DNA from: Nannochloropsis oceanica
Lineage: Eukaryota > Sar > Eustigmatophyceae > Eustigmatales > Monodopsidaceae
Direction: 5' to 3'
DNA length: 64,000 bases
Assembly: GCA_004519485.1 (NCBI GenBank)
Contig: CP038134.1
Location: 310,001-374,000, forward strand
Each line of letters begins with the position of its first letter. Within the stretch, counting starts at the first letter, position 1. The position numbers were made by a program, and so were the translations under genes. The notes under the pieces were generated by a model. The model was given only the letters and a program-made list of their open reading frames with translations. It was not told the origin of the DNA and made no database searches. Below, piece by piece: positions 1-64,000 of the stretch.

Positions 1-1565
1 TCTGTAATCAGAAGCTTAAGCCTTTCCCACATCTGATTCCCCCCCAAAGAACTCTTGCCCAAATACAAGAACAACCCCATCAGCACTGCCAGAGGGACCT
101 GTCCCAAGAGAGGCCTACAGCTCAAAATCGCAAACCCAATCAACGAATGAATCGCCAGCCCCGTCATTCGATTTTCTTGCATGCCCTCGATGACCACCTC
201 CCCCTCCTGTGTCGTCCCAAACCGGGCACAAGCCCTCACATGGTTTAAGCTCCTCACCGTCGCCGCCACCAACCAAGGCAATCCGAACAAAGAGTTCACA
301 AACGTCAAGATTGATACAACGAACATGTCCAGATGAAGGCCATACCCTTTCTTTATCTTATGCGCCGGGGAATTCACCAACCTCACCGTAATATTCTGAT
401 CCATGAACAACAATACACTCGACATCAAGGCTGGGATAAACGCCGCCCACCGGGCCCAGACAGGCAACTGCCAGATATTCACCAACCAAGGCCTACCGAG
501 AGAAGTTGTGAATGTATCGGGAATGAGGAGCGTTGGCAGTACTTCCCCCTTGTGAGTTTTAGCAAGCACGGTCAGGAAGCATCCGGCAAGAACTCCAATG
601 GTGGGGGCGAAATCAGCGATGGTGTCACGAATTCCTTTCGTGAGCACCTTCCCACGACGGAGGCCTGCCAGGGCGATACCGGTGTTGAACGTGGTAAAGG
701 CGACGACAAGGGAGAGGAGTGCCTTGGCGAACCCCACGGAGGGGTTGAGGAAGAAGGAAGACAAGTCCTTGACTGCCTCATAGAGGAAGATCAAAGAGAT
801 TAGCAACGAGAAAATCTCGTCAGTGAAGCGGGTGAAGTAATTCACCATGTTCGATAAACTCGTTATCGACGACACGAACAGAATGAAAGACGTCCAAATC
901 CCGACCCACGAATACAGTGGCAAAAAAGGTAACGCCAAATTTTGCGCGGTCCGGTACAACACAAGTGTGAATGCTAACACCGGCCCCGTGCTCCCAATGA
1001 TCGTCAACGGCTGCCCTGCGAAAAGTGCGTAGGCCATGCCATTGTATGCGGTGGCAAGCAGCATCTCCATGGTTCCAATGTTTCCCTCTGTGAGCTTGCC
1101 CATGAGCCCACCAAAAGCCACGGCCGGGGCAAGACAGGCGAAGAAGAGAAAGAAAGTTGCGGCGACTCCCTTGAGATTTGCACCATCTTTGAAGTCGGAC
1201 AGGTAGTGAGGGGCCTTGCGACGGACGTCTTCCATGATGCCCTTGAAAGGGCGTTCGAAGAGTTTTTGAGACTTGGACGTGTCGCCGTTGGGCTCGTTGG
1301 TGATAGCAGGGATCGAGGAGGGAGGAGGCGGGACCGCCGAGGCAGCAGCCGCAGAGCAGAATGGGCGTAGCTTATGATTAGCGCGCGATGTTGGAAGGAG
1401 GATGGGGGTGCGTGCAGCCGGGCGGGAGGAGAGGAGGGAGTGACAGGGCACATGAAGAGAGCGGCCGGCAGGTGTCCGGATAAACGCATGGGTATTGGTG
1501 AGGACCATCCCCGCCAGTAGCAGCAGGGAAATCAGGGTGGGCACGCCTTTTACGGTCGCCGGCAT
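1..1565 (-). CDS. SLC4-family bicarbonate/anion transporter with a plastid-type targeting signal (3' end outside the window)
   Basis: A single open exon starts at the ATG at 1565 and runs off the left edge, so at least 521 residues are present. Residues 1-28 look like a signal peptide: a short N-terminus, the hydrophobic stretch LISLLLLAG, then NTHAF followed by an arginine/serine-rich stretch. This matches the signal-plus-transit pattern with the A-F cleavage motif used for plastid import in stramenopile algae. The transporter domain follows. It contains GQPLTIIGSTGPVLAFT, matching the conserved GQPLL-x-GxxGP segment of SLC4 proteins, and later MDQNITVRLVNSP and a GLPWL-x-ATVRS segment near residue 440, which resemble the AE1 motifs MDQQIT and GMPWLSATTVRS. 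Several membrane helices are evident. The family moves bicarbonate or other anions. A role in delivering inorganic carbon to the plastid is inference. It is divergent from the hydrolase gene that starts at 2270. Confidence 0.85.
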   Translation of the reverse strand, partial: MPATVKGVPTLISLLLLAGMVLTNTHAFIRTPAGRSLHVPCHSLLSSRPAARTPILLPTSRANHKLRPFCSAAAASAVPPPPSSIPAITNEPNGDTSKSQKLFERPFKGIMEDVRRKAPHYLSDFKDGANLKGVAATFFLFFACLAPAVAFGGLMGKLTEGNIGTMEMLLATAYNGMAYALFAGQPLTIIGSTGPVLAFTLVLYRTAQNLALPFLPLYSWVGIWTSFILFVSSITSLSNMVNYFTRFTDEIFSLLISLIFLYEAVKDLSSFFLNPSVGFAKALLSLVVAFTTFNTGIALAGLRRGKVLTKGIRDTIADFAPTIGVLAGCFLTVLAKTHKGEVLPTLLIPDTFTTSLGRPWLVNIWQLPVWARWAAFIPALMSSVLLFMDQNITVRLVNSPAHKIKKGYGLHLDMFVVSILTFVNSLFGLPWLVAATVRSLNHVRACARFGTTQEGEVVIEGMQENRMTGLAIHSLIGFAILSCRPLLGQVPLAVLMGLFLYLGKSSLGGNQMWERLKLLIT

Positions 1566-2269
1566 GACAAAGGCCCGCTTTGTCGGGGTGTGCTCTACGC
1601 GTCTGTGAATGATATGTATTTGAGATCGGTGACGATGATTGTGACAATGGTAGTGATGATGGGATGATCAAGGATCCTGTCTACGCAACAGCCGAGATTT
1701 TTTCTAGTATGAGCTTCGCAGCTCTGTACGGTAAAGCATTGGGCTCACGCGTGCAAGCGCACGGACTTGACTCACAACGGCAAGTTGATCCTTCCTCCGA
1801 TCATGCAAGGAGGAGCGAGCTAAGTACGTGGGTTGGGAGGTCGAATGTGCAAGGAAAGGAGGCAAAAGAAAACGAGAGAGACCCAAGAGGACCTCAGCGT
1901 GCGTAAATGGTAGAGGGATGACTGGTTGGCGTGAGCGTGGTTTGGTCGCTCTGTCATGTTTTGGCTGCTCTGTGTTTGAGTCCTGGAGAAGGAGCTGCCG
2001 AGCGACGGCGAAAGGAAGGAAAACGATGACCGTCATGTGACAGAGGAGGTATTTCGACCGAGGGGACATCCACTGCATCTCTGCTAAACAAAAGACAAGC
2101 CTGATAACTGAAGCAACTTCATTCTTACACACACACACACACGCGCGCTATGACCCACGACAGCACTGCTAGCACACCGAGAACAACGACCGGGCAAAGC
2201 CACTGAAAACGCAGCGGGGCCACCACCAGCAACATCGTCGCACACATTCGTGGAGGCGGAAGCGGAGCA
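1566..2269. other. Divergent intergenic region between transporter and hydrolase
   Basis: This 704-bp gap separates two divergent starts and presumably holds both promoters. An (AC)n run lies at about 2127-2148. A minus-strand open frame at 1704-2138 has no recognisable domain, and I see no splice structure that would make it a gene. Confidence 0.5.
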
Positions 2270-3661
2270 ATGAGCTATACAGGTAAGTCCCCTCCTTTTT
2301 GACCAGACATGACCAGTCTGCAGACCCAGGAGAGGAGTGTCGACCAGTCTGCAGACCCAGGAGAGGAGTGTCAAGGAGGGGCGTGGATTGAGTGTGTGCC
2401 CGTCTGTCGAAGTATTTCGTCGTGCAGCCCTAGCCTCCCGTCCCTCATTCCCCCTTCCCCTCGCTGCCTCGCTTGACAACCACGTCCAGACGTGCAGCGC
2501 TGATCCTCTTCCCCACTCAAACACAATCCAGGCACCTATGCCAATAGCAGCAATGGCAATGGTACCAGCATCAAGAGTAACAGCAAGACCAATGGCAGCA
2601 CCAAAAGCAGCAGCAGCAACAACAGCAGCGCTGGAGCCTGTCAAAGCATCTGCACCCTTCTCGTCGGCATCCTGGCTATCTTGCTGAGCGGTGCCGTCAA
2701 CCTCTCCTACTATCCCCCCAAATCGTTTCCGCGAGTCTCCATCCACGACGAATTTCTTTCTGAGGCTGGAGGAAACTTTACCTACCTTTCCAAAGGCCGC
2801 GTGCACTATGTCTTGCGCGAGCCCGCTGAACCCTCCCCCTTGCCCCCCGTCGTATTAGTCCACGGCTTTTCTATGGGCTGTGTCATATGGAATGATATTG
2901 CCGAAGCTCTTGTTGAGCGAGGAGGTCGTCGTGTCCTCGCATTTGATTTATTCGGAAGGGGCTACAGCGATGCGGCCTTTCCATGCGACCTGGAGTTGTT
3001 CACCGGCCAATTATCCGAATTGTTGTTTTCGCTGCAACCAATCTTGGGTCCTGGTCCATATGATATATTCGGGACCTCGATGGGAGGGGCGATTGCCGTT
3101 CATTTCACTCATCTGTACCCTCAGCATGTGCGTCAGCTCGTGTTGCTTGCCCCGGCGGGTCTACCGGTCCATGTGCCCTTCACGGCGCTCTTGGGGAAGT
3201 TACCCTTGATTGGGGATATCTTCATGCCATTGCTGGGACCCATTTCATTGAAGACACACGCGAGGAAAGGACATGCCCACCCGGATGACCCGGCCTTGAA
3301 GCCTATTTTTGCGGCGATGGGGAGGAGGCTCATGAGGCAAAGCAAGCTGAACCCCGGATTCTTCCCGGCGTTGCTGTCGACTTTGAGGAACTTCCCGCTG
3401 AATGAATTGGAGTGGGCGTATGAAAGCATAGGGAAAACGAGGCGGGAGGGGACGGTATTAGTCGTGTGGGGGGATAAGGATGAGGTGACGCCGTTCACGC
3501 ATGCGGGGAGGGTGCTTGAGATGTTGGAGGATGGGAGGAAGAAGGTGGAATTGCTCGTTTTGACGGATTGTGGCCATGTGGATGCATTGGAGGTGCCGAG
3601 GAGCATTGATGAGATGGTGCCACCGCTAATTAAGCACTTGGCAGGGGAGGGATTGTGGTAG
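2270..3661 (+). CDS. Membrane-anchored alpha/beta hydrolase
   Basis: The model has two exons, 2270-2282 and 2532-3661, giving 380 residues. The first exon is ATG plus ten bases. Its donor GTAAGT at 2283 and the AG at 2530-2531 join in phase to read M-S-Y-T-G-T-Y-A-N. Without this intron the frame is closed upstream by a stop. A serine/asparagine-rich N-terminus is followed by one hydrophobic helix (SICTLLVGILAILLSGAV), which suggests a signal anchor. The catalytic fold is clear: HGFSMG forms the oxyanion loop, GTSMGG carries the nucleophile serine, WGDKDEVTP carries the acid, and DCGHVDALE carries the histidine. The substrate cannot be told; esterases, lipases and epoxide hydrolases share this fold. 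The intron contains a 31-bp tandem duplication. Confidence 0.85.
2311..2372. repeat. 31-bp perfect tandem duplication inside an intron
   Basis: The 31-bp unit beginning GACCAGTCTGCAGACCCAGG occurs twice back to back, at 2311-2341 and 2342-2372, without mismatch. It lies in the single intron of the hydrolase gene. The perfect identity suggests a recent duplication or an assembly artefact. Confidence 0.9.
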
Positions 3662-3872
3662 GGGGAGAAGAAAGGGTGGCTGATCGCGCTGAAGGAGGAG
3701 GGAAGGAGGAAGTGAAGGAGGGAGGGAAGGAGGGAGTTATGGGTAAGGTTGGTGTATAATAGCAAAAGAAAACGGTAGACGATATGATGATAGATAAGAA
3801 GTGTATTTACCAAATGGGATTTGTGAACGTGAAGCGCGATGCAGTTAGATGGGTGAAATCGAAGACTTTGAT

Positions 3873-3917
<45 letters not shown>

Positions 3918-4266
3918 TCAGCGTCAGCAACTGCAACAAAAGCAGCAGCATCAGCAGCAACAAAAGCAGCAGCAACTGCAACAAAAGCAGCAGCAACTGC
4001 AACAAAAGCAGCAGCAGAAGCAAAAGCAGCAACAGCAGTGGCAAAAAATGCAGGAAGAACAAGGGAGAAGGGTGAAACATTTCATGTGCTCGGGAAAGGG
4101 CGAGAGGGGTGTTGAGGACAGTCACTCAACAAGAGGAGACGCGAGGAAAAAGAAAGAAACGGAGAAATAAACGAATTTTGAGAGAGAGAGAGAGAGAGAA
4201 ATAGGAGAAAAGTCCAAAACGGGAGAAAGAAGCTTGAAGGTTTAGATGCTACAAGCATCATTATTG
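3662..4266. repeat. CAG-repeat tract and GA run in a convergent 3' intergenic region
   Basis: Between the hydrolase stop and the stop of the convergent glycosyltransferase lies a pure (CAG)14 run at 3874-3915. Imperfect CAG/CAA repeats continue to about 4040, and a (GA)n run lies at 4180-4199. The plus strand can be read as a polyglutamine frame (3784-4170) but also as polyalanine in another frame. I treat it as microsatellite sequence, probably in 3' UTR. Confidence 0.8.
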
Positions 4267-5625
4267 TTATTGTTTTTCTCTGGGGCATTCCTCCTCGTTT
4301 TTCGGTCTCTTCTGCCTTGCCGCTGTCCCCTCTCCTCCTTCTTCTACTACACTTCTTTCTCTCTTCGACTGCCCCTCCTCCTCCTTCGCTCCAGCACCCC
4401 CATCACAATCCTCGTCCCTATGGTTCCACCCCCCCACCCCCTGCGCCTGGGCTTGCATGTGCCTCATCCATTCCTCCAAACTTACACTCCCCGCCTTGAA
4501 TTTCCTAATAAACAAACACCCTTCTTTCACCCCCTTTTCCAAGACTGCTGCTGGTAGTCCTTGGTATGTCTCAGGGCTCTTCGGCGAGTCTCCCCAACAG
4601 CAGTAGGTGAGTCGACGATTTATCACATTACTACAGCGACTGCTGCTGCTGCCGCTGCTGCTGCTTCGTGATTGCTGTTTTTGGTGGGTCGTGTTTGAGG
4701 ACGGCGGTACGTTACTTCCTCCACTTCTCATAATGCTGCTCATGCTGCTACCATTCGGTACCGCTCCTTCACATGGAGTGTTCCCCTCCACCGCTGCCAT
4801 TTGCGTCGTTGATCCCAACTCCCCCAGCACCGCCAGACAGGTCGGAAAGTACATCTCGTCAGACGCCGACACCCCCCTGAACAACGACCACACCTCTTGA
4901 CCAAACAACTTGGGCAAGGCCAGCAATGCAAGCGCGTGGGTTCTTGTCAATGCTACCCATTGGTCTGCTTTCCATACACTCTCAGAGGGGACGCCTACCG
5001 ATATTAGAGGTTGAAATTGAAGTTGATTCGAATAACCATTATTAGGCACATTTGTGAATTTCACCCAACTTTTAGATGCCGTGGCAAAAAGCGCGTCGGC
5101 CGCTCGGTCGAGGGGGAGGAGGGGGAGGCATGACTCAGAAGCAAAGAGGAAGCGCTGCATTTCTGCGGGGTCCTCAATGGCCACACGCAGGAGCTCCAGC
5201 TCGGCGCGCGTTATTTCAACCGAGCCCCACGCAGGGCGATAGGATGTCGGAAGCAGCCTTTTGCGTACCCAGGAAGAAGAGATTTTTTCTGGATGCTTAG
5301 CGTGAACCCACACTTTGACCTCTGTCCGCCCGTCTTGTCGCCGCAACCATTCACGCCATTGGTCCTCGAAGGGCAGGCCGTCAATAACCAGGAATAGCAG
5401 AGCCAGTGTGCGTTTTTCCGTGATCGGTGCAGCAGTATTGCCCAGGATTGGGAGCATGTTCGCCCGTACGGTGGCCCCAGCACGGAGGAGACGCTCCCCT
5501 ATTTCCTTTGTGGCCTGCTTGGCCGCCTGTGCTTTGCGTGCCTGGGCTGCTTCCTTGACTTCTTTCTTTTCGAGCGTCGCACGCAGTCCTTTAAAGCCCG
5601 CTAGCTGGTCCTTGAAACTCGCCAT
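4267..5625 (-). CDS. Core-2/I-branching (GT14, DUF266-type) glycosyltransferase-like protein
   Basis: This is a single-exon gene. I chose the ATG at 5625 (MASFKDQLAGFKGL), giving 452 residues; the frame is open further upstream but shows no domain there. Residues about 60-300 carry the DUF266/GT14 pattern. These include an LALLFLVIDGLP start, a VKVWVHAKHPEK strand, LLPTSYRPAWGSVEITRAE, the FLFASESCLPLLPLD segment typical of these enzymes, VWKADQWVALTR, and a final ASDEMYFPTCLAVLG. Family members usually transfer beta-1,6-GlcNAc or other sugars in the Golgi and begin with a signal anchor. Here no membrane helix is visible, and the N-terminus is a charged Lys/Ala/Glu helix. The C-terminus is serine-rich, then acidic. 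It could be cytosolic, or an upstream exon may be missing. Its donor and acceptor sugars are unknown. Confidence 0.75.
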   Translation of the reverse strand: MASFKDQLAGFKGLRATLEKKEVKEAAQARKAQAAKQATKEIGERLLRAGATVRANMLPILGNTAAPITEKRTLALLFLVIDGLPFEDQWREWLRRQDGRTEVKVWVHAKHPEKISSSWVRKRLLPTSYRPAWGSVEITRAELELLRVAIEDPAEMQRFLFASESCLPLLPLDRAADALFATASKSWVKFTNVPNNGYSNQLQFQPLISVGVPSESVWKADQWVALTRTHALALLALPKLFGQEVWSLFRGVSASDEMYFPTCLAVLGELGSTTQMAAVEGNTPCEGAVPNGSSMSSIMRSGGSNVPPSSNTTHQKQQSRSSSSGSSSSRCSNVINRRLTYCCWGDSPKSPETYQGLPAAVLEKGVKEGCLFIRKFKAGSVSLEEWMRHMQAQAQGVGGWNHRDEDCDGGAGAKEEEGQSKRERSVVEEGGEGTAARQKRPKNEEECPREKQ

Positions 5626-6135
5626 CGTGCGTGCTATGAATTGTGTGCATAGTGTAGTTGGTGGAGTGGGTTCAGAAACGTTCCGGTCTGCGTCGACCTC
5701 CTCACCCACCCTCCTTCCCAGCCTTTTTGCGGGCATAATTTGAGTACAAATGGTGCCACGACACCCTACACGGCAAGCTGAATACCACAATAGGTGGGTA
5801 CCACAATATGTGTCGGTTTTTGCCAACCGTGCTATTTATGGCCAAAATGAAACGACAAATGTGGCCTCTTTTCGTTCGTTCAACCTTAACCGACTCCCCC
5901 TTCCCCACATTCAGCATGACCTGCCCATACCGACGCGTTCCAAGACCACCAGCTCTGTTGCTTTTTTGGGTCGCATTGGCGGCCTTCCGGCAAACACTGG
6001 CAGCGATTTGGGGCCATGACAACATTGGTAAGCGCAGGCATGTATATATATATGACGTTTCCATGTTCTCCAGACCGGTCCACTTGGTACTAACTTTCCC
6101 AACCCTCTCGTCCCTACTTCTGTTTCCTAGAAGTC
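5626..6135. other. Divergent intergenic region
   Basis: This 510-bp gap lies between the glycosyltransferase start and the plus-strand gene at 6136. A possible 5' UTR intron (donor GGTAAGC at 6028, acceptor TTCCTAG at 6121-6130) would sit just before the second gene. No other gene is seen. Confidence 0.4.
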
Positions 6136-7398
6136 ATGCCCCATACATCCTTATTCTCTGCTATGTCACGACGCTCTCTTCCACCCATGCAGCGACCCCG
6201 ACCAGCATTTCATCTCTGGCCCGAACTAAACCCCCATGAGCACGAAGACCGCAATCTAGGACGTTCCAGAGTATGGCAACGATTTAGCAACGCGACGGGG
6301 CACTCCGACAGGGTGATTGAGGTCGACAGGAAAACGGACTTCCAAGGTTTCCTAAAGAAAGAGCGGAATGCCTTAGAACTTTTCGAGAGTAATTGGGCAT
6401 TAACCTGGACGCGATGGAAACCCTTTGTTTCTATTGGAGCCAAGGGCATGGTCGGTGCGACGATGTGCCTTGCAGGGGCCCATTTTGGGAGATGCGTTGT
6501 TTTGTTCCACACGATGCGCGTGACGGGCTGGCCTGCTTTTCAGAATGCGTTGGTGGAGTTGGAGAAGAGCTACAGTGCCGCACGGGAGGTGGTAAAGGCA
6601 GAGGTGGGTAAAGTGGTAAGGCCTCGGGAATTACTACAGGCCGTTTCATATGAACTTAAGGGCGTGCGCTGCCTCATCCAAGAATCGCAAAAGGCGCTGG
6701 AGGACGGGGTGATATCCAAGGCCGAAGCCAAGGAGATACTGAGGCAGGCACAGGTGGATAAGAAAAAGCTGGAGTACGAATCATGGTGCCTGAATCAGGC
6801 GTTGGACTCATTTGCGGCTCTGAGCGCGGCTATTGACACAAATCGGCTCAAGGATGCAGGAAAAGGACTGTATACTGGCATGGTTGCTTGTGTTGCTTCG
6901 GCCCACAGCGTGACTGTGCGTAAATTGTCTTTAGCGTTTGATTTGGGGAGTATTTTATCAGGGAATATTGCCTGTGTCATGTGTTCCCTGATGGAGCGCA
7001 TACACAGTCAAGAGATGGCTCGTTTTTTGCCTCCCGAGACAAGAAAATTTTTCAAAATGTCCATCCAAATCGCAGGAATGATTCAAGGTCTCTTGATCAT
7101 TAACACCGTCGTACCCAAAATGAGTTTGCGCATCTCCAGTGCTGCCTTGGGGGCGGCCTGGCTGTCGGATGCCATCGCTGAGACTGTTGATCCATGGTTG
7201 AAGGCACATGAGGGATGGGAACCAATAGCCGGACGCTTGCCTTACGCGGTTTTGCAAGTGAGCCTGACTGTTGGAGGGTACTATGTGCAAAAGCATGTAT
7301 ACCCAGGCAGGTTTCCCTTATTAGTGGAGCGTTTTTTGGCACCTTTGGGCTTTGTGGAGAGTCGGCTGAAAGATTTCAATGGGTTGTTTAAAAAGTAG
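6136..7398 (+). CDS. Unrecognised multi-pass membrane protein
   Basis: This is a single exon of 420 residues starting at the first in-frame ATG. I do not recognise the family. The N-terminal 40 residues are arginine/proline-rich. Hydrophobic, glycine/alanine-rich segments lie near residues 95-125 (KGMVGATMCLAGAHFGR), 245-260, 270-290, 315-350 and 375-390, separated by amphipathic charged helices (residues 140-220 are Lys/Glu/Ala/Gln-rich). The pattern, with weak glycine-rich hydrophobic helices and long amphipathic helices, somewhat resembles membrane-shaping proteins such as PEX11. I see no specific motif, so that is only a suggestion. Codon use and the uninterrupted length support a real gene. 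Confidence 0.7.
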   Translation: MPHTSLFSAMSRRSLPPMQRPRPAFHLWPELNPHEHEDRNLGRSRVWQRFSNATGHSDRVIEVDRKTDFQGFLKKERNALELFESNWALTWTRWKPFVSIGAKGMVGATMCLAGAHFGRCVVLFHTMRVTGWPAFQNALVELEKSYSAAREVVKAEVGKVVRPRELLQAVSYELKGVRCLIQESQKALEDGVISKAEAKEILRQAQVDKKKLEYESWCLNQALDSFAALSAAIDTNRLKDAGKGLYTGMVACVASAHSVTVRKLSLAFDLGSILSGNIACVMCSLMERIHSQEMARFLPPETRKFFKMSIQIAGMIQGLLIINTVVPKMSLRISSAALGAAWLSDAIAETVDPWLKAHEGWEPIAGRLPYAVLQVSLTVGGYYVQKHVYPGRFPLLVERFLAPLGFVESRLKDFNGLFKK

Positions 7399-7617
7399 AT
7401 TGGGGATTAGCTTGTAAATAAATTGATGCATGTACATTAAACTTGTTGTGCTCGTGGGGGGGCATGCGTACGGGCGGGTTGGGGGGGGAGGGGTCTTGGG
7501 GCGGTCGTGGGACGGGCGAAATTTGCCGGAGGGGCAACAACAAAGAACCAAAAGGGCAGGGATACGGAATGAGATGAGATGAGGCAGTTGTTTTGCTAAT
7601 TCGTTTCTGCAGTAGCT
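7399..7617. other. 3' flank of the unrecognised membrane-protein gene
   Basis: This short noncoding stretch has a G-run-rich patch (about 7456-7495) on the plus strand. No gene is seen. Confidence 0.4.
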
Positions 7618-8048
7618 TTCCTACAATCCTAGAACTACTGCATGCAAACTTCACCCGCAAACAAATACTTCTTACCCAAGCACAACTCCGCCACGTCACT
7701 GGATCACATACGAGAGAAAGTCTTCCAGCAATAAAATGTTGCGTATGTTCCCCTTATTTGGTCCGAGTTGTGAAACGGCTTTGACAATTATTTTACAAGC
7801 AAAGTCCTCGGATGGCCCGTACAGGGTTGGGAGGAGGGGGGAGGAAAGTGGATGTCAGCGGGGAGGCAGCACATACAGCGTCCGCATCACCTGCCGCGGT
7901 TGACCACACTGGAGTTCGTAGGGACGAGCTTCTCCACGGACCATACTCTTGTACACCCGCAGGATATTGCGTGTCCCATTGCCGTCCCGAGATACGAACT
8001 GTTGACAGGTTTGACACCAACAAAGTCCTCGAATGGCCAGCACGTAAC
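7618..8048 (-). mobile_element. Fanzor/TnpB-like element remnant, copy A (3' end of nuclease gene plus shared noncoding end)
   Basis: Read on the minus strand, about 8037-7855 encodes RGLCWCQTCQQF, then VSRDGNGTRNILRV, then a basic tail VRGEARP. A C-x2-C followed by R-D-x-N-x-x-x-N-I is the end of the OrfB zinc ribbon plus RuvC-III motif of TnpB and its eukaryotic Fanzor relatives. The rest of the nuclease is absent, and upstream on the coding strand is a purine tract. Beyond the stop, 7618-7854 is a noncoding segment shared with copies B and C, and in part with D. A 17-bp direct repeat (7803-7819 and 8024-8040, 15/17 identical) brackets the coding module. The element end reads GGATTGTAGGAA on the coding strand. 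It shares an insert of about 45 bp with copy C. Confidence 0.65.
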
Positions 8049-9325
8049 CTCCGCCTCCTCCTGCTCTTGCTCTACCTCCTCCTACTATAGCTCCACCTCG
8101 TCCTCCTCGTCCTTTTTCTTCTTCTTCTTCTCCTCCTTCTTCTTCTTTTCCTCCTGCTATTGCTCCTGTTCCTACTCCTGCTCCTACACCTCCTCGTCCT
8201 CCTTCTCCTCGTCCTCCTCCTCCTTCTTCTTCTTCTCCTCCCTCTTCTTCTTCTCACGTTGCTCCTGCTCCTACTCTTGCTCCCACTCTTCGTCCTTCTC
8301 CTCGTCCTCGTCCACCTCCTCCTTCTTCTCCTGCTCCTTCTCCTCATCCACCTCCTTCTCCTCCTCCATCTCCTTTTGCGTCTGCTGGTACTGCTCGCAC
8401 TACTCCTCGAACCTTTTCAGCTTTCTTTCTTTCTCCCCCTTTCCCCCCTCCCCCTCCTTCTTGTTCTGCTGCTGCTGTTGCTGCTAAAAGTGCTCCTTTT
8501 ACTATTGCATCTGCCTCTTCTGCAGCCCTTGCCCCTTTCCTTTCTCCTCCACCTCCTCCTCCGCCCACTCCTCCTACCCCTCTTCCTCCTTCTCGAATCC
8601 CTCTAGCTAACTTCCTTTCTCCCCTTTCCCCTCCTCCTGTTGCTGCAGCTCGTACTCGTGCTACTACTGCTAGTGCTCGTGCTGCTGCTCCTCGTGCTAA
8701 AGCAGTGCAGGGTAGTCTCTTTCTCACCCTACTCCCCCTTGACAACCTCCAGTTTTACTTCTCTCTCCCCTTTCCCCCTCCTGCTGCCCGTGCTCGTGCT
8801 GCTGCTGCTACCAGTATTATCACTCGTGCTCGTGCTGCCTGTGCTGCTTCCGCTGCGTTCTTTTTCTTCTTCTTCCTCCTCCTCCTTTCCCTCCTGCTGC
8901 TACTAGTGTTGCTCCTCCGGCTGCTGCTTGTGCTGGTGCTGGTGCTGCTCTTACGAGTGTTGCTCCTACTCCTCCTCGAACTCCTGCAGGGTTTTCTCTT
9001 TCTCCCCCTCCTCCTCCTACTCCTCCTCTTCGACCCCCTCCAGCTTTCTTTCCCCCCCCCCCCCCCCGTACTGCAGCTGCTGCTGCTCGTACTGCTAGTG
9101 CTATGACTCCTGTAACTGCTGCATCTGCTGCTTCTGCTGCCCTTGTCCTTTTTCTTCCACCTTCCCTTCCTCGCCCTCCTTCCCCTCCGCCGTCTCCTCC
9201 TCCTCCTCCGCCTCCTCCTCCTCCGCCTCCTCCTCCTCCTTCCCCTACCCCTCCTCCTTCCCCTCCCCTCCTCCTTCCCCTCCTCCTTCCCCTCCACCCC
9301 CTCCCACCCTTCTCGCTCTGGGATT
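8049..9325. repeat. 1.3-kb polypyrimidine tract (CTC/TTC/CTG-rich; polypurine on the minus strand)
   Basis: The plus strand is almost entirely C and T, with interspersed CTG/GCT triplets. It also has a C run at about 9052-9066 and (CTC)n/(CCT)n blocks near 9180-9300. Every frame yields monotone Leu, Ser or Pro on one strand and Arg, Glu or Gly on the other, so the long open frames here are not evidence of genes. The tract abuts the Fanzor-like remnant exactly at its internal direct repeat, as the GGA tract does in copy B. Confidence 0.85.
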
Positions 9326-9529
9326 AAGCCGTTGCCCACAATCATGCTGCACATTTGTCATCAGGTTCTCCAGTACATGTACAGCCTTATAGTACTTCTC
9401 ACAAACCCGGAGCACCCTCTTGACCGGAATGCTCGTCTCGAACAACGAGCAAAAATGGCAATCGCCGAAAGACAGTCATACATATGGCCAAAGAAATAAA
9501 ACACCCCCAAAAACACACATAGGACAAAG

Positions 9530-9582
9530 ATGCCAGCCACAAGGCGAAAAGAAGGTGGCACAGGTGATGCTGAAAGTAGCAA

Positions 9583-9615
<33 letters not shown>

Positions 9616-11678
9616 GGCCACGCAAGAAGAGGTAAGTGTCCTTTCCCCTCCCATCGCAATCGCTCAAACTGATTCAATTACCCCTTCTGCTACCTATAAA
9701 GGTGGTCGGGGCTGCGGTGCGGGGCGGGACGGGACTCGTAGCCGTCATGGCCTTGCAACGCGGGATGAATTTTGTGATGAACCAGCTTTTGTTGCGGCGC
9801 GTGAACCCCTCTGTTTTTGGCCTCGCCTCAATCCCCCTCGACCTGCTTCTCAACACGGCCCTCTTCCTCTCCCGGGAAGGTTTCCGGCTGGCCTTGGGCC
9901 GTCGCACCTTGGTGGCATTATCGTCGGATTCCCTGGAATTTCGTCAGTTTGTCAATTTGAGTTGGGTGCCCGCAGGGCTAGGACCATTAGTGTCTCTCCT
10001 TTCTTTGGCCTTGCTGCCTTCCAGCAGTGTTGGGAAAGGAACAGGAGAAGGGGGAAAAGACATAGAGGCACTGCGACAGACGGGGCTACTCTTCTGCTTG
10101 GCTGCTGCTTTAGAAAGTCTGAGCGAGCCGGCGTATTTAATTTGTCAAGGGTGCTTGCTTACGTCCATAAGGGCGGCGTCTGAGGGCCTTGCGACATTAA
10201 CACGTACGGCAATTACCTTTGGATTGCTCGCTTGGGGTTTACCGCAGGACAGAGCGCTGGTAGCCTTTGGTCTGGCCCAAGTGGGATATTCATTGGTGCT
10301 CTTATCAGTCTATTGGGGATATCTTCTCTATGTAGGATCTAAGGGAAAAGAAGATGAAGAGGCAAGAAAATGGGGGACGAACGATGACGCCCCAGGAGAA
10401 ACCACCCCTCCCTCCCCACCGATACCACTCCGCCTCCTCTCCCTCCATCACCTCCTCCCCGGACCCCCTCCCTCTCCATCGACCCCGTGGATGGAGCCCT
10501 CCCACCTCTCCCTCGCTGCCGCGTTGACGGGTCAATCGTTTTTTAAGCACCTGCTGACTCAGGGGGATAAAATTGTCCTTTCCATCGGAAGCTCGCACTA
10601 CTCACAGGGGTTGTATGCCCTGGCACAGAATTATGGTTCCTTGGCGGCACGGTTATTTTTCCAACCGTTGGAAGAGAGTGGTCGGTTGATGTTCTCGAGA
10701 CTGGCCGAAGCAGGATATCCTGGTGGTGACGGGGAAAAAAAAGAGCGAGTGAAGGAGGAACATGAGGCTGAAATGAAGGGTGGCAGTGGGAGCAGCAGAA
10801 GGATAACAAGAGCCTCCACGTCCCAAAACACTCTCACGAGCACCAGCTCCTCGCTCCGCTTCTCTTCGACGTCGAATAAAAAAACCCTTCGTCTTTTGCT
10901 TGGCGCTTTGGTGAAGAGCGTTGTCCTTGTCGGCCTCCTCTTCGCCTGCTTCGGGTTCAACTACACCCGCGTCCTCCTCCGGTTCCTACTTCCCGGGCAA
11001 TCCTGGAAGGAGAAGGAAGCAGGAAAGAATGGCGAGGGGAGAAGTCAGGTTTTGTCGTGGTATTGCTTGTACGTCTTGTTTTTAGCCGTAAATGGAATGA
11101 CGGAGGCATTTGTGTATGCTGTTGCGACGAGGCACGAGGTGGGAGGATTGAGCAGGTCGGCTGCGGTCAGCTTTGTGGTGTTTGCGCTAGGCGCGATCCC
11201 ATTGATGGCAGGAGGGGGAACGATCGGGCTTATCATGGCGAATTGTCTGGGGATGCTGACGAGGATTGGATTTAGCTGGGGGTTTATCCGGAAGTATTTT
11301 GCCTCGGAGGGGACGGAGGTGAAAGAGAGAGGGAGGGAGAAGGGCGTAGAGGGTGAGGGGGAGGAGGGGTGGAGGGAGGGAGAGGAAAAAAGGCAGGGGA
11401 GGGAGAGCGGGGAACAAAGGACAATGCCGGATATGTTTCCGCGCCCTGTGGTGCTTGCGGCGTTTGGGGTTGCCTTCGCAGTGACGAGGGCGTCGGACCG
11501 AGCGATGGTGTCTGTTGAGGAGTGGAGGGGGATAATGAGGCACGTGGGGGTAGGACTGGCGGCTTTAATGTGTGTGCTTGGGATGGTGTGGTGTGTAGAG
11601 AAGGAGTTTGTGACGGATTTGAGCGGCATACGGCGGTTGGGTTCCGGAAGTGGAAGGAGGGACAAGAAGAAGGCATGA
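9530..11678 (+). CDS. RFT1: RFT1 family protein (lipid-linked oligosaccharide translocation, ER membrane)
   Basis: The model has two exons, 9530-9631 and 9702-11678, giving 692 residues. Donor GTAAGT at 9632 and the acceptor ending at 9701 join in phase. Exon 1 encodes a charged start followed by a polyglycine run. Exon 2 opens with the RFT1 signature: a GTGLVAVMALQRGMNF helix, then NQLLLRRVNPSVFGLA and LLLNTALFLSREGFR, which closely match the N-terminal RFT1 motif. Further multi-helix blocks follow, including SLSEPAYLICQG (matching the ELLAEPLYIL region) and TGQSFFKHLLTQGDKIVLS. RFT1 is required in the ER for Man5GlcNAc2-PP-dolichol to reach the lumenal side; whether it is itself the flippase is debated. 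The protein is longer than yeast Rft1 because of charged low-complexity loops near residues 240-290, 360-410 and 560-600. Confidence 0.9.
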
Positions 11679-12493
11679 TAATAATGATAAATGGACGGAT
11701 TGATGTACGAAATACGAAATATAAAAGTCAAAAATTGGAAATCGATGTAGGAATGTGGGGTTTTCAAAGAAAATATTCATTGCTCGACAATCGTTTTCTT
11801 TTCCAGAGGCCTGGAGGGAGAAAAGAAAGGAGGGAAGCGAGCATGGCACATTAGAATCCCCTTAACGCCGTGGTGTGAAATGCATCCTGATTTCCCTTGT
11901 TTCCTTTCACTTTTCGCTTTGCCTCTGGTGTTGGACTTAGCGTGCGGGGTGGATTGTTCTCTTGTTCTTATGTCTACCTCTCGTCTTTCGTTTCGCTACT
12001 ACTCCTACGGGCCCCAAAATTGGCTATTGGGGATCTGGGTCAGGTTGAGTCTACTTGTTGATGTGCGAGCAATTCCGTTTGCACGACCATTTCTCTCTGG
12101 TTTTTACTCTTCTTTAAATCCTTTGGGCATTCCAGAGTTTTTCCCATCTGCCACAAAATCCTCTCCATGAGGGTCACCCCCTTCTGTTCCACCTCTCCGC
12201 GCACGCAGGTCTGTGAGAGTGGGTGGCACAGTTCTGCTCAGTGTGAGGGTGGGATGCTTTCCTGACCAGAACTACGCTGTCACTCAGGAAGAAATCTCCT
12301 CTTCCGCAGGGCACTCTTTACCACCTCTTTCTCCTCTCGGTTTCCTAAAGTCAGTTTCCTTCCGTTCTCCACGCCACATGAATCTATCCCAACGGCGGCC
12401 TGTCCACTCTTGCACTACTCTACTCCCAGCACTTACAAAAAGACAAATATGACACACCTCTCTCTTCACCGTCATCTCCTTCCACTATTTGAT
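11679..12493. other. Convergent intergenic region, no gene seen
   Basis: Two genes converge across these 815 bp. The sequence is T/C-rich toward 12200-12490. Short open frames on both strands show no domain or splice pattern. It probably consists of two 3' UTRs. Confidence 0.5.
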
Positions 12494-13408
12494 TCAGGTC
12501 AACGAGCTTGTCTCTCCCAGCAAAAGCAACAACCCCGTCGCCGCCTCATCATCCGCAACCAAGCCCTCCATCGGTCCCTTCTGCCCTCCTTCCCCTTCCT
12601 GCTTTCCCCCCTCCGCCTCCGCCACTTTCGCCCGCTTATTCCCCATCATGCCGCCGACTTTCCTCCTACTAGTGCTCCTCGATCCTACGCGCCGTCGCTG
12701 CTGCGTGTTGGTAAGATCTTGCAAGCCTCCCTTCCCGTCCTGCCCCTCATACTCCTCGGGCATCATCTCTATGTTCACAATTCGTAGTCGTGGCGCCCCC
12801 GGAACCATGGGTAATTCTGCCCCTGACTTGATCAAAGACAATAGAGTAGGCCGTTTCGGCCTTTTTTGCCCCACCACCGTGCGAGGTGGACGACCACGCG
12901 GTATGCCCAGCGCCGCCACATCCACCCCGGCGTCTCGCAAAGCCCGATACAACGATCCCCCGATTCGGCCGTGCTTCGTTTTCTTGGGCAATAGCGAGTT
13001 GAGATTCAGCGTAACGACATTCTCATCGTGTTCTCGAAAATAGAATTGCTTGACATCGCCTTGCTGCGAAACAGCGGTGGTGACCGCGGCGGTGGCGTTG
13101 GCGGCGGCGGGAGCAGTGATTGTCGTGTTGGTAGTTGTCGCGTCGGTGCTGGCGGCCGAAATGGCTGCTTCGTCATCGTGGGTGCTTGTTTCTGCATCTA
13201 TGCACCTGGCACTGGCTGTTACATTAGCTGGTAGTGCAGGGTTGGGCGTGGTCTGCGAGTCCATTGCCGTGGCGGAAGGCGTGGTCAGGATGGGTGCATT
13301 GTCGTCCCGTTTAGGGTTTGAATTCGTGTTTTCACAAGTGGAGGCGTCGCCTGAGAATTGCGGCGGATTTACGGGGCTGTAGGGCATGTCTTGTGCCTGG
13401 ATGGTCAT
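12494..13408 (-). CDS. Hypothetical basic protein with an AT-hook-like motif
   Basis: The open frame from the ATG at 13408 encodes 304 residues; the frame stays open a little upstream but without an ATG. The N-terminal 125 residues are Thr/Ala/Asn-rich and disordered. Residues about 130-220 look folded and conserved in character, with FREHDENVVTLNLNSLLP, a GGSLYRALRDAGVDV helix, then GRPPRTVVGQKRPKRP. The G-R-P core with flanking basic residues resembles an AT-hook, suggesting DNA or chromatin binding. The C-terminus is basic, then Gly/Glu-rich. No family is recognised and a nuclear role is only inferred. An upstream exon cannot be excluded. Confidence 0.6.
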   Translation of the reverse strand: MTIQAQDMPYSPVNPPQFSGDASTCENTNSNPKRDDNAPILTTPSATAMDSQTTPNPALPANVTASARCIDAETSTHDDEAAISAASTDATTTNTTITAPAAANATAAVTTAVSQQGDVKQFYFREHDENVVTLNLNSLLPKKTKHGRIGGSLYRALRDAGVDVAALGIPRGRPPRTVVGQKRPKRPTLLSLIKSGAELPMVPGAPRLRIVNIEMMPEEYEGQDGKGGLQDLTNTQQRRRVGSRSTSRRKVGGMMGNKRAKVAEAEGGKQEGEGGQKGPMEGLVADDEAATGLLLLLGETSSLT

Positions 13409-14510
13409 GTTTTGACGGACTACGTCGTTGTGAGCTTGCTGAGTGTGTGCTGAAGGCGGGATGGGAGGAAGGGGAGACGGGTTATTAGTTTGAATACATA
13501 GACGAAACCACGTGCGCAAGAGATGCTTAAACCATCGCCATGATCAGAGGCTCGTTTACTCGTCGAGTCCCAAACGGGTCTTTGAGACCTGATGTGCGTG
13601 TGCATTGTACGTGGCTTGGTTGGTCGTCTTCCATTTGGGCGTCGTGTGATGGCTTTCCATTCTGCGAGTGCACGTCTGGCCGCTTTTCTTTTGTGACAAG
13701 GAATGCACCAGGGTGCGACTGCATTATGCTTCGTCTTCTATTGATCATTAAAATCCTCTCTGGCGCGGTCTCAGGTGTGGTGGAAAGGCGTGAAATGCAT
13801 AAAGTACAGTACAAAGCCACGGAGAAAGAAGGGCGTTTCCCGCGCGTGCTTCTTTTGATTACTCCGAGTCGGCCATCGAATTCGAGCGAAAAACAACCCC
13901 CGCCTTTTCTCATTGTTCCGTATTGGTAGATTTGCCACATCCAAGCACAAATCGTCAGATAATCGTTAAAAAAATATCAGTGGTAAATCTAGAAACAGAT
14001 AATGTACTAGTCTTTACTCTATTTTGAAGTTGGTAACAATGCATTTTGACCGGTAAAGGCATGACACTGCCCCGAACCCAAGCCAGAAATGAAACAAAAT
14101 AATACACCGAATGAAATGGATACAACATGGCAAATATATCATACACTTCTGTGATTATTATTTTACTATATTGTTATTGCGCACATCTAGAAAAGAAAAG
14201 TGATGTATGGTATCGAAATAGTCTTGCTTATTATAATGCCTGCCGCGCAGACAGTGAAAGGAAGTGTTCCCAGACTCGTTCCTCGTCTTCCGCATTAATA
14301 GTGCTTTACAAGTTTACATTCGGTATGGTTCTATAGTCTATGGGATACCAGCCATATCTTTCTCATGTCCATGTCACACTGCAAAAAAAATGAATTCTCC
14401 CCTCTAATTTATACATATTCTGGCCAAAGTTCCCTTCATCCCACAAGCCATTAAACCAGAACCCCCTCCCCTCTTCTCCTTGCCTCCCTCCTTACATTTG
14501 TTCTTTTCAT
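13409..14510. other. 1.1-kb intergenic region, no gene seen
   Basis: This region lies upstream of the basic hypothetical gene and downstream of the carrier gene, both on the minus strand. The part from 13920 to 14400 is distinctly AT-rich. A 129-codon plus-strand frame at 13540-13929 has no recognisable features. Confidence 0.45.
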
Positions 14511-15957
14511 CTACCTCCTCTCATACATCTGCACTATCTGATCGGTCATCCCCCAGGTAATCGCCATCCCCGGCGGCACTCTCAATATACGAGGCAACAA
14601 CCCTCGGTACAATTGCTTAAACCCCTCTTCCTTTGCGATGACCGCCATGGTTTGGAAAAGCCCACGGTATTTGGGAGCGGCACCAGTGGCATTTTTCTCT
14701 TGGACTTGAAGGCGGGTCTATGGGGGGAAGCGAGGGAAGGATGAAGGGAGGGAAGGTGAGGGGAGAAATGTGGGAGGAGGGAATTTAAAGGAGAGCAGTT
14801 CAATCACGTCGAAAAGAGAAATGATGGACGAAAAAATGCTGTAGGTAAGTGAACAAGACGTTTTTCGTTCACCTTAGCTATATCAAAGGGGTTTGTCAAA
14901 ACCATTCCTGGACACGTCGCCAAAAAACCAGACGCCATAGACTGCCAAATCTGCAGCTGCTTCTCATCGCCTTCTCGCTTGTGCCACAGCACTTCATCCA
15001 CGACGTTTTTGAACCAGAACATGCTGGCTTGGTTAAGCCCGTTCCGAAAGACGGTGGGGGTTGCGCCGCTCCAAAGGGCAAGTAGACCCTAATGGGTGGG
15101 AAGAGGATGGGGGAGGAAAGGTGAGCAGGATGTGTTTCGATTTTGCAGACTCTCATTCGCTTCTCTTTACACAGAGGCTGAGACTTGACGGAGGCGTAGT
15201 CCCTACCCACGTACCCCTCCTCCTTCTCATTATCTGCCTACCTCATTTTTCACGGTCTTAATCACGGCATCGATGGGCCCGTGGTACTTGAGCATGGCCT
15301 TGTCCGTCCCCATCTGATTCTGCAGCCGGATCTTGATGACTTCAAAAGGGGTTACAATCACCAAAGCCTTCCAAGTTGAGAGGGAAAGGGTGAAAGACGG
15401 GGATAGAAAGAGGAATATTGAAGGGAATCGTGAAAGCGTATTTTAATTCGGCATGATAAATTCTTTCGGAGATTGTGGCAAGGGGCACTCCTAAACCCCT
15501 TCCTTCCTCCCTCTTTACCTACCTCTGTGACGCCCGCGCCCAGTCCCGCCAACACTCGTCGCGGTGCATCCAGTTTACCTGTCTCCTTGTCCATTAACAA
15601 TGATTGAAACCCAGCATTCGTCCCGAAACGTAATGCGTATTTCAAGTACAAATGCGTGGCAAACGGCGTCAAGCCCTTCCAGAGCGACTTGGTTCCCTCT
15701 GTCTTGACAATGGAGGAGCCCGTAGAGACGATGCCGGGAAATAGAACAGGGTTGAGTTGCATGCGCGTCTTGATTGTATCTACGGGTTGCAATAAACAGG
15801 CTTCCATGAGGCCGCCAAGGGACCCGGCCATGGCTTTTATGGCCGGGGAGGCCTTGGTTATCGTGACTTCTTTCTCCGTGTGCTTGCCGCTGATAACCAC
15901 GGTGGTCGTGGTGGTGCCACCCGCCAAAGATGGGAATTTGAGGAGCTGAGGTGCCAT
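14511..15957 (-). CDS. Mitochondrial carrier, succinate/fumarate (SFC1/ACR1) type
   Basis: The model has four exons in transcription order, 15957-15523, 15367-15242, 15088-14873 and 14717-14511, giving 327 residues. All introns have GT-AG ends and lie in phase 0. The three carrier repeats each carry the P-x-[DE]-x-x-[KR] signature: QPVDTIKTRMQ in the first, TPFEVIKIRLQ in the second and NPFDIAKTRLQ in the third. The segment VLAGLGAGVTEALVIVTPFE and the later GATPTVFRNGLNQASMF match fungal and plant succinate/fumarate carriers better than other subfamilies. Such carriers exchange dicarboxylates across the inner mitochondrial membrane, linking the glyoxylate cycle to the TCA cycle. Substrate assignment rests on resemblance. 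I chose the ATG at 15957 because it is the first ATG of the exon. Confidence 0.85.
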
Positions 15958-16067
15958 TCCTAAGTGATGACGAGGCAAAATATGTAGAGGAAGAGGACAG
16001 CGGGTTTCGACCTGGGGGGAACGACGGGGTCAAAGAGAAGCAGCAAGGCAGGGTAACCCCTGTGTTT

Positions 16068-16497
16068 TTAATGTAGGAAAAATAGGGCGTAGATTGTGAG
16101 TTTCATTCCTTGCTTATCAAACTTTGTCTCCCAATGTACCACGCACCACGTAGGCATTTCCACATCAAATTCCGGGGCGGAGAGTAAGTTACCACAGCAG
16201 AAAGGGACGCCGGTGGCCTGGGCGAAAAGCAACGTCACTGAGGGAATTTGAAATCGCCTCAAGTAAGTGGCGGCTCTACTTGAAATGAATGCTCTTCAAT
16301 CATTGAGGGCTTGGACTGAGCTAAATGCTTCGTGGTATCAATGCACGACAGCTTGCTGTACCTTATTGCGTATGTGATGCGGATTGCCGAAAGCTCACCT
16401 CGCATGCTTGTTGTGCAAGCAAACCAAGAGCATCCACCAATGAGCCCATCAATTGATGATGAAGCTCCTTTGGCAACCCATTTCTAACTCGCTCCAT
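16068..16497 (-). CDS. Possible two-exon small protein, unrecognised
   Basis: The proposed exons are 16497-16399 and 16217-16068, giving 82 residues. Exon 1 reads M-E-R-V-R-N-G-L-P and then a helical Leu/Gln/Ala segment up to the donor GAG|GTGAGC. The acceptor (CGCCCAG at 16218-16224) joins in phase 0 to VPFCCGNLLSAPEFDVEMP, ending with TKFDKQGMKLTIYALFFLH. Support comes from the good donor, the phase match and the protein-like composition. Against it, the start lies only 54 bp from the divergent RAMP4 start, and I recognise no family. An alternative acceptor would close the frame quickly. Confidence 0.35.
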
Positions 16498-16551
16498 CTC
16501 AATTCCACACACACGCCGACAGGAAGCCCCTTTACTTCTCCGTTTTCAATC

Positions 16552-17201
16552 ATGGTATGTGCCTTGTGTTTACTTGTGTGTCTTTGGCATTCGCTAGGCT
16601 TTCTCTTTCAAAGTCCTGCGCTCTTGCCTACTCGATCTGCCTGCCACACGACGCAAAACGATGCTCATCACTCTGCCACCATACTCTTCCTACCGACAAC
16701 AACAGGCCACCAGCCGCGCGACCCGTCTCCGCTCCGAGAAATTTGACAAAAACGTGACCAAGAGAGGGAATGTACCCGTGGGAAAGGCCGCGGTACGTCT
16801 TGTCGAGTGTTGAATATAGTGGACGGGTCAGGTAGACGTGGAGTATGGTGCTGACATAACTTGCCCGTTCACGCATCACCAGTTATTCATCATGTTTGTT
16901 GTCATCGTCTGATACCCTCCGCGTCTACGGACTGGCTCATTGAACTTCTATCAAATGTTCATGTCCTACACCTCGCCATACCTTGAATGTCCTCTGGTTC
17001 TGCATCATATTTATTTTCTTGCATTCTGGCTCTATTCATTCGCTTCACAACTACCCCTCATTTATCGCTTTTCTTTCACAAACAACATAGAAACGCGAGG
17101 AGGCCGCCCCCGTGAGTCCATTGCTCCTTGGCTTCTTTATCTTTGTGGTGGTGGGTTCAGCTATCTTTTCTATCATCCAGACAGCTTCGAGGCCTCTTTA
17201 A
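16552..17201 (+). CDS. SERP1: RAMP4/SERP1 stress-associated ER membrane protein
   Basis: The model has three exons, 16552-16554, 16706-16792 and 17091-17201, giving 66 residues, the same length as animal RAMP4. The first coding exon is the ATG alone, followed at once by the donor GTATGT. Exon 2 encodes RLRSEKFDKNVTKRGNVP, matching the RAMP4 core (EKHSKNITQRGNV). Exon 3 encodes the tail anchor PLLLGFFIFVVVGSAIFSII, again almost identical in pattern to the animal protein. RAMP4 is a tail-anchored component associated with the Sec61 translocon that helps stabilise membrane proteins under ER stress. Both introns have GT-AG ends and lie in phase 0. The short exons mean a simple open-frame scan would miss it. 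Confidence 0.92.
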
Positions 17202-17708
17202 AAGGACAAAGCGAGGGAGAAGAGGAAGTGAAAGAGGACGAAAGGGGAATGAGGAGAAAAAATTTTTCGAAACGTTTTGAAGAACGCTTTTTTTGGGGGG
17301 GTGGCATCAGCTGCAGGCGAGGAGCGGAATAAAGATTGAAAGCAGGATGGTAAGGGAAGGGTGGACGGAGGGCGAGCGGAGGAAAGGCAGAGTGGGAGTT
17401 TTCGTCGTCGCTGAAAGATAGTGACTCGTTGAGTTGACATCTCCACCATGAATTATTATATCAACACCAGAAACAACAATAAAACAACAACACTACCACT
17501 GAAAAAAAGCCAGGTGGTCTGATGACACTCGTATCCTCGCGGTACAGGAAAAAGCGCAACCAAAATAAGAGATGAAGGGGGGGAAGATATGGAGGATGAG
17601 ACCTAGAGACATATCAATATTTGTTGTTGCATTTCCTATATTTGCTTTCTGCTTTGTCATCGAAAGTTTCTATACAAGCAGAAGTCTCTATACCACATAG
17701 CTTCATAT
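17202..17708. other. Convergent 3' region between RAMP4 and PPR-SMR genes
   Basis: Half a kilobase of probable 3' UTR lies here. It is A-rich after 17450, with no gene-like frame on either strand. Confidence 0.5.
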
Positions 17709-20700
17709 CTATCCCCTTTCCCTCCACCCCCGCATCGCCAACCCCTCTTTCCCATCCCTCGTCCCAACAGGCTCCCTCCTTCTCACCCTCCCTCCTCTCC
17801 TCTCTATCCTCGCTGTCGTGTAATCCTTGATTTTCTTTCCCGCCACCACCAACCTCCCCAAGTTGTTCGCCTGCACCTCCGCGTGCAATGGTGGGTCCAG
17901 TTCCATCAGCAGCCGCACCACCTCCTGCTTCAGCACCCCCCTCCCCCCCCGCCGCCTCATTCCTTGCCCGACAATCATCACCCAGGGCGAGTCTCTCTTT
18001 CTTCTTTTTCCCCAGGGCAGCTTGCGTTGCTCTAGCTGGTCCGCCTCGAACTCCTCAAGGGCGTGATTTATCGCGGCCTTTGCCAAAGGGCGAGAAAAGT
18101 GGTGGAAGTCCATCACGCGACCGCGTCCGTCTTTGTGGAGCCAATGGTTGAAAATTCCGTGGTTGTAACCATCTTTGTAGAGGTCTTGCACAAACAAATC
18201 GACGCCGAGACGATCCAGGCTGGCGATGAGGGTTTTGAGAATCTCAAAACGGGTGCCTCTGGCCCTGCTGCTCCTACTGCTGTTGCTGCTACCTGTCTCT
18301 GTGTCCACAAGATTGTCCAAAGCGCTTGGTGGGACTTCCATTGTAAGTGAAGCGTTATTCTTACCTCCCTGTAGCTTCTCTCTCCTTTCCTTTTCCATCC
18401 TCCCAAAAGGAGGAGCAGCACCCCCACTACCCCCACCACCACCACCACCAGCAGCGGCAGCTTCGACTGGGGAAAGCGGAGAAGAACCCCACGTTGTGAC
18501 ATGCATGGTGAAGGCTGATTCATCATATAAGTACATGGCGACCGGCCAGAGCCCCTCTGATTCACACGAGGCAATTAAAGGTGTGTAGGTCCATCCATCT
18601 GGCACTGTCGTCGAAACATCTGCAGCAGCAGTAGTAGTCGGATCTGCAGTAGTAGCAGCAGACGAGATTAACAATTGTCGGTACAGAGGAAGACCGCCGA
18701 TTTCCAACGGGGTGCCCGCCAAACGATGAGCCATAATTAAAGCATTGAACGCCACGAGGTCTGGAGGCTGTCCGTTGAGATACGTGGGAATGGATTCAAA
18801 CACAGCAATGGCTTTAGCAAGATGACCGGACTTTCCATAGGTTGAAATGAGACTGTGCACGAAATGCGGCGTGACAGGCAACCCGTCCTCCTCCCGCATG
18901 AGCAACAGCTTGTCGATCGTTTCCGCGCTCCCGTCTAGGGCAACGCCCGAGTTAGAGAGGAGGGCTGTGTACATAGGGTCTTGAGCGAAGACATCAGGTC
19001 CGAAAGCCCCTGCTCGTATTTGCTGGAAAAGCGAGAGGGCTTCATCTCCTTTTCCTGATTGCGCTAATGCCATAATTTGGTAGAGATATGTGACATTATC
19101 CGGAGTAGCGCCGTAAGCTTCGTACATGCTTGCTTGGAGGGCGAAGATGCGTGACCATTGCTTATCTTGTGCCAAAGCCGACAAGACATTATTGATAATA
19201 TGCGATGTGATATTTAAAACACCATCACCACCCCCTTGCTTGCCCTGCTGCTCCAGCTGCTTCTTCCGGTCAGCGGCCACCCGCTCCAGCACCTGCATCC
19301 CCCCCCACCAATCCCCGCTTCGTTTCAACGCTGTCGTGTGCGCCAAGAGCATCTCCTCTGTCAACTCCCATCCCTCCTCCCTGGCCTTATCCAGCAACTC
19401 GCCAACTCCCGCTTCATTCCTCGTTCCGGTTCCCGCCTCCCCATGCAGGGCCCACGCATAGCTCTTCCCATCCGGTACATGCCCATCTGCTCGCATCTCC
19501 TCCAAAGCATGACGACACCCTTTCAGGTCCTTCAATTGCGCAAAGAAGCTCACGCGTGTATTGTGCAGTTCGCGGGTCATCTGATGGGCCAATGCAGGCT
19601 CAGCTCGCAGGTGATCAAGCAACTCTAGCCCCTTCTTCCAGGCATGCTGGGTACTACATATGCGAACGACAGTGTCATACGCAGCGATTCCTAATGGTAA
19701 GCCACGCCGCTGCATCTCTCGCAGCAGCAAAAGGGCTCCCTCTAGATTCCCGTTGGCTTTGCACGCTTGCAAGCATTGGTGGAAAGCCGCAGGCGTCAAC
19801 TGAAGAGCCCCCCCGTTCTTTCCCGCTTGCTTCTTGATGATCTCCTTTTCAAGTGCCGTGACTAAGCACAGGCCGTCCTCAAGGCGCCCCGCGTGGATCA
19901 TCCCACACAACAACTCTTCCAATGCCTGGTCATCCCTGCTTTCATCCTTCACCGTCCTTCTCCCTCGACTTCCACGGGTAATACTCCTGCCGCCTCGTCG
20001 TTGTTGATTATCCACCGCTCCTCCTTCGCGGATCTTCTTGTGCCTCTTCCAAAAGAGTGCATCCAGCTCTTTATCCCTCCTCAAGCCTGCCAGGGCCTCA
20101 AACATCACCCAGTATGTAAGCGCATCCCAGGATACCTGCTTTCCCTCTTCGACGACTTCTATTGCTTCTTCATATCGCTTTGCCCGCACAAACCCCATGG
20201 CAAGGATATTGTATGTCACTCGATCAGGAGTTTGATTGGCGGCGTGCATGGTGGATAGGATGATAGAACGGGCCTCGTCGATATGATCGAACTTACAGCC
20301 AATATCCATGAGAGTATTGAACGTTTGAAGGTCCGGAGCTACCCCAGGAGTTGACTGAAGCTCGTGTAACACGGCTAAGCCCCGTGTCCACGCACTCGCT
20401 TTCTCGGAGCTTTCGCTAATCATCCTCCCTTCCTCTCCTCCCCCACTGGCACGCGATCTTCCACCGCCTTTCCATTTCTGTAATGCTGATAACAACGTAT
20501 TATAGCTTACTATGTCAGGACGCACCCTCCTATCCTCCCTCCTTCCGTCCCCCTTCATCTCCTTTTGGAAAAACTCGCAGACTCCTTCATAGTCTCCGCT
20601 GGCCGCCCCTGCTGCTAACACAGTATTAAACGAAACAATGTCAGGTGCTGGTGCTTGAGGTGATCGCATTTCAGCAAGGAGGGCCTTAGCTTCTGAAAAT

Positions 20701-22730
20701 TCACCTTTTTTTGCCAGAACGAGCAACATAGTGTTGTAGTTGATTAATGTCGGCAAAGGAGGGAGGACACCTTTGCCAGTAGCAGCAGAAGCAGTTGCAG
20801 GGGCGGCAAGCATTTCTTGGAAGATTTTCCTCGCACGGGCGAGCTGGCCTGTCTGAGCACAGCCGTATAAGATCGAGTTGTAGCCCATGCTTGACACGGG
20901 CACCTCCCGCGCCTGCAACATGCTCAAAATCAGGGTCGCTGCTTCGAGATCCCCTGCCTTGGTTGCGGCGTTCATGATCCTCTCATACGTCGGTGCTGCA
21001 TTCCGAACAATCTCTCTATCCCCTAGTTCGTCGGCCACGCGTTCGAGTCGTTTTAAAACACGCAAAGCGTCTTGCCATCCCCCACCTTTTCTTCGGTGCA
21101 GCAACTCCACCGCAACTGTCGAATGTACTGACATGGCCGGAGAAGGAGAAGATCTTTGCATCCCCGCCCTTTTCCCTCCTTCTCCTTCTCCTCCTCCTCC
21201 TTCTTCACGTATATATGACGATGAAGATAAGGATAAGTCAGAAGCAGAAGCAACAACGGCAGTCGCAACATGCCTTCCTCCAACCCACCCCCTCCTCTCG
21301 ACCTCCTCCAGAAATGGACTCAGCTCCTGCATGGGCGCTTGAGCCAACCTCGCTGCCCCCGTCGCCATCAACCGAAAAATATCAAAGTCCTCTTCATTGT
21401 TTCCCTTTTCCGTTCGTTGAGCGAACAGACGTTGCATTTCGTCCCATCGGCCGAGGGTAAGACATGATCGGAGGGCTTGTTGGTAAGCACGAGGGTGGTG
21501 CTTGCCTTGTTCGAGGGTGAGATTGATCCACATTTCTGCCTGGATGTGGTCGTGGAGGCAGAGACATGCTTGAATAGCGGCGGTGGTGATGGCTTCTTGG
21601 AGAAGGAGGGGATTGGCAAGGTGCAGGTGTTGCTGCTGCCGGTATCGGTTCGGCGACTGCTGTTGCTCCTGCTGCAGCTGCTGCTGGTCTTGTTGTTGTT
21701 TATTTGGTAGTGCCAAAGCTGTTTCTTGCAGGTCTCGACACAATTGTAGGAGGTGGTGGTATTGTTGCGTGTTGATCAAGCAGCTCTGCAAGGACTGAAA
21801 GGCCGGCAGAGTCAACCGACGATCATATTTTCTCACCTCTTCCCACGCCGCCCATGCTTGTCGGCATCCTGGCTCATCCTTCCCACCCACATCACGACGA
21901 TTTGCTAGCTCCTCAATCAATGGCGAAAACAATACGTGATCTAGTTGCACTCCTCCACCTTCTCCCTTTTCATTGCATGTCATCAGCCGTCGAAGCAGTG
22001 TCAAAGCCTCCGATAGAAGCCCCTGTGCCCCACATGCTCCTAGCACCTCTGAATACACCCTTCGGTCAGGCACGATCCCCTCCTCCAGCATCATCTCCAG
22101 AATCTCCAATGCCTTTCGTCCCTCTCTCTTCCAACGACAAGCAGCGATAAACTCGGTGTAATGCGTGACAAACGCCCGGCAGCCCGCCGCTTTCATCTCG
22201 TGCATTAAACGCTCAGCATTTATCAGGTCCCCCGCCCGTGCACAGGCCCGCACCGCAGCCGAATACGATCGAGCATCTACTCTATCGCCGCATGTCTTCA
22301 TCAGCTCCAGCACTGCCAATGCAGTTTGGGCGTCAAGGGCTTCGCGGCAGGTGTACAGGACGGTGTGGAAGACCACACGCCGCAAGGGCTGACGGAGGCC
22401 TGGCTCCATGCTGCGCAATAGAGCCAAGGACTCCACCGCGTTTCTCTGGTGCTGCAAGGCCTCAAATTGTATTAATCGACTGTCTTTCCTTACCATAGGC
22501 GATATGTCGGGAGTCGAGAGGGACATATAGGAGGCATGTTGGCTTGGTGCCTGGTATAGTTGTCGGGGGGCGGCTGGGGGAAAGATGGAGGGGTGGCAGA
22601 GCGATTTACGACGATTATGCCGGACGCCACCAGTGCTGCTGCTCAGTGGAGGGTATCCAGGTCGTTGTCTGACGAGCCGGCGGAGCATGGTGTGTCGCGC
22701 CCAGGTTGATTGAGGAGTGAGGTGGGCCAT
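17709..22730 (-). CDS. PPR-SMR protein (organelle RNA/DNA-binding type)
   Basis: This is a single exon of 1673 residues from the ATG at 22730 (MAHLTPQSTWARHTMLRRLV). That start gives an Arg-rich, acid-free N-terminus like an organelle presequence. From residue about 120 onward are many 35-residue pentatricopeptide repeats, for example SYSAAVRACARAGDLINAERLMHEM, INYNTMLLVLAKKGEFSEAKALL and VTYNILAMGFVRAKRYEEAI, interrupted by Gln-rich and Gly-rich linkers. Residues about 1490-1640 form an SMR domain. DRLGVDLFVQDLYKDG leads into VMDFHHFSRPLAKAAINHAL, then WVMIVGQGMRRRGGRG and VLKQEVVRLL. PPR-SMR proteins such as GUN1, SVR7 and pTAC2 act on organellar transcripts or nucleoids. Plastid and mitochondrial destinations cannot be separated here. 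The usual LDxHG motif of active SMR is altered to MDFHH. Confidence 0.9.
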   Translation of the reverse strand: MAHLTPQSTWARHTMLRRLVRQRPGYPPLSSSTGGVRHNRRKSLCHPSIFPPAAPRQLYQAPSQHASYMSLSTPDISPMVRKDSRLIQFEALQHQRNAVESLALLRSMEPGLRQPLRRVVFHTVLYTCREALDAQTALAVLELMKTCGDRVDARSYSAAVRACARAGDLINAERLMHEMKAAGCRAFVTHYTEFIAACRWKREGRKALEILEMMLEEGIVPDRRVYSEVLGACGAQGLLSEALTLLRRLMTCNEKGEGGGVQLDHVLFSPLIEELANRRDVGGKDEPGCRQAWAAWEEVRKYDRRLTLPAFQSLQSCLINTQQYHHLLQLCRDLQETALALPNKQQQDQQQLQQEQQQSPNRYRQQQHLHLANPLLLQEAITTAAIQACLCLHDHIQAEMWINLTLEQGKHHPRAYQQALRSCLTLGRWDEMQRLFAQRTEKGNNEEDFDIFRLMATGAARLAQAPMQELSPFLEEVERRGWVGGRHVATAVVASASDLSLSSSSYIREEGGGGEGEGGKRAGMQRSSPSPAMSVHSTVAVELLHRRKGGGWQDALRVLKRLERVADELGDREIVRNAAPTYERIMNAATKAGDLEAATLILSMLQAREVPVSSMGYNSILYGCAQTGQLARARKIFQEMLAAPATASAATGKGVLPPLPTLINYNTMLLVLAKKGEFSEAKALLAEMRSPQAPAPDIVSFNTVLAAGAASGDYEGVCEFFQKEMKGDGRREDRRVRPDIVSYNTLLSALQKWKGGGRSRASGGGEEGRMISESSEKASAWTRGLAVLHELQSTPGVAPDLQTFNTLMDIGCKFDHIDEARSIILSTMHAANQTPDRVTYNILAMGFVRAKRYEEAIEVVEEGKQVSWDALTYWVMFEALAGLRRDKELDALFWKRHKKIREGGAVDNQQRRGGRSITRGSRGRRTVKDESRDDQALEELLCGMIHAGRLEDGLCLVTALEKEIIKKQAGKNGGALQLTPAAFHQCLQACKANGNLEGALLLLREMQRRGLPLGIAAYDTVVRICSTQHAWKKGLELLDHLRAEPALAHQMTRELHNTRVSFFAQLKDLKGCRHALEEMRADGHVPDGKSYAWALHGEAGTGTRNEAGVGELLDKAREEGWELTEEMLLAHTTALKRSGDWWGGMQVLERVAADRKKQLEQQGKQGGGDGVLNITSHIINNVLSALAQDKQWSRIFALQASMYEAYGATPDNVTYLYQIMALAQSGKGDEALSLFQQIRAGAFGPDVFAQDPMYTALLSNSGVALDGSAETIDKLLLMREEDGLPVTPHFVHSLISTYGKSGHLAKAIAVFESIPTYLNGQPPDLVAFNALIMAHRLAGTPLEIGGLPLYRQLLISSAATTADPTTTAAADVSTTVPDGWTYTPLIASCESEGLWPVAMYLYDESAFTMHVTTWGSSPLSPVEAAAAGGGGGGGSGGAAPPFGRMEKERREKLQGGKNNASLTMEVPPSALDNLVDTETGSSNSSRSSRARGTRFEILKTLIASLDRLGVDLFVQDLYKDGYNHGIFNHWLHKDGRGRVMDFHHFSRPLAKAAINHALEEFEADQLEQRKLPWGKRRKRDSPWVMIVGQGMRRRGGRGVLKQEVVRLLMELDPPLHAEVQANNLGRLVVAGKKIKDYTTARIERRGGRVRRREPVGTRDGKEGLAMRGWRERG

Positions 22731-23215
22731 GCTGGAAGGGAGGCAGCGACGCGGGGGGGATGCTAAAAGCAGGCAATCTATATGAGACCAGGGGGGAAAT
22801 GCCGCAGTACAGGTCAGAGCTTGGCATATACTGTACCTACAGTAGAGGAAGGCATTACTTGTAGGGGGTTTCAAGCACTTGTATCCAGCATATGACTACA
22901 ATTGCAAAAATGGCACAACAAAACAAGGCCCAAGGCGGCAGCTAGCTTGGTTTCGGGACTTGTTTCTTCTTCACGAGCCAAAGCACGTAAAATTAATACA
23001 CGGCCACATCTCCACGATCGTCTTCATCATCCTGGCCATAACCCCGTGCATAATTTCTATTCGCATGCTTTCATTATCTACAAAAAACTCAGCGGATCCC
23101 CCCCCCCCCCTACAAACTATAACCTCCTCCCCCTTGTACATCCTGTATACAGGCACACACACGATCGATGATCTACCACAAAACATAGCCGTCATTTTAC
23201 CACGCTTCTCAACTT
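22731..23215. other. Intergenic region upstream of PPR-SMR
   Basis: This 485-bp gap lies between two minus-strand genes and contains the presumed PPR-SMR promoter. There is a C run at about 23099-23110. No gene is seen. Confidence 0.5.
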
Positions 23216-24479
23216 CTACAAATCCCACGCCGGCGGTCGCTTCTCGACAAAGGCTGCGATGCCCTCCTCTGTGTCAGCCTCGGTCATGTTCGCGCTCATT
23301 ACATAATCGGCCATGTCGTCTGGGAATTAAGTGTCGGGTGGAAGGAAGAGGAGCAAAAGGAAAATGAACATATAAAAATGAGAGCACAGACAAGCTTGGC
23401 AGCATCTTCCTGTCTTCTATCCCTCTTCCCGTCCTCTCAGCCACCCTCTGCCTCCCTTCAAGCAAGTGCTTACATGCCCCCGCAATCGACGATTTTTCCA
23501 GCTGGGAATAAAAGAGACGCTTGCCCATTGCAATCGCCACCGCCGGGTTCTTGACAATCTCCGTCACGAGCCTCAAGACCTCGGCATCCAATTTCTCATG
23601 GTCACACACTTTGTTCACCAAACCCCAATCCAGCGCCTTGTCCGCATTGATGTACTCTCCCGTAACGAGCATTTCAAACGCCCGTTTCCGCGACAAGTTT
23701 CGACTCAGAGGCACACTGGGGGTGGCGCAGAACAAACCGAGCTTAACCCCGGAAGTTCCAAATTCTGCCCGCGAGGAGGCCACGGCTAGATCACACGCTG
23801 CGACAAGCTGGCAGCCTGGTGGAGGGGAGGGAGGCATGGTTGGGAGGGAGTGAGAAAAGGACAGACGTTTCAAGAGGTGAGATACGAAGTGATTATATGG
23901 TAGGTGACAGTCAAATACCTGCAATATTTTACTAAACAAATGAAACGAAGACACACGCCGAGACTTACCAGCGCCTGTGGCTAGCCCGTTAACGGCCGCC
24001 ACCACGGGCTGGGGTACCCTCTGGATCGACAGCATGAACCGCGAGCACTTGGCGAACATCCGCTCGAAGTACTTCTTGTCGCCCTGGGAGTCGTGCATTT
24101 GGTACAGGTCATGCCCCCCGCAGAAGGCGTGTCCTGTCCCCGTTAGGACTACAGCTCGGACCCACTTATCGGTCGGGAGTTTGTCGAAAACAGCTTGGAG
24201 GTCGTGAAGGATCGCTGTGCTCATGGCGTTGGAGTGCCGGGGACGATTGAGAGTCACGACAAGGTAACCGCCGTGGGTACCAGCGACCGATCTACGCTCG
24301 ACGAGGACGGGTGGGGCATCCGGTTCTTTGTTTGGGTCGTGGGAAGGCGAGGAGGCGGCGGAGGAGGAGAGTGAGAGAGAAAAGCGCGGGAGGAGGGGAA
24401 GGAGAGGCGTAGTTGGGCGGTGAATCACGCTAATTGTACTGCTGGCTGCAGTCCGAAAGATGCGGGGCATGAGTAGCAT
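23216..24479 (-). CDS. ECHDC3: ECHDC3-like enoyl-CoA hydratase/isomerase, predicted mitochondrial
   Basis: The model has three exons, 24479-23969, 23815-23474 and 23319-23216, giving 318 residues. Both introns have GT-AG ends and lie in phase 1. The N-terminal 50 residues are Arg/Ser-rich and acid-poor, typical of a mitochondrial presequence. The crotonase fold is plain: VTLNRPRHSNAMS, a VVLTGTGHAFCGGHDL oxyanion strand, VAAVNGLATGAGCQLVAACD forming the second oxyanion element, FGTSGVKLGLFCATPSV, and the C-terminal EEGIAAFVEKRPPAW. The combination of GHAFCGGHDL with the VKLGLFC segment fits the ECHDC3 subgroup. That subgroup lacks one of the two glutamates used by standard hydratases, so hydratase activity is uncertain. 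The subgroup's physiological role is poorly defined. Confidence 0.85.
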
Positions 24480-25304
24480 GGTGCTAATTTGTAATTGTAC
24501 AAAGCTCTACTTTGGAGAGATGGAGGGGTGGAGAGGAGCGAGGATGAGGACTGGATTGAAGTTGAAAAAAAGAAGGGAGTATTAATACCTATATGGTGTT
24601 GTACATCGTGATCATAAATGAGGCAGATAATGACAGTCAAGAACAGAAAAAAGATGATAGAGGCAAAGTAAGTCGTGCCTGCCTCGTTGTAAGAATGGGA
24701 ATGTGTGACTGCATCAATCCCCCGTCAGCTTATAGTGGCGCAAAGCATTTGCGGCGGTCAGAAGCAGTCATGTAGAGAGTTTCTGTTGCAATCTCTCTAT
24801 ACCCGACGCAGGATAGAAAATCATGCCTGGCATCGGGCTGTTGGAGATGCGCGAGTGGGAGGCAGGAAGGACAGAGGACAGGAGGACTAGGAGAGGGGCA
24901 TCAAGGTGTCCGGGGGAGTCAAGGGGAGGGTAGGGGGTGTCAGGGGGACGGGAGGCGCGGTGATTGGCATATAACCGACGCAGCATATAACGCGATACCC
25001 CATTACGAATTCTTGGGGGTGCACGTGCGTGGGATAGACATAACATGTCTCGATGCTTCAAGGGGGGGGATAGGGGTCAGAGACGTTAGCTCTCCACTTA
25101 CACTGATACTGATATACTGATATGTTGAAGATGCGTAGACGATCAGGGAGTGGCTCCTTGGTTGCAAGAGGGAACTATTGTCCTTGTTGTTACTATGATG
25201 TAGATGATGTATGTAGTGGCTGGTGGGTCGGGCGCAAGTGTCTAGGCGTGAGGAAATGGTTTGTGAGCACTCATTCTGACCATCTTGCGCATTTAATGAT
25301 GAGA
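24480..25304. other. Intergenic sequence, no gene seen
   Basis: This region lies upstream of the ECHDC3-like gene. Short frames on both strands lack any domain. No structured element is noticed apart from G-rich patches near 24885-24955. Confidence 0.4.
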
Positions 25305-25398
25305 GCACATCACATCACATCACATCACGTCACATCACAGAGGTGATCACATCACAAAATCACAAAATCACAATCACAATCACATCAATCAATCACAA
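25305..25398. repeat. CACAT/ATCACA simple repeat
   Basis: The plus strand carries repeated CACAT and ATCACA units, interrupted once at about 25338-25345, and ends in CAATCAATCA. It sits about 30 bp before the partial element copy D. Confidence 0.85.
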
Positions 25399-25429
25399 CT
25401 TTGCCTCGTTTGGTTCTTTTTTTCTGCTG

Positions 25430-25601
25430 TTCCTACATCCCTCTAGAACTATCGCATGCAACCTGACCTCCTCTAGGACTTGCACACGAGGGCGAGCCTT
25501 CCAACAAAAAATTGTTGCCTATTCGCCCCTTATTTTTGTCCGAGTATTACTAGCGACTTTGACAGGTTTTTCATCAGGCAAAGTCCCCGGACGGCCCACA
25601 A
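25430..25601 (-). mobile_element. Fanzor/TnpB-like element remnant, copy D (noncoding end only)
   Basis: The segment from TTCCTACATCCC to GTCCCCGGACGGCCCAC matches, in the same order, the reverse complement of the last 160 bp of copy B (39245-39408). By eye the match is roughly 80 percent or better. It lacks the coding module and the 45-bp insert found in copies A and C. It is a solo terminal fragment. Confidence 0.6.
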
Positions 25602-26109
25602 AATTGCAAATGCATTCATTGGAATCAATTTAAAGATCCTTCGCGGCGTCCAACTCGAATGTTCATCGATAGTCATCGTTTTGCTTCTTTTAGTACTCTC
25701 CCATCGGTCAGGTCATCGACACATTTCTAAGTTCTTCACACGCACGACACACTCGCACAAACGTGCACACATCCTTCTCTGCCATCATGAAAAGCTTCAT
25801 AGTGCGTGCTTATCGAGATCCTCCCTCCACGCTCTCCTTCATGAAATATATCGTTCTTCTCCGTCGCTTAATCTTAAAGGGAGTCGTCATCTTCCTCCGC
25901 GTGTTTGCACCATGACTGCGAGGGAATGTGCCAGGCTGGTGCAATTGGTCGCCGCTGTGGTCGTGTGTTTTTGTGTGGGTCGTCGAAGCGGATTGAGTTT
26001 ATGTTGTGTGCTTACGTGTATCGTCTTTCACCTCTCTTCCTGCGTCCTCCGTCTTCTCACGTGCAGTGATGCATGCGGCGTATCACAAAATGGGTCCTAA
26101 GAGAACGTA
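25602..26109. other. Intergenic sequence downstream of the small mitochondrial-type gene
   Basis: A plus-strand frame (25480-26100) runs through this stretch and the element fragment, but it has no conserved feature. I do not call it a gene. Confidence 0.4.
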
Positions 26110-26470
26110 TTACCATGACTTGCACTCAAACGAAGGGATAGGTCTCGCCGATCCCATTCTCTCAAAAAAGCCGTAACCATTTCCTCATCATTCTTCTCTC
26201 TCGCCACCCTCGCGGGGAAGCCCGGCTCACACGCGATCGCGCGCACTCACTCTCAGCCCTGCTTTCGCTACCCCCGCACGCCAATCAATTCATCCCATTC
26301 AAACTGCTTACCTCCAAGGATGCAGAGAAGGAGAAGGTGGACAAGGCGGCCAGGCCAATGCCGCCAAGGGCTACCAAGGTATTGGCCTTCCAGTTCTTGG
26401 GGCTGGCAAACCACCCGCCCGAGGGCGTCCAGATGTGCGTCGGGAAGTAGAACCACCTACCCCCGCCCAT
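26110..26470 (-). CDS. Small single-pass mitochondrial-type membrane protein (possible complex I accessory subunit)
   Basis: The model has two exons, 26470-26312 and 26160-26110, giving 69 residues. Donor GAG|GTAAGC and an acceptor ending TTTTTTGAG join in phase 0. The protein reads MGGGRWFYFPTHIWTPSGGW, then a P-K-N-W-K-A-N-T segment, one hydrophobic helix (LVALGGIGLAALSTFSF), a charged turn, and an ending with ARPIPSFECKSW. The pattern W-[TS]-P-x-G-G-W, then P-x-x-W-[KR]-x-x-T, then a helix, then RPIPS near the C-terminus, recalls small accessory proteins of respiratory complex I in plants and fungi. That assignment comes from memory of the pattern and is tentative. The gene model itself is well supported by splice phase and composition. 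Confidence 0.6.
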
Positions 26471-27386
26471 GGTTATTGCCCTGTATATGATGGAGGGGTG
26501 GTTGAGAGTCTGGTTGGTTATGTGTACGGTATGCTTGGTGCTCATGTGAGCATTGCGCAGAGTCACGGGGAGATCATAACGAGTAAGAAGTCTGCTTTGG
26601 CTTGCCGCACCGGTTAGATAAGCCCGCCCTGGTGCAACAGCATGCCTACCACGACCAAGAGGATATGTCACCATGACTGTGGGCATGTTAAGGCTAGGTG
26701 TCGGGTGTGTGGCACAGTGGATGAAAGCGACAAAGATGGCAGCAGTAAGCAATATGACGGAAGATAACAGCAGCTCTTGTGACGCGCGCCTTCGCTTCGA
26801 TCCCCACACAATGGCTTTCCCGATTTCGCAAGCTAGACTTTGATAACAGCACAAGAAACAAAGCAACAAAACAACATCCAAACAAAAACGAAGTGCGAAA
26901 AGTAAGGATGAGTATTCGTTTTTCGATTTTCCTCTTTCTTTGTGCCCTCCATCTTTAAGCAATGCTAGCCGAAGGCGGTCGAAAAGGCGCAGCCATGTCC
27001 TTGAGCCTCTTCATCTGGTGTCCTGAGTTTTAACCGCGCCACCAACTCCTCTCACATCATCCCAACACACGAAAAGGAGGTGAGACAAAACACATGCATT
27101 CTATCTGCACTCAATCTTCCTCCTCCTCCTCCTCCTCTAATCCCCCTTTTTCCTTACAACTCGCTCACCCTCTACTCTCTCATCCTCCTCTTTTTCTTCT
27201 TGTAGTTATTTTAGTGCTTTCTTCTCCTCTTTCCTCTCTCTTTACGCGACTCAAAATCGATTTGCTTGCCCAGCCCCACTTGTACACCAGGCAACGTCTG
27301 TTTGTCTGCGTCCTCCTTCACGCCGATACCTCACCCTCAACATAACCCTCACCTCTCGTCCTTCCTTCTCACCAAGATTCGCCATC
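26471..27386. other. Intergenic region between the small protein gene and HSP70
   Basis: This 916-bp gap contains a (CCT)n patch at 27119-27138. The minus-strand frame leading into the small protein is open for some distance, but its composition is not protein-like. No further gene is seen. Confidence 0.45.
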
Positions 27387-29599
27387 TTACTTCTTCTCCT
27401 CCTTCTCATCCTTCTCCTTAAACTCCGCATCTTGCACATTCTCCTTGTTCTCTTCCTTCCCTTCTTCCCCTCCCGCCGCACCTCCCGCCGCTCCTCCCCC
27501 TGCCCCGCCCTTTCCATAGATAGCCTCCCCAATTTTTAAGGCGGCCTGCTGCAGCGCCTTGACCTTCTCTTGGATCTCTTCCGCATTCTCCCCCTCCAAT
27601 GCCTTCTTTGCCTCTGCAATCGTCTTGTTGATCTCCTCCTTCACTTCCTCCCCAAGCTTCGCCCCGTGCTCAGTCAGACTCTTCTCCGTCGAGTACACTA
27701 GGGAATCGGCCTCATTCCGCGCCTCGATCAACTTCTTTCGCTCCTCATCCGCCGCCTTGTGAGACTCTGCATCCTTCACCATGTTCTGAATCTCCTCCTC
27801 GTTCAATCCCCCTGATGACTGGATCACAATGGCCTGTTCCTTCCCCGTTCCCTTGTCCTTGGCGCTAACATGCATAATCCCGTCCGCGTCGATGTCAAAC
27901 GTTACCTCGATCTGCGGCAGTCCCCGGGGGGCCGGAGGAATCCCAACCAAGTCAAACGACCCCAGCATCTTGTTGTCCGCCGCCAACTCACGCTCGCCTT
28001 GCAGCACCTTAATCTGCACCTGGCTTTGGTTATCCGCGGCCGTCGAGAAGACCTGTCCCTTCTTAGTCGGGATGGTGGTGTTCCTATTGATCAGCCGGGT
28101 GAACATGCCTCCCAACGTCTCAATGCCCAAGGACAAGGGTGTGACATCCAACAAGAGTACATCCTTCACATCCCCCCGCAACACCCCTCCCTGAATCGCA
28201 GCGCCCATCGCCACCACCTCATCGGGATTAACCCCCTTGCTCGGCTTCCTCCCATAAAAGTCCTCCACGACGGTCTGGACCTTTGGCATACGCGTCATGC
28301 CCCCCACCAACAACACCTCGTTTATGTCCTTCTTCTCAACACTCGCGTCCTTCAGACAGCTTTTGCACGGCTGAATAGTGCGTTGCACCAACCCATCGAC
28401 CAGCTTCTCGAACTGCGCGCGCGAGATCTTGACGTTCAAATGCTTCGGCCCCGTCTGGTCCGCGGTGATAAATGGCAGACTCACGTCCGTCTGGGCCAAG
28501 CCATCCAATTCTCTTTTCGCCTTCTCCGCCGCCTCCCTCAGCCTCTGCATGGCCAACCTGTCCTTGCTCAAGTCGATGCCACTATCCTTCCTAAACTCCT
28601 GCGCCAAGTGCTTCAACAGCTCCTCGTCAAAGTCTTCCCCCCCCAACATCGTATCGCCATTTGTCGCTTTAACCTCAAATACACCTCCCGAAATCTCCAA
28701 AATCGACACGTCGAAAGTCCCACCCCCTAAGTCAAACACCGCAATCAACTTTCCCTCAGCACGGTCCAACCCATATGCCAATGCCGCGGCCGTCGGTTCA
28801 TTGATGATCCGCTGCACATCCAACCCCGCGATCCTCCCCGCGTCTTTTGTCGCTTGCCGCTGCGAGTCATTAAAGTAAGCAGGTACGGTCACAACCGCCT
28901 TTGTGATCGGTCGACCCAAAAAACTCTCGGCCGTCTCCTTCATCTTCCCCAGGACCATAGAGCCCACCTGAGACGGGGACAACCGCTTGCCCCCTGCCTC
29001 CACCCATGCGTCGTCCGAGGTATCCGCCTTGATGATCTTGTACGGCACTAGATTTTTCACACCTCTTACCTCCTTATCAGTAAATTTGCGGCCAATCAAA
29101 CGCTTGACCGCATACAGCGTGTTCTCTGGGTTGGTCACGGCCTGTCGCTTTGCCGGCAGCCCCACTAAACGCTGTCCGTCATTCGAGAAGGCCACCACCG
29201 ACGGTGTGGTCCGCGCGCCTTCAGCATTCTCAATTACACGAGGCGTGCGACCCTCCATAATGGCCACACATGAGTTGGTTGTACCGAGATCAATGCCGAT
29301 GATGTCTCCCAAGTCCTTCTGCGCTTGACGGGCCGCCCCGCTTCGCGTCAGGTTGCGGACGGCGCCCGCTTGGCTGCCGGCACGGAGAACCGCCGAAGGC
29401 TGTGTAGCGGAGAGTTAAGAGAGAGAATGGGACACATTGTGAGTGACACGGAGAGCGGGGTTGGAGAAAGCGCGGTAGCGCGGAGGGAGGGAGGAGGGGA
29501 GGTGGGGAAGGAGGAGAATCCCACGATATGATGAGCGGGGATGATGTGTTATGCACGTACCGAAATCCCCCTGGCTGAAACTGATAGACGAGACAACAT
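27387..29599 (-). CDS. HSP70: Mitochondrial HSP70 (DnaK-type chaperone)
   Basis: The model has two exons, 29599-29561 and 29399-27387, giving 683 residues. Exon 1 encodes [13 protein letters not shown], a short Arg/Ser amphipathic start. After the intron a further 33 basic residues precede [19 protein letters not shown], so the pair forms a mitochondrial presequence. The ATPase domain has [21 protein letters not shown] and [14 protein letters not shown]. The inter-domain linker is [15 protein letters not shown], and the substrate-binding domain and helical lid follow. The tail is Gly/Ala-rich and then Glu/Lys-rich, without the EEVD of cytosolic forms, which fits a DnaK-derived organellar protein. 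The NSCV and [14 protein letters not shown] features match mitochondrial members. It drives matrix protein import and folding. Confidence 0.95.
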
Positions 29600-29764
29600 G
29601 GTGCTCTGGTAACACGGATGCCTGTTTGGACGTGCAGGGAGTAAGTCATGGTGCATAAGTGCGGGTAAACTTGTAAATTAATGATGGGGCGGTCGGCGTG
29701 GGGACGTGCGGCCATGCTTGCATGCGAGAGAGTATCTTAACCGCAGACAAAACCGCACAACGAA

Positions 29765-30032
29765 ATGGACATGTCAAACACCACGCGACGGCACGCCGCT
29801 TCTAAAGAAGAACGAAGAAAACGTGCTGGAATCCTAGGAAGTAAGAATGGGTGGAGGGGAACGGACAAAATTAGAAAGTTCATGGACCGCGTCAGTGCGT
29901 TTCGAGAACAAGGAGCAAGTCCTCGCCACGCTCGGTCACACGGCCGCAGACCGTTCCGAAGATCGATTTGGGTCAGCATCCAAAAGAGGGCCAAAAGCAA
30001 CAAACCACGCGACAAATCACGATACTAAGTGA
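29765..30032 (+). CDS. Possible small basic protein with one very short intron
   Basis: The candidate has exons 29765-29840 and 29896-30032, giving 70 residues. It starts MDMSNTTRRHAASKEERRKR and continues after a 55-nt GT-AG intron with FENKEQVLATLGHTAADRSE and a Lys/Asn/Thr-rich end. The second exon looks more protein-like than random sequence. The intron is shorter than the others in this window (70 nt or more), and no family is recognised. It would diverge from the HSP70 gene, whose start is 165 bp away. Confidence 0.25.
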
Positions 30033-30361
30033 TAGTTCTACTTCTTTCCCTTCTAATTGTCGTCTACGATACCCCACTGAGGTATCCGCTCCCTAATTCT
30101 CGCTTGACTTGAATTCTTCCTTGCCGATAAAAAACCTCCCCTTCCTCCTGCGTTACCATTTGCTCGACTGACATCTCTGACCGTTGATTGACCTCCATGA
30201 TGCTGCGTCCTTTTTTTCCATGTCAATTCAGGTGTACGAGTGAATTCTCCCTCACTTGCACCCGCTGCTGCTCCTTTTCCTCTTCTCTAGGATCGGTGAC
30301 TTCGTTTAAAAAATGTGGATTAAACGGGATGAGGGAAAGTCTCCATACTTTCTATTTGCCC
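30033..30361. other. Short intergenic gap downstream of nadB
   Basis: This gap of about 330 bp is probably the 3' flank of the aspartate oxidase gene. I see no gene in it. Confidence 0.4.
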
Positions 30362-32239
30362 CTAAAGCATAAGCTTGCGCTCTTGCTCTTCTTCATCCGC
30401 CTCTTCTCCTTCATCACTTTCAACGTAGTGAGTGCCGATGCTCTGCGTGTTCCTTGCCGCCGCCCTCGCAATCAGCCGAGCAGTCTCCGCCGCGTTCCGT
30501 AACGACACCGTCTCTTTGCTCAACCGCGTGGAGGCATAAAACCGCAACACCTCTGCTTCAATCCGTCGCAGATAGCAACTAGCATGCTCCAGGCCCTCCG
30601 GGCGCCTCACCACTCCCACATTCTCCCAGAGTGTTCGACGGATCTCGGCCATGTAAGCATCAACTTGCTCCGGCTTCGCTGCAGGTAACGATTGGTTCGC
30701 CCCATTCACCGAATGCCCCAACGGTGCCAATTCCGCTTTCTGAGCCATATTAGAAATGGCTATGGCAGCCTTCTCCCCATCCTTGCCCGCACGTGCCGTC
30801 TTGAGTTGCTCAGCAATCGCCACCCCCCAAACTAGTCCCTCTAACAGTGACGTCGAGGCAAGTCGGTTCGCGCCGTGCAGCCCCGTGCATGCCACTTCCC
30901 CAGCAGCAAACAAACCAGGCAGACTCGTCTGCCCCTCCAAGTCAGTCACCACCCCCCCACAGAAGTAGTGCGCAGCAGGGACAACTGGCAAGGCCTGTCG
31001 CGTCATGTCCAGTCCCCGGGCACGGCAGTGTGCATCGATCGACGGAAACCTTCCCCTCAGCCACCCTTTTTCCCGATGTGAAATATCCAGCAACATATGG
31101 CTAGCCCCCGTTCGTGACATCTCGCTGACAATCATCCGCGAGACTACATCCCTTGGGGCCAGTTCCCCCTGAGGGTGGTATCGAGTAGCAAACGCTTCCC
31201 CCTCTAAATTGATCAACCGCGCCCCTTCCCCTCGCAAAGCCTCAGTCAGAAGGAAAGACCTCTCGCCAGGTAAGTGCAACGTGGTGGGATGGAACTGCAC
31301 ATATTCCATGTTCTGCAATGCTGCGCCTGCCCGAAATGCCATGGCAAAACCGTCCCCCCGAGCAGAGGCAGGGTTCGAGGTATGCTGGTAGAGCTCGCCC
31401 AACCCTCCAGTAGCAAGTACCGTAGCAGGCGCCCGCAACGCTACGGGCTCGGTCGCATCAGGAGTGACACGCATGAGGTGCGCTCCCAGACAACGCCGCT
31501 GTTGCTGCTGCTTGTTTGCCAACGAGTCACGAGACACCTTCCCTCCATCCTCGGTCACGGCCAGATCGACAGCTGTCATACCGGATAAAAGGAGAATATT
31601 GAGGTGGGAGGCCGCGGCTTGCTGCAAGCTTTCGGTGATGGCCCTCCCCGTGTGATCCCGCCAATGAATAATCCGCGCGCGGTTGTGGGAGGCCTCCAAG
31701 CACAAAGCCAGCCCGCCATCCGGCTTCCGATCGAAGGGGACAGGAGCCAGGCGTAAAAGCAGGTCCTCCACGCACCCAGGCCCTTTCATGGCAAGCTTTT
31801 CCACTGCCAAAGGATCATTCACACCTGCGCCTGCCACCATGATATCGGAGGACAGCAACGAGGGGCTATCGTCAGTGGCCTTGTAGATGATCCCACCTTG
31901 GGCCCAAAACGAATTGCAGTCCAATGGATCGGTTGCTGAGGTGACCATTGTCACCTTCAGCCCTTGTTCGGCAGCCTTGAGCGCGGCGGCGCATCCGGCC
32001 ACACCACATCCGAGGACGAGGAGGTCCGTTTGACGCTCGCGGACGACACGCGCGACATCGGCGTCTGAGCCAAGAGCGGCTTGATAGTGCAGGCCACGGC
32101 TGCTGCTGCTGCTGCTGCTGTTTAAAGTGGTCAGACCGAGGCGCTGGGCCAGGATATAGATGCGGGAGTTGCTGCGGCTGGCAGCGGCCGAGGAAATCTT
32201 AGACGCCTGCTGCAGGCTGCGGTGGGCGAGGAAGCTCAT
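30362..32239 (-). CDS. nadB: L-aspartate oxidase (NadB), organelle-targeted
   Basis: This is a single exon of 625 residues from the ATG at 32239 (MSFLAHRSLQQ). The N-terminal 75 residues are Ser/Arg-rich with almost no acid, consistent with an organelle presequence. The FAD-binding start TDLLVLGCGVAGCAAALKAAE is followed by DCNSFWAQGGI, the flavoprotein motif typical of NadB. Later come ARIIHWRDHTGRAI, ATVLATGGLGELYQHTSNP, MEYVQFHPTTL, RGEGARLIN, and the C-terminal flavin motif GLHGANRLASTSLLEGLVWG. This family oxidises L-aspartate to iminoaspartate, which quinolinate synthase then uses to make NAD. Fumarate reductase/succinate dehydrogenase flavoproteins are relatives, but the HxxGANRLASxSLLE block and the AQGGI motif favour NadB. 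In plants the enzyme is plastidial; plastid or mitochondrial location cannot be decided here. Confidence 0.92.
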   Translation of the reverse strand: MSFLAHRSLQQASKISSAAASRSNSRIYILAQRLGLTTLNSSSSSSSRGLHYQAALGSDADVARVVRERQTDLLVLGCGVAGCAAALKAAEQGLKVTMVTSATDPLDCNSFWAQGGIIYKATDDSPSLLSSDIMVAGAGVNDPLAVEKLAMKGPGCVEDLLLRLAPVPFDRKPDGGLALCLEASHNRARIIHWRDHTGRAITESLQQAAASHLNILLLSGMTAVDLAVTEDGGKVSRDSLANKQQQQRRCLGAHLMRVTPDATEPVALRAPATVLATGGLGELYQHTSNPASARGDGFAMAFRAGAALQNMEYVQFHPTTLHLPGERSFLLTEALRGEGARLINLEGEAFATRYHPQGELAPRDVVSRMIVSEMSRTGASHMLLDISHREKGWLRGRFPSIDAHCRARGLDMTRQALPVVPAAHYFCGGVVTDLEGQTSLPGLFAAGEVACTGLHGANRLASTSLLEGLVWGVAIAEQLKTARAGKDGEKAAIAISNMAQKAELAPLGHSVNGANQSLPAAKPEQVDAYMAEIRRTLWENVGVVRRPEGLEHASCYLRRIEAEVLRFYASTRLSKETVSLRNAAETARLIARAAARNTQSIGTHYVESDEGEEADEEEQERKLML

Positions 32240-33660
32240 GCTGTTGATGATGCTGCTCAAACGCTTTTCTTGAATTCTCCCGCCACTTATTTACTTCTTA
32301 TAGTTAATATTTTAAGAAACTTGATCGCTTGCTTGGTATACAATTGACAGTCGCTCACGTCCTTGGTCGTCGTCTTTCTTATAAGCCCCTGATTGGCTCT
32401 TGCTCGTGCTAGTGTAAATTCTCTACTTTGAGATCACGGAGTACGCCCACTTCTTGCTGTATGACCACGTTGCCTTCGCCCTAATCATCCTAGATGTCTC
32501 CTCCTGGGTATGGATGGATTTTGGGGGAAGAGAGGGTGGGAGAGTGATGGGGTCGGTTGGCATTTGTCATGAGCCGGCGAGTCATAATGAACCGAGGCGA
32601 GCGAAGCCACGAGTCGTGGTTCGTCGTGGACATGCGTTGCACGCAAACATCTTTGCAAACACAACAGATGCAGCATCGGTAGCAAGCTGAGTGGACACAG
32701 ACACAACCAGTCGTGACGATGATCCTCGCCCCTAACTCCGCTACCTTCGCGGGTTTGGCGTCTTCTCCAAGCCACCTGGCGCGCATACCTCCAACGCCTG
32801 CCCACAAACATCAATCACAAGCCTGTGGAACTCTGGTACCCATATCTTTAAACCTCTCGAAGAAGAAATGGGAAAATCCGCGCATGACATGCACACGATG
32901 ACCAGCACAAATGCCGACATAGCGTGGAGGAGAGGAGGGCTTGCGTGGCCTTGACTTACGGGTTGCTTTTCAAGTTCTTCTCAGCACTCGAGCGGGGAGG
33001 GGTAACGACGCCAGACAAGTATTGGTGGTTGGTATCCTTGCTGAAGTTGTGTGTGGATCGGTGGAAGATTGAGTGAGTAAGCTGGCTACTGGGGTGAGCG
33101 GAACAAACGACGGCAGGCGAGTTTTTCCTGGGAAGGGTTGCCGTTGTCCACGTTGGCAACTAACTGTCCACAAGTGGGCACCGTGAGTAGCATGTCAACG
33201 CCCTGGATAATAGCAATGAGAGATACCGCACGAAGACGCCTCAAAGAAACCAGAGGAAGGCAGCGGTGACATCAGCAGCAGCGTGGCTTGCAGAGACGGG
33301 GATGCGAGCCACGCCATAACCTGACAGATCATGATAAAGCACCGCAGGACGGACCTCCTGCCCTCCGTGTCCACACACACTGTCTTCTCGCACACATGGC
33401 CCATTTCGCTTGCTTCTTGTTTTGTCGTCACAACCATTTCTTCTTTCTTTTCACCTTTTCTTCATCAAATACCCATTACTTGTCCTGCGTTGCTTGTAAT
33501 ACAGACATCAGCGACGCTTTCTAGCTGTTCCCCCTTCCCCTTTTCAACCTACATGCACAGAACATAGTTTAGTTTACAATTTTCTATCACTTGTCATGTG
33601 TTACAATTCAGACTAGCTTCACGATATCCTCCCTCCGTTCCCTCCCTCCTCTTCCCTCCC
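32240..33660. other. 1.4-kb intergenic region, no confident gene
   Basis: This region lies between the nadB start and the RAD21 stop. Several short frames of about 60-110 codons overlap on both strands, for example minus 32490-32807 and minus 33195-33437. None shows a domain or a convincing splice chain. A small spliced gene could be hidden. Confidence 0.4.
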
Positions 33661-36600
33661 CTAAGCCTCTCCTGGAGTTGGCTCATGAAAGCGGGCTGCC
33701 GGCCTTATCACCACCTCCCCATACGCTGTCTCCTGTGCACACTCGATAAAATCCCATGTCTTCAATTGCAGGACTTCCCAGAACAAATTCGCGGCTTTAG
33801 TTCGACGGGAATTGCGGGTGATTTGACTCAGCAAGAGACCCCCCCCCTCCCCCCCCCCCCCGCCCTCCTTCCCTCGTTCCTGCCCATGCTGTTGCTTCCT
33901 CTCGACGGCCGCCATACGCGTCCGAAGGAGCTTGCAAAAACGCACAGTGTTGGGATGCCACTGGGTCGCGGCCTTTTCTCCAAATATATTATCGTCGCCA
34001 GCAGCAGCGGCAATGCCCATGTCGTTTGTTCGGATGAAATTCTCGTCATCCTCGTCCTCGTCCTCTTGGTTGTGATGCTGTTGGCACAAGTCTTCCTCCT
34101 CCTTGCCCTCCTCTTGCCCCGTGGGCCCTCGGTAATGGTAGTATTCGTCATCGGCTATTTGAGGGAAAGGATAGAGGGAAGGTGGGAGGGAGAGAGGGGG
34201 GGTAAGTGACTGCTAGGAACCAATAGAGATACAAACACGCGGAAATCGAAAGAGAAGAAAACCAAAAAGAAGGACGGTCTTCTGTGTACCTCCCTCCCTC
34301 CCTCCCTCCCTCCCTCCCTCCCTCCCTCCCTCCCTCATCCTTCTCCACGTACATATATGGAAATCATTCTCATATCCCGGCCCCTCATCAATCGCCGCCT
34401 CCTCCTCGTCCCCCTTCGCTTCCTTTTCCTCCTCCTCCTCCCGCCGACGCTTCCTCTCCTCAGTCACTCTGCCCTCCATCCCTCCTCCTAGGTCCAACGC
34501 CCCTTCTTCCCCTCTCCCCGTCCGCGCAGCCACTGGCAGCCGGAAATGCTGCACTGGTTTCATCATCCCTCTCACCATCCCTTCCAAATCCTCACTCAAC
34601 TCCCCCACCAAAACATGCGCCTGCATCCGTCCCTCCACCCCTGCCTCCCTCCTTTCCCCTCTCCTTCCTTCCATGCGCACGCGGTCCCTCGGTCTCACCC
34701 TAGGGAGCACCAAATCCGACCAATTCGCCAGCCGGGCCTTCATCTCCGCGCCCGTTAAGACCATCGCCTTCTCCTGCCCCAACCGCCGCTTCCTCCCTCC
34801 CTCCCTCCTCCCTCCTCCTCCAAGACTTCTCCCACGGCTACCCCGGCGGTAAAAGAGGGAAGAGGACGAAGACGAGCTGAACCGGATTTTCTTTCCTCCT
34901 GCAATGTCATACTCATCCCCCACCTCGTCCTCCTTCCCGCCCTCCTCCACCTGCAGCCGCCCCCCCACAAAAGAAGGAGGAAGATCATGGTCCGGCGTGC
35001 CCGTCGCCATCGGCGACAACAACCCTCCCTCCCTCCATTTCTCCCTCCCTCCCTCTGGGCTTCGGAGGCACCCCATCGCCAGCAATACTGAGTCATCCTC
35101 CCCTCCCATCGAGCTCCTCCTTTCCCCCCCCCCTCGTTCCACCTCCACCTCCATTCCCTCTTCCCTTTCCTCGCTTTTGCCAGGGTTCCCTCCCTCCCTC
35201 CCTCCCTCGACTTCATCATCGAAGCACATCCTCGTGCCGTTACCATCGTAATAGTTCAAATAATCACCCTCTTCATCAACGGCATCCCCTCCCTCCCTCC
35301 CTTCCTCCTCGTCATCCATATCCTCAAACCGCCTCTTCCTCCCGGCAGCAGCAGTAGCAGCAGCAGCAGCAGTATCAATGGCAGCAGCAGCAGAGGATGG
35401 TTCACCTTCCTTCACCCCTACCTTCAAAGGATCGAAGGCCTCCCACTCCTCTTCCTCCATCCCTCCTCCCCTTCCATCCGCCAACGACCCTTGCATTTGA
35501 TTCTGCCGTCCAGCCCCCCCCCCAGCTCCTCCCTCCCCCGACATCCCTCCCTCCCTCCCTTCTTCCATCGCCCGCTGAACCTCCATCTCCTCCTGTGATA
35601 ACCGCCGTTCGAAAACCAACTCCTTCTCCTCCTCCTGCTCCAGTGCACTTCTGCCTCCCTCCCTCCCGCCGTCCGGCTCCCCCTCAGGCATACGTATATC
35701 CTGCTTTCGAGCCAACGTCATCGCGGCGGCCTCCATCCATTCCTCCCTTAACGGGGGCAAACTACCTTCAAGCGTCGAGCGCTGTGACAAGGAGAACAAG
35801 GGAAGTGGCTCACGATAAAATGGCGTACCTACCCCTCTCCCTATCCCTCCCTCCCTCTCTTTCCCCTTCCTGGTCATCATACCCTCCCCCTGGAACTCCA
35901 GCTGCTGGCCAGGCGTGCCTGCTATAGCAGCACCACCAGAAGCTACAGTAGAGCAAGTAGAAAGAGGAGTAAAACCTGCTCCCAAAGGGTCGAGATTGGA
36001 AGCAGCGCCCGGGCGGAAGGCGACCTTAATCTTGCTCAAGGCCTCGTCACAGTCGGTGCTTAGATAACGCACCTTGTGGGAATAGATCCTAACGACGCCT
36101 AAGAGCAAGCTACCGGAGACACGCAGAGGCATAGCTTCCCCCTTGTGGTTGGCGATTCGGTCTGTGGAGAAAGGAGGGAGGAAGGGAGAAAGAAAAGGAT
36201 GGAGGTAGGGAGGGAGAAAAAGAAGGAAGGGGTGAGTAATGGTGTTGAAGTCTTGAGCGAGGAGTAAAACCAAAAAAAGAGCTGTCCTGCCGATTGAAGC
36301 GAACCATTCAAAGCGCGTGCCTATAATACTTGTCGGCTGCTAATGTACGAGCGAGACCGGAAAGTGGTAGAGGGACGGTATAACATGTCGAGAGGACCCG
36401 AAGATGACAGTACAGACACACATACACACTCAGTCCCTGGACCGCAATCTGGCGCCCGACAAATGGCTCACGAGATTCAGATAATGAGTGGAGGAGTACG
36501 TCAAGACTACGGACAGAGGGTGAGGGTTCAATGCGCTTGCACTCTCAACTGACATGAAGGGAACACGTACAACCTACCTGCGCTCTTCGTCACATCGGTG

Positions 36601-36701
36601 GAGAAGATGATGTTGCGATTGAGTTTCTTCTCAGAGTGCACGGCCAACCACACCTTTCCTAACGACCCTTTCTTTCCGAGGATAAGCTGCGCGTAAAACA
36701 T
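33661..36701 (-). CDS. RAD21: RAD21/SCC1-type cohesin kleisin subunit
   Basis: The model has three exons, 36701-36578, 36161-34353 and 34154-33661, giving 808 residues. Both introns are phase 1 with GT-AG ends. Exon 1 gives [20 protein letters not shown] and [14 protein letters not shown]. Exon 2 continues with [20 protein letters not shown] and [16 protein letters not shown]. Together these form the complete N-terminal kleisin domain that contacts SMC3. The C-terminal exon has the winged helix that contacts SMC1, with [20 protein letters not shown] and [11 protein letters not shown]. The long middle is disordered and crowded with Gly/Arg/Glu runs derived from GGGA repeats; separase sites are not certain. 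A Rec8 paralogue is possible, but the N-terminus resembles RAD21 more. Kleisins close the cohesin ring around sister chromatids. Confidence 0.92.
34289..34336. repeat. (CCTC)n microsatellite near a RAD21 intron donor
   Basis: An uninterrupted tetranucleotide run of about 47 bp (GGGA on the transcribed strand) begins 16 bases after the 5' splice site of the second RAD21 intron. Shorter copies of the same unit pepper the coding exon beside it. Confidence 0.9.
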
Positions 36702-38309
36702 GGTATCGGCTGAGCGTGGCGGTCGTAAATGGACTTGCTTTCAGACGGGGGACGTTAGCAGCACGAAAGCGAAGAAGACGTGTGCTGTATGCGTCTTTTC
36801 TCTTTTGTCTGATTCCAGCCCAAGTACCACGCCCGTCCTGAATGTGGAAGGGAGATAGGATATGCAGCGTCGTGGGGAATAATTGAGTGTGGGGAAGCCT
36901 TGATCAGATAGAAAGGCATGAGAGGGGTGAGAACGACCAAAGAATCATCATGGGTGTTTCTCATCCCCCCGTTGCATCGCCCCAAAGAATTCCACTTAAC
37001 GGCTCAAGCACTTGCATGTTCGCTGCCAGCACACAACACAAGCTCGCGTAGCGTATGCAAATATCTCATATACCCTTTCAGCAGCTCAATTTTACTCCTT
37101 TCGAATAGTATGTTGAAGCCAGTCTTTCGAAATGGTAACCTGATTATCACCGACAACGGGCCTGCCCGCATGTAGCTACCTACTCCACACAGCAAAAGGC
37201 AAGGTGAAGCAGGCAGTGTGTGTGTGCGGGGTGCAGGTGAGCGCGGGTCTGGGGTGAGCGAGGAACAGAAGAGGAGGGGTGGTGGAGGGGTGGAGGGAGA
37301 AATGGGTTCCACGCAAAACGTGCTCGAGATTTTGAGGAGCCTTGGACCATTACACGGGTTACGTTTCTTTTGCAGGTAAGCTAACCTTAGAGGGAATTGG
37401 CAAAGGAGGTAATGGTGCTGCAATGATCGTGGTAGTGGTTGGTCTGGGTGGTGGCGGTTGTGGCTGTTTGTTGGAGAATCAACCAAATCGTGCGGCAGAC
37501 GATCACGACCTCCCCACCCTTCGCTCATTCTACACACACTGTTGAGTAAAGACGACCAAGCCACAAGAAGTGTGAACCGAGTCCACACATGTGCTCACTG
37601 TCCATGATGTTCGTGTCGTCTCTTTTCTTTTTTTATTTAGAAGCTGCTGCTACTATTCTATAAATTGTGGGGATATCTCATTCCGCTTCTGGCGCATTTA
37701 TTCTTCGATTTGGCTTTAATTTCTAAATGTACGGTAATTATGATTCCTCTGTGCATCTCCTTGGGTTTGTCACATTCAATTTACCCATTCCCTCCATTCA
37801 CGACCTAATTTAAATCCCGTCCCGTCAATCTGCGGCTGGCTTTTTGCTGTGCGAAGTCATCCTCGTGCTCTACCTCCTTCACCCCCGTCTCCTCCTCCTC
37901 CGTACTATCCTCTTCCGCCTTGTCTTCCTCTCCATGGTCATGCACATTCCCTTTTCCTCGTCCACACCTTGCCCTCTTTCCCTCTCTCTGAACTAGGGTC
38001 CACATTCCTTTCCCCGTCCATATTCCTTCTCTTTCTTCCACTCCCTCCCACTGCCTTTTTTTTATTATTATCCCCTCTTTTTTTTACACACTCACTCTAT
38101 TTCACAACACATTCGTCCCCTTCTCTTCTCGTTCTCTCCCTTACAACATGACTTTGTTTTCCTTTCTCTACGCCCACACTGCCTCCCTCCCTTTTATCCC
38201 CCCCCCTCTCGCCCCTATCAAAGAGTCGAAATAGGCGATGAAGGAGGTAACTCTACCACACCCACATATGGATAATTTAACAAACTTCCTACCGGACAGC
38301 GGATATCCC
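36702..38309. other. 1.6-kb intergenic region, no confident gene
   Basis: This region lies upstream of RAD21. Minus-strand frames at 37004-37588 and 37805-38041 were examined and not accepted. A pyrimidine-rich stretch covers about 37860-38220. Confidence 0.4.
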
Positions 38310-38453
38310 GAGATTTGGCAGTGTGTACATCGAGATTTGGATCGAAGAAAATTGGGACGAAAAGTCAGTCTCGAACCGCGGCCCAAGGGAGTGTGAATCG
38401 AAATTTTGGACCCAAGAAAGTGATATTGGGACACAAGTCTCGAATCCCCGCCC
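38310..38453. repeat. Degenerate tandem repeat, period about 69 bp
   Basis: Two diverged units start at about 38332 and 38401. Each runs from a GATTTGG/ATTTTGG start through AAGAAA and TTGGGAC to CTCGAA and a final CGGCCC/CCGCCC. A further partial start (CGAGATTTGG) occurs at about 38309-38318. The array directly precedes the GGA tract of element copy B. Confidence 0.6.
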
Positions 38454-38459
38454 AAATGA

Positions 38460-39012
38460 AAGGGGGAGGAGGAGGGGAAGGGGGAGGAGGAGGAGGAGGA
38501 GGAGGGGGAGGGGAAGGAGGAGGGGGAGGAGGGGGAGGGGGAGGAGGGGGAGGGAGAGGAGGAGGAGGAGGAGGAGGAGGGGGAGGAGGAGGACCACGAG
38601 AAGGAGGAGGAGGACGAGAAGGAGGAGGCGGTGGAAGACGGGAAGAAGAAGGTAGAGGAGGAGAGGGAGAAGAAGAAGAAGAGGAGAAAGAGGATGAAGA
38701 AGAAGGGGGGGAGGAGGAGGAGGGGGAGGAGGAGGGAGACGAGGAGGGGGTGGAAGGGGAAGGGGCGGAGGAGGCGGAGGCGGTGGAAGCAGAGGAGGGG
38801 GGGGGGAAGGCGGAGGAGGCGGAGGCGGTGGAAGCAGAGGAGGAGGAGGGGAAGGTGGAGGAGGAGGAGGAGGCGGAAGCGGAGGAGGCGGAGGAGGAGG
38901 AGGCGGAGGAGGAGGAGGGGGTGGAGGCGGTGGAATTAGAGGAGAAGGAGGCGGAGGAGAACGAGGCGGAGGCGGAGGATGACGAGGACGGGGCAGAGGA
39001 GGAGGTCATGGA
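38460..39012. repeat. GGA/GAA polypurine tract attached to element copy B
   Basis: This run of about 550 bp is almost pure purine on the plus strand, mainly GGA, GAG and GCG-containing triplets. Open frames here encode Gly, Glu or Arg monotony in all three frames and are not genes. It abuts the Fanzor-like module at the direct repeat starting at 39014. Confidence 0.9.
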
Positions 39013-39408
39013 CGGGCCATCCGAGGACTGTATTGGTGTGACACCTGTGAACAGTTCGTGTCTCGGGACGGCAATGGGGCACGTAATATCCTACGGGTGT
39101 ACAGGAGTATGGTCCGTGGGGAGGCTCGTCCCCATGATCTTCGGTTTGGTCAACCGCGGCAGGACATGCGGACACTCTATGTGTAGCCTTCCCGCTGACC
39201 TCCTCTTTTATCCTCCTCCCCCTTCTCCTCCTGGCCCTGTGTGGGCCGTCCGGGGACTTTGCCAGGTCAAAAAACCTATTAAAGTCGCTAGAAAAACTCG
39301 GACGAGAAATAAGGGATGACAACAATTTATTGTTGGAAGGCTCCCCCTCGTATGCAAGTCCTCGAAGACGTCAGGTTGCATGCGATAGTTCTAGAGAGAT
39401 GTAGGAAC
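39013..39408 (+). mobile_element. Fanzor/TnpB-like element remnant, copy B (best preserved module)
   Basis: The plus strand from 39016 encodes AIRGLYWCDTCEQFVSRDG, then NGARNILRVYRSMVRG and a basic tail ending at a stop at 39184-39186. C-x2-C plus R-D-G-N-x-A-R-N-I is the terminal zinc-ribbon/RuvC-III signature of TnpB/Fanzor nucleases. The noncoding end (39187-39408) matches the reverse complement of copies A, C and D. A direct repeat (39014-39029 and 39243-39258, 14/16 identical) brackets the module. A pyrimidine patch (about 39207-39235) just before the second repeat is complementary in character to the upstream purine tract. A 30-base A run (39438-39467) follows 29 bp beyond the end. Confidence 0.65.
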
Positions 39409-39437
39409 GCAACTCAAAAGAACTACCTACTCCTTAG

Positions 39438-39467
<30 letters not shown>
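39438..39467. repeat. Poly(A) run of 30 bases
   Basis: An uninterrupted A run lies on the plus strand shortly after the end of element copy B. No reverse transcriptase remnant lies nearby. Confidence 0.9.
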
Positions 39468-39469
<2 letters not shown>

Positions 39470-42086
39470 AAGCAGCCGCTTATTATGCCGAGACGCGGCT
39501 ATTGGATTGATAAACGTATTCGGCAAAGTTATTCTTAAATTGGTCTATAAGTAGAGAATTCAAAAAGGCACCGGAATTCGTCTATTGCGTTTCCGGAAAG
39601 CTCGACCCTCAAGTAGGAGGGTTAGAGGATGCTGAGCTGTATGTGTTCCAATTTAAAATTAATTTGTGGATAATTTGGTGGTTTGCGAGCAAAGGAGCGT
39701 GATTGTGAATTTATGCTAAGCAACTGGATGCACAGATAAGATGTTCCTGGCCAGGAGGGAAAGAAGAGGACAGTGTTAGAGTAAGGAAAGGATTGGGGCT
39801 TGGAATCATTGCTGATGTGAGCGAAAGAAAAGAGAGACTCGACGGAGCGCTTGACCTGCATCCACTACACACGAGCATGTCTCCACTCTACTCGTAATCC
39901 ACCTTGCGGTTCCAGCAGTGATGCTGCGCCTTGTTGCCCCACAGCCCACCTGCCGACTCTCTCCTCGGCCATCGCACTCACTTCATCCATCTCTGCCTCC
40001 TCATACCTCTCCTTCTGCTACGCTGCACTTCAACCCTTTGCCGTTGCCCTCGCTGCGCTACTCAAGCACATCATTACATCCTCATCATCCATCTTATCGT
40101 CCACAAGAACTGCCTATTCTTCCCTTCACCTTCCTCTTTTTCGTCGTCCTTTTCCTCCCTGTTGTTGTGGACGTCGCTTAAGCATACACTTTTTCTAGAC
40201 CGTACGCCCTCAACACTTAGCCCTTGGTATATACATGTAAGGTGGAGGAAATGAGAAAACACTTCAACAGGCCTTGAGAGTGAGTATCGAGACCCAATGC
40301 GTAGGCGTGGTCTCACGCCGTGCAATGTCTCGTCGACTGAAGTTACCACTAGCTTATGTGTCCCTAATGGTACTTTAATTGGTCACACAGGTATGGTAAG
40401 TGTTCAACACACGCCCCACCGAACATCCAGAAATGGCTAATTTAGCGCTTAATCGGTCAAGCACTCCTATTGAAATGTATTGTAGGAAGAGGTGCGGGTA
40501 GGGCTGTGCTTGCGTCTTTCTTACCTATTTTTCCATCCATAGGCATGATGACTGGCGTTTAAGAATTGAATGCGAGACTCAACAACCCACCATCGGAAGA
40601 AAAATTGATGATAGACCGAGCCATAAGAGATTAGTCTGAGGAACGAAATTAGAAAGCAGTCCAAGAGTATGCGTGCAGGCTACGATATAGTACTTTCGTT
40701 GTGTTAAAGGAACTGCATGCGAAGGAACTACGGAAGAGTACAAAGTATGGGTAGAGGTACATTCTGCCGTGGTGTGTGAATAGCCTTATGTATTCACACA
40801 CCCACCGCCTTGCACACATACATATATAGGTACACCCACATAGACGCCACAAGCGAACAGAGAGAGGGCTTGAATTTTGCAGAGAGAGGGCTTGAATTCG
40901 GACTGGGTGGTTTTTTCTTATATTCGCTGGTTTTTCGCCCGCGCACATTCGCCCCGCATTTTGGTTTCGTGGAAAAGTTGCACCTTCGCCATAACGATCG
41001 CCCGTTCGTCCACCGGGCCCTGTTCTCCCTGCTGCCTCCGCACAGTAAGCCGCTTTAACATATTTACGCCAGGCCTTCCTGCGTCGCACCGGGGCCGTCC
41101 CAGCGCTGTACTAGCATTTGGTTACTGTCAACGCTCACTTCAGCGCCAATATCGAGAAAGAGGTCTCAATGGGGCAGATGCAGGCCGTGCGATACTTAGT
41201 CGTCAGCGTCGACAGGGGCACCACAAACGCCCTCCCCTTTATTGCGCACAAAGAGATCGAATTCTGTGCATGTTCATCGTTTGAAAATTCGTCCTGAATC
41301 CTGAAAGCGGGGGGATAAGCTCTCAGATAGGCGTAATTGCTTGGAAAGCTGCTGAGAAGTGCTGTCGACTTCGGTCGACTTGGCGAAAGATGAGGAAAAG
41401 CGGCGCGTATTTCTACCTCATCACGTTTGGGCAATTCTCCTTCGCTCAAAATCAAGTCCTTCATAAGATACCAGCTCACTTTATGACTTATTTTATCAAG
41501 TACTATGAATGATTGATCGTATGGCTAGTAAAGGATGGAGATCCAATAATGTAAAGGGGCCAAGGCGGGAAGTTTGCGTGTGGCTCGGTGGGTGGTAAGG
41601 TATCCATTTTTTAGTAGTTTGGAGTAGAACGCGCGGGCATATCCCAATTCATACAGTGACCACAAGACGACTTTAAGCCATAATGTGAAAGGAGCACCCA
41701 AGGTGGCCAGAACAGTTTCTAAGGTTCCCTCTGAGAGGTCGTTGGTTCCATTTGGTGAGTTAGCCGCACGTTTCTTCCGAGAGGGGTGCCCTGAGTCTCT
41801 TCTTCTCTCATATATTTATGGTGCTGTCCGTACTAAGAAACCGACTTTTCCCCTCGCCCTCCACCGTCCAGCATTTCCTTGAACATGATTGAGGCCTTGC
41901 GCTCGACTTCGGAGTGTGTTGGTGGGTAGTTCTTTTGAGTTGCGTGGGTAGGATTGGGGCTTAACGGCTCACATAACGGTCGGGTACCTCTCCGCCTGGT
42001 AAAGGGTTCCGTTTAATAGCCGCACTGACCCCCAGATAAATCTGGTGATCACCACTAATCAACATCAATTTCATGCCGCGAATCCC
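39468..42086. other. 2.6-kb intergenic region with unassigned open frames
   Basis: No recognised gene is present. Minus-strand frames at 40649-41089 (Arg/Gly-rich, about 146 codons) and 41135-41479 (about 114 codons, containing KDLILSEGELPKRDEVEI) have somewhat protein-like composition but no recognisable family or complete splice model. A tandem 16-bp duplication (AGAGAGGGCTTGAATT) lies at about 40861-40898. The sequence just before 42087 holds the methyltransferase promoter. Confidence 0.4.
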
Positions 42087-43331
42087 ATGCCTAAATCAGT
42101 ACGACCCTATTCACCACACGCTGCAGGCATCTCTTCGTTCATCGAGCATCCCGCGGGTTTTTTTATGGATCAAGAAGGACGTCGCGCCAAAAAGGTCATG
42201 GGCCTCGAAAGTTGCCGGATTTCTTGCGGTGAAGGGGGTGCAACTTTGGAGTTTGGGCTCAGCTTGACTGCGCTGTGGGTGGGATATTATCGCATAAGGG
42301 AAGCGAGCGTCCCTTCCCCGCTGTTCTTCGACCCCTTGGCCAAGGCCTTGATGAAGGAGGAGAACGCGGAGTGGGCATTTCAACGCATGCAAGACGCTTT
42401 GGAAGATACTTTGTTCATGAGCAAAGCTGCCTATACACGCACTGAACAGGGCTTCTTTCCAGTGCGCACACGTTTCATTGATGACCACGTGGACCGATCC
42501 CTCTACAACCATGCCCTGCTGGCCGAGCGCGGGTCGGGCGGGCAGTCTCGTCGGCAGCTCCAAGTCGTGGATATTGCCTGCGGATTCGATGCTCGGGCCT
42601 TTCGCCTCAACTTCCCTGATAACACCGTGTTCTTCGAGGTGGATCGCGCGGAGGTGATTGCCCTCAAGACCGACCGCCTTGCCCATATTTTCCCCCCCCC
42701 CTCCCTCACCTGTGCTAAGCGGGTCTGCATCCCCGCGGACATACTTTTGGACGATTGGGAGGCCGATTTGGTGGCCAAGGGGTTTGAAGCGAGCTTGCCC
42801 ACTGTCTGGATTTGCGAAGGCATCTTGACTTACCTCCCCGAACCACAGGCACTGGCGTTCTTGGCACGTGTGCGTGACGTCTCTGCGCCCGGCTCCACAC
42901 TGGTGTGTGATGTCGTGAATGACATGATCCGGAACGCTGCTCCAATGCGAAAGCGAATGGATTTGCTGCGCAAGGACGGGGCGCAGTATAATCTTTTCAT
43001 TTCTAACCCGGTAGCGTTTTGGAAAAGCAAGGCTAATTTCTCTGACGTCAAGTACCACTTGCCTGGTGAAGGGACGGCGAGCTATGGACGCATCCCTCCC
43101 CACCCTTTTCTCAGAGCCATGCGATTGACCATCCGTGTGGTCATTTCAACTTCATTGTTGAGCGGGGCTTTTTTGTGTGGATATTACTTGTCACTGTGGG
43201 TAGCAGTGCCGGTCATGCTTGGCCTCATCGTCGTTGGCGAGGGATGGGCACTCCTCTTTCAGGAGTGGTTGGCCCTGCGGTTGACGATGACCTTATATCC
43301 TGTCGCTTACTTTACAGAAGTGTCGGTGTAA
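42087..43331 (+). CDS. SAM-dependent methyltransferase of the leucine carboxyl methyltransferase (LCM/PPM) family, with C-terminal membrane helices
   Basis: This is a single exon of 414 residues from the ATG at 42087; the frame is open slightly further upstream without an ATG. Residues 65-330 follow the LCM-like fold. RTRFIDDHVDRSL is the conserved segment before the SAM site, and VVDIACGFDARAFRL is the SAM-binding motif I (compare VLNLGCGYDTRAFRL). FFEVDRAEVIALK is motif II, and TVWICEGILTYLPEPQA is the typical W-x-x-E-G-L-x-x-Y-L block. Family members methylate C-terminal leucine of PP2A or, in the bacterial TIGR00027 group, unknown small acceptors. The last 80 residues hold two hydrophobic helices (VVISTSLLSGAFLCGYYL and VAVPVMLGLIVVGEGW), unusual for the family, which suggests membrane attachment. 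The substrate is unknown. Confidence 0.85.
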   Translation: MPKSVRPYSPHAAGISSFIEHPAGFFMDQEGRRAKKVMGLESCRISCGEGGATLEFGLSLTALWVGYYRIREASVPSPLFFDPLAKALMKEENAEWAFQRMQDALEDTLFMSKAAYTRTEQGFFPVRTRFIDDHVDRSLYNHALLAERGSGGQSRRQLQVVDIACGFDARAFRLNFPDNTVFFEVDRAEVIALKTDRLAHIFPPPSLTCAKRVCIPADILLDDWEADLVAKGFEASLPTVWICEGILTYLPEPQALAFLARVRDVSAPGSTLVCDVVNDMIRNAAPMRKRMDLLRKDGAQYNLFISNPVAFWKSKANFSDVKYHLPGEGTASYGRIPPHPFLRAMRLTIRVVISTSLLSGAFLCGYYLSLWVAVPVMLGLIVVGEGWALLFQEWLALRLTMTLYPVAYFTEVSV

Positions 43332-44293
43332 AAGTGGGGGGAGGGGAAAAGCGGGAAAGCGGAACAGAGGGGATGCTTCTTGGAATTGCGTGTGATGTTG
43401 CCCTTGTTGCGCAAATGAATCATCTGAAGGGAGAATGCAACAGAAGTAAATGAATGAGTAGAGAGAACGACGGGCGTCTCGTAGTCCGCTTCAGTCGCAC
43501 GCAAGTAAAGGGACGAATGGTTTTGAATTTTGACGTCTGTAGTGCTCTTCGCCTTTTGTGGCTGGAGACTACTAGAACCTCGTTGTGAATCGTATTGTTT
43601 CAGTTGACTTGTCCCTCTCATGTAATCCATGTTTTTACCTATTCTTGCCTAGCGTACTAACTACTTGGATCTTGAATGCTGCTTCTAACCGTATCTCGTG
43701 GAAGAACATAAATTGTGTCACCACAACCTCCGCAGATCAGACCAAGCGTCCGCACGTCCTGGACAAAACATGACACCTACAAGGTAGGATGGAAAACTCT
43801 TGTGCGCTGCTTACCGATCATTTGTGAGAAAAGAAGCACAACTAGCGCGCTCTCTCTCTTTTTTGTTGTCTACTGCATCACTATGTCTGCTTTTCTTGGA
43901 GCATGGCGTTTGTAGCGCTGGCGGCAACGAATATTTACGAGAAGAGAACTTCAAAGCACTAGTAGAATACTTGGGGGGTGTTCAGCTCCCCCCAAAACCC
44001 TTGAATAGGCTATTTAAGGGTTTTAAGTCCTTAAGTAATTAATTAGGTTCTCCAATTTAAGGGCTTACTTCCCACGCCGTGCCAACCCCGCGGCCATGTT
44101 CAAGTCAAGTTTCGTCGCCGTTGCTTTTCTCCAACAGCTACCAACAACAGCGACCTGGAGACCCATCCCGAGCAAGCAACAAACGAGTTGTGACACGATA
44201 GCACGCAAAGAATCCTGACGTTCTTAAAAAGCCCATCTCACTTGCGGCCTTCTTGTACTTGTACTTATCATTTGCCCGCACCAAAACAGATTT
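43332..44293. other. Intergenic region with an AT-rich hairpin upstream of the SDR gene
   Basis: Within this 960-bp gap, perfect 9-bp inverted arms AAAACCCTT (43994-44002) and AAGGGTTTT (44016-44024) flank a 13-bp loop in an AT-rich patch about 270 bp before the SDR start. A third related AAGGGC motif occurs at 44059. No gene is seen. Confidence 0.5.
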
Positions 44294-46658
44294 ATGCTGC
44301 CCGCCGAAGACTCGCCGCCGCCCCTAACCATGCCTCCTTCCACACTGCTGATCCAAAGTTGGTTCAGCAAGCTCAATGACTTCTTCCACCGAGACTACGT
44401 CACAGATGTTGTATTTTATTGTTTTTGGTTGGGCTTTTGGTTGCTCATGCCCACCATCATCTTCCTTGGGACCTTAGCGTTGGCTGTGTACGATCTTGTT
44501 ACTGTGAAGGGCTATCGGCAACCCTGCGGTCCCGTACTCATTACCGGCTGCGATATGGGCTTTGGTAAAGATTTGGCCCTGGCATTGGCTGGCAAAGGGT
44601 GGAAGGTAAGCACGCTGTAAGCATTGATAAATGAGAGGCTTTTTTAGTGTTGATATCCGTCATAATTCTCATCAGTGTGGGTTTATAAGCACAAGCATAT
44701 GATACTCTCCCTCCCATGCACTTACAAAAATCGCCTTCTCCAAAACAGGTTATAGCCGCTTGTAGTACTGACGCAGGATTGAGCGTCTACAGAACCGCGG
44801 CCAACAACAGCTGCAGCAGTAGCAGCAGCACCAACATCACCCCTGTCAAGGTGAACATGAGCAGCGAGACCGACATCCAGGCGTTGGCCGAAAAGCTCGC
44901 GTATCAGCACCCCGAAGGGCTATACGCCCTGGTTAACAACAATAATAACACGGTGGTTGGAAAGGATGGGGCAATCGAATGGATGTCCATTCAAAATTAT
45001 GAAATGTATGTCGGACGGATTCGTTGATGTCGCAGGAGCAGGGAAGGAGAGATAGCGGTAGTCTGAGTCTTCTCCGTTTCTCACTCTCTTCTTCCCTCTG
45101 TCATACCATTTTCATAACTAAACATTCATGAGGAGAAAAAAGAGGGCACTAAAGTCAAATCTCATCCCTAACAAGTAATTACACGACAAACACATTCGCG
45201 TCTAACAGGCACATGGAGGTTAACCTCTACTCCTTCATTCGCGCGACCAAGGCCTACCTCCCCCTGCTCAAGGTAAGGCGTAAGTGCAATGATAGTGATA
45301 GTGATGAACTCGTTTGCGCTCGAGAGGAATAAGAGAAGGGCGCGGGTCTCTTTTTTTTTTGTCTCATCCTTCCCTTTCTTTCGTTACACCCTCCCTTCCA
45401 CACTCCCTTCAACCCTCCTTCCCGTCCTCGTAATTACAGAAACACGTCCGTCATGACCCCAAGCACAAAGCCCGTATCATCACGCTCAATTCTAACGCGG
45501 GCATCGTGCCTGGTCAGCCCAACGCTTCGTGTATGTAAAGATATGGAGATCCAGACAGAGAGAGAGGGAATAATTGATTCCGGTCGAAACGCGTCGCATC
45601 GGCCCCCCTAATCACAGTATATCATCCTCCCTTCCTTTTCCCTCCCTTCTTTCCTTCATCCAGGCTATGCTGCCGCAAAACACGCCTGCGACGGGTGGAT
45701 GAGCTCGCTGACGTTCGAGGCCAAGGTGTGGGGCATCGATGTGGCCTCCGTCTGCCCTTGCTGGCACGAGATTGAGATTGAATACTTCCCTTACGACCTG
45801 TTCGCAACCCTCCCCTTGAGCGTCCAGGTAGGGCTAAAAAGAAGAGGGAGAAGACGGGTGTACTATTTTGATATGTATATATCGATGTGATAATAGCGAC
45901 CGCGTAAATGTCAAATTGATACATTGAGGCTTTGGCCGCTCGCTCAACTGATTCCCTTACTTGCTTCCTTGGCACGCACACTTATTATTTGCAGGAGGAC
46001 TATGGTAGAGAGTACTACACTGCGCTCACCGAGGGCGCTAAGGCAGCTAGGTACGTCGACTTTGGAACAGCTGTCGATAGTAGTAGAGGTGGCAGTAGTT
46101 TCGTTGGAGTGCTGTGACCGGGGAAGTGCGTTTCCCACTACATTCACTGCCTTCTCGCTTGGTTATTCCTTCCCCTTCCCTGTCCCTGCCTTCCCTTCCT
46201 CCCACATCAGAGCACCCATCATGTGGAAGGCTGAGAACGTGACCCGCGCATTGGTCCATGCCGTGACAGCTGAAAAGCAGCGACCGTACGTGGTTGTGGG
46301 AATGGATGGTCGCTTTGTCACAACCCCCCTTCTTTTCCTCCCGCGCAGGTAAGAATCAGAAGATTGATATGGACGCCGACGGGAAGGGGTACAACTTTAG
46401 GCACTGGAGACAAATGCTGCAACCTATTATTCACTTGATGTATTATTACCCTTACTTAACGTAAAATTTTATTGTAGGATCTACAACGCCATATTCGCCT
46501 TTATCACCGGCATCAGCCGCCTGAAACCCAAAGCCGTGCTTCTGCGAGCGCAAGGGACAAGTACAGCAGGAATAGCAGCAGCGGCAGCAGTGGCAGGAGC
46601 ACGAGCAGCCGCAGGAGGCGGAATGGGAGGAAAGGCATCATCGTCGTCTGATGTATGA
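44294..46658 (+). CDS. Membrane-anchored short-chain dehydrogenase/reductase (retinol/hydroxysteroid dehydrogenase-like)
   Basis: The model has eight exons, 44294-44605, 44749-45005, 45209-45272, 45440-45530, 45664-45827, 45995-46050, 46211-46348 and 46478-46658, giving 420 residues. All introns have GT-AG ends and every junction keeps frame. Residues about 40-70 form a membrane helix (VVFYCFWLGFWLLMPTIIFL). The Rossmann motif VLITGCDMGFGKDLALALA matches T-G-C-D-x-G-F-G of the RDH/HSD11B2-like SDR branch. The NAG-equivalent is replaced by LVNNNNN. Later come ARIITLNSNAGIVPG with the catalytic serine region, and a junction-spanning S-C-YAAAKHACDGW with the Y-x-x-x-K pair. The C-terminus is Ala/Gly-rich and low complexity. 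Relatives oxidise or reduce retinoids, steroids or other hydrophobic alcohols at the ER. The algal substrate is unknown. Confidence 0.85.
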
Positions 46659-47087
46659 GTGCCAGTGTTTCCAGATCAATAAAGATGTCAGGAGGACGAA
46701 TAAATAATGCATGACAATGTATAGAGAAGGGGGGGGCTGGGCGCGGCGATGGGCAGATTGACAATTCTTTCGAAGCAAAGCGGATAGGAAGAAGATACAA
46801 GTAAGGGAAAGTACTGAATGAATGGCCAGTGGGATAGAGGTATGAGCAGGTTAAAAGATCAAAACGCCCAAGAGCTCATGATCTTTCATCTATAATTCTT
46901 CTTCAGAGTCTTTCCCAATATATATATATAGGGAGAGAAGTGCATCGTCATCAATTCTTCCTGACATAAGTTATCAAATCAGAGGACTCTGCTTCTTGGT
47001 CCGTGATAGCTCTCCATTTCATACTACTTCTACTACTTCTTGTTTCTCGTGGTCCCTGCCCCTCTCTTCCACCACTCCTCAGCCCAC
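46659..47087. other. Convergent 3' intergenic region
   Basis: The SDR gene and the golgin-like gene converge across these 429 bp. A short (TA)n run occurs near 46919-46930. No gene is seen. Confidence 0.5.
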
Positions 47088-49213
47088 TTAGAATAACAAC
47101 CTCCACAACAACCACACATGCACCAACACTAGGTAAGTCACCCTGGCTCGCTCTTCATTCACATGCCTCACCATATTCTCCTCCACCCATGTCGTCTGCT
47201 CGGGGAACCGCCTGCGGACCTGACTCAAAATGTTATCGATGACCGGCGGCAACCGCGCCAACATCGGATACCGACGATACAATGGCGCCGTGAATGATTC
47301 CTCCCTCGCCTCCTCATCTTTCTCCAAGAGCAAAGCCTGTTGGCTCTCGATATCAAATTGACCGCCCTCCCGAATTCCTTTCAAGCCGCTGCTCGCTCGC
47401 TGCACCATCGCAGGTAGCAAGCTAGTCGACGAAGCATCCACAAGCTCTTGTCGTGCCTGCTCACGAGCAGCCTCCGCCATCTCCAACCGTCGTCCCAAGT
47501 CCAGCACGGTCCGCTCCTGCTTCTCTGCGGCCGCCGCAGCAGAGATAGACATACGCTCTCCCTCCAACAAACGAGCCTCAAGCTCCGTGATGACCGCGCG
47601 CATCGCCGTCATTTCTTTCTCCTTGCATTGAAGCATCTGCTGGATGTCAGCAAAACGCTCTTTATCCTGAATATCGTTCCTGTCCTGGAGATCCACCGCC
47701 GCCGCCAATGCCGCATCTTTCTCTGCCAACGACTTGGCAAGCAACGCCATCGCCTCCGTCTTGCCCTGCAGCTCCCCCTCTAGCTTATTTATCGCCGCCT
47801 GCATTCCCTCCCCCTTCCCTGTCTCGTGCGCGGCCAGCTCTGCTTCTTTCTCCTCTAGCCGGGCTCGCAGTCCCTGCATCGCTAACTCTAACCGTGCTTG
47901 CTCTTCCTGTGCCCGTAGTACCACCACCTTCAACTCCTCACTTTCCTCCCCAAGCGCCTCCGCTTCGCTTGCACGCTCCACTTGCATCTCCCTGATATGG
48001 CTATTTAACCGTCTGAATTCCTCCATGTCCCTTTTTCGTTTTTCAACCAATCGCTCCACCTCCTTCTCAGCAGCGTCGACCCTCTCGCCCTTCGCCATCA
48101 CGGTGTCCAACTCCCGCTTCATCCTAAACAAGGCCGTCTCATGTGCCACAGCCACCTCGCCTGCACTTTTTTTCGCCTCTTTCAACTGTGTCCGCAGTCT
48201 CTCAATCTCCTCCTCCTGTCGCCCCTCCAACTCTTCCAAGCACCGCACCTGCTGTTGCACCTGCCCCAGCGCCACAGCTGCATCACTCGCATCCTTCCTA
48301 GCCTCCTCTACCTGCGCCCGCAGACCCTCCACCTCCTCCTCCTGCCGACAATTGCCCTCAGTCCACCGCTCTTTCTCCTCTTCCAAACACCGCACCTGCT
48401 GTTGCACCTGCTCCAGCGCTATCGTCGCTTCTCTCAACTTCTCCTGCCATTCTTCCTCTCTTTTGCTCCCATGTTCATCATGCCCCTCCTCAGCCTCCTT
48501 CAAACCTTCCTCCAGCCGTTTCAGCTCCCCAAGAGCCTGAGTTGTCCTCACTCCCTCTTTCGTACCGCCATCCACTACCCCTTCAAGTTCCAGCACCCGA
48601 ATCTGCAATGCTTCCTTTTCTGCTGCGACTGCTGACTTGATTGCCTCCTCGCGCTCAGCAGCAGCAGAGGCAGCGGCAGCAAGAGCAGCCAAGGCCTCCT
48701 CTAACTGCTTTTCCACCCCCCCGATCTCCGCTTCCGCAATTTCCGCCGTTTCAGCCCCTTCACGCACCATCACCCGATGCTCCTCCTGCAGCTCCTGAAT
48801 CAATGCCTGCAATTCCTCCTTTTCCCTCTCTGACTCCTCCCTTCCTACCACCGCCGCTGCCAGCTCAACTTCCAACCGCTCTACCTTCTTCTCCGCAATC
48901 GCCTTTGCCGCTGCAGCTGTTGCAGCTGATTCAGTCAATGTATAAACCCCCTCCGGCGCCAGCACCAGACCATCTAGCTCCTCGAGCCGCTCTTGCATCT
49001 CCTGCGTCTCCTTCTGTATCGCCTCTTTCTCCGTCCTCATGGCTGCAAGCTCCTCCTTCAAACTCTTGACCTCCTCCTCTCCCCTTTCCTTCTTCTCGCT
49101 CGCCTCTGCCTCTACTTGACCCAGCAGCACCTCGACTTCTCGCAATCGGGCTTTCAATAACTCCGTCTCTGAGCGTTCCACTTCCACTGCACCTTCCGGC
49201 AGTTGTTGTCCTC

Positions 49214-49257
<44 letters not shown>

Positions 49258-50993
49258 TTTGCCTTTGCCTCAACCAACTCTCCCTTCAACCGTTCATTTT
49301 CCGCGACGGCTGCCAGCCGTGCAACCGCTGTCTCCTTCGCCGCCTGCCTTAACTTCTCCTCGAGTTCTTGTACACGAAAACGCATCAAGCTCTTCTTATT
49401 CTTGCCCTTCCCACATCCCCCTTCCCCCCCGGCAGCAACACCAACAGTGGCGGGAACTGTCGCCTCCGCAAGTTCCTTCTCCAAGGTTACCACACGCGCA
49501 TTTTGCTCTTCCATGGCCTCGTTGAACTTATGAGTGGCCTCGACCAACGTGCGGGCCGCCTCTCCTTCCAAAGAAGTAATGCGTGCTTCTGCAGCGAGAC
49601 GCTGATCCTCATGCTGCCGCTGGTGCCTCTCCATCTCCTCCCTGAGCGAAATTAGCATCCCCTCCTGCTCCACCCACGACGCTGAAGGTTCTTCGGCATT
49701 CTTTTCCACCTCCTTCTCCTGCTGCCGTATCCGGACCAGCTCCTCCTCCAACCCCTCGGCGTTGGCCTGTGCTACTGCTAAAGCTTGCTGGTGGCTTTTG
49801 ACCACTTCCTCTTGTTCCGCCAACAGCAGCTGCATCTCCTCCTCCATGGTCTGAATCTGTGCCTGCTGTTGTTGCTGCTTCTGGTGGTGCTCTCCTATCT
49901 TCTTCTCCGCCTCCTTCCGTTCAGCCGCGAGAGCTTGACGCAACTTATCCCCGTCTTTCTCAAGAGACGCAACTCTCTCCTGTAAGGCCGTCGTGCCCAC
50001 AAGCGAGGCTTTCATGTCCTCAGACATTTCTTTTGACAAAGCCAGCTCCTTCACAGCCATCACCATCTTCTCCTTAGCCTCTCTCACCTGCACTGTGACC
50101 TCTTGTTGCATGCGCTGTTGCTCCTCCCGGGATTTCTCAAGCGCAAGGGTCAGCTGTTGAACTTCGCCTTTTTCTCCCGCTTCCAATTGAGCCACCCGAG
50201 CCATCCAGTCACTTACTTCATTTCCCTGCATTCGCATGGCAGTCCCCATGCGCTCTACTTCTGCCTTGAGCGCCGCCATTGCGGTTGCCCTGCCTGCGGC
50301 CTTCCCCTCCGCCTGATCAATCTGCTCTTGCATCTCCTTCATTCTCTCCTCTGCCTCACGGACCAACGCCCCCAATGCGTTTTTCTCCGCTTGTTGCACC
50401 TCGATTAATTCTTCTAGCTCGGCCAATGCAAGACGCAAAGTGTCAGCTTCAGCACGGAGTTCGTCGCGCTCCTGTTCCACCTTGCGCTGGCTGCTGCTGA
50501 CTTTTCTACCATCTAGACGCGGAATCGCATTGCTTTCACAGTGGCCTGCGTCCAAAACCACCGCCTCGTCGTCGTTCTCCTCTTTTTCATCATTGCTGGC
50601 CATCGAAGCACCCACGGCTACGAGTCCGCCCCCAACTTTTGCCAGGCTGTTCGCTGCCGAAGAAAATGAGGAGAATGACAGTGGTTTGTGGGTCTCGAAC
50701 GACTGCGACGTGGCGCGATAGCCGCTAGCGTCGTTAATGGTGCTGCTAGTGCTCCTGTTGTACTCGTAGCTACTGCTGATTTCCTTATTGTCAAGGTAAT
50801 ATGAAGATGGACTAACCATGCCATCCTCAAATCCAGATGGCACCATGGCTCCAAATTCCCCCTCCTCGTTATCACCTAGGCGGGCGTCAACCCCGTCTAA
50901 GAGCTGTTCAGCCTGCTCCAACGCTGAGCCCATATGCTGCTTGGCGTGTTGGAGCGTCTCATTCAACGCGCCTTTGAAGAGGTCGAAGTTCAT
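47088..50993 (-). CDS. Golgin-like long coiled-coil protein with C-terminal membrane anchor
   Basis: This is a single exon of 1301 residues from the ATG at 50993 (MNFDLFKGALNETLQHAKQH). Residues 1-45 form an amphipathic start, and a Ser/Asn-rich linker follows. From about 160 to 1210 is nearly continuous heptad-type coiled coil rich in Glu, Ala, Gln, Leu and Lys. An alanine run lies in the middle (CTG repeat at about 49218-49254). The end, RRYPMLARLPPVIDNIL and then VTYLVLVHVWLLWRLLF, is a hydrophobic tail directly before the stop, with the L-x-H-x-W character of golgin-84/CASP-type tail anchors. Golgins tether vesicles at Golgi cisternae. The tail resemblance is good but short, so the assignment is moderate; any C-tail-anchored coiled-coil tether would look similar. 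Confidence 0.65.
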
Positions 50994-51278
50994 GGTAAAG
51001 TCTGTGGCACGAGGTGGCCTCTTATGGGCCTGGGGTATGCAGGCGTTACCTGCTTGCGCTTTGCTTGGCTGCCTGTGTGGTTATGAAGAGGGTTAAAGCG
51101 CAGATACGTGAGGCCGAAGTCTTCGAAAATGGGCCAGTGCATGCTGTCAATGCATGGCACTTGGTGTCAGAGCACGTGGATTGTAGACACGAAGGCAGAA
51201 CTCGTTTGCTGCTCATGACGAAGACGAGAAACGGTCGGTCTTCCGTCCACATGCCGGGGAAGTTGGAAGTAAGTACAT
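50994..51278. other. Upstream flank of the golgin-like gene
   Basis: This short noncoding stretch contains the presumed promoter. No gene is seen. Confidence 0.4.
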
Positions 51279-51695
51279 TTCTACAACCCTAGAATTACCC
51301 CAGTGCAACCCATACCCGCAAACAAATGCCACTTATCAGAGCACAATTTCTCCACGTCATAGGATTACAAAAGAGGGAAATCCTTGCAACCAATCGCTTC
51401 GAACAATAATAAACTGTTGCATATTCTTCCCTTATTTTTGGCCGAGTTTTCTGGTGGCTTTAAAAGGTTTCTTACCAGCAAAGTCCCCGGATGGACCGAA
51501 AAGGGCTAGGAGGAGTGGGGGAAAAGAACAAGTCAAAGGAGAGACAACTTATACGGCGCCCGCATCACCTGCCGCGGTTTACCAAACCGGAGATAGTGGG
51601 GACGATCTTCTCCACGGACCATACTCCTGTACACCCGCAGGATGTTACGTGCCCCACCGCCATCTTGAGATAAGAAGTCTTTACAGGTTTCAAAC
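51279..51695 (-). mobile_element. Fanzor/TnpB-like element remnant, copy C (most diverged coding module)
   Basis: On the minus strand the module reads C-F-E-T-C-K-D-F-L-S-Q-D-G-G-G-A-R-N-I and then LRVYRSMVRGEDRP. This is the same frame as copies A and B, but the RDGN motif has drifted to QDGG. The noncoding end (51279-51530) matches copy A and includes the 45-bp segment absent from B and D. It is truncated just before the outer direct repeat and lacks a polypurine tract. The 3' boundary is TTCTACAACCCTAGAA, equivalent to the ends of the other copies. Confidence 0.6.
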
Positions 51696-53559
51696 AATTA
51701 TTAATTATTTTTTGTAGTTTCCCACTGTTTAAATTATCGCGTGCAACCCATCCGCGGACAAATACAAACACAAGTGCTTATCCAAATATGCCCAAGTATG
51801 TCACACAAGTCGATGAACACAATAAATCAAAACAATCCAACTCAAAGACGGGCGGATCGACACAAAGGGGTCATTTTAGCAACACTTAACAACCGGAAAC
51901 ATATGAGCCGTCGGGCCCTTCAAGGCCCCATAGTGGATCCACAGCTACCAAAAAGATGGGAAGCAGAATTGTAATCGGCATGGAACACCATAAGCAGCAA
52001 CCACGCAACAATACAGCGGCTGGAGACAACGTCAGCAGTTGTTGTAGATCCTTCTAGTTCTTTCAATAGCCATTCATTGGGCCAGAAATTATTCGCGTGT
52101 ATCATTACTCGTTGTTGCACTCTGTTTTTGAGCAGTAAACCATACACATTGATAAGTGAAGCGGGGGGAAGACATTCTTGCTACAGTGACATTCCAGTGC
52201 ACACATCTGCAACACAGCACACACACACACTCACATAAATAGGCAATATTGGCTCCCAGTCTTCTCTGAAAAGTATGGATGTGGAGAATGGCCAAACACA
52301 CGGAATTCAAAACAAAGATTCACACAAGGAAAGTTGCCCCTTTCATCATTTAACACACACACCTAAACCAATCAGACATGCATGTAGATAAAAACAGCGT
52401 GCCCCCACACTCTTCCTCTCTTCTTGCATTGCACTCCATGGAGCTGGTTCTGTGCTAAATTAATTGATGAAAGCCATATCTCAAGTTTCTCTCTCAGGAT
52501 GGTGTGTCTATTTAAGACCTATTCCTTCCCCCTCGTTTGCCCCCACTTCTTCATGTCTTTGTGAAGACCCTCCTCCACTCCCATGAGATCACCATCACGC
52601 TCTATGCGCATACATACTAAACCCTTCGAGGATCGTCCTAGACAGAAAATACAATGATGCCCCCATCCTCGCTTTTCTCCCTCGGTCAAACTCTTCGTCT
52701 TGGTAGCGCGCATGGCAGACAACGCATGTCATATCCTGGAGCCTCTCCTTCTTGCTCTTTCATTCCACATAAAATGCAGACCGCATGAATCACCGATTTA
52801 CTCGTTTAATAGATTTCAATCTTCCCATATAATTACGCAACACCTCTCATTATCTCGTATGTTTCTGTCCGTTGGACTACTTGTCCAAGGCAAATGGATC
52901 TTCACCTCGCTTTCTCTATCACCTCTTTTGTCTCTTGCATGTCATGATCATCATCATTTGTTCAATTGTCGCTGTCCCCAATTCAATCATTACTACGTAT
53001 TGCATCTTTTGCCAGGCAAAATATAGTGAATCAAATATTGTGTATCACGAAGAAATAGAAGAGTTTAAAGCAAGAGCGTCTTTCGTCCGCAGACAAAGAA
53101 GACGCCATCCTTCCTATCCTTCCTCTCTTTCTCGCCCTCCAAAACTTTATGTCAAACCACACCATGTGTGGCAACTCTATTGAAAATACAAATAGACACA
53201 CACAGAATGTCGTACTTTTCATCATCCTCCCATCTCGTTCGAGGACACAGGTGGGAATAGTCGGTAAGCCCCTTCTTGACCATCACGATAAGATACCTGC
53301 TTTGACACTGAGCAGGCAGAAAGAAAAGGTGAATGATTCCTCTCTCTCTCTCAAAATGCACCGTACAAATGATTCGCGCGCAAATCCCCAGATCCCTTGT
53401 CTGATTCATGCTCAAACGCACAAGCACTCACCTTTCCCTCTTTTCCTCCTCTCTCCAAATTCACGCTCTTTCCTCTACTTGATCTCACGCTCACGCATTC
53501 TCTCTCTCCCATACACCAAAATGTATGTCACTCCACCACCCAACCATTCCTAATTCATC
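51696..53559. other. 1.9-kb intergenic region, no gene seen
   Basis: This AT-richer stretch lies downstream of the megasynthase, with short (CA)n runs near 52210-52232. Overlapping short frames on both strands have no domain. Confidence 0.45.
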
Positions 53560-56500
53560 CTAAGGCAATCCAGCCGCCGCCGTCTCGACGGACACGGGCA
53601 CTTCATCCTCCTTCGTCTCCTCCTCCGACTCCTCCCTCTCGCCCCTGACGTGGCCCTCCTCAATTTCAAACACTGCCGGTTCATGCTGCAGGTAAGTTTT
53701 GAGCGCCTCCACATTCCCGACCTTGGTGCGAGGCCTGCTGGCCCGGCGCTTTAGGAATTCCAGCGCGGTGACCTCTTGCTTGCACTTTTCATCGGACTTG
53801 GCACCGCCGCGACACAGGGCTGGAATGATATCGAAAAAGATGGACTGATAGACCAAGTTGATCTCGGGCTTCAACCGTTTGCTCATGTACGCCCGCATAT
53901 CCTCCACGGAGGCCGTGCGATCGACGGGCCGACCCTTAAATTCCTCTGCCCAGTCCGCCAGGGCAGAGATTGGCACGTAGTTAGACTCGGTGATTACGTA
54001 GTGACGGATGGCTGTGCCGCGCGCCGATGAAGGGGTGTGCTTCATGTGCCCTACCACAAATTTGGCCACGGCGTCCGCAGACATGAGGAAAAGCTTGTAT
54101 TCCCCCAGCTCCTTAGCTGGCAGGAGGCCGGAGTCGTGGATGCACTGCATGAGGCGGACGAGGATTAAATCCTTGGCGTATCCTGTCCCGAAGCGGCCCT
54201 TGCTGTTGGGTGTGATGTAGGGGAGGCGGTAGATGACACAGCGTAGGTTGTAGTGCCGGGCAGCGAACTGCAGTATGTCTTCGGCCTTGCGCTTCACGTC
54301 AAAATACGGCACGGTCTTGAGCAACTCCCGGTCCTCGGGATCGGCGTAGTCCATCGCCGTCAAGGAGGAAGAGGAAAGATAATGGATGGAGGCCCCGTTC
54401 TTTCGCGCCATGGCAATCACGTTCATCAGCCCCGAAATATTAACCGGCACCAAATCAGCGTCCATGGCCCACTTCAGGCTCCCGCCCGTGTGCACAATTG
54501 TGTCCACCTGTGCCACAAGATCCTCATATACCGGGCCTGTCATTCCAAAATCCTTCTGGGCCACATCGCCGGGCACGGGCTTGATGGACTTGGCAAAGGA
54601 GTCCTTCCAGAGGGATAGATCGCGCATACTTTTCTCAATCATCATCAGCCCACCTTCAGTCGTCTTCCAAGGGCCCACGCAAAACAGCACCGTGGCGCCG
54701 CCCTTGATCAAATAACGGACCATGTGCGCACCGTTCAGGAACTCTGCACCAAAAAGTAACACCTTGCTGCCCTTGAGGTTGCTGCTGGTAGACAGACGTT
54801 TAAGCTTGGGTTGCGATACAATTCGGCCACTCTCCGTGCAGGTCTCGAAGCGGGAGGAAATCATGCTGTTCATCTCCGCCTTGCTGTGAAGCACCTTGAC
54901 TTCTTCCACTTGATCTGCCCCTGCCCCATCTCCTTTGCCAGCCCCGCTGCTGCGCGCCTGGAGCTTGAAGATCACTTTGGCCACGTCCTCCAAAGTCATG
55001 CTCGGCGACATCTTGACGGACTCCATCTCCACATTGAAGTGCTTCTTCATCCTACCCCCCAACTCCACAAAACCCAGTGAGTCTAGCCCCAAGGCTGTCA
55101 ACTGCGCCGTCACCAAAACAGTGGTCACGCCCGTGATGGAACGAATTTCATCTGCCAAAAATGCCGAGATCTCCTTGGCACTCATGAAGCTACTGTTGGC
55201 TGCCACCGCCCCCAAAGAAATCACTTCGTTTAACTGGTGCGACCAGGCCGCCTGCGAAGGGAACATGTCCCGGGTCTGCTCCTTGAAAAACATGGTCACC
55301 ACCGGGTTCAATCCCACCACCAAGCCCGTCTCCAGCATCTCCATCGCCCGCGTCGAGCTCATAAACTCCATTCCCACCTTCAGTTGGAACTTACGCGCAG
55401 ACAAATTATTCTTCAGGATGCCGACATCTGAAAGAGAGGCCATGTTGAATGTCGTGCCCGGCAACCCCTGCTGGCGACGATAGCGCATCAGCGCATCCAA
55501 ATAAGCATTGGCGGAGGAGTAGGATGCCATACCAGGGCCACCAATCAAGGCCGCAATCGACGAAACGCACACAAAGTAATCAAGCCCCATATCCAAGGTG
55601 TTCTCGTGCAAAAACCAGGCCCCACGCGCCTTACAGTCTGCCACCTCCATGTAGTTCTCCGGCTTCATTTCGGGCAGCAACACGTCTACGCTCACACCCG
55701 CCACGTGCCACACGGATTTGACCGGAGGAGACATGGTCTTTGCGTGGGCGCACAGTTTCTTGACGTCCGCTTCATTGCCTGTGTCTATGGTCAAGACCTC
55801 AAACGTCACGCCCGTATGCGCCGTAAGATCCGAAAACGCCGCCTTCACCTTGTCCGTATTGGCCGAGCGGGTAGTGATGAGGAAGTGCTTCGCCCCTTGA
55901 TCGAAAGCATACCGCACCATGGCCGATCCAAAGCCACCAGCCCCGCCCGTGATGAGATAGGTAGCGTTCTCGTGGAATACCGTTTGTGGCTTCTCCACCA
56001 CCACCGACAAAGGCTCATATCGCGCCGCCGGCCCCTCCCCCACCTTGGCGTAATTAGTCAGGACGATCTTGCCGACATGCTTTCCCGTCTTCATCAGGTC
56101 CAAGGCCTCCTTCATCGAATTCATGGGGAATACTTGCGTGGGAATCAAATCGTAATTGCCTGCCTCGAAGTTTTTCCCAACCTCCATGGCAACTTCCGTC
56201 GCCAGAGTCGGGTTGTCGAGCACCATCCGGTCCATGTCTATGGCAAAGAAGGAGATGTTCTTCCGGAACGCCAGCAAGTCCAACCCGTTGTTGTCGAAAA
56301 TGTCCATCTTTCCGATCTCTAGAAAGCGACCCGAGGAGCGCAAGGCCTGAATTCCTAGCCGTTGATGCTTGCCCGCCAAGGAATTGAGGATCACGTCCAC
56401 CCCCTTTCCGTCCGTGTCGCGCATCAGGTCATCGAACCAATCGGTGCTACGAGAGTTGTAAACATGCGTCACACCCATGTCCCGCACCAGCTGCCTCTTT

Positions 56501-59500
56501 TCCTCTGAGCCAGCTGTGGCAAAGATCACAGCACCAATGTGCTTGGCGATGGAGATGGCCGCATGCCCGATCCCGCCGGCTGCCGAGTGAATGAGGACCG
56601 TCTCTCCCTTGCGGATGCGGGCCAGGTTGATCAAAGCATGGTGGGAGGTATTGAATACCGACTGGATCGACGCCGCGTCCTCAAAGCTCATCTTCAGTCC
56701 TCCAAACGGTACAACTCTATACGCAGGCGCATTGAGGCGGTTGGTCAAGCAGCGGGGCTCGTTCAGCAGCACTTTGTCCCCCACCTTAAAATTCTTTACG
56801 TCCGCCCCTACAGCTGTCACCACCCCAGAAGCCTCCAACCCCAAATTCTTCCCATAGAAGGACGCCTCATAGGACTTCTCGGGCAGCAAGGACAAAGCAA
56901 TCATAACGTCACGGAAATTGAGAGCCGCCGCATAGACATCTACCGTCACTTCGTCCGCCTTGGGCGCCGGCAGCTCCTGCAGGCAGAACTTGGCCCCAAT
57001 CTTGCCCGGTGTGTTCTGACGCTCCACGTCTGCAAAAAAGGAGACGTTCCTGGCGTTGGTCCGCACCGACTCGGAGCGAGCCGCCACCTTGTCCACGGCA
57101 TTGAAGCGCGGCACTAAAATCTGTCCTGCCTCCGACACGGCGTAGGATGTCTCGTGCGTATTGGCCACCACCAGCTGTGCCAAAGCCCCCAGGCCCGTCC
57201 TCATCGCCGCCAGATCCACGTGTTTGGTGGCAACACCATTCAACTCACTCTTCAAGACCGTGGAAAAGCCTTGCACCACACCATGGGCAGGCTTGATCTC
57301 CCCTACGTACACCCCGTTCGTCACCAACCACAGGCTCTTGGGTTTGTCGGCGCATTTGAGCAAGGCCTGCGACAGCTTCAGCAACCGACTGAATACCATT
57401 TCCCCAATTTGCGACTCGTCATTCAATCCCGCCAAAAACACCACCCCCTTTAGAGGCACCACCACCCCATCTTCTGCGGCCGTGCTACTGTCCGTCGTGA
57501 TCTCCGAGAAATCCGAATCCTCGCACGAGGAGTCTGAGCCAATCAAGCCTGTGATGGCACCCTCATAATCCTCCACTGTCGAATCGTCCCGCAGCGAGCC
57601 TCCCTCCCCCACAACAATCACTTCCGCTTCACACGCGGAGTTCAAGGCCATGATTTGCCGACGCAAATCCGTTGCCGCCTGCATGCTGTCCGTTACCAGC
57701 AAGTAGCGGCCCGGCTGTGTTACCAAAAGGCCCTTCATGGCACCTGCCACCACTGAATCTTGCGCCTGTGCCGTGGCCCGACCCGTGAGTGTCAGAGTGC
57801 TGGTCCACTCCTCCCGTGCTGCCTTGCACTTTATGTCCGCGGCAGTCGCCAAAGGCAGCGCTGCCGCCGACACCTGCGAGGCTAAAGTCACCCAGAGGGG
57901 CAAGTCATTAAGGCCTCTTACGAAAACCAGCGCACTGGGCGCTAGGAAGGGTGCAAGGAAAGCGACGGCGTTAGAGGAGACATTGGCGCCCTCACCTTCA
58001 ACGAAAGGCGCAGAGCCCGTGCGGACCCAATCATCTAGCACCACGGCATCAAAGGCCAGGTCCTTTAACTCCTTCTCGGCCTTGTTGCTCATCAGGACCC
58101 GGCGAAGACGGACGTTGGTGGCGCGCTTGGTTACCTTGTTGGCAAGGGAGAGGAGAAGGCCCGAGTTAAAGGAGCCAACGAAGAACTCCACCGTCACAGT
58201 AGCCGGCAGCTCAAGCAAGGACAATGCCTCAAAAACAGTGAAGACCCGCTCCTCCGCCAACTCTAGCACGCGGAAGACGTAGTTGTCTCCGAATGCCTGT
58301 TGGTTGGCCAAAATGGTCTGCTGCAGCGTGGCAGCGACGCGGGAGGCCTCGTACACTTGGAAAGTAGATATAGCAACCAAATCCTCCACGTCCTCACCCG
58401 TCAGCAGTACATGCTTCTCCTCCTTCCCCTTCGTAGCAGCACCACCAGCAGCAGCATCAGCTTTAGGCTTGATCTTATCCACAAGGGCCTTGACCAAGCC
58501 GGCGCCCACCTCGTCCAAGCCACCCACCTTGGGGAAGGCAGGCATGGCCGAAGTGGAAGCACACTCGCGGACATCCACTCGATCAATAACCTCCCGGATC
58601 TGCTCGGCGAGCGACCGCTGCACGGGCCCACGAGGCTTGCGACCAGTTGTAGGAGCGATAGCGGGAGCAGCGGCCGGCTCGGCCTCCAAGGCACCCGAGG
58701 CCTTGAGCTCCTGTACGAGGTATGACGTCAGGTCCTCGTTCTTCTCTGCAGACCACACCTCAACGACAGCGGCGGGGGCGACCTCGATGGCCAGGGGACC
58801 CTTGGAAAGGAGGGCATCGTAAGGCTGCCAGAGGAGATTGCAAAGCTTGTAGTTATCGATGATGGAGCCAATAATGGAGAAAAAGCCTTGGATGTAGATA
58901 ATGAGCTGGCCCGTGCTATCGTATACAGCAAAATCTCCCACCTTCTGCTTCCGGCCAATGACCATGCGGCTCTTGTCCGGTATGAGGTACACATAAAGCT
59001 CGTCAGTGGTCGGCTGCCGAATGAAGTGCCCAGCGTCAAAGCCACCTGCGTAGTAGACGGCCGAGTCGTCCGCGAGCATAAGCAAGGGGTGAATGACCGA
59101 GTCGAGAAACTCGACGCCAAAGACGCCACCTTTCTTGGTCCATTTCTTGTTGTCATACTTGATCTTGGAGATAATGGTCTTGCTGCCCGGCTCCAGGTAC
59201 GCAGACTGGATGAGCTGGAAACCGCCCAACCACTCCATCACGCCCTCCACACAGTAGTGCCCGTAGAAGGCCTCCTTCGACGCGTGCTTGCAGTCTGTGT
59301 GCTTGGCAATCAAGTCCTTAAGCCCTGCTTTCCCTAAATCATTCAGTGCCAACCCGCCCATAATCCCATACGCCTCGGGTTTAAAGCCCTTGGAAAGCGA
59401 GCCGTCCTTTTCCAACAGCTTGCTCTTGATGGCTAACCCCGTGCAGTGCGTGACGTACACGGGCTCTTCGTCAGCCTTGTCGCGGATTGGGGCTGACCGG

Positions 59501-62500
59501 ACCTCGAAGGAGCGAATATCGTCCTTGATCTCTTTGAAAGTCAGCCCCAGCATGGAGGGTACCTCGCCCTTGCTCGCCACAGGGATGCGGCACATGCTCT
59601 TGAACTCCACATTAGCCAACGTCACCGGCGTGGTGTGGGAAGCCTCCAACGCCATTTCCACAAAAAACATGCCAGGCAAAATCGTCTTCCCCCCCATGCG
59701 ATGGTCAAGCATGCTCTTGTTTGTCCTATCAGAAACCTCCACCAAGAAGGCACCCTCAAAGAAGCGTTGCCGGCCCGCCACCGGTCCATCGTGATATTGC
59801 CCAAAGCGCATGTCAAATCGCATGCTTGGTAAGTTTTCGTACAGGGGCTTCTTGATAAAAGGATGCTTGGGCATGTCTTCTTCAAAGGCATATCCCAACG
59901 CCGTATACCACGGCTTCAGATCCAATTCCGCCCCACGCTCAAACAAATTGCCAAGCGCTTCCAAGAAGCGGAAATTGCAAGAGGCACCCTTCTTGAGCGT
60001 GGGAAGGACCGTTGCGGCCTTACCAGTAGCACCCAGCACCTGCTTGATGGGCGATACGAGGGTCTGGTGTGGGCCAATCTCCAGCACCACGTCTGGCACC
60101 GTGTCCCCCGCAAAGGCCGTCTCCAAGGCCTTCTGGAAGAGAACCGGGTACCGCACGTTCTTGCACCAGTAATCGGCATCCACCTCCGTCTCCACTTTAC
60201 CCGTCACCGTCGAGATATAAGGCAAGCTCCACCCCGTTTCTCCACGCTGGTCCAAGAAGGAAAGTCGCTTCTTGATCGATTCAAGGACAGGAATCATGCG
60301 AGAAGAGTGGAAGGCAATGTTGCCCTGCACAAAAGTCATCGCCGTGCCCTCAGGAAACAGGCCCTTGATCTCGTTCAGCCGCGCCTCGCTTGACGCCAGT
60401 ACCACCGACTCGGGTGAGTTGACACAGGCCACCTCAATGTCCTCTTGTCCCCGAATGCACTCCACCACGCGCTCATGCGACAAGCCCACCACCAACAAGC
60501 GGCCACAACCCGCCATCTTCTGCTGCTCTTGCGAACGATGGTACACGACCTTGACTGCCTCTTCCAATGTGAGAAGGCCTGCAGCGTACGCCGCCGCCAC
60601 CTCTCCCGCCGAATGGCCCGTCACCACATCAGGAAAGACACGGAAAAACTTGAGAAGCTCAAACAACCCCACCTGCACCAAGAATGAGATCGGCTGTGCA
60701 TAAATCGTGTCCCGCATCTCATCCGTCGATAAGGACTCGTTCTTCTCCAAAATAGACCAGCCCGACAAGTCCTTGAAAATCTTGTCCGCTGCCTTGACTG
60801 CCTCTTGATAAACAGGGAAAGCCATCAATGACTTGCCCACGCCCGGCCACTGTGACCCCTGGCCCGTGAACACATATGCCACTTGCATCTTTCGCCCCTC
60901 CCCCGAAGGCTGGACGTTACCCGTGGCGGCAAATGCAGCCAGGGCTTGCTGCATTTCCTCCACGGAGGAGGCAATGAAGGCCTTGCGGAACTTGAAGCGG
61001 GAGCGATTCACCCACATAGTTCCACACAAATCTTTGAGATCTAGGGCATCCTTCTTCTCGTCCAGATAGGCCGCCATTCGCTCGGCAAAAAGCTTCAGGT
61101 GCGCCATGCTCACGGCAGACAAGGGCAAAAGGTAGCTGGTTGGTTCATCGTTCACACTAGCGGCAATTACGGGGGGCATCGCAGTAGCCGCCTTGGCAAG
61201 CTGGAGGTGGGCAGGGACACGGTATTCCTCGAGCACGACGTGGCCGTAAGACCCACCAATGCCAAAAGAAGAGAGGCCGACCACCACAGGCTCGCCATTC
61301 TCAGGGAAGGGCTCCACTTCCTGTTGCACGCGCATGTTGTTGGCGGCCCAGTCATAGTCCGTGCGGGGCGTCGTCACACCGGCTGTGGGCAAGAACACCC
61401 GGTGCTTCATCATCTGCACGATCTTGATGACGGAGAAAATTCCGGCCGCCACCTCGGCGTGGCCAATATTGGACTTGACGGAGGCAATTCGAATGGGGTT
61501 CGTCTCCAGGTCATGCGACTCCCCAAAGACAGAGCCAACCGCGTCAACCTCGATCACGTCACCGACGGCCGTGCCCGTGGCGTGGCACTGCATGGGTGGG
61601 GAGTAAGGGGGGTTCGAGAGGGGTATGAGTGACTACGCATAACAAAAATGTATTCATACATTTTCACGCGCACCAACCCAAGCAAACATTTAAAACTGGA
61701 CCGAAAGGCAAGTACAAAGACAAATACGCCCGTATACACACAAGATCTATATATCAAATGCCATTCTTTCCCTCTTCCCACCCCCGCCTGTCTCTCCCCC
61801 TTGATCCCATCCATACCTCCATGTAATTCAATCGCTTGAACGGAATCCCCGCCGACGAAAATGCACGCATGTACATCTGACGCATCCCGTTCGGGCAGGG
61901 CTGCTCATATACGCGTCCAGCTCCGTCCATGGAACTATCAGCCGCACCAGCACTGGCAGCAACTGCACGGGAGAGCTTGACCAAAATCCGGTTTCCCAGC
62001 TGCTCCGCATCAGCCATGCGACGCAACACAATGCATCCCATGCCTTCCGCGCGGAAGAAGCCTTTGGGTCCGTCCTCATCGAAGGGATGGCAAGCAGGGC
62101 CTTGCACGAGCACACCGCAGGCTTGGAGGGAGAGATGAAAGTCTTTTTCCGACAGATAGTTAATGCCGACGACGATGGCCGTGTCGCAGTCACCAACGGA
62201 AAGCGCATTGGCAGCCAGGGCAGTGGCAACCAAAGAGGAAGAGCATGCCGTTTCCAAGGTGACACTGGGGCCATGTGTACCGAGGAAATATGACACTACA
62301 GGTAAAGATGGAGGTAGGAGGGGAGGGACGTGGGTCATTGGAATTTTGTATTAGTATTTTGCCAAGTAGACATGGAAAAAAAGGATAATGAATGAAGAGA
62401 AATGCCGCAATTGCGGTGGCGTTTGAAAAAGTGGATAAAAATTAAAGCAAGGAAGGGAGAGAGGGAGGGAGGAAGGGAGGGAGGGAGGGAGGGAGGGAGG

Positions 62501-63945
62501 GGGAAAACATGCTGGCCCAAGCATGCAGAGGGAGGAAATGAAGGCATATACATGTACGCACGCACAAGAACAACACAATAGTACACATAAACAAACCAAA
62601 ATCAAAGCCAAACAAAAATATTTTCTTAAAAAAAAACTTCTATACATATGTACAGAGCTCAAAAGAGAAAAGCGTTCCTCACACACAAAAGCTCGCCTTC
62701 CCCCCAACCCACCGCAACCAAAGCATACCGTGATCAGCAATAGAGCTCATCGCAGAACTGCGCAAGAATGTCTCGTCGGGGGCATCGACAGATGGCAGAA
62801 AAGGGCAGTATCCCGCGACGAAAACGCCTGTGCGGGTCTTAAAAATCTCGTGCAATGGGATGCCGGCATCCTCAAGGCCCTCGTACGCAGCCTGCCGTGA
62901 TTGGATTGGGTTGGGGTAGTGCGGGGAAGAGGAAAAACAAAATTAGAATCAATGGTATCAATACTGCCCATAAGCTCTGCGTTTCGTCCATCTGTATATA
63001 GGGGGGGCAGAGGTATAGATGGGAGGTGCTGCGATTTGAGTGAAATCAAGAGCGAGCCCCCACACTTCTCCCCCAAGCCCCCCTCCTGCCCAAAGCATGC
63101 CCCTCCTCTCACACAACCCTTGCCCCTCTGCAAAAGACGTACTTGGAGGGCAGCCAGCTGATGCACGTGCATGGTCTTGGTGAGTTTGCCTTGGACATTG
63201 AACATATGGGCATCGTACGCAAGCACTTCGTCCATCGTGAACGCCATGGCCTCCTTGGACTTGAGCTTCCACGGATGGTCATCGTCCTCGTCCACGTCCG
63301 AGGCATGGTACCGGCCGCCAGCCACTGTATCCACCGATATCTATGTTGGTGTGTTGTGTGGTGTAGTGCGTGGGAGAAGAGGGATTTGCATGGGTAAGAG
63401 CGTGTACGAGGGCACGGCGCCAAGCTGAAAGATCATTTGCGCATGTGAAGCTTCTCCGTCCCAATTTGGAAACTGGTAAACGCGGATGATCACGCTATGT
63501 GTATGTGCAAAGTATGTGGAAATGGTACTGAATTTATGTTGATAAGACAGGCTCAACACATGGGGTATGCACGCAGGAAAAAGGGGCTGCAGGCGAAAGA
63601 TCGGAGATTGTCCTTCTTCCCTATGTGTTCCTTGAAAAAGAACAAAAGGACCGAAAAAATGATAATCACACACAAGTTTCCCGCACACTTCTGCTTGCAT
63701 GATCACATGGGCGTAATTTCAACCCTTTCCTTGGAAGTGCGCGCACCGGCAGGCTTTTCACAGCCTTACTTTATTGGCGCCAACAAGTATCCTCTCCCGA
63801 GGCATCAGGTTTTTTGCCCTCTTTTATTACTTACCTGGCGCTTGTCCCGGATAACTTCGTAGAACTCCTCGCGAGTCTTGATATTGGCAGGCAGTGTGAT
63901 TGCGGCACCGATCAGGGCCAACGGGAGCGCATGAGGGGCATTCAT
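53560..63945 (-). CDS. Type I highly reducing polyketide/fatty-acid synthase with terminal reductase
   Basis: The model has five exons, 63945-63835, 63340-63143, 62891-62729, 62295-61817 and 61587-53560, giving 2992 residues with all junctions in frame. KS: TACSSSL (Cys about 175), ECHATGT (His 319) and KSNIGHAE (His about 360). AT: VFTGQGSQWPG and GHSAGE (Ser about 643). DH: D-H-x4-G-K-T-I-L-P-G at about 945. Residues about 1400-1850 resemble a decayed C-methyltransferase without the glycine-rich SAM loop. ER: NFRDVMIAL (about 1874) and HSAAGGIGHAAI. KR: TGGAGGFGS (about 2193) and SYSSANAYLD. ACP: LGLDSLG (Ser about 2486). The last 400 residues (from about 2589) form an NAD-binding reductase like those that release thioesters as aldehydes or alcohols, with Y-F-D-V-K as Y-x-x-x-K. 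No targeting peptide is seen. It probably makes long saturated or hydroxylated chains released reductively; the product is inferred. Confidence 0.9.
62453..62503. repeat. (GGGA)n microsatellite in a megasynthase intron
   Basis: A run of GGGA units lies in the third intron (62296-62728), the same unit seen in RAD21. Confidence 0.9.
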
Positions 63946-64000
63946 GGCTCAAGAGGCAGAACAGCAGCAGTTCGACGCGACTCAGACCTCCTATTTTTGG

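Follow-up and report, generated by a model that had tools for sequence, protein, structure and literature searches.

In the sections available of Bao & Jurka (2013; PMC3627910), the table of Fanzor proteins includes a Fanzor1 of Nannochloropsis oceanica (code NOc) with a count of one. For Spizellomyces, the portion seen of Saito (2023; PMC10432273) describes short 'ghost' Spu-1 elements whose guide-RNA scaffolds are active in human cells. Here we analysed a window of 64,000 nucleotides from N. oceanica (C8:310001-374000; the genome comprises 29,264,788 bases in 32 contigs) in which a short coding module recurs. Very probably, the module is the C-terminus (second zinc-ribbon half and RuvC-III) of a mobile element's Fanzor1-type RNA-guided nuclease gene, and the copies in the window derive from that element by 5' truncation or internal deletion. 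The features of the window copies are:

38033..38458 (+), type B 5' leader of the main copy; 16 matches including this place; start approximate, placed by eye against L024
38461..39005 (+), GGA-type microsatellite tract; compared with the reading frame of L049
39013..39186 (+), Fanzor1 C-terminal 57 codons (second C-x2-C, RuvC-III R-D and basic tail) and stop
39187..39425 (+), 3' non-coding region, closed by a TAGTTC...GAACTA hairpin and a candidate for the guide-RNA scaffold
7618..7854 (-), 3' non-coding stretch of the 7618 copy, which is diverged
7855..8040 (-), Fanzor1 C-terminal module of the 7618 copy; 69% identity to the relative P0013 over 54 residues
8050..9298 (-), GA-rich tract (CT-rich on the + strand) of the 7618 copy; bounds approximate
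9299..9442 (-), Fanzor-type Glu region and first zinc-ribbon half (Q-H-D-C) of the 7618 copy; 67% identity, E 1.5e-13
25411..25600 (-), 3'-end-only copy, 5'-truncated within the 3' non-coding region
51279..51550 (-), 3' non-coding stretch of the 51279 copy, which is diverged and 5'-truncated
51551..51694 (-), Fanzor1 C-terminal fragment of the 51279 copy, lacking the first Cys and the Arg of R-D

A sequence-only reading of the window had placed the same module at three loci, and this was borne out for two of them. At 39013-39186(+) translation gives RAIRGLYWCDTCEQFVSRDGNGARNILRVYRSMVRGEARPHDLRFGQPRQDMRTLYV followed by the stop, with no internal stop, and at 7855-8040(-) the C-x2-C, RDGNGTRNILRV and VRGEARP are all there; at 51551-51694(-) the matched part is open but the first Cys has become Phe and R-D-G-N reads Q-D-G-G. 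The 3'-only copy at 25411-25600(-) is a fourth, beyond those three. The reading had ended the element at 39408, whereas the main copy in fact reaches 39425; its claim of a constant distance from module to element end held, with 309-315 bases between the CDS and 3' tags in 36 of the 41 copies carrying an exact 3' tag, a mid tag and a CDS tag. The first C-x2-C, thought to be missing, has a counterpart in the 7618 copy, where 9299-9442 corresponds to residues 296-343 of a long frame on C4 described below; in this clade it is H-x2-C. We also observed a 16-base direct repeat, GGGCC(A/G)TCCG(A/G)GGACT, at 39014-39029 (in the coding module) and 39243-39258 (in the 3' non-coding region), and the 25.4-kb copy starts near the equivalent of the second unit. 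Elsewhere in the window, 53560-61632(-) is a 2690-residue open frame that by eye is type I polyketide or fatty-acid synthase-like.

To identify the protein, we took the frame of a long copy on C9 and searched with its first 577 residues (P0003). This gave 20 relatives with E<=0.01, of which the best shows 43% identity across 91%. In the eight read (alignment A2; 537-710 amino acids), the module is the C-terminus of the protein, to which it is homologous. With a profile of these relatives, the top match in the PDB was SpuFz1. A structure model of P0004, which is a relative and not the genome's own protein, has the Fanzor1 fold, and its matches to SpuFz, PpFz and GtFz stood far clear of everything else listed. 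The long copies are therefore Fanzor1, and the window copies pieces of them. The PDB matches of the full 456-residue C4 frame were discounted, being swamped by its Gly tract, and a PDB search with this frame minus the tract gave no match.

The RuvC-I, Glu and spacing motifs agree with this assignment; a first zinc ligand that is His, not Cys, speaks against it. The RuvC-I Asp lies in a D-P-G context (AIDPGRVNLV in L066, the same copy as L049, and in L067-L070 and L072) and is column D416 of A2. A Glu precedes [TS][TS], in PEHLTTK in the genome's copies and VNEYLTTK in the relatives (E573 and T576-T577 in the alignment); it is E536 of Bao & Jurka (PMC3627910, sections available) and E541 of SpuFz1. 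P0004 has the D-X(125,275)-[TS][TS] spacing (D416 to T576) and that from the last zinc ligand through X(5,50) to RD (C611 to R617), the latter being C-x5-RD in the module. In the P0003 relatives some 25 residues separate the zinc-ribbon halves. All four zinc-ligand positions are present, the first being His rather than Cys in most genome copies (Gln in L070); it is His in most relatives also, and Cys in P0021-P0023. The OrfB zinc-ribbon profile PF07282 scored over its cut-off in P0004, P0018 and P0021 and under it in P0005, P0006, P0013, P0022 and P0023, with no match in P0003. When the fragment of the main copy was searched by itself, the test proposed by the sequence-only reading, the result was weak: 13.6 bits, where the cut-off is 26.3, and E 0.079. 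Just half the domain is present. The modules of the 7618 and 51279 copies gave no match. That weak score is what might suggest a zinc-ribbon motif arisen by chance, which the full-length relatives, the PDB profile match and the P0004 model contradict; we regard chance likeness as next to impossible, and the TnpB/Fanzor identity originally suggested for the module is supported.

PF07282 also scored above its cut-off at five other places (L001-L005: C1:1034208, C8:749907, C4:174104, C8:721866 and C11:980306). These are a second, different TnpB/Fanzor-like family; three of the five carry an internal stop, and in L004 a RuvC-I-like stretch, ALDPGVCTFIACY, lies upstream of the PF07282 match.

The parents of the short copies lie in the same genome. 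As had been anticipated, there are longer copies with RuvC upstream of the module, in the C4 frame and at other loci with a RuvC part. C4:1090021-1091388(-) is a single open frame of 456 residues which, upstream of the module, carries a Gly-rich tract, the zinc-ribbon half TTKVHLDC, the Glu-x2-TT motif and RuvC-I, and thus has both zinc-ribbon halves; its N-terminus is missing. Its first 344 residues matched 44 pieces in the genome (E up to 1), including frames of 707, 887 and 657 residues, and 11 sites matched over at least 100 residues. By plain translation, none of the long copies read (C4, L067, L068 and L071) is an intact gene, which speaks against the Fanzor1-derivative reading; in the last three the frame of the RuvC part stops short of the module. 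The long-copy layout comprises mosaic 5' leaders, an N-terminal and RuvC part, a GGA-type tract, the module, a 3' non-coding region and a terminal hairpin. Over 39013-39408 the main copy of the window and the C4 copy share 97% identity; alignment of the main copy with the C9 copy shows an internal deletion, with 1358-1731 of the latter joined to 4968-5936. On the 5' side of another long copy is a near-perfect 1.78-kb palindrome (98.8%; 123-1897 of L084, C11:734500-740500).

In the longer copies the GGA-type tract lies between the zinc-ribbon halves and contains an inner conserved stretch; in L069 it includes 100 N. An intron check of the tract in five copies found GT at the same place in three, elsewhere in L075, and none in about 150 bases of L068. 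A tract within the zinc ribbon is an unusual insertion, which may be tolerated, spliced out or inactivating.

The genome holds a few long, damaged parent copies and more than 100 short copies that keep the 3' end. The 396-base DNA of 39013-39408 recurs at 88-97% identity in at least 42 pieces, including the query itself (best 40 of 192 candidates scored), and the module protein in 110 pieces (E up to 10). Allowing up to three mismatches, the 3' tag was found at 156 places (89 exact), a tag in the middle of the 3' region at 111 and the RD-motif tag CGGGACGGCAATGGGGCACGTAA at 78, with none for any of the three reversed; since CGGGACGGCAATGGGGCACGTAA occurs 78 times forward and never backwards, the recurrence of the module is not chance. 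As the tags differ in conservation, the totals are a rough guide only. The copies share a common 3' terminus and are nested by 5' truncation: among the matches listed, the 89 exact 3' tags comprised 41 with both inner tags, 18 with the mid tag only, none with the CDS tag only and 30 with neither (100 of the 111 mid matches were used, so that up to 11 may be misplaced). Where 40 of the 42 DNA pieces were inspected, a 5' leader was present no more than 7 kb upstream in 17, and some of these have an internal deletion.

Retention of the module might reflect a small functional zinc-ribbon peptide, since its frame, with gaps ignored, lacks a stop in 36 of 41 aligned copies (alignment made after dropping two partial duplicates). 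In 31 of the 41, the close copies, synonymous changes exceeded expectation, with a ratio of 0.25, or 0.48 by distinct events. But singleton changes deviated little from neutrality (19 of 29 against an expected 0.74, p 0.19), most upstream frames, among those printed, enter the tract in varying frames, and for 48 of the 89 exact 3' tags a CDS tag at the proper spacing is lacking among the matches listed. A peptide function is thus highly improbable; from this small sample, the selection counts fit copies derived from constrained sources and decaying once landed.

We examined the element ends and their junctions. A TAGTTC...GAACTA terminal hairpin with a hypervariable loop is present at 39386-39425 and in most close copies. 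The stretch from GTAGGA to the A-run that precedes the terminus took 12 forms (read in 28 of 30 oriented copies). In 25 further 3' ends, GAACTA follows TAGTTC within 57 bases in 18 (chance about 0.014 each), with loops of 6 to 42 bases, and does not do so in 7. A clear GAACTA end is not seen in the diverged 7618 and 51279 copies; in the 25.4-kb copy the hexamer reads GAACCA. Covariation in the 3' region was low (2 of 20 pairs, eight sequences), and Rfam gave no match over the window at gathering scores. In L011 (C11:850k) two elements are inserted tail to tail, with 12 bases between their 3' ends. In a first set of 33 junctions (L006-L035, L042, L063 and L064), simple repeats occurred within 40 bases of the 3' end in 15, against a control of 0.064 (p 4e-10; 12 and 16 at widths of 25 and 60), a pattern noticed after viewing the junctions. 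The repeats have differing units and start 6-23 bases outside the terminus, with one more at 42. A follow-up with the same expression covered 25 of 40 planned tags: the first 20 gave 11 with a terminus, of which three were positive (p 0.029), and all 25 gave 3 of 15 (p 0.067), 10 having been dropped for want of the terminus expression. The repeats were thus not clearly replicated in the second set.

At the 5' side, the A-type end was rejected as a terminus and is a junction only; by eye, 8 of 16 such junctions shared one upstream sequence and 6 another, while one was as in L027 and one stood alone. The 5' junctions observed do not match the 3' hairpin, and no inverted repeat linking both element ends was found among those examined. 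No clear target-site duplication was seen by eye in the handful of copies with both ends; L029 has CTAGTAGGC at both sides, a single case that we do not claim as one.

On the reading of the copies as Fanzor1 derivatives, the longer copies would make, or recently have made, the nuclease. A guide-RNA scaffold may lie in the conserved 3' non-coding end, with the bases just beyond the terminus as the guide, while the short copies, presumably unable to cut DNA themselves, would spread by machinery supplied elsewhere. Retroposition could provide such spread, element RNA being reverse-transcribed from its 3' end to leave LINE/SINE-like copies with fixed 3' and variable 5' ends. The nested 5' truncation and the A-runs near some 3' ends are consistent with this, but an exon-by-exon search, which is not proof of absence, found no RVT_1 over Pfam's cut-off and two weak matches below it. 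The lack of clear target-site duplications by eye in the few copies with both ends, the end-adjacent repeats that vary in unit rather than forming one tail, and the upstream leaders in 17 of 40 copies, some internally deleted, also argue against retroposition, which we judge rather unlikely. A Helitron_like_N profile had no match in the genome, and none in control genomes either.

A bolder possibility, which we consider distinctly unlikely, is that the more than 100 3'-end copies act as a scattered set of guide RNAs serving the few Fanzor copies, with ends shaped by the nuclease itself. Each copy would supply a scaffold and a different flank as guide; the simple repeats of the first set, 6-23 bases out, would mark RNA-guided cuts and slippery repair; fold-back repair could have formed the TAGTTC...GAACTA hairpins with their variable loops; and spread would proceed via RNA-guided breakage and one-sided copying, not reverse transcriptase. 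With few long Fanzor copies in 29 Mb, more than 150 matching 3' ends beside differing DNA and a sparse reverse transcriptase signal, this genome is a test bed for asking if the short copies provide the nuclease with guides.

Compared with known systems, the family shares with the NOc Fanzor1 the D-X-[TS][TS]-zinc-RD motif order and a stramenopile algal host; the sections available of that account (PMC3627910) are silent on the ends of the element, on the tract and on short copies. We found no description of the tract, short copies and hairpin ends of this alga in the Fanzor-Nannochloropsis literature as far as accessible, though one may be in print. The predicted nuclease fold, from the P0004 model, is like that of SpuFz1 of Spizellomyces punctatus (PMC10432273, portion seen). 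As in ghost Spu-1, many short loci lack the nuclease body and have the region from stop codon to 3' end in common (PMC10432273, same portion); the window copies, including the 3'-only 25411-25600, have this ghost-like make-up. Unlike ghost Spu-1, described there with inverted repeats at both ends, only a 3' hairpin was found here, the 5' sides show truncation or a mosaic make-up, and C-terminal codons are retained in many copies. One constant 3' region joined to Fanzor and several different 5' regions also characterizes MCi-2 of Mucor circinelloides, as far as the same sections of PMC3627910 describe it; there the 3' region is 6 kb long and 99% identical in 11 copies, whereas here more than 100 short 3' ends are present.
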